From a virus, in IMG/VR virus record IMGVR_UViG_3300031227_004654, positions 1 to 24,081 of that record: a stretch of DNA of 24,081 nt. One strand, 5' to 3'. Under the pieces are notes generated by a model. The model saw only the letters and a list, made by a program, of their open reading frames with translations. It had not been told where the DNA came from and did no database searches. The translations under genes were made by a program, and so were the position numbers. The first letter of the stretch is position 1, and each line of letters opens with the position of its first letter. This document shows, piece by piece, positions 1 to 24,081 of the stretch.

Positions 1-317
1 GTGTTACTACTTAAAAGTTTCAACGCACCTGCATTTTGTTTTCTAAATTTAGCAGACTCTACCAACCCAGGTAAACCAGTCCTAACAGCCATATCATAAT
101 TTTTTTGATAAGTAGTTAGTTTTTTTATATCATCTGCACCAAATCCCATTCTACCAAGAAAAGATGAACCAGCAGCTCCACGAATCGCACCCTTACCGCC
201 CATTAATCCAGACGCTGCTGCAAGACCCCGCAAGGTTTTAGTCATCCTTGCTAACTGGGCATTCGCTTGCGCTAATCCTTTAGCTTGGGCTGCTATGGTT
301 AAATTGACAACTGGCAT
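1..317 (-). CDS. Tape measure protein, N-terminal part (runs off window)
   Basis: The frame is open from an ATG at 317 to the window edge (105 codons), so only the N-terminus is present. It begins MPVVNLTIAAQAKGLAQANA and continues with Ala/Gly/Leu-rich helical sequence. A perfect AGGAG lies 7 nt upstream, and the start immediately follows the stop of the frameshifted tail chaperone at 320. Gene order (tail tube, chaperone pair, then this gene) is the standard position of the tape measure, which sets tail length and lies in the tail lumen. The identity rests on position and composition, because the long coiled-coil body is outside the window. An alternative is another minor tail protein. Confidence 0.75.
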   Translation of the reverse strand, partial: MPVVNLTIAAQAKGLAQANAQLARMTKTLRGLAAASGLMGGKGAIRGAAGSSFLGRMGFGADDIKKLTTYQKNYDMAVRTGLPGLVESAKFRKQNAGALKLLSSN

Positions 318-319
318 TA

Positions 320-846
320 TTATCTCCTACTTTTCATCTTGGCATTACTGCGGGCTTGTTCAGCCTTTTCTTCTTTATGTATTTCTTGAAGTAAAATCAT
401 AAACGATTGTAAATCTTTTGATGGTTGTTGATAGACTTCTTCTATGGTCCAGTGGAATTCTCTACAAAAAGAGAATATATCTAGTATCGGGGGCGGATTC
501 TTTAAAGATGCATTACAAAAAGATGCCTTAACCGCCCTTTTTAGTTTTTTACTTCTTCGGCCTTAAGTGAGTTATACTCAGAAATAGCTTCTGTAATCTT
601 AGTGGCTATCTCACCCCTTATCCTACCTATGTTCTTTATATCTATAGGTACCGCGTTACCATCCTTATCTTTTACATCCCACTTTACTATAGATTTAACC
701 AATAACTCTACGCTACCACCAGCTTCATCACCAGAATTAAACTTCTTAGATGCTTCCATCTGGTCACTAAGAGATAGCTTTTTAATGGTTATAGTTGTGT
801 CCTCTATTACTATATCTTTTGTATAATCCTCTGCAAAAATAGACAT
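320..846 (-). CDS. Tail assembly chaperone, -1 frameshift fusion (gpGT type)
   Basis: This is the longer product of the chaperone gene, made if ribosomes slip -1 at the heptamer A-AAA-AAC (544-550), which abuts the zero-frame TAA. The -1 frame is open for 74 further codons, from CTA at 544 to a TAA at 320-322, just before the tape measure start. The predicted product is 175 aa. The extension is charged and includes SFCREFHWTIEEVYQQPSKD; this aromatic, acidic segment followed by a basic tail (MKSRR) is typical of T domains. In lambda-like phages, gpG and gpGT bind the tape measure and recruit tail tube subunits, and are absent from the finished virion. Slippage itself is inferred from sequence. 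Confidence 0.85.
541..846 (-). CDS. Tail assembly chaperone, zero-frame product (gpG type)
   Basis: This 101-aa protein starts at an ATG preceded by TAGGAGG with 7-nt spacing, one of the best ribosome sites in the window. It has an N-terminal beta-like segment (IVIEDTTITIKKLSLSD) followed by helices, resembling small tail assembly chaperones encoded between tail tube and tape measure genes. It ends at TAA 541-543, directly after the slippery heptamer, so normal termination gives this short form and slippage gives the 175-aa fusion. The short form usually outnumbers the long one in related phages. Assignment rests mainly on size, position and the frameshift arrangement. Confidence 0.85.
   Translation of the reverse strand: MSIFAEDYTKDIVIEDTTITIKKLSLSDQMEASKKFNSGDEAGGSVELLVKSIVKWDVKDKDGNAVPIDIKNIGRIRGEIATKITEAISEYNSLKAEEVKN
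544..550 (-). promoter_or_regulatory. Programmed -1 ribosomal frameshift slippery heptamer
   Basis: The minus strand reads GTA AAA AAC TAA, placing A AAA AAC in the correct zero-frame phase (X XXY YYZ). After a 6-nt spacer, GGGCGG (532-537) can pair perfectly with CCGCCC (491-496), leaving a 35-nt loop. This is a plausible stimulatory stem or pseudoknot at normal distance. The -1 frame stays open for 74 codons. Confidence 0.88.
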
Positions 847-866
847 CTATGTGCCTCCTATTTGTA

Positions 867-891
867 GGGGAGAGGCAGAATGCCTCCCCCC
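867..891 (-). promoter_or_regulatory. Strong hairpin downstream of the tail tube gene
   Basis: On the minus strand an 11-nt arm (891-881, GGGGGGAGGCA) pairs with 877-867 (TGCCTCTCCCC) through ten Watson-Crick pairs and one G-U, with a 3-nt loop. It lies 14 nt after the tail tube stop and just before the chaperone's Shine-Dalgarno. No U-tract follows, so it is not a canonical intrinsic terminator. It could be an mRNA 3'-end stabiliser, a processing site or a partial terminator. Confidence 0.7.
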
Positions 892-904
892 TTTGTTAAT
901 CAAC

Positions 905-1888
905 CTACACAGAACTTGATGCGTTCTGCACTTTTATTCTGCACTCATAACGCTTCCAATCCTCTGAAGGAGAATCAGTAGCTAATGCTATGAATGGTAA
1001 ATCATGATAAATCAAGTCAGGACCGCCAACCACAGGTGTAGTACCTGTGAATATACATCTTGGGCAATCTATGTTGATTTTATAAGTATCTGTACCAGTA
1101 CTAATCGTATCGTCAGACGTAAAATGCAACGCTAACGCAGCAGTAGTACCATTAACGTACTTGTTATACATTGTGAAGTTGTCAAACTCCATATTTAAAG
1201 AACCAGTTACGTCTCTAAATCCGCTTCTGGGTATCGCGGCCCTGTATTTACTGCCTAACTCGCCCTTATCTTCAGCTAAGTTATTAGTGACAGTAAGAGT
1301 AAAGCCAGATACTTCCTGAGCAGTTCCATCTACATATAGTGAACCCTCATCAAACGTAATAGGATTAAGAGTAGAAATAGAATCAGCAGTTGTTTTGTTT
1401 GCTGATGTAGATTCGTCTTTACCTAGTAAGCTAAATGTGGATGTTAAGGGCTCACCTACCGCGCAGTTTAATGTCATGGTATTAACTTTCATACCACTAT
1501 ATTTAAATACGCCAGCATCTCTTGATACTTCGACTTTCAGTCCTTCTGGTAGTGTGCCAGATGGATAGATGTCATGTACATAAGTTGCTGATGGTGAACC
1601 ACTTGGTCCAGCAGTTTCTGCTCTACCGAGTGCATGTTTCATAAGAACACAGAATTCTTGAGTAGGCTGTACTTCAGCATTCAGGTCTCCGCCTGTTTTG
1701 CTAGCACCTTCTCTAAAAATAGAACGTTCTGAGTTCCCTCGAATTGCATCGGTAGTAACTATATTTTTTTCAAGCATCAAGGATTCCGAAGTGAAAGGTA
1801 TGAAATGATTAATGGTTGGGGTACCACTAGCCCATACAGTCTCTTCTGCAAATCCAACTTGAGCATTACTTCCAATTGCAGGTGACAT
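905..1888 (-). CDS. Tail tube protein
   Basis: This 327-aa protein starts MSPAIGSNAQVGFAEE and is rich in beta-type, Thr/Ser/Gly sequence, without membrane segments. The opening (short glycine-containing segment, then GFAEETVWASGTP) and the alternating beta pattern resemble long tail tube proteins of siphophages and Mu-like relatives. It lies between the tail terminator and the tail chaperone pair, where the tube gene is expected, and is preceded by GAAGGAG 9 nt upstream. It would polymerise as hexameric rings around the tape measure. The strong hairpin directly after its stop fits a heavily expressed virion gene. Length above 300 aa suggests an extra surface domain, but this is inference. 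Confidence 0.8.
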   Translation of the reverse strand: MSPAIGSNAQVGFAEETVWASGTPTINHFIPFTSESLMLEKNIVTTDAIRGNSERSIFREGASKTGGDLNAEVQPTQEFCVLMKHALGRAETAGPSGSPSATYVHDIYPSGTLPEGLKVEVSRDAGVFKYSGMKVNTMTLNCAVGEPLTSTFSLLGKDESTSANKTTADSISTLNPITFDEGSLYVDGTAQEVSGFTLTVTNNLAEDKGELGSKYRAAIPRSGFRDVTGSLNMEFDNFTMYNKYVNGTTAALALHFTSDDTISTGTDTYKINIDCPRCIFTGTTPVVGGPDLIYHDLPFIALATDSPSEDWKRYECRIKVQNASSSV

Positions 1889-1903
1889 ATTAATGTTCTC
1901 CTT

Positions 1904-2347
1904 CTATGTAGCACGTACAAACCTTGTTTTGACTTGGTATTCCATCTGACAAGCCATTAAAGGTATGTTATTGTAGTCAGCAGGTCCAAATCTACGATTT
2001 GTAACCTGACTATAGAGAGCTTGTGAATCTACGGTATAACCCGCTTGTAAAGCATCATCTATTCTCTGTGTTATATTCTGTACACTTTGTAATCCCGTTA
2101 TATAATCTGGTGAATTGTCATAAGCTGTTACTATAACTCTTGATACAAGTTCTTTTCTAGCGGGCATTGCTATATCAACCTCAACTGCACTGTCAAGCTC
2201 TACAGAGATACAAGGAAAGTTTACGAATGCAGTTTGTTCAGGGCCACCATAATACATATCTGTGCTACCCACAGTACCAGATAAATGGGGGCTGTCTTGC
2301 AATGTACTAACTATTCCACTTACTAATGCAACATAATTTGTAGTCAT
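1904..2347 (-). CDS. Tail terminator / tail completion protein
   Basis: A 147-aa protein beginning MTTNYVALVSGIVSTLQDSP. It has an N-terminal helix, a central stretch including NFPCISVELDSAVEVDIAMP, and a beta-strand C-terminus ending YQVKTRFVRAT. This layout and the position immediately before the tail tube match tail terminator proteins (lambda gpU-like or Mu gp37-like), which cap the tube and join it to the head. No sequence motif is decisive. The ribosome site is weak (GGGA), so translation may depend partly on the upstream gene, whose stop is 14 nt away. Confidence 0.6.
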   Translation of the reverse strand: MTTNYVALVSGIVSTLQDSPHLSGTVGSTDMYYGGPEQTAFVNFPCISVELDSAVEVDIAMPARKELVSRVIVTAYDNSPDYITGLQSVQNITQRIDDALQAGYTVDSQALYSQVTNRRFGPADYNNIPLMACQMEYQVKTRFVRAT

Positions 2348-2361
2348 TTTAAATTCCCATC

Positions 2362-2916
2362 TTAATTAAAAAACCCACCAGCTCTAATACCATATTGTTT
2401 TAGGGTATCTTTTATAAATTGAGTAGTTATTGTGTTAGCTTTTCGTAATTCTGATTTTTGACTATGACCAGTTCTCCATCTAAAATATGGTCTTGATGGT
2501 ATCCTAGCACCATTATTAGCGATTACTATTGAGCCTCTAATGCCATCCTGATTGTGAGTATCATACATATCGCGAGAGTGTTCATTTAAACCTACTATCT
2601 CAAGAGTTGCTTTTCCCGCAAATACATTACTCACCATATAGTTATAATTTGACCGTATGTCACTAAGTGGCGTACCATCTTTGCTCTGATAGTTACCTTT
2701 TTCTGGTGTATGCAATAACTTATGTATACCCCATCTTTTAGTCGTCGTTGCTTTATGTTGAACCCACCCAGGACCGCTACTATCCATTGCTTCTTGAGCG
2801 GAATCTAATAACATCTCACCAATTTTACCTAATAATGTATCCATACTATTAGCAATAGAAGAATTTCCTCTCATCAATTTAGGTATGTCATTTCTGGTGA
2901 CTCTTACGCTAATCAT
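2362..2916 (-). CDS. Tail completion / virion morphogenesis protein (Mu gpG or HK97 gp10 type)
   Basis: A 184-aa protein with an N-terminal helical part, a central DSSGPGWVQHKATTTKRWG segment, and a C-terminal IPSRPYFRWRTG. An early W with basic residues, followed by a late 'IP-RP-F' motif, is characteristic of phage virion morphogenesis proteins (Mu gpG, HK97 gp10). These act at the head-tail neck. Its ATG overlaps the last bases of the upstream connector gene (4 nt, ATGA), indicating coupled translation. Neighbours on both sides are connector and tail terminator genes, which supports the neck role. Confidence 0.72.
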   Translation of the reverse strand: MISVRVTRNDIPKLMRGNSSIANSMDTLLGKIGEMLLDSAQEAMDSSGPGWVQHKATTTKRWGIHKLLHTPEKGNYQSKDGTPLSDIRSNYNYMVSNVFAGKATLEIVGLNEHSRDMYDTHNQDGIRGSIVIANNGARIPSRPYFRWRTGHSQKSELRKANTITTQFIKDTLKQYGIRAGGFFN

Positions 2917-3371
2917 TTCTTAGGATCCGTTTCCCATGTTGTTGGTTCTTGCTCATTAAATGTAGGCTCATAATCCTCTGTAGAGGATTTAATACCACGG
3001 CTAGTCTTCTTTCCTATCTTATTACCACTGTTATCAAGCAATAGAATACCACCCTTGGTTATATCGTTTAACAAATCATATGCGTACTCTTTAAATGAAT
3101 TCATCCAGGCGTCATTATCTGTGGTACGAGCTTGGACATACAACATCCTTAATATATAATACGCAGATAAGTGCATAGATATAGTACGAATCATAGGAGG
3201 TGTTGTAGTAAAAGGTACTGAATATAATTGATATAGTCTTGCGTCTATATAATCATCCGACCTATCTATAAAATATTGTACGTCTGTATCGCTAGTGATT
3301 GCATCAGTAACTTTCTTTAATAGTTTTCTGACATCATCATCTGGGTCACAGTATGAGTATGTTCTTGCCAT
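2913..3371 (-). CDS. Head-tail connector protein (DUF1320 / Mu gp36-like)
   Basis: A 152-aa, largely helical protein. The segment DRSDDYIDARLYQLYSVPFT followed by TPPMIRTISMHLSAYYIL matches the pattern of gp36/gp6-like connectors: an 'ID--L--rY-lPl----P--l' helix pair, then a long helix. The C-terminal 35 residues are polar and probably disordered. Connectors of this type form a dodecameric ring under the portal. This gene resumes the structural module after the sugar cassette. Its start follows AAGGT and is 2 nt from the stop of the previous small gene, so it appears to be co-transcribed with the cassette. Confidence 0.72.
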   Translation of the reverse strand: MARTYSYCDPDDDVRKLLKKVTDAITSDTDVQYFIDRSDDYIDARLYQLYSVPFTTTPPMIRTISMHLSAYYILRMLYVQARTTDNDAWMNSFKEYAYDLLNDITKGGILLLDNSGNKIGKKTSRGIKSSTEDYEPTFNEQEPTTWETDPKK

Positions 3372-3373
3372 TT

Positions 3374-3646
3374 TTATACCTTACGTTCTTCGCCTTTATG
3401 AAGACATGTGTTCCACACTGAGAAAGATGCATAACACCTATCGGTATGAGTCCAAACATTCTTAAATGGACACGCACCACTCAGCTCACATATTCTTATT
3501 TTCCTTTTTTTATCTTTATTTTTCCTACCATTGCTAGTATCTGTAATACCCTCTGTTTGCTCGTCATGTGTCCCTAAAATCTCTATCTTTCCAGTCTCTA
3601 TTACCATCTTATCTACTTTATCTCTAACTAATTCTGGTATCTTCAT
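3374..3646 (-). CDS. Small Cys-containing hypothetical protein
   Basis: This 90-aa protein is not recognised. The ATG at 3646 was chosen because it overlaps the hddA-like stop as ATGA and has GGAG 9 nt upstream; longer forms would overlap that gene by up to 64 nt. The N-terminus is acidic and helical (KIPELVRDKVDKMVIETGK). A lysine/arginine-rich patch (about 41-52) follows, and a C-terminal third with four Cys (C53, C59, C71, C81) and nearby His could bind a metal. It lies at the junction between the sugar cassette and the tail connector, and its function is unknown. Confidence 0.65.
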   Translation of the reverse strand: MKIPELVRDKVDKMVIETGKIEILGTHDEQTEGITDTSNGRKNKDKKRKIRICELSGACPFKNVWTHTDRCYASFSVWNTCLHKGEERKV

Positions 3647-4668
3647 GTTCGTATGCTCCATGTATATACCCCTCTGCGCCCCCATGCAAAATCCCAAGGT
3701 TGACATCCTAGTTTGCTAAGCGCGTTTGCTATATCATGTTTTTTCTTCCAGTCTGCATATACTATCATCATTCCACCCCCACCAGCACCAGTAACTTTCA
3801 AACCCTCTGCTCCATTATCAAGTGCTACTTTTTCCATGGCCTGTATAACCTCATTGGTTATCTTGCCAGATAATTTCTTTTTATAATGCCACTCTAACGA
3901 TAACAATTGACCAAAGTTGCTTAAATCTTCTGTTAATAGCGCCTCTTTAGCAGCCACTGCTATGTTTTTAATGTGTTTTATGTATTCTACGTTAGCATAT
4001 ATCTTTTTTTCCTGGTCTTTGATTAAATCTGATGATACGTGCGTCAAACCAGTATAAACCAATAACATGTTGTGCTGTAACTCTTTTGCTACCCAATCCC
4101 TTATTCTTAATGGATTTACTATTACAGAACCATCTTTATGAAACTCCATAAAGTTAAACCCACCGAATACTGCTGCGTACTGGTCTTGTGACCCACCAGA
4201 CATGGCAAGGTCATTACGTTCTATTTCCCAAGCTAGTTTTGCAAGTGAGTAATCATTAAGATGCAAGTCCAACCATTCGCGGAATAACCCCAATAGAGCC
4301 ACTACCACAGTAGATGACGTACCAAGTCCAGCTCCTGGTGGTGCATCAGATGCTACTATGATGTCAAATCCAGGTATTGCAGCTGGATGCATGACATGCA
4401 CTCTATTGATTACTGCTTTTACCAAATCAAGGTTGCCATCGTATGGCATGCTCTTGTTCGCTCTACCATTGACTACTATATTGTAATCATGCGATTTAAT
4501 GCTTATCCTACCATCTGTACGTGGCTCTAGAGAGGCATACACGTACTTATTGATAGTAGCATTTAAGACAAACCCACCGAACTCCCTTACAAACACGTTT
4601 AAATCGCTTGATCCACCAGCTATGCCTAATCTCAAGGGTGCTATTGAACGTACTATATGCTTTCCCAT
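3643..4668 (-). CDS. hddA: GHMP-family sugar kinase, probable D-glycero-alpha-D-manno-heptose-7-phosphate kinase
   Basis: A 341-aa, full-length GHMP kinase. The ATP-binding motif 2 is at 109-119 (PPGAGLGTSST), a GGSQDQYAAVFGG segment at 158-170, and the glycine-rich C-terminal motif 3 at about 292-301 (VTGAGGGGMM). The N-terminal RSIAPLRLGIAGGSSDLNVF is typical of HddA-type heptose kinases and related fucose kinases. HddA makes the 1,7-bisphosphate in the GDP-D-glycero-alpha-D-manno-heptose route used in S-layer and capsule glycans. It overlaps the end of the nucleotidyltransferase gene by 16 nt, and AAGGG precedes its ATG. The pairing supports heptose over other sugars, but exact substrate specificity cannot be read from sequence alone. 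Confidence 0.8.
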   Translation of the reverse strand: MGKHIVRSIAPLRLGIAGGSSDLNVFVREFGGFVLNATINKYVYASLEPRTDGRISIKSHDYNIVVNGRANKSMPYDGNLDLVKAVINRVHVMHPAAIPGFDIIVASDAPPGAGLGTSSTVVVALLGLFREWLDLHLNDYSLAKLAWEIERNDLAMSGGSQDQYAAVFGGFNFMEFHKDGSVIVNPLRIRDWVAKELQHNMLLVYTGLTHVSSDLIKDQEKKIYANVEYIKHIKNIAVAAKEALLTEDLSNFGQLLSLEWHYKKKLSGKITNEVIQAMEKVALDNGAEGLKVTGAGGGGMMIVYADWKKKHDIANALSKLGCQPWDFAWGRRGVYTWSIRT

Positions 4669-5258
4669 CGTTTACCCTTAAACACTTTCTGTTCTTTTGC
4701 GAACTTAAGACCCTGATGAGAACCCACGTCTAAAAACTCTCTATCTGATGTGTACTCATTACAATCTACACATTTAAGTCTTTCGTCCAGGTTAAACTCA
4801 TATGGTCGTTCCATATACTTGAATATCTTATTAGAGAAGATATACACCCCCGCTGGCTTCATCTTCTTATCAAGCATAGACCTCGCTTTAACAATTGTCG
4901 CGAGACCTTTGTGGTGCTTACCTATCTGTGTTATATCTTCATCAATATAGGTATCACCGTTGATTACAGCAAACTTTTTATTAGTCTTAAAGAATGGCTC
5001 TGCTATTCTTAGTGCTCCCCCTGTGCCTAATGGAGCCATCTCATCTATAAATTCTACAACTATCTTATTCTCTTTGCACCAGTTACGTATAGAGTTTCTT
5101 TGATACCCTATAGAGAGCACTACATCGTGCTTCTTTAACCACTTAAGTATATAATATATAAATGGCTTACCATGTACGGAGACCATTGGTTTTGGCATGT
5201 ACTTTGTCAGTGGTAATAATCTAGTTCCTTTTCCGCCCGCCAATATTAATACTCGCAT
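4653..5258 (-). CDS. hddC: Sugar-1-phosphate nucleotidyltransferase, probable heptose-1-phosphate guanylyltransferase
   Basis: A 201-aa protein with the complete nucleotidyltransferase signature: LAGGKGTRL at 6-14, PKPM at 22-25, PLGTGGAL at 76-83, and the metal/nucleotide loop INGDTYIDED at about 99-108. The C-terminus FLDVGSHQGLKFA matches the end of compact HddC-like enzymes, which lack the long C-terminal domain of RmlA. With the adjacent GHMP kinase it most likely activates D-glycero-alpha-D-manno-heptose 1-phosphate to the GDP sugar for the cassette's glycosyltransferases. Two extra Cys near 170 are unusual. Another hexose-1-phosphate nucleotidyltransferase activity is the main alternative. 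Confidence 0.78.
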   Translation of the reverse strand: MRVLILAGGKGTRLLPLTKYMPKPMVSVHGKPFIYYILKWLKKHDVVLSIGYQRNSIRNWCKENKIVVEFIDEMAPLGTGGALRIAEPFFKTNKKFAVINGDTYIDEDITQIGKHHKGLATIVKARSMLDKKMKPAGVYIFSNKIFKYMERPYEFNLDERLKCVDCNEYTSDREFLDVGSHQGLKFAKEQKVFKGKRWESI

Positions 5259-5261
5259 TGA

Positions 5262-5579
5262 TTACCCCGTGGTTGCGTATCGAACCCATACCCCTAATAC
5301 TATACCAAGTATTATAACTACTACTACAAGCTTTTCTAAGAAATTGACTTTACTCTCAGTAGCTTTTAAATCTCCAGTATGCCTGGCGCATGGAAGCTTA
5401 CCTATTTTCTTAGACATATCTGCAATAGCATCTTTTACTTCATCAAACTTGCTACAATAACTCTGAGCTCGTATCGCTGATGATTGATTATGTGCTTCCC
5501 AGCGTTCGTCAAACTGTGTCTTTAGTACTGAAAAGTTTTCTTTAAGCTTGTTATATAATTGTAATGAGTCGCCATTCAT
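5262..5579 (-). CDS. Coiled-coil protein with C-terminal membrane anchor
   Basis: A 105-aa protein. Residues 1-60 form a probable coiled coil (LYNKLKENFSVLKTQFDERW and onward), followed by a short Cys-containing PCARH segment and one strong transmembrane helix near 82-98 (KLVVVVIILGIVLGVWV). The layout resembles XhlA-type or holin-accessory proteins found in phage lysis regions, but the neighbours here are sugar genes. It would lie in the inner membrane with the coiled coil on one face. It starts 10 nt after a multi-span membrane protein, so the two may act together. Lysis, superinfection exclusion and glycan export are all possible, and sequence does not decide. Confidence 0.7.
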   Translation of the reverse strand: MNGDSLQLYNKLKENFSVLKTQFDERWEAHNQSSAIRAQSYCSKFDEVKDAIADMSKKIGKLPCARHTGDLKATESKVNFLEKLVVVVIILGIVLGVWVRYATTG

Positions 5580-5589
5580 AGGGACCTCT

Positions 5590-6060
5590 CTATATGAGCA
5601 TTATAGGTAATGTAGCAGATATGATACCACCTCGACCAAATTCTTCCGCTACATCGTTAATCCAAAACTTGCACCATAATCCCATAAAGATTGACATGAT
5701 GACTGCTCGGGTTAATATTGCATACCACGGAATAACCATGAAATACGGTAGATATGCTAGCCCTAAAACCAATCCATGCATATAAAAATTATCTTCCCCG
5801 AATACATCGTCCCAATAAGTGGTTATTGCTAACCACGCACATACAAATACAATTGCATGAACCCACCATGCACAACTCAATCCGAACAATATAAGGTACA
5901 ATATAGATAGTAATGGACAGCCCCAGCGTCTAACAAGACGCTCCCTTGCCCATACGGGTATCCATGTAGGCTTAGCTGTTGCATCTTTGCTCATACCACC
6001 ACATCTGTACAATACAGCAGATATAGCTAATGCGATTAATGTTGCAAATAATACTATCAT
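5590..6060 (-). CDS. Polytopic membrane protein
   Basis: A 156-aa hydrophobic protein with about four to five membrane segments. The first starts at the N-terminus (MIVLFATLIALAISAVLY); others include LLSILYLILFGLSCAWWVHA, a segment near GLVLGLAYLPYFMVIPWYAI, and the C-terminal ISATLPIMLI. Tryptophan-rich loops (WDDVFGEDNFYMHG) lie between them. The family is not recognised. The ATG overlaps the previous stop (ATGA) and has AGGAG 6 nt upstream, so it is clearly translated. Placed among glycan genes and next to an anchored coiled-coil protein, it could be a holin-like, exclusion or lipid-linked sugar-handling protein. No catalytic motif supports a specific activity. Confidence 0.72.
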   Translation of the reverse strand: MIVLFATLIALAISAVLYRCGGMSKDATAKPTWIPVWARERLVRRWGCPLLSILYLILFGLSCAWWVHAIVFVCAWLAITTYWDDVFGEDNFYMHGLVLGLAYLPYFMVIPWYAILTRAVIMSIFMGLWCKFWINDVAEEFGRGGIISATLPIMLI

Positions 6061-6344
6061 ATCTTTCTCCTATAGCAGTATACCTCATGAGTTTTGTTAA
6101 ACTTCTTATATAGATTATGAGATATTATTTTATTTGTTGTTTGTGCATCTAATTCAAACCCATTGTTTCTAAACTCTGCTCTCCATATCATGGGTGTGTG
6201 TAAATCTTTTTTAATATACATTATTACTAACGAACCGATCGGTACTGCCTTCTTTAACTCTACTGCTTGCTTTAAAAACAATCCTTCTAACATGAATGAT
6301 GTCAGTATACCACAATTAGAAATAATGGTTTTCAAATGGCTCAC
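6057..6344 (-). CDS. Hypothetical protein, GTG start
   Basis: A 95-aa protein that is not recognised. The start is a GTG at 6344 preceded by AAGGGGGG at 5-nt spacing, better than any downstream ATG. This start makes the gene overlap the end of the HIT-like gene by 29 nt. The sequence has a hydrophobic stretch (AVPIGSLVIMYI) followed by a basic C-terminus (NLYKKFNKTHEVYCYRRKI). No membrane helix is convincing. It is translationally coupled to the membrane protein that follows (ATGA). Confidence 0.6.
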   Translation of the reverse strand: MSHLKTIISNCGILTSFMLEGLFLKQAVELKKAVPIGSLVIMYIKKDLHTPMIWRAEFRNNGFELDAQTTNKIISHNLYKKFNKTHEVYCYRRKI

Positions 6345-6609
6345 TTGCGCCCCCCTTAAATTCTGTTAAATGAAAGTGAAAGTGTTCTGTGTTCTCTTTA
6401 ATGCTAAAATTAAATGCATTTAACTGCATGTTAAATATTTCCCTGGTCTTGTTAAGCATGTGCTCTAATTCGTTCTTAATAGGTTTTCTATGCGTTTTTA
6501 ATGCTACAACAGGATGTCCACATATCGAACAATCACATATGTAACAAATCTTATCTTCGTGTATTAAATGAGTTGTTTTAATGTGTTCGCATAGATGGCA
6601 TTTTTTCAT
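6316..6609 (-). CDS. HIT-like histidine-triad protein with N-terminal Cys motifs
   Basis: A 97-aa protein. The motif HFHFHL at 76-81 fits the histidine triad H-phi-H-phi-H-phi of the HIT superfamily, whose members hydrolyse or transfer nucleotides. The N-terminus has CHLC (4-7) and CYICDCSIC (22-30), likely metal-binding. The segment GHPVVALKTHRKPIKNELEH followed by a helix resembles short HIT-like proteins in which a 'C-iC--P-V-l--H' stretch precedes the triad. At 97 aa it is smaller than a usual HIT domain (about 110 or more), so activity is uncertain. The ATG overlaps the previous stop (ATGA). It may act on nucleotide-sugar or dinucleotide by-products, but that is inference from context. 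Confidence 0.6.
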   Translation of the reverse strand: MKKCHLCEHIKTTHLIHEDKICYICDCSICGHPVVALKTHRKPIKNELEHMLNKTREIFNMQLNAFNFSIKENTEHFHFHLTEFKGGASEPFENHYF

Positions 6610-6905
6610 ACCGAATATACCCCCTTTTGCCTATCTTTCAATTCTCCTAATTTAGATTTATTCCAATTTCCTATCCTTGCAAAATAACCTACTACCCGTG
6701 ACATGTGATATACATCATGTGAACGCAACTTTTCTAGCAACATATCTTTGTCGAGTTGCTTTATGCCTTCATTTGACAAGTGATACTTGACATATTCGCC
6801 GTTAAATTCTTTTTTAAATGCTACTCCGACTACTTTCTTCTCGGTATGATCCGCCCACATCCAATCTTCGTCCACAAGTAAACTTACAAAATCTTCTTTT
6901 GTCAT
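6606..6905 (-). CDS. Small protein with class III RNR (NrdD) glycyl-radical-like C-terminus
   Basis: A 99-aa protein whose last third, about 68-92, contains RVVGYF (70-75), NWNKSK (80-85) and ELKDRQ. Class III anaerobic ribonucleotide reductases end in the same order of motifs, where the Gly of the RVxGY segment carries the radical; here that is G73. The first 65 residues (DEDWMWADHTEKKVVGVAFK and onward) are not NrdD-like to my eye, and there is no catalytic barrel and no Cys. It is therefore either a stand-alone radical module, analogous in concept to GrcA/YfiD, or a domain reused for something else. It starts as an ATGA overlap with the methyltransferase. Function is not established. Confidence 0.6.
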   Translation of the reverse strand: MTKEDFVSLLVDEDWMWADHTEKKVVGVAFKKEFNGEYVKYHLSNEGIKQLDKDMLLEKLRSHDVYHMSRVVGYFARIGNWNKSKLGELKDRQKGVYSV

Positions 6906-7486
6906 TTTTTACATATTCCCATACTTTTATTATGGTCGAAGTAAATAACGTCTACCTCACTAAACACTCTCTTTAGTAGTATCTTATATTCTTTCATACT
7001 GTACTCGCGTATGTGCCACTTAGCAGGACTCTCGTGCTCTTTTTTAATAGGTGTCGTACCAATAAAGATACCATTATCTTCCATAACGCGCTTTATCTCT
7101 TTTAACAATCCCACATCATCATCTATGTGCTCTACAACCTCGTGACATACAACTACGCCGTACGTTTTTTCTTTTTTGAGAATAGGCGGAAAATCTTCAT
7201 TAAACCACTCCACGTTACCTTTACTGTAATGCCTTTTCGCAAAATCGATTGCATCTGCTGTTTTATCAATCCCATGGACACACCATGCTTTCTTTGATAG
7301 TATTGCTGAACCATAGCCGCTACCGCAACCCAGGTCTAGCACTAATTTGTTTTCAGTGAATAGATTTGCAAAATCATATCTTTTAACCTGCATGCTCTCG
7401 TGGTCTTCTGTGTTTATTACAGCTCCACGCTCACCACGCCACGCATCTTCTGCTTTTTTCCATTCTTCTTTTGTGATTCTACTCAT
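6902..7486 (-). CDS. Class I SAM-dependent methyltransferase (UbiG-like fold)
   Basis: A 194-aa protein with clear motifs: SAM-binding VLDLGCGSGYGS at 49-60, the acidic residue in HGIDKT, and post-motif CHEVVEHIDD. A C-terminal segment GTTPIKKEHESPAKWHIREY suggests substrate binding. It is the most canonical of the five methyltransferases in the cassette. In glycan clusters such enzymes usually O-methylate sugars at the non-reducing end. Its start overlaps the preceding glycosyltransferase-like gene by 8 nt, with GGGGA upstream, supporting a shared pathway. The acceptor cannot be read from sequence. Confidence 0.85.
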   Translation of the reverse strand: MSRITKEEWKKAEDAWRGERGAVINTEDHESMQVKRYDFANLFTENKLVLDLGCGSGYGSAILSKKAWCVHGIDKTADAIDFAKRHYSKGNVEWFNEDFPPILKKEKTYGVVVCHEVVEHIDDDVGLLKEIKRVMEDNGIFIGTTPIKKEHESPAKWHIREYSMKEYKILLKRVFSEVDVIYFDHNKSMGICKK

Positions 7487-8273
7487 CTTTTGTCCCCATT
7501 TCGTTAATAAGTTTAATTATATTATTCGCTGCCCCAAAACTGTCATATAAATAATTGTTTAGAAACTCGCTATGTTTGAGCTCGTCTATAATTTGAGCGT
7601 ATGTTCTGCATATCTTAACATGTCTTGCAAGTGGTATAAAATGAGTTTCACGAGCAAATAAATTCATATGTGTGTCAAAGCAAATCACATGTTTATCCAT
7701 TAACATTGCGTGTAATGCTATTGTCGACGGACCAGTAATTACAACCTCACACTCTCTTAAGCACTCAATAATATCCTGTTTTTCATTTGAAATTCCAGGA
7801 TGCCGTTTAACACTAATAGTAATATTGTGCCCCTTAGAATACTCTATCATATCGGCAATAAATTTCTCGCTATCTAATTCAACCCTTGAGTATGATGGTA
7901 ACGCTATTAACACTCTACGCTTATGCGTCTCAAATCTAGGACAACCAGTAATCACGAGCTTCTCTTCGGGCCAGCCGCCTCTGAGGAAATCTTGTTTCAT
8001 GTTTTCACCCCAAACAGCTACCTTGTCTACATAGTTACCCTGTATATATTTCCAGTTGTTTAATCCCTCTACCACAAACAGTGACTTACTACCAAAGTGG
8101 TTAATGATACTTTTATTCATATCTATATGAGAAGCACTAACAATCACATCTGGTTTATCAAACTTAGTTATATCATCAAACTTTGTAAAGAGTATTTTCT
8201 CTTCCATCTTTGGGTAGATGAATTTAAACAATCTCTCAGACAACTCAGTTGTGATTAGAAACATACATTTCAT
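7479..8273 (-). CDS. GT-B-like transferase related to CDP-glycerol glycerophosphotransferases
   Basis: A 264-aa protein. The middle VAVWGENMKQDFLRGGWPEE followed by KLVITGCPRFE is the pattern seen in CDP-glycerol glycerophosphotransferase and related surface-carbohydrate transferases. Later, SVKRHPG and VVITGPSTIALHAMLMDKHV match the C-terminal donor-binding half. It is shorter than full teichoic-acid polymerases, covering essentially the GT-B core. It probably transfers a sugar or polyol phosphate in the cassette's glycan pathway. It follows the truncated sugar-transferase fragment by 12 nt and overlaps the next methyltransferase. The donor is unknown. Confidence 0.7.
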   Translation of the reverse strand: MKCMFLITTELSERLFKFIYPKMEEKILFTKFDDITKFDKPDVIVSASHIDMNKSIINHFGSKSLFVVEGLNNWKYIQGNYVDKVAVWGENMKQDFLRGGWPEEKLVITGCPRFETHKRRVLIALPSYSRVELDSEKFIADMIEYSKGHNITISVKRHPGISNEKQDIIECLRECEVVITGPSTIALHAMLMDKHVICFDTHMNLFARETHFIPLARHVKICRTYAQIIDELKHSEFLNNYLYDSFGAANNIIKLINEMGTKDE

Positions 8274-8285
8274 TAAACTGTATTC

Positions 8286-8432
8286 CTACTCTTCTACGTA
8301 ATATGGTAAGTCATATTTCTTTAAACTGGGGAATAGCTTGTCCAAGAAGACGCTCTCGTAGTATTCACCACTAGTATAAAACGAACAAACAACAAAGTTT
8401 TTATCTTGTCTTATATTCTCGTATATTTTCAT
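8286..8432 (-). pseudogene. Truncated sugar-transferase remnant, 48 aa
   Basis: A 48-codon reading frame fills the space between two genes. It starts with an ATGA overlap on the preceding methyltransferase and stops at 8286. Its sequence, including FVVCSFYTSGEYYESVFLDK and LPYYVEE, looks like the first strand-helix-strand of nucleotide-diphospho-sugar (GT-A) transferases. The rest of the enzyme (acceptor and DxD region) is absent, and the next gene begins 13 nt later. There is no clear Shine-Dalgarno. It is probably a deletion remnant, although a translated small peptide cannot be excluded. Confidence 0.55.
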
Positions 8433-9016
8433 TTTCTGAATGCCATTACGCAAACTTCTGCTCTCATTTTGTCTCTTTGACGCTGAATAAAATAATTCCC
8501 AACATTAATCCCAAACTCTTTGCCTATCCTAACCAATTCACTTTCTGTCCAAATAGCAAGATGATGCTCATGTGTGTTACCATCACGAATGCTTTTTTTG
8601 TTAGTCCAATCACCTATTGGTATGCTTAATAAACAACACTTATCTGCCTTCTCTATGCCCTGGCGTAATAATTCTTCGCCTCTCTCTTTTTCTAAATGTT
8701 CTACAACATCTCCCAAGATTATTAAATCATAATGCCCTAGCGTTTTTATAACATCAAGTGCATCACCATTATACATGTTATCATAGAAATGTGGAACCCA
8801 TGGAAGCTTTTCAACATAGCGTTTCCATATCTCTATACCATCTATTTTTAATTCCCAATCTTCTGGATATATTCTATCACCCTGGGTTTCAAATATCTCT
8901 CTACACATAAAACCCCACTTGCCATAACCAAAACCAACATCAAGTATTGTATTTGGCTTCGTTTCTCTTATCTCTTTTATCATTGGTGTTATACTAAAGT
9001 GTGATGAAGTTGGCAT
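8429..9016 (-). CDS. Class I SAM-dependent methyltransferase
   Basis: A 195-aa protein. The ATG at 9016 was chosen because it overlaps the preceding TAA as TAATG. The SAM-binding loop is at 25-35 (LDVGFGYGKWG), the acidic ribose-binding region at 58-62 (IDGIE), and a DVVEHLEK motif at 103-110. SIPIGDWTNKKSIRDGNTHE-type sequence follows near the predicted acceptor pocket. It is not obviously a paralogue of the two methyltransferases upstream. A role in glycan methylation is inferred from the surrounding glycosyltransferases. Confidence 0.8.
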   Translation of the reverse strand: MPTSSHFSITPMIKEIRETKPNTILDVGFGYGKWGFMCREIFETQGDRIYPEDWELKIDGIEIWKRYVEKLPWVPHFYDNMYNGDALDVIKTLGHYDLIILGDVVEHLEKERGEELLRQGIEKADKCCLLSIPIGDWTNKKSIRDGNTHEHHLAIWTESELVRIGKEFGINVGNYFIQRQRDKMRAEVCVMAFRK

Positions 9017-9537
9017 TATTTTTTTCTCCCTATTATTTCTATCTCCCAAGGCATATAATCTGGTTTATTAGTTTTTATAAATTCATAGTTAGTTTCAGCA
9101 AATATCTCTTGTAAACTATTTATACTAAATCCAGCTACATGTGTATTTTCAGGATAATTTTGCCCACCATATAGATAATTTATTACAGTTCCACTATGAG
9201 TTAAATATGAACTACAAAGAGCTTTCATGTCTGGTATCTTTAATGTCAATATGCAACCAGTCTTTAAAACTCTGTTCCATTCTTTTAGCACTCTAATGGT
9301 ATTTACGTAATTTGCTCCCATTGGTATATGCTCTAATACTGACTCCGCCCATATCTCATCAACTTCGTTATCTTTCCAGGGTAAACGACAAGATAAATCG
9401 CACACAGTGTTGACAGTTCCTGTTTGTCTAATATCTACGTTTACATACCCTTTGCTATTCCAGTTTGATGTGCCAGCCCCAAATAATAATTTTAATCTTC
9501 CAGAATCGAAGTTTCTAATTTTATCTATTAGAGTCAT
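9016..9537 (-). CDS. SAM methyltransferase-like protein, paralogue of the gene at 10097-10711
   Basis: A 173-aa protein. The start at 9537 overlaps the upstream stop as ATGA. It shares a run of features with the gene two positions upstream: GRLKLLFGAGTSNWNSKGYVNVDIRQ near the N-terminus, AESVLEHI at 64-71, RVLKEWNRVLKTG, and YGGQNYPENTHVAGF. The GxGxG loop is partly degraded (FGAGTSNW), as in a subset of sugar-cluster methyltransferases. The pair probably arose by duplication and may methylate different positions or residues. Catalysis by this copy is plausible but not certain. Confidence 0.72.
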   Translation of the reverse strand: MTLIDKIRNFDSGRLKLLFGAGTSNWNSKGYVNVDIRQTGTVNTVCDLSCRLPWKDNEVDEIWAESVLEHIPMGANYVNTIRVLKEWNRVLKTGCILTLKIPDMKALCSSYLTHSGTVINYLYGGQNYPENTHVAGFSINSLQEIFAETNYEFIKTNKPDYMPWEIEIIGRKK

Positions 9538-10100
9538 TTTATTAACCACCAATCACTGGAACTACCATCTGTTTTTGTTTCAAGTACTATTTTTTTGTCC
9601 TCTTTGTTAATTTCAAATTCTTGATTTTTCATATTCACAAATTCATCTATTGCTTTTACAACACCATGTGCATTCATCCAAGTTGGTGACTTTTCCTTCA
9701 TATTATGCCAATCTAATCTATAATCGTGTCCACATAGCACGCCACCAGGTTTTACTTTTTTGTACCACACTATACAATCTCTCAATACATCAAAATACGC
9801 ATGGCTAGCATCTATGTATACAAAATCCAACGAATTATCATCAAACAATAATACCGCTTCTAACGATGCCTGCAAATACCACTTTACCTTATCTTTAAAC
9901 TCTTCAAGCGTTACCCTGGCATCACCATGGCTAGATAATGGTCTCTCGCTGTAATTGTCTACCAAATGTAATGTCTTAATCTCTTTCCAATCATAAAGCA
10001 TGCCCCACGCGTGAACACCCCTATCTACGCCAACCTCTACTCCAACAATATCCTTCTTACCATTACTTGCTATTTTAGCTTTCCACATTGCAGCTCTCAT
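9534..10100 (-). CDS. SAM-dependent methyltransferase, Methyltransf_24 type
   Basis: A 188-aa protein from the ATG at 10100, which overlaps the upstream TGA (ATGA) and has GAGG 9 nt upstream. It has VGVEVGVDRG at 19-28 as the SAM loop and FVYIDASHAY at 93-102, the signature of the Methyltransf_24 family. KPGGVLCGHDYRLDWHNM follows, with the metal/acid residues expected for O-methyltransferases of this type, many of which act on sugars such as rhamnose or macrocin. It lies between two paralogous methyltransferases. Confidence 0.85.
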   Translation of the reverse strand: MRAAMWKAKIASNGKKDIVGVEVGVDRGVHAWGMLYDWKEIKTLHLVDNYSERPLSSHGDARVTLEEFKDKVKWYLQASLEAVLLFDDNSLDFVYIDASHAYFDVLRDCIVWYKKVKPGGVLCGHDYRLDWHNMKEKSPTWMNAHGVVKAIDEFVNMKNQEFEINKEDKKIVLETKTDGSSSDWWLIK

Positions 10101-10711
10101 CTTATAGCCCTCACACCCATTTCCCACGACACGTCTTCTTTAAGTTCGTTAGCTGGATTATGAGCGTCAGTTATCTTCCACTCTTTAAATCCAGCCGCCC
10201 TTAAACATGCTGATATTATCTTACTATCAAATCCAGCTTTATGATAATTTTCTGCATATTCCCCACCACCATATACATAACCAATGAAATCAATAACAGT
10301 CATATTCCCAGCAAGATATTGCTTAAAAACTCCTCTAAGATTGGGTAATCTAAGTACCAATAGTCCTCCAGGCTTAAGAACTCTACGCCATTCACGTAAG
10401 ACTTTGATAGAATTAGTCATTCTAAAAAGTGGATCCACTCCAATAACATTATGATTAATATGCTCTAAAACGCTCTCAGCTAGTATCTCATTAAGAGATT
10501 CATCTTCAAATGGGAGTGTTTGACTCGCATCAAACAGTAAGTCCATATAAGGTGCTTCTCTAATGTCTGCATTGATATAGCCTTCAGCATGTAAGTCTTT
10601 AGGACCTACACCTATTGCTAGCTTACCGTTGTATCGTTTTATCAAAGAACTGTATGATTCGCTCTGCGTCTTTTTGCCAACTCCAATATTCTCTTGCCCA
10701 TTGCGCTCCAT
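10097..10711 (-). CDS. SAM methyltransferase-like protein, paralogue of the gene at 9016-9537
   Basis: A 204-aa protein. The ATG at 10711 has GAGAGGGG 5 nt upstream, so it is the likely start even though it overlaps the preceding glycosyltransferase by 89 nt. Features are LAIGVGPKDLHAEGYINADI at 31-50, AESVLEHI at 78-85, a RVLKPGGLLVLRLP segment, and YGGGEYAENYHKAGF near the C-terminus. These align by eye with the paralogue. As there, the canonical glycine loop is modified. The first 25 residues overlap the glycosyltransferase frame and are probably the least constrained. Confidence 0.75.
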   Translation of the reverse strand: MERNGQENIGVGKKTQSESYSSLIKRYNGKLAIGVGPKDLHAEGYINADIREAPYMDLLFDASQTLPFEDESLNEILAESVLEHINHNVIGVDPLFRMTNSIKVLREWRRVLKPGGLLVLRLPNLRGVFKQYLAGNMTVIDFIGYVYGGGEYAENYHKAGFDSKIISACLRAAGFKEWKITDAHNPANELKEDVSWEMGVRAIR

Positions 10712-11648
10712 ATTTTCCCCTCTCTTTTGCTTCGTCTTGATGTTCTAATATGTATTTTAATAAATATGCTAAGTGCGTTTTATCGGGTTCAGCTTGTTTT
10801 CCTGGTAAGTACCCACAGTCCACTTCTTTATACTTGAGCGGATAGCCTGTTTGCTCTGAGATGTATTCTGTTGGCCCTCCGAAACCTGTGATAAGAAGCG
10901 GCATACCTGTAGCCATAGCTTCCAATCCTGGCAACATGAAGCTATCACCATGAGTAGGGCAAACAAAACAATCGCAACTGTGGTATAAATCAGCGAGCTC
11001 AAGACGACTGAGCTCATTATGTACCAATCTAACATTTTTACACCTTGACTTTTCTGGTAATTTACCCCAACCAGTAGACTTCACTACCAATTCACAATCG
11101 TCTCTATCACCTAATGCGTCTTCAAAGACATATCGCAGTTCATCTGTTCCCTTGCGTCCTTGAGCCACACCCACAAATAAGAATCTAAATTTATCACGCT
11201 TTGCTCTCTCCTTGTATGTGAATAGATTGGTATCTACTCCTTGCCCGCCAACATGGATAGGTATGGTTACACCAGCATCTCTAAATGCTTTCTCTGTAAA
11301 CTTTGATAAGCATATACTAGCATTTGCTATGCTGTTTAAGTTATCTGCTGCTTCTTTTGATATAAGACTTGAATCCCAGCAGTTTAGTGTAACCTTAAAT
11401 ATGTCTCCATGCACTTTATTCAGAAAGAACATCTGCGTTGGAAGACCCTGATTAATAATAACATCAAACTTATATATTCTATTGATATGGTCAACAAGAA
11501 ACTTAGGGCATGAACCATAGTGGTCTTTTACCCATATAGATAGGTTCTGTCGATTCTGTAAAAACCCAGTAGCATTACCAATAGCTGATATGCCCCAGCT
11601 TTGTGTATCTCCTACATCACTACATAGTAGTATGTTGTATTTGCCCAT
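10623..11648 (-). CDS. GT-B glycosyltransferase (GT4-like)
   Basis: A 341-aa protein. Its N-terminus MGKYNILLCSDVGDTQSWGI matches the first Rossmann strand and acceptor loop of GT-B enzymes. The donor half contains FLFVGVAQGRKGTDELRYVF, CDCFVCPTHGDSFMLPGLEA and MATGMPLLITGFGGPTEYI. This is the GT4 pattern, with D in place of the first Glu of EX7E (DSFMLPGLE). It starts inside the end of the previous glycosyltransferase gene (29 nt overlap), with GGGG 8 nt upstream. It probably transfers a nucleotide sugar to the growing glycan. Donor and linkage are unknown. Confidence 0.83.
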   Translation of the reverse strand: MGKYNILLCSDVGDTQSWGISAIGNATGFLQNRQNLSIWVKDHYGSCPKFLVDHINRIYKFDVIINQGLPTQMFFLNKVHGDIFKVTLNCWDSSLISKEAADNLNSIANASICLSKFTEKAFRDAGVTIPIHVGGQGVDTNLFTYKERAKRDKFRFLFVGVAQGRKGTDELRYVFEDALGDRDDCELVVKSTGWGKLPEKSRCKNVRLVHNELSRLELADLYHSCDCFVCPTHGDSFMLPGLEAMATGMPLLITGFGGPTEYISEQTGYPLKYKEVDCGYLPGKQAEPDKTHLAYLLKYILEHQDEAKERGKYGAQWAREYWSWQKDAERIIQFFDKTIQR

Positions 11649-12696
11649 TAAGAAATCCCCATATCCTTTTCTGCGTATTTTCTAAGTTATAGAAATGTGA
11701 CGCATTAATAGCTTTATTAACAACTTTATTATAAAACAATTTATCTGTCATCAGTCGTGCCGCTATTTCTACAGCATGAACTATATCATAATCTGCAACT
11801 GATGTTTCAGGGAAGCACATTCTATTGGGGAAGTTAGCAACTGTACCCACCATAGGAATACCTAAAGCTGCACAATCTTGTGCTAATCTTCCAACTACTT
11901 TAAATGTATATAGATGTATTGCCATATATGCGTTAGATAGATACTCTACCGCTTCTTTATATGGTAACTCATCCACTAGCTCAAAATCTTCTGCACCAAC
12001 ATCATCTATGAGCTTTCTTAAATCATCTTTCTTATTAGGTGTTATGTAATACATCCACCCTTTAGTTGCAGGAAAAAGTTTCTTGATTCTCTTGTAAGCT
12101 TCTAGATTAGTGAGTAAGTCTCTATTAAAATCACCAGGATTATTAATGCTTACGCATATACCATTAGTTTCTTTACGATTCTCTTTTATGTAAGGATAGT
12201 GCAACTGTTCAGGATACATCGCCCAGCCAGTGTATAAGCATTTAGTATGGTCATTTAAAGCAACTCTGAACGTATCAACTTCGTCGATGTTAGTACACAT
12301 TATGTAGTCATATAGGCGTAGCGACTCCACAAAATGTTGTAGTATAGGTATGGGCCAGTATGATAGCTGATGAGTTTGTATATCAGTCACACCAATTATC
12401 GTACCTTTAAATAGTGGTCGTATGCGTTTTAATAAGTCAAAGAACTCTGCGTATACTGGATAAATAAAGTAATCATACTGCTTTACTATCTGTCCAAGCT
12501 GTGCATCAGATATATTATTCAAATCATGAAAATAATAACAATCAGCACCATCTTTTTTAAATGTCAATGGGACACCAGTAATGCCATTGACTAGCTCTGC
12601 TTGTCTTTCTCCAAACTCGCACTTGTATGGAGATAAAAATGCTATGTTCTTATCCTCAAACTGTTTGTAAAAGAAATCTGTAAAGTTTTTTTCCAT
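11620..12696 (-). CDS. GT-B-like glycosyltransferase
   Basis: A 358-aa protein. The start at 12696 shares one base with the upstream TAA (TAATG) and has GGGGAG 5 nt upstream, so the longer form is unlikely. The N-terminal half (IAFLSPYKCEFGERQAELVN) and the C-terminal half, with MYYITPNKKDDLRKLIDDVG and VVGRLAQDCAALGIPMVGTV, follow a GT-B layout. A classic EX7E motif is not present. It therefore resembles the diverged third unit of its large neighbour more than canonical GT4 enzymes. It probably acts in the same glycan pathway. Confidence 0.7.
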   Translation of the reverse strand: MEKNFTDFFYKQFEDKNIAFLSPYKCEFGERQAELVNGITGVPLTFKKDGADCYYFHDLNNISDAQLGQIVKQYDYFIYPVYAEFFDLLKRIRPLFKGTIIGVTDIQTHQLSYWPIPILQHFVESLRLYDYIMCTNIDEVDTFRVALNDHTKCLYTGWAMYPEQLHYPYIKENRKETNGICVSINNPGDFNRDLLTNLEAYKRIKKLFPATKGWMYYITPNKKDDLRKLIDDVGAEDFELVDELPYKEAVEYLSNAYMAIHLYTFKVVGRLAQDCAALGIPMVGTVANFPNRMCFPETSVADYDIVHAVEIAARLMTDKLFYNKVVNKAINASHFYNLENTQKRIWGFLNGQIQHTTM

Positions 12697-15600
12697 TACT
12701 TCTCCCCATTGATTAAAGTGTTTAATGATTTCCAATAAATTTTTGCTACGTTTACCCAAGAGAACATCTTAGCTGTTATCTCTCGTTCTTTTTTCGTAAC
12801 CTTTCTTGGTTCTTTTTTAAATATATCAATTAGACCAGATGTAGTCTCTTCTTTAGTTCCCTCTTTAACATACTCTACTAAGTCTCCATACCAATGTCTA
12901 TATAGTGGTGTATCAAAACATATTGGTCTAGAGCCACACATCAATCCTTCTGCAACGGTTTTTTCGAATCCCTCTATTCGTCGCATTCCAGATGTGTATG
13001 AGCACGTATGATACATATAACACAAATTAGATATCGTTAAGAATTCTCTACATACATGGTATGATTTGTTCTTAAGCTGTAAATTTGGACCAGTGTGTAT
13101 AATATTTTTATCTACAGCATCGGCTGCTATGATAGACTCGTATATGCCCTCTGTCTCTGCAACGCTACCAGTATTTAATATTATATACTTGTGCGTGTTG
13201 TCAACCATATGGTAGAAGTTGCGATGATTTGTACCCCACGGCCCCCTAATAAAGTTGGTAAGCTCTGGTAACTCGCTCTGTAAATCTAAGTGTGAATATA
13301 CCATAAGAGCATTTTTAAAATATGGTAAGTAATCTTCTATCTTTTCTTCTGACCACACACCTCTACAATGAAAGTTTATTATATAATTCTTGCAACACAA
13401 ATTTGTGAAGTCTGCTAGTTTAGCTATATCAATAATCTGTATATCAGCGTCACCACAATTGTCAGTAAACTCTACCAAACTTGGCGCGTAACGCATGATA
13501 TTGGTACGATTGTCATCGTTCCACATATTTTTACAAAAGTTTTTATAATATATTCTAGTCTTTCTCGGAATCTTCTCTAGTGTTTTAAGTGCTTCATCAA
13601 TTTTTTTAGCTGTATTTTCCCATGTATAGTCTGGTACTCTATTTTCGCCATCATTAACTATCCCTGCGCCATACATCTTGCGCATAGCATGCATTAATGG
13701 TTTAAAGTCTATGTCGCACCACTTAGCACCTTGTAGATAAACTGGTGATTTAATAGCGGCTGATAACCGATGTGTAATACCCATAAACCTAGTTATGTTT
13801 GATGCAAAATCAAGATACCCACCATAGTTAGGGGCTATGACTGCCATTCCAGATGCTAATGAATCCAATACTGGCTGACAGAACCCTTCAGCATGAGATA
13901 CCGTAACAAGGCAGTCACAAGCTTTATACAGCGGTGATAAGTCGTCCATATCTTCATGTATAATCTTTACTTCTGCGGGATTATCTATACCACGTATCAT
14001 AGTCTCATACAATTCAGTTGGATCCGAATTAACATGCCCTGGCTGTGATTTAGCCACCAAGCACACATCGTCATCTCCACTGAACTCAGCAAGATACGCT
14101 TGTAATAAAGTAGCTGTATTTTTTCTGACATCACCAAGATTACCTAATGCGAGAAATCTATATTTTTTATCTGTATCCAATACTGCCGCACTAGAATTTG
14201 TATTAACAGTGATACCATTAGGTATGACAGTTATCTTATCTGCGGATGCGCCATTTCTTACAAATATATCTTTTACGAATGTAGAGTTGCACCAGAAAGC
14301 ATCTGCTTTCCTATTAATCATATCTATCCATTCATCCTTGACCTCAGTCATTTCCCATGGGGAGTATATAATTTTAACACGTGCTACTGATTCATCTATG
14401 CGTCTAACGCATTCGTCAGGCATGTGGTTGATTATCTCAACATCGTTATACTTGTCTTTGTCAATGAGCTGTTGTAAATCACCTACATCATAATTTGCTG
14501 GCTTATCAATCCTAGGTGTTATGGATATTTTGTGCCCTAAATCTCTTAAGCCTTTAGCAAAACCAGCTGTTACAATGCTAAAACCTGTATTTTCGTATAT
14601 TGCACCCTGTATATTGATTTCTTGTTTGTCTCTAGCTATACGTATTGACTCTGGTCTAGATGAAACAGTATATGTTCTTTTATGCAATAATGTGTCAATG
14701 ATGTTTTCCCATCGACCATATACAGATGACCAGTCTAATGATAATGCATATTGTCTTGATTTGAGCGATATTTGGCTTCTAAGCTCTTTAGAGCGATAAA
14801 GTACCTCTATGCATCGAGCAAGGTCATTTGTATCTACTAAAGCTCTGTCCACGTTGTATTGACCTACTATAAACGTAGCCACCTTAGCTAAAAGTCCTCT
14901 ATCTCCTTCAAAGTGCTCTGGAAACGTAGTATAATCAGGTCCTATGCATGGAATACCACACGACATCGCCTCGGTCGTGGTAAGTCCCCAACCTTCGCCC
15001 TGTGCTGCTGATATCTTAACATCACAGCAATTATAGAGGCCTACAAGCTCTTGAAGCTCTACACCTTTTTCTACTGTAACCCTATTGTTAACCAATACAC
15101 TTTGAGTGATATTGTATCTACCAATGATACCATTCTCTCCCAAAAGAAACTTTTTTTGTTTTGCTGAATGCCCATCATTCTGGTCTAAATGCAAATATAG
15201 AGAACATTTATCGTTTGTATGTAGCTGTTTAAACTTAGCAAATGCTTCTATTGCCCGTGGTATCTGCTTCCTATCTTGATATCTATCAAATACACCTACT
15301 ACGAACTCGCCCTCTGTAGATGGTAGATATTTCTTACGTAGTTCACTCTTATTGGGATATGGTCTAAATGTAGACGTATTAACGCCACGTGGTATTTGCT
15401 CTATATGAACAAATGGGTCTACATCATGACACACTCTCAATGCGTACTTACTCATTACCACTGGTAAGTCAGCGTTCTTAATTAACTTTACCCAACTGGG
15501 TGGTACTGGCCCACCATCTATTGGAAACTCATGTATGAACTTAAATTCATTTCTGCGTGGTGAGAAATAAATGTGGTCAGCCATCCATAGGTCAGCTATT

Positions 15601-15920
15601 GCTATTATAACATCTGGTTTAAAAGTATCTAATGTTTGTGTGAAAGGAGAGCTCTCAAAGTTTCCTTTTGGGTCGTCATAGTTATGATTCCAACCAACTG
15701 GATGTCCATATGGATTTCTTGTGTCAGATGTTGTATATTGTTTCCAAGGAAAGTTCCATTTAAGCCCCCGCTCTTTAGCTGAGTGCCAGAACCAACCAAA
15801 CTGTGCTACTTCATACTTTCCACTATTGTGTAGTCTAATTCCCAGCTCTTTACATGCTACACCCATTCCAGTATCTATCGCTGCTGAATCACCTACTAAT
15901 AATATGCGTGGTTTATCCAT
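12696..15920 (-). CDS. Giant protein with three tandem GT-B glycosyltransferase units
   Basis: A 1074-aa protein. The start at 15920 (MDKPRILLVG) is preceded by GGAAGGGG. An upstream in-frame ATG would run into the structured RNA and is rejected. Unit 1 (about 1-415) is a full GT4-like enzyme with E309/E317 as an EX7E motif (EGWGLTTTEAMSCG). Unit 2 (about 435-785) has WCNSTFVKDIFVRNG, VIPNG and EGFCQPVLDSLASG, with D686 replacing the second Glu. Unit 3 (about 790-1074) is shorter and diverged, yet keeps E983/E991 in EGFEKTVAEGLMCG. A single polypeptide could therefore add two or three sugars in sequence, probably in the cytoplasm. There are no membrane segments. Fused double GT4 proteins are known, but three units in a phage protein is notable. 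Confidence 0.88.
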   Translation of the reverse strand: MDKPRILLVGDSAAIDTGMGVACKELGIRLHNSGKYEVAQFGWFWHSAKERGLKWNFPWKQYTTSDTRNPYGHPVGWNHNYDDPKGNFESSPFTQTLDTFKPDVIIAIADLWMADHIYFSPRRNEFKFIHEFPIDGGPVPPSWVKLIKNADLPVVMSKYALRVCHDVDPFVHIEQIPRGVNTSTFRPYPNKSELRKKYLPSTEGEFVVGVFDRYQDRKQIPRAIEAFAKFKQLHTNDKCSLYLHLDQNDGHSAKQKKFLLGENGIIGRYNITQSVLVNNRVTVEKGVELQELVGLYNCCDVKISAAQGEGWGLTTTEAMSCGIPCIGPDYTTFPEHFEGDRGLLAKVATFIVGQYNVDRALVDTNDLARCIEVLYRSKELRSQISLKSRQYALSLDWSSVYGRWENIIDTLLHKRTYTVSSRPESIRIARDKQEINIQGAIYENTGFSIVTAGFAKGLRDLGHKISITPRIDKPANYDVGDLQQLIDKDKYNDVEIINHMPDECVRRIDESVARVKIIYSPWEMTEVKDEWIDMINRKADAFWCNSTFVKDIFVRNGASADKITVIPNGITVNTNSSAAVLDTDKKYRFLALGNLGDVRKNTATLLQAYLAEFSGDDDVCLVAKSQPGHVNSDPTELYETMIRGIDNPAEVKIIHEDMDDLSPLYKACDCLVTVSHAEGFCQPVLDSLASGMAVIAPNYGGYLDFASNITRFMGITHRLSAAIKSPVYLQGAKWCDIDFKPLMHAMRKMYGAGIVNDGENRVPDYTWENTAKKIDEALKTLEKIPRKTRIYYKNFCKNMWNDDNRTNIMRYAPSLVEFTDNCGDADIQIIDIAKLADFTNLCCKNYIINFHCRGVWSEEKIEDYLPYFKNALMVYSHLDLQSELPELTNFIRGPWGTNHRNFYHMVDNTHKYIILNTGSVAETEGIYESIIAADAVDKNIIHTGPNLQLKNKSYHVCREFLTISNLCYMYHTCSYTSGMRRIEGFEKTVAEGLMCGSRPICFDTPLYRHWYGDLVEYVKEGTKEETTSGLIDIFKKEPRKVTKKEREITAKMFSWVNVAKIYWKSLNTLINGEK

Positions 15921-15939
15921 ATTCCCCTTCCCTATGTAA

Positions 15940-15999
15940 GAGCCAGAGAGGGATGGCAGGGGGACCACCCCTCTCCGCATGGGCACAATGCGTTGGCTC
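15940..15999 (-). ncRNA. Predicted three-way-junction RNA in the leader of the sugar cassette
   Basis: On the minus strand, GAGCCA (15999-15994) pairs with TGGCTC (15945-15940) to enclose two hairpins. Hairpin 1 is CGCAT/ATGCG (15992-15988 with 15980-15976, 7-nt loop). Hairpin 2 is an 11-bp arm (15975-15965) with 15956-15946, one G-U and an 8-nt loop. Only one base is unpaired at the junction. The element sits between the stop of the 345-aa surface protein and the Shine-Dalgarno of the giant glycosyltransferase. It could be a 5' regulatory element, a processing site or a transcript 3' end. I do not recognise the family. Confidence 0.55.
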
Positions 16000-16004
16000 G
16001 ATTT

Positions 16005-17042
16005 TTATTCTTCGCACCAGTCCGATCTAAGCGACATATTTGTGTCGCTAGTGTGAGTAGTTACCTTTATAAGATAATCTTCGTTTTGTTTGAGTATCAT
16101 CTTGCCATCTGAATTTTCGCTACCACCTATCTTGGAACTTTCTCCAACAAACGCAACCTCTAGTACAGTACCATCTGCACCAACGGTCGGATCGCTGTAA
16201 TAGCTAAGAGATGTATTATTAACAGAATTCCTATCCATATTATATGCAGAAATAGGCGTTCCAGAACTAGATACCGTAGGGTTCTCTAGTAAAGTTGCGG
16301 TTACCTGTTTATCTACATACAGCGTAGATGTTAAATGAACTCTAGTAGCTGTATTTGGAGCGTGTATTAACCAATATTTGCTATTACCCGATGAAGCAAC
16401 TATACCACTAGCAGTTGCTGCGTAGCAAGTACCTTCGTGTACGTTGTGGTGTTCTACACTCATAGTTACTAGGTACCCATCATCAGCTACAGTCGCATCA
16501 TATGTACCATCTGTAATTTTTACTTTACCTATGGTGGTTCCTTCTCCAGGATTTAATCCCACTAAACCACTTACAGCTACTGTATCTTGTATTCCAGACA
16601 CCACAATTGGTGTAGTAGAATATACACCGCCGTCTACCGTTATTGAATTGCCACCATCCTGAATATTAACAGCGGCTGCTCCAGCTGCATTATCTACTGT
16701 TACATCTGAACCATTAGCATCTACATCTACTATACCAGATACAATTACTGGGGGCTGATACGATATACCTATACCATCTGGGGCTGAGACGCTTACATCA
16801 AGCGCACCGCCTGTAGATGTGAGAGCATTACCAGTGCTATCATATATGTCATCTTTCTGATGAAATGAAGAAGAACTTACCAATGCTTGTGATAAATTAC
16901 CAAGTTCATCTCTGAAAACAGTTACGTTTTCTATATTAATACCACTAACGGAAAGTTCCGTATCTACCATTAGTTTACCTGATGAATTTACTAATGCTGG
17001 ATACCTATTACCGTCTCCACCACGTATAACAACACTACTCAT
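16005..17042 (-). CDS. Beta-rich virion surface / fibre-like protein
   Basis: A 345-aa protein beginning MSSVVIRGGDGNRYPALVNS. The first 190 residues are low in charge and rich in Val/Asp/Gly/Ser/Thr, with repeated short strands (VDVDANGSDVTVDNAAGAAA, VNIQDGGNSITVDGG), typical of beta-prism or fibre-like phage proteins. The C-terminal half has a more compact domain (SKYWLIHAPNTATRVHLTST, then a SDTNMSLRSDWCEE end), often seen on phage surface proteins. Its Ser/Thr-rich surface makes it a candidate target for the neighbouring glycosyltransferases. It is preceded by AAGGAG. A structured RNA and a strong hairpin follow its stop. Confidence 0.7.
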   Translation of the reverse strand: MSSVVIRGGDGNRYPALVNSSGKLMVDTELSVSGINIENVTVFRDELGNLSQALVSSSSFHQKDDIYDSTGNALTSTGGALDVSVSAPDGIGISYQPPVIVSGIVDVDANGSDVTVDNAAGAAAVNIQDGGNSITVDGGVYSTTPIVVSGIQDTVAVSGLVGLNPGEGTTIGKVKITDGTYDATVADDGYLVTMSVEHHNVHEGTCYAATASGIVASSGNSKYWLIHAPNTATRVHLTSTLYVDKQVTATLLENPTVSSSGTPISAYNMDRNSVNNTSLSYYSDPTVGADGTVLEVAFVGESSKIGGSENSDGKMILKQNEDYLIKVTTHTSDTNMSLRSDWCEE

Positions 17043-17068
17043 TTTACATCTCCTTGTTACCTGAATAA

Positions 17069-17095
17069 CCTTCGCACCGCAGCCCCCGCGTGAGG
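17069..17095 (-). promoter_or_regulatory. Weaker hairpin before the surface protein gene
   Basis: CCT/AGG and a CAC-GC/GC-GTG stem with bulges enclose a 7-nt GGGGGCT loop on the minus strand. About 8 bp can form. It lies between the 67-aa gene's stop and the Shine-Dalgarno of the surface protein. No U-tract follows. Support is modest. Confidence 0.35.
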
Positions 17096-17103
17096 ATGAT
17101 TAC

Positions 17104-17307
17104 TTATTTCGTTGTAGGATTTCTCCTACTTATTATTTCTTGATTCAATATCTCTAGTTCTTTCTGAAGAGAACCAAGAGCGATACTCTTATCATATACA
17201 AGTATCTTTAACTCATCTACTGATAAATCTTTTATGGTGCGTTGCTGTGGTACTGCCTGTGCTTCTTTTTTTCCCATGCCTTCCATCTTCTTTGCTTCGT
17301 CTGCCAT
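17104..17307 (-). CDS. Small coiled-coil hypothetical protein
   Basis: A 67-aa protein. A polar N-terminus (MADEAKKMEGMGKKEAQAVP) is followed by a predicted coiled coil from about 24 to 62 (LSVDELKILVYDKSIALGSL and a KELEILNQEI heptad-like stretch). Small helical proteins of this type commonly sit between capsid and tail genes, but no function is known. It is clearly translated: AGGGAGGA lies just upstream of its ATG. Confidence 0.7.
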   Translation of the reverse strand: MADEAKKMEGMGKKEAQAVPQQRTIKDLSVDELKILVYDKSIALGSLQKELEILNQEIISRRNPTTK

Positions 17308-17327
17308 TTCTTCCTCCCTGTTTGGTG

Positions 17328-17402
17328 TTAGTTACACGATAATCTTATTATAAAAAATGCCACAACTACTACTATAATTATAAAAATATAATAATCTCTC
17401 AT
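17328..17402 (-). CDS. 24-aa single-span membrane microprotein
   Basis: A 24-codon frame starts with an ATG that shares the last A of the upstream TAA (TAATG, at 17402). After four residues (MRDY) it is almost entirely hydrophobic (YIFIIIVVVVAFFII), then ends with a short RLSCN tail. This is a plausible transmembrane helix. It is below usual gene-finding limits. The TAATG overlap matches other genes in the window, which supports translation by re-initiation. Its role is unknown; holin-like or membrane-anchoring functions are possible. Confidence 0.5.
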   Translation of the reverse strand: MRDYYIFIIIVVVVAFFIIRLSCN

Positions 17403-17695
17403 TAGAATTTTGTCTGTAGCGTGTCTTCATAATATTTGATAATAAGCTCATCATTCTTCATGGCTTGTGTTAAAAAGTGCGTGTTCGCTTTACCCATATC
17501 TACGTACTTCTTTTTGATGAACTTAAACACGGCTTCATTGCCCTTAAGTTTTTGTATCTTTAATATCATATGCATCAGCATAAATTGACCGAAGATATAT
17601 GAGTTGCTTATAATCTGCTCAAACTTTTCGTCTTCTGCTTGTTGCCCAGTCAACTCTTCTTTAATTTCTTCTTCCCTTTTAAAATCTTTACGCAT
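17402..17695 (-). CDS. Small helical hypothetical protein
   Basis: A 97-aa protein, mostly alpha-helical and charged (KREEEIKEELTGQQAEDEKF), with a Met/Phe-rich middle (SYIFGQFMLMHMILKIQKLK) that is too polar to be a clear membrane span. GGGGA precedes its ATG, which lies 1 nt after the upstream stop. No family is recognised. It belongs to the cluster of small genes after the major capsid protein. Confidence 0.65.
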   Translation of the reverse strand: MRKDFKREEEIKEELTGQQAEDEKFEQIISNSYIFGQFMLMHMILKIQKLKGNEAVFKFIKKKYVDMGKANTHFLTQAMKNDELIIKYYEDTLQTKF

Positions 17696-17696
17696 T

Positions 17697-18305
17697 TTAT
17701 TTCCCCATTATTAAATCGTTAACATTATCCCTAGATTTTACCTTTTTATCTTCTGGTAGATAGTTATGCTCTAAAATAAAACTCGTAACAGTGGGTGATG
17801 TATCACTAGCACTACTACGAGTCAATGTAAACTTCAATCGTAAGTCACTATACTTCTTCTGATAGGTACCACCAAAATCCCCCTCATGACCATCATTAAG
17901 ACGCCACTCCTGCTTATCGTCTTTAATCCTTAACCATCTGGTACTACCATCATTAGATGCATGTAAACGTATACGTCCACCATTATTTGATGCTATTAAT
18001 TTTTTATATAAAACCTTTGTTATGTCACGCCACATTCCTGTGGATTCGTTGCGTGTTAAATTGGCAAGCTGTGGTGACACTATAGTGGCACTTAGCTGAC
18101 CAGAGTCCATACTGATGACACCAGCTGTTAAAGTACAATTGGTAAGCGTATAGCTACTCCAAACAATATTTTCTGGAGTAACAACCGTATGATTTAATTC
18201 AGGATATACCTTTTTGTTTGGTTGAATTACTTTATAATCACATCTTGGGCATACGTAGGACATCCTGAGTTTTTTTAATGTGCTGCCATCGCGTGGACAT
18301 TTCAT
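17697..18305 (-). CDS. Zinc-ribbon plus beta-sandwich virion-associated protein
   Basis: A 202-aa protein. The N-terminus has a zinc-ribbon-like arrangement, C3-P-R-D6 and C19-P-R-C22, with Asp in place of one Cys, so metal binding may be altered. From about 30 onward it is beta-rich: WSSYTLTNCTLTAGVISMDS, LHASNDGSTRWLRIKDDKQE, and a strand-rich end. This resembles discoidin or jelly-roll domains of phage accessory virion proteins. It lies between capsid and surface protein genes, and a virion surface role is inferred only from position and fold type. Confidence 0.6.
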   Translation of the reverse strand: MKCPRDGSTLKKLRMSYVCPRCDYKVIQPNKKVYPELNHTVVTPENIVWSSYTLTNCTLTAGVISMDSGQLSATIVSPQLANLTRNESTGMWRDITKVLYKKLIASNNGGRIRLHASNDGSTRWLRIKDDKQEWRLNDGHEGDFGGTYQKKYSDLRLKFTLTRSSASDTSPTVTSFILEHNYLPEDKKVKSRDNVNDLIMGK

Positions 18306-18306
18306 A

Positions 18307-18453
18307 TTATTTTACTCTTTTTCGTCTATTTCCCCTACCTGCGCCTCTACCATCTTCTGGCATTCCTCTTGATGTTGCTCCTGGACAATTGCCTCTTTGC
18401 CCGCCCGTTTTTGCACCCCTACCATTTGGACCAGTAGAATCTCGTCTTGGCAT
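18307..18453 (-). CDS. 48-aa Gly/Arg-rich small protein
   Basis: A 48-aa frame, 1 nt upstream of the next gene's start, with GGGAG 5 nt before its ATG. It begins MPRRDSTGPNGRGAKTGGQR and has a short GNCPGA, ending in a basic NRRKRVK. The 'MPR-DGTGPnG-G--TG---G-C-G' pattern is found in many small proteins of phages and environmental bacteria (DUF5320-like), of unknown function. The high positive charge suggests nucleic-acid or capsid-interior contact, but this is inference. Confidence 0.7.
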   Translation of the reverse strand: MPRRDSTGPNGRGAKTGGQRGNCPGATSRGMPEDGRGAGRGNRRKRVK

Positions 18454-18471
18454 ATCATCTCCCTTTGATTT

Positions 18472-18503
18472 GGTGGGACGGGAATTAATTTACCCGCCCC
18501 ACC
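18472..18503 (-). promoter_or_regulatory. Strong hairpin downstream of the major capsid gene
   Basis: GGTGGGGCGGG (18503-18493) pairs with CCCGTCCCACC (18482-18472): ten Watson-Crick pairs and one G-U, with a 10-nt A/T loop. It begins 17 nt after the capsid stop and ends before the Shine-Dalgarno of the 48-aa gene. No U-tract follows. It is likely a transcript 3'-end, stability or attenuation element. Confidence 0.7.
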
Positions 18504-18520
18504 TATATGTGAAAACCAAC

Positions 18521-19471
18521 TTATACGTTAGTTACCATGCATATTTGTTTGCCTCTGAACACAACTGGTACAAATGTCTTAAAGAGCTGTACTCTTATAG
18601 ACCTAATACCTTCTTCGGCCCACCTACGTACTGTAAGTGGTTCTGCTACATAAGTAAGACCCAATGAAGGACCTCTCTTGCAGACTACAGCATTAGTATC
18701 TGGCTGCATAGCGATTTCAGTAGCGCCATCAAGAATCGAAGCACTAGACTGACTAACGCTAGTATAAACACAGTCTGAAACAAATACGTCAAGACCTACA
18801 ATGTTCGGGATAGAACGACTTCTACCAGAAACTACTGGAGCTTCGATATTAGTTGTTATACCTGAATACTTATAGATGTCCTTAATATCAGCATGATTCA
18901 TCAAGTCTAATTCAACCTGTGGGCTAATTATAAGGGTATCTGGCTGTACATGTTGCTGTGTAAGAATGTTCTTTGCAGCATTACGTAAGTCAGCTACTGG
19001 GGTAGAGCTCGCGCTTACCCAGTTTGCAGACGCTGCAACAGCAGTTGCCGAAGCACCAGCTACTATAGCATCTATGATTACCTTCTCTTCACGAAGTGCG
19101 AGAGTATCAGCTAGGAACTCAACTTCATCAGTAATAAGAGAACGACCCGCAGATACTGCTATCTTTGAGTTCTTATTCATCAGAAACTTGACTGCTCTTT
19201 CGCTAATCTTTCCACCAATCCGATATTCCTTCATGGTGAAAGTTTCCTCGTCATAACTTGTGTTAAGAAGTGTATCTTCTCCACCTTCACCTACTTCTGG
19301 AGCCATTTGCCCGTAAGCAACGCCTCCATAACTCTTGTAATAACCACTAAATTCAGGGAACGATCTTTCAGGCAAAATAGCTGTCATGAAAAGAACGCCT
19401 TGAGTTTTCTTAATGGCTATACCAGTGAGTTTTTTAGGATGTAAGTCAGCCTGTATCTCATAACCTATCAT
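18521..19471 (-). CDS. Major capsid protein (HK97 fold)
   Basis: A 316-aa protein. The N-terminal part (AILPERSFPEFSGYYKSYGG, then YDEETFTMKEYRIGGKISER) and the body (VEFLADTLALREEKVIIDAI, TLIISPQVELDLMNHADIKD) match HK97-fold major capsid proteins without a long N-terminal delta domain, in line with the separate or fused scaffold upstream. The C-terminus (VRRWAEEGIRSIRVQLFKTF) ends in P-domain-like strands. It is preceded by a perfect AAGGAG, follows the decoration gene by 15 nt, and is followed by a strong hairpin. It would build the icosahedral shell. Confidence 0.85.
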   Translation of the reverse strand: MIGYEIQADLHPKKLTGIAIKKTQGVLFMTAILPERSFPEFSGYYKSYGGVAYGQMAPEVGEGGEDTLLNTSYDEETFTMKEYRIGGKISERAVKFLMNKNSKIAVSAGRSLITDEVEFLADTLALREEKVIIDAIVAGASATAVAASANWVSASSTPVADLRNAAKNILTQQHVQPDTLIISPQVELDLMNHADIKDIYKYSGITTNIEAPVVSGRSRSIPNIVGLDVFVSDCVYTSVSQSSASILDGATEIAMQPDTNAVVCKRGPSLGLTYVAEPLTVRRWAEEGIRSIRVQLFKTFVPVVFRGKQICMVTNV

Positions 19472-19486
19472 TTTTTAACTCCTTGT

Positions 19487-19903
19487 TTAACCATCATTGT
19501 GGGAAATATTCACAAGAATTTTTCCGAAAGCTGAGGCACTTATTGTTTCGATTGCTATACCTACGGTAGTAGCTGCACCTAAACCAGAAGCATACGTTTT
19601 AATCGCACCACTTCCAGCACATACAACTTGGTCACCGATAGTTATACCAGCACCCGAGTCAACAAGCCTAGCAATACCGCCCTGATAAACAGTAGCGATA
19701 TCATTTGCTTCCCAATCAGCGTCAACATAGCCGATAATCTTCTGACTATTAGCAGTTCCCTGCTTAACAGTCAGCGCATCGAGTACGTCAACATTCTGTT
19801 CAACCACTTCACCTTCACCGATTGTTCCAGAAGCTTTGGCTTGAAATTCCCAAGGTCCCGCTACAGCAACGATATTACCTGCATACGTTTCTGAAACAGA
19901 CAT
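19487..19903 (-). CDS. Capsid decoration / cement protein (DUF2190-like)
   Basis: A 138-aa, beta-rich protein starting MSVSETYAGNIVAVAGPWEF. Its alternating Val/Gly/Ala strands (VVEQNVDVLDALTVKQGTAN, IARLVDSGAGITIGDQVVCA) resemble capsid cement or head-fibre stabilising proteins such as DUF2190 members and lambda gpD analogues. It sits immediately before the major capsid gene and after the protease-scaffold gene, the usual order. AAGGAG lies 8 nt upstream of its start. Confidence 0.75.
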   Translation of the reverse strand: MSVSETYAGNIVAVAGPWEFQAKASGTIGEGEVVEQNVDVLDALTVKQGTANSQKIIGYVDADWEANDIATVYQGGIARLVDSGAGITIGDQVVCAGSGAIKTYASGLGAATTVGIAIETISASAFGKILVNISHNDG

Positions 19904-19942
19904 TGTTATTTCTCCTTCATGTTACAATTGAGAAAGTTCTAG

Positions 19943-20422
19943 TTATTTCTTAGAATTTTTCTCGTAATATATATCTCTAGCGTCATCTACTGGTACGCCA
20001 TTATCCTTAGCATACTTTTCGATATTAGCTTCGATTTCTTCAGCACTCATTGACTCTAAGTCAACTTTGCTATCTTCGTCCTTCTTTGATTCTTGTGAGC
20101 TATGCTCATCCAAATCAACCTTTGGCTTACCTGCATTAAGAACTTCGATAAATTTACCTCTGTTCTCTTCAGAAAGACCCAGCATTAATTCCTTCATGCC
20201 TTCTTCCTGGGCGGGTAATACTTTGCCAGCGGCCTTAAGGTCAGCGAGTTCTTTGTCAACCTTAAACTGTGCTATTTCTAATTCTTTAGCCTTAACGTCA
20301 TCAGACATTTTAGCCAGCTTTGTATCTTTCTCCTTTATATCAGAAGAAAGCTTAACTTCTTTTTCCATCGCTTCTTTCAAAAGCGAAGATTCCTGTACAT
20401 CAGTTTTCTTTTCATCAGACAT
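19943..20422 (-). CDS. Predicted internally initiated scaffold protein (nested)
   Basis: Met410 of the protease-scaffold gene, beginning MSDEKKTDVQESS, has GGAG (20432-20435) at 9-nt spacing on the minus strand. Starting there gives a 159-aa protein that is almost entirely the coiled-coil scaffold (KEVKLSSDIKEKDTKLAKMS and following). This mirrors lambda C/Nu3 and Mu I/Z, where a free scaffold is made from an in-frame start inside the protease gene. It is predicted from sequence only. Confidence 0.6.
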   Translation of the reverse strand: MSDEKKTDVQESSLLKEAMEKEVKLSSDIKEKDTKLAKMSDDVKAKELEIAQFKVDKELADLKAAGKVLPAQEEGMKELMLGLSEENRGKFIEVLNAGKPKVDLDEHSSQESKKDEDSKVDLESMSAEEIEANIEKYAKDNGVPVDDARDIYYEKNSKK

Positions 20423-21649
20423 TGTATTTGTCTCCGTATCTTCGTTATCGTTTGCTAGACCAACATGCTCTTTGGCGGGGTCATGTTCGTCAGAAGCTTT
20501 ATTGTCTCTTGCCTTATCATCTGAGGAGTCAGACAAAGCTTGAGAAGATGCGGTAAGGTCTTCACCGTAAACTGGTCTATCGGTATAGGGTGTTCTATAT
20601 TCATAACTCTGACTCTCTACAACGCCATCAGAACTATTTTTAGTTTTAGTGTATCTCACGCTTACAGTTGAACCATACATACTAAACGATACATCTGTAG
20701 CGCCCTTAATTTTCTTACCGTTTACAGTAAGAAATGTGGTTTTAGGAGTACCTTTACTAGATATAGAAACATCTATTCCATCTGCCCAATCTATGGTTTC
20801 AATGTTTTCATCATGCTCTTCTTTATCATCTTCCTTTTTCTCTTCTTTAACTTCTTCCTTTTCTACTTTCTTAGGAGTAATGCTTATAGAGAGAGGCTCG
20901 CCATGCTCATCGTATATCTGAGCTGGCTGATGATCGTTCTCAGCATGTGCATCTATTTCGATTATTTCTCTTTTGGGAGGTTTTTTACCTATCTCTGTTT
21001 CTTCTACTTCGTAGTCCTTCATTCCTACCTCCGCTACGTCGCCATGTATGGCGGCTTCTTTAACATAAGGAAAAGCAACAGCACTAATCTCATGCAATTT
21101 GCCAGTTTCCCTATTTATGCTTACCGACCACTTTTTCATTAAACCCTTTTGCCATCTAGCAACTGCGTTATCTTCCACTAACATCAAATCAGCAAGCAAA
21201 AGCTTACCTTTACGATATAGCTTCTTAACCCAGCCTAATGTAGAGTTCCAACTATCGGAATGGTCTGCCTGCAATGGGATGTCATCTTCAGGATCAAACT
21301 GCCCTATCATATTCTTGTCTATGTATTTTTCATCGTATTTCTTATTACGATGCATACCAGTCTTAAATACGGGTATACCCTTAACCAGTAAGCCCTCTTC
21401 TGATTCAACCGTTTTTATATCTTTCCACTTAATCCTTTTTGACTTAAATAGTTCTACGACTGTTTCGTTAGAATTTTTAATAGTCTTAGCTTTAGCGTTA
21501 GCTATCCTCACTGCTCTACCCTCACAATCTGAATCACCTTTAGATTTACAATTAGCTAATGCAGCATTGGCTATAGAAACCCATGCAGCCTTCTGTGATG
21601 AGTTTAAGCCTTTTATTTTAGAATCAACATCTTTAATGGTCCAAGGCAT
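19943..21649 (-). CDS. Prohead protease fused to scaffold, with extra N-terminal and beta domains
   Basis: A 568-aa protein. Residues 1-55 (PWTIKDVDSKIKGLNSSQKA and onward) form a small ChaB-like domain common on phage head-morphogenesis proteins. A serine protease core spans about 60-205, with the likely catalytic His at 130 (PLQADHSDSWNSTLGWVKKL) and Ser at 189 (LHEISAVAFP), as in Mu gpI or S78-type proteases. An acidic linker leads to a beta-rich insert at about 287-357, not typical of these proteases. The last 159 residues form a charged coiled-coil scaffold. The protease matures the prohead and degrades the scaffold. GGAG lies 8 nt before the ATG. Confidence 0.82.
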   Translation of the reverse strand: MPWTIKDVDSKIKGLNSSQKAAWVSIANAALANCKSKGDSDCEGRAVRIANAKAKTIKNSNETVVELFKSKRIKWKDIKTVESEEGLLVKGIPVFKTGMHRNKKYDEKYIDKNMIGQFDPEDDIPLQADHSDSWNSTLGWVKKLYRKGKLLLADLMLVEDNAVARWQKGLMKKWSVSINRETGKLHEISAVAFPYVKEAAIHGDVAEVGMKDYEVEETEIGKKPPKREIIEIDAHAENDHQPAQIYDEHGEPLSISITPKKVEKEEVKEEKKEDDKEEHDENIETIDWADGIDVSISSKGTPKTTFLTVNGKKIKGATDVSFSMYGSTVSVRYTKTKNSSDGVVESQSYEYRTPYTDRPVYGEDLTASSQALSDSSDDKARDNKASDEHDPAKEHVGLANDNEDTETNTMSDEKKTDVQESSLLKEAMEKEVKLSSDIKEKDTKLAKMSDDVKAKELEIAQFKVDKELADLKAAGKVLPAQEEGMKELMLGLSEENRGKFIEVLNAGKPKVDLDEHSSQESKKDEDSKVDLESMSAEEIEANIEKYAKDNGVPVDDARDIYYEKNSKK

Positions 21650-21720
21650 TATTTCAACTCCTTCGGTTTCTTAGCTTTGCTTAGTTGCTTTGGTTTCCTT
21701 GGTTTCTGAAATTTAGCCAC
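21649..21720 (-). CDS. 23-aa Lys/Pro-rich microprotein
   Basis: A GTG-initiated, 23-codon frame (MAKFQKPRKPKQLSKAKK, then PKELK) fills the gap between portal and protease genes. Its TAA overlaps the protease ATG as TAATG, as at several real gene pairs here. The start overlaps the portal stop. No strong ribosome site precedes the GTG. It resembles small basic phage proteins but could be a chance frame in an A-rich spacer. Confidence 0.35.
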   Translation of the reverse strand: MAKFQKPRKPKQLSKAKKPKELK

Positions 21721-23077
21721 GCGGTTCTCGCTTTGTTAAACCTTCAGCTGTACTCTTTGGAGTCTTAATCTGTTGAGAACCTTTAGTTTCAGATATTTTC
21801 TTAATTTGTGTCGTAGCAGGAGGTATAGGAACCTTTTCTTTTGGTTTGCTACCAGCTAGAGTAGACGGGCCAGCTTCAGCAGCGTCACGATGAGGCAAGC
21901 TCATCATATCTCTCATGAACTGCTCATCTGCTCCTATAACACCATTCTTGACCAACAATGCAAACGTTCTAGCTAGGTTGAATAGTTCTTGCTTTGTAAG
22001 AGGTTCAAATTGAAACTCGGGATAAGATTTCTGCTCGCCGAAATTATACTCTACTAATGGCCTTATTAAATAGTTCTCTATAATACCACATATATCATTC
22101 TCTAAGTTCTTAACCATTAGAGTAAATATATCAAAATGTGTTTGTCCTAATGCGTATGACCCCGCGCCCTGACCACTATCTATAAGTAGTGCAGGAACTA
22201 ACATACCCTTTAATATTTGTGCATTATGATACTTAATAGCATCAGAATAATCACCACCTGAACTACGACCTATACCAGTCTCTAGCGCAGCTATGTCCCA
22301 ACCCTCTGTCTTAGCAATAGATGATTTATCTTGTAGATTGTTAAGAATGTCTACCATCTTATCCAAGTCATCAGTTGTTGGTACGGTACCTACAACAATA
22401 GGCTGGCCCCAGCGTTCTAATGCTACATTCCAAAACTTTAAAAGTGTTTCTTTAATAAACCAATTCTTATAAACTGCCCTTAGTCTGCTTCTACCATAAA
22501 AATTACCAAACTCTTTATCTTCTGTATATATAATTAACTTCTCTTTTGGTAGTGGCGTACCCTTGTTATCATCTGTATCACTTAATTTCTGTGTTACGCC
22601 CTTGAGATTACCCTTAACATCCATATCAAAACTTACAGTCATAGGATCCAATGACTTTAATCTCTTAAGACCTATCTTACCCTTATACTGGCCTTCAGGA
22701 TATAACGTCCATATAATCTCAGTTACACTAAAACCGTATATGATAGCAGAGAGTATTTTAGCAAGAGAACCAGATAGACGGCTTTCTACATGCTCAAAAT
22801 TATATTTTATGAACTCTACTATGTCTTGCGATGACTCAAGAGATGTTACTTTCCATTTTCTGGATAACGTAGCGAGCTTTATCAAAGAAAAGGCAGCTTT
22901 AATTTCAGAATCTGTACTTGCCATATACTTGTAGGTGTCTAATCCAATATCATCTGGATTATAAGTACCGTGACCAAGCATGTTCCAATTTTGCATCTGT
23001 TTACCTATGTCGGCAGTCATCTTACCAACAGGAGGTTTTTTTACTTCTACTTTTTTCTTAAAATTAAAAAATGCCAT
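21713..23077 (-). CDS. Portal protein (DUF935 / Mu gp29-like)
   Basis: A 454-aa protein. It has the DUF935 sequence pattern: DSEIKAAFSLIKLATLSRKW near the N-terminus, IIYGFSVTEIIWTLYPEG, GNFYGRSRLRAVYKNWFIKE, and QTHFDIFTLMVKNLENDICG. The last 45 residues are Lys/Pro-rich and probably disordered. Portals form the dodecameric DNA channel at one head vertex and bind the terminase. It begins 8 nt after the terminase stop, with GGAG upstream. The gene is complete. Confidence 0.88.
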   Translation of the reverse strand: MAFFNFKKKVEVKKPPVGKMTADIGKQMQNWNMLGHGTYNPDDIGLDTYKYMASTDSEIKAAFSLIKLATLSRKWKVTSLESSQDIVEFIKYNFEHVESRLSGSLAKILSAIIYGFSVTEIIWTLYPEGQYKGKIGLKRLKSLDPMTVSFDMDVKGNLKGVTQKLSDTDDNKGTPLPKEKLIIYTEDKEFGNFYGRSRLRAVYKNWFIKETLLKFWNVALERWGQPIVVGTVPTTDDLDKMVDILNNLQDKSSIAKTEGWDIAALETGIGRSSGGDYSDAIKYHNAQILKGMLVPALLIDSGQGAGSYALGQTHFDIFTLMVKNLENDICGIIENYLIRPLVEYNFGEQKSYPEFQFEPLTKQELFNLARTFALLVKNGVIGADEQFMRDMMSLPHRDAAEAGPSTLAGSKPKEKVPIPPATTQIKKISETKGSQQIKTPKSTAEGLTKREPRG

Positions 23078-23085
23078 ATCTCCGC

Positions 23086-24081
23086 CTAAAATGCTATGAT
23101 TGAGGGTTTCTCAAAAACCTTTTCATTTACCTTGTAGGACACAGCTTCTCCTACATAACTAAAGCCTATATCGATAGACGCTAGGGTTGCAGCACTTACA
23201 CATAATGCTAATGACCAAACATAATCATCATGCTTTCCAGAAACATGTTTATACCGTGGTAAACCAGTTTCTGTTGTATGTTTTTCTAACCCCATAAGTT
23301 GAGAAATCAACTCTTCGTTATCTGGTATTCTCAAACACTTCTTCTCAAACGCAATCCTAAGATTAGTAATCAACGCTTCTTTCTCATTGATACCAAATCT
23401 AACACCCTCTACTATAGAGCCAAACTTTCTTATGAGGTCTTCTTCTAGTTTAACACCAACGCCAGTAGAATCCATCTTTATTCTTTGTATCTTAAAAGTC
23501 TTAAACAGTTTAGTTATTTCTAAAAGCTGGCTTGGTAATGTAGGATCATCTGTCTCATATGGCATCCTCTTCATTTCTTTGAGATGCCTGATAACAATAA
23601 GTTTTGCTTTTGTTGTCTCTGCTATAGATACTACAGTCGAGTCAACTTTTTTAGCAAAGTCGATACCCATAAAGAATGGGTTTTGTGACTCACTAAAAAA
23701 TACATTTTTAAGGTTTGAGTCTACGCATGGTTCTATAAGCGATTTCGGGAACATCGCCATATCATCAGCCATAAAATCGCAACAGTATTCCTGTCTAAAA
23801 TCCATGTCATACATAGTACGACGCTGCTTCTTTACTGTCTTCTGATACTTGGGATCGGGACATTCTGTATATGGAACTCTGTGATGGCTATAATCATCAT
23901 CATCAGTCCACTTTTCGTGGAATATGTTAGCCCTACCTTTAGGGGTAGATATTAAAGTAATCTTACCACCGCGCGATATAGATGGCTGTATAGCCTGGAA
24001 TATCTCTCTATCTTTTAAAAAGTGAGCACTCTCATCTATATATACCCTACCAGCGTTAAATCCCCTGACAGTGTTAGGGTT
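23086..24081 (-). CDS. Terminase large subunit, C-terminal part (open at window edge)
   Basis: The frame is open to 24081, giving 331 residues; the N-terminal Walker A region lies outside. Visible motifs (numbered from the window edge): Walker B VYIDESAHF with D16-E17, the coupling motif ITLISTPKG at 41-49, and an RNase-H-like nuclease with acidic residues at D141 (FFMGIDFAKKVDST), D204 (IKMDSTGVG) and D285/D286 (HDDYVWSLAL). It packages DNA into the prohead by ATP hydrolysis and cuts the concatemer. An ATG at 23814 would give only a nuclease fragment and is internal. Confidence 0.93.
   Translation of the reverse strand, partial: NPNTVRGFNAGRVYIDESAHFLKDREIFQAIQPSISRGGKITLISTPKGRANIFHEKWTDDDDYSHHRVPYTECPDPKYQKTVKKQRRTMYDMDFRQEYCCDFMADDMAMFPKSLIEPCVDSNLKNVFFSESQNPFFMGIDFAKKVDSTVVSIAETTKAKLIVIRHLKEMKRMPYETDDPTLPSQLLEITKLFKTFKIQRIKMDSTGVGVKLEEDLIRKFGSIVEGVRFGINEKEALITNLRIAFEKKCLRIPDNEELISQLMGLEKHTTETGLPRYKHVSGKHDDYVWSLALCVSAATLASIDIGFSYVGEAVSYKVNEKVFEKPSIIAF

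Follow-up and report, generated by a model that had tools for sequence, protein, structure and literature searches.

To our knowledge, glycosylation of the phage particle has so far been demonstrated in few phages. The mycobacteriophages Che8, Corndog, and Myrna decorate capsid and tail tube with glycosyltransferases (GTs) of their own, according to the accounts of Freeman et al. (2023) given in PMC12363180 and PMC12619734, and the pairing of a single GT with a single methyltransferase (MT) in Rhodococcus phages has been interpreted likewise (PMC13313380). In chlorovirus PBCV-1, which carries a methylated capsid glycan, protein A064R combines two GT units with an MT (GT-GT-MT) and A111/114R comprises three putative GTs (PMC9614988, PMC7826918). 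Text searches of open papers, with most subscription papers outside their scope, returned no description of a cassette such as the one analyzed here, which is best explained as a glycan module that a lineage of tailed phages has inherited among its late genes.

Locus organization

The window, that is, the whole stretch of DNA that was analyzed, is an IMG/VR virus record of 24,081 bases, with all virion genes on the minus strand; every feature of the window located below lies on that strand. The genes run from the terminase large subunit, portal, protease with scaffold, and major capsid protein (MCP; 18521-19471, phrog_1650) through small proteins and the protein g16005 to a glycan block extending from 15920 down to 3643. 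Beyond it come the head-tail adaptor (2913-3371, phrog_195), the tail tube and tail chaperone genes, and the first part of a gene whose product matches a relative's tape measure. The block comprises GT, MT, and sugar-activation genes on a single strand, mostly overlapping (13 of the 18 junctions counted from the adaptor to g16005), and its 5' boundary is an ATG at 15920, the conserved start of a 1096-codon ORF. These observations agree with an earlier note, made from the sequence alone, which had placed a translationally coupled cassette between head genes and connector and set its limit at 15920; the note's central claim, that enzymes of glycan synthesis and methylation reside in the late structural operon, is well supported. 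Promoter-like sites showed no excess over shuffles in a promoter scan, and the operon claim is not based on that scan. A 6-kb contig of another dataset (L008) encodes terminase-to-capsid proteins identical to those of the window, one difference in the MCP excepted.

Four further IMG/VR contigs were compared with the window: G001 (36.6 kb), G002 (17 kb), G003 (40 kb), and G011 (55 kb). The block also holds three small proteins without an assigned role, at 6606-6905 (40% identical to its G001 orthologue), 6316-6609 (Cys/His-rich, with orthologues in G001 and G011), and 6057-6344 (65% to G001), as well as two proteins with membrane segments, and is therefore not purely a set of glycan genes. The latter two, together spanning 5262-6060 and kept in G001, possibly have a role in lysis: the first (5590-6060) has several transmembrane (TM) segments by Kyte-Doolittle analysis and may serve lysis or another function, and the second (5262-5579), with a C-terminal TM segment at residues 76-105, is possibly holin- or spanin-like. 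Matches of the 6606 gene to NRDD and of the 5262 gene to DUF2884 fell below cut-off and were taken as spurious.

Conservation and inheritance

All four contigs carry the cassette at the same site and with the same core order: a triple-GT protein, GT_11620, GT_10623, MTs, and the heptose-activation genes HddC and HddA. Identity ranges from 43% to 84%, HddA adjoins the adaptor or stands one gene away, and the MCP lies upstream in all three contigs that extend that far. In G011, an ORF resembling an HNH-type homing endonuclease was noted by eye between HddA and the adaptor (L082:15975-16649). In pairwise comparisons, identity falls in step for cassette genes and structural genes, which indicates that the two have been inherited together. 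Between the window and G001, dN/dS is 0.05-0.19 for GT, MT, and HddA genes and 0.07-0.22 for head and tail genes, and synonymous sites are close to saturation; purifying selection constrains the cassette genes as strongly as the structural genes.

These results bear on the possibility that the block is a bacterial polysaccharide island carried as passive cargo, or that the contig was misjoined, the latter being one of the grounds that the earlier note had named for abandoning its reading. The gene content does resemble bacterial surface-polysaccharide loci. Further, a cultured relative, Rossellomorea phage phiT1 (MCP 31% identical), has no such insert: 1.2 kb of small genes separates its capsid gene from the tail terminator, compared with an MCP-adaptor distance of 15 kb in the window and 19-27 kb in its relatives. 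The cassette was therefore either gained in the window's lineage or lost in that of phiT1. Against cargo or misassembly, five contigs, the window included, share core order and site, and the genes show strong purifying selection, co-divergence with the structural genes, and similar GC3. An identical core order in four independent contigs excludes an assembly artefact, and this explanation, which we regard as very improbable, is largely refuted by synteny.

The window returned no megablast matches to phages, and a host search with a portal profile against genome contigs gave one match only, at 33%, from goat rumen.

Glycosyltransferases and methyltransferases

The first gene of the block, GT_12696 (12696-15920), encodes a three-unit protein of 1074 aa from the conserved ATG, with two family-4 (GT4) domains and a GT-like C-terminal third. 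PF00534 matches it in two stretches (86.6 bits, over cut-off), and its orthologues in the four contigs are 45-71% identical. It contains E-x7-E motifs, of which one, in the C-terminal third, is invariant. This third unit has no Pfam match and shows weak profile similarity (hhalign) to GT_10623 (10623-11648), a family-4-type GT (PF00534, 50.8 bits against a cut-off of 26.4) with orthologues at 47-82%. An AlphaFold model of GT_12696 was discarded as unusable (pLDDT 40). GT_11620 (11620-12759), which probably starts at the ATG at codon 22, has orthologues at 49-78%, no family match, and no matches among 50,697 phage records; its best Foldseek matches are GT-B enzymes (TM about 0.2-0.3), and its low-confidence model (pLDDT 56) offers a hint, and a hint only, of a GT-B fold. 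GT_7479 (7479-8273), 72% identical to its G001 counterpart, is weakly similar to GTs of surface carbohydrate biosynthesis (TIGR04396, E=4.8e-9; NF046086, E=8.3e-9), both NCBIfam matches spanning some 40 aa and staying under cut-off.

Phage-encoded GTs are thus recognized by PF00534 over cut-off in two proteins. The earlier note's count of at least six GT units divides accordingly: three domains are firm (two in GT_12696 and that of GT_10623), and the remainder may be GTs by inference from a weak third unit in GT_12696, the weak GT_7479, and GT_11620 without a family match. Its five SAM-dependent MTs come closer, with four over Pfam cut-off: MT5 (10097-10711; PF08241, 30.8 bits, cut-off 21.2), MT4 (9534-10127; PF13578, 54.2 bits, cut-off 26.3), MT3 (9016-9552; PF08241, 26.6 bits, cut-off 21.2), a paralogue of MT5 at about 40%, and MT1 (6902-7486; PF08241, 57.4 bits). 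The fifth, MT2 (8429-9049), is MT-like but falls under the cut-off (PF13489, 18.3 bits against 27); its G001 orthologue is 66% identical.

Phage GTs can also act on DNA, and the enzymes of this block might glycosylate modified bases of the phage genome, as GTs of T-even and other phages do in the literature cited by PMC12619734. We give this explanation little credence. A PF00303 thymidylate synthase-type gene is absent from the seven records of the lineage, all of them possibly fragments, including those of 40 and 55 kb; the genes occupy a late structural position; and heptose activation with several MTs is ill-suited to simple base glucosylation.

Heptose activation

The GHMP kinase and sugar nucleotidyltransferase proposed in the earlier note are both recovered by family matches. 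The kinase (3643-4668) resembles HddA, the D-glycero-D-manno-heptose 7-phosphate kinase, over its full length (NF049969, E=2.3e-98, 330 bits against a cut-off of 600), and its best PDB matches are 4n3o and 3k85 (HddA). The sugar-1-phosphate nucleotidyltransferase (4653-5258) has HddC as its best NCBIfam match (NF049965, E=2.1e-24, low bits, below cut-off); its best PDB match is a heptose-pathway protein (6jq8/5xhw), a match that does not settle the nucleotide. Because both fall under the curated NCBIfam equivalog cut-offs, HddA and HddC are best-match assignments. GmhA was found in neither the window nor G001, G002, or G003, and is present in the G011 cassette (TIGR00441, 215 bits against a curated cut-off of 209); GmhB (TIGR00213) was found in none of the seven records of the lineage, all fragmentary, and this step could be supplied by a host enzyme or by a gene outside the fragments. 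Together, HddA, HddC, and the GmhA of G011 indicate activated D-glycero-D-manno-heptose. The sugar route of the cassette would then lead to activated heptose, with steps missing from the window, and the earlier description of a complete-looking route was too strong.

Variation among relatives and candidate acceptors

The cassette gene set varies between close relatives. At 8286-8432, the window retains a 48-codon stub whose homologue in G001 is the 5' end of a gene for a nucleotide-sugar transferase (23965-24642; PF03407, 25.5 bits), after which the alignment jumps by about 1.8 kb in G001; the stub indicates a deletion, with its junction here, in the window's lineage. The earlier note had recognized neither this scar nor the heptose assignment nor the inheritance of the cassette across contigs. 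Between MT2 and GT_7479, G001 has three more genes, namely the PF03407-type sugar transferase and two MTs, in place of which G002 and G003 carry additional GT2 enzymes. A common core with changing decoration genes suggests a constant core sugar chain with variable additions.

Several proteins could receive such a glycan. The candidate surface protein g16005 (16005-17042), with a C-terminus matching phrog_5335, shares its N-terminus with G001 and its C-terminus with G003. The earlier note called it Ser/Thr-rich, a description that hardly applies: its S+T content of 22% is barely above the 21% of the tail tube protein. The MCP C-terminus has no Ser/Thr tail, and the tail tube protein ends in NASSSV. 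At the matching site, relatives encode fibre-like proteins of 1114 aa (G001) and 1418 aa (G011). The G003 cassette (L022:4071-9020) includes a 1649-aa protein with a long mucin-like Ser-Pro-Ala (SASPS) repeat, in which S, P, and A account for 77% of 540 residues; this protein is a possible O-glycan acceptor.

Capsid-side glycosylation genes in other phages

Comparable positions are occupied elsewhere. In two distantly related phage contigs, with portals only about 35% identical, the MCP is followed at a distance of 0.8-1.6 kb by a 970-aa GT4-MT-GT2 fusion (L085:257-3178 and L086:16353-19271). Microcystis phage Mae-JY09 has a single GT between MCP and adaptor, and MW202718 (Caudoviricetes, Manatee Spring; L093:9046-17877), a complete circular podovirus, has several GT and MT genes, known by annotation names only, in the interval that opens directly behind the MCP and ends at a head-stabilisation gene. 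Unrelated phages thus repeatedly carry GT and MT genes next to the MCP. The earlier note had considered the arrangement unusual; the public recurrence of a GT, or of GT and MT, beside the capsid gene and the published virion glycosylation of mycobacteriophages weaken that view. MT836453 (L080), a phage-labelled human faecal record with an HddA at 44%, was rejected as phage evidence; it encodes a MatE-family protein, a pyruvyl transferase, a SIS protein, and HddA, and looks like a bacterial polysaccharide locus.

Proposed function

We consider it probable that the cassette serves virion glycosylation. HddA would phosphorylate heptose 7-phosphate; a phosphatase, the host GmhB, would then take off the 7-phosphate; and HddC would yield nucleotide-activated D-glycero-D-manno-heptose, GDP being the nucleotide expected from the family. 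Soluble GTs, the three-unit protein first, may add this heptose and host nucleotide sugars stepwise to a cytoplasmic acceptor, and the MTs would cap the sugars by methylating their hydroxyls. A surface protein of the virion, made from the same operon, is the likeliest acceptor, with g16005, the large fibre-like proteins of relatives, the tail tube, and the capsid as candidates; no dedicated protein-attaching enzyme was recognized.

The same enzymes, expressed late, might instead modify or compete for a heptose polysaccharide of the host surface and so mask receptors, block superinfection, or aid release. The heptose of HddA and HddC is otherwise a sugar of bacterial surface polysaccharides, GT_7479 weakly matches surface carbohydrate families, and a flippase and a pyruvyl transferase accompany a related HddA in a cluster of bacterial appearance. 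Remodelling of the host surface nonetheless appears unlikely to us. No GT or MT of the cassette has a TM segment by Kyte-Doolittle analysis; in the lineage's records, which are fragments, neither an initiating sugar-phosphate transferase (PF02397) nor a membrane-bound GT nor an integrase (PF00589) was recognized; and the late structural site has been held across deep divergence. The virion is favoured over the host as the target, on sequence grounds, because the capsid-side position is conserved, no lipid-carrier initiator was detected, the GTs have no TM segments, and GT-MT fusions lie next to the capsid gene in distant phages; the mycobacteriophages provide a precedent for such a target.

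More tentatively, this lineage may make its own activated heptose and build from it a variable, methyl-capped virion oligosaccharide, a bacterial-virus counterpart of chlorovirus capsid glycans, such that gene loss changes the coat; capsid-adjacent GT-MT modules might then be widespread and convergent in environmental phages. If so, phage coats would be a selectable, variable trait with a bearing on adsorption, predation, and immune recognition, and the cassette a source of unusual glycan enzymes.

Comparison with known systems

The cassette shares its HddA and HddC best matches, and GmhA in G011, with the bacterial GDP-D-glycero-D-manno-heptose pathway (GmhA-HddA-GmhB-HddC), and differs from it in that no GmhB was found in the seven fragmentary records, in having GmhA in one relative only, and in its position within a phage structural operon. 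It also differs from gtr-type serotype conversion by temperate phages, since no PF00589 integrase was recognized in the lineage's records and its GTs have no TM segments. Chlorovirus PBCV-1, whose A061L is an MT, has a methyl-capped glycan made by virus-encoded enzymes, as is proposed here (PMC7826918, PMC9614988), and three transferase units per protein occur in both systems, a likeness of design only: PBCV-1 is a virus of eukaryotic algae, with N-glycans and an unrelated capsid protein, whereas the window's MCP is not of the chlorovirus type but a tailed-phage major head protein (phrog_1650). A weak profile match to the solved "glycosyltransferase B736L" was also recorded.

MW202718 and Mae-JY09 resemble the cassette in placing GTs (and, in MW202718, MTs) between the MCP and head-closure or adaptor genes; unlike the window, they have no annotated HddA or HddC, and they represent other phage types with other GT fusions. 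With the mycobacteriophages, the cassette has phage-encoded GTs in common. In contrast to those phages, the window unites a pair of heptose-activation genes with some five MTs and between three and six GT units, all in a single block between MCP and adaptor. Phage-encoded virion glycosylation is already known; what sets this cassette apart is how large the set is, that it includes genes for heptose activation and a three-unit GT, and that its site in the structural operon is fixed.
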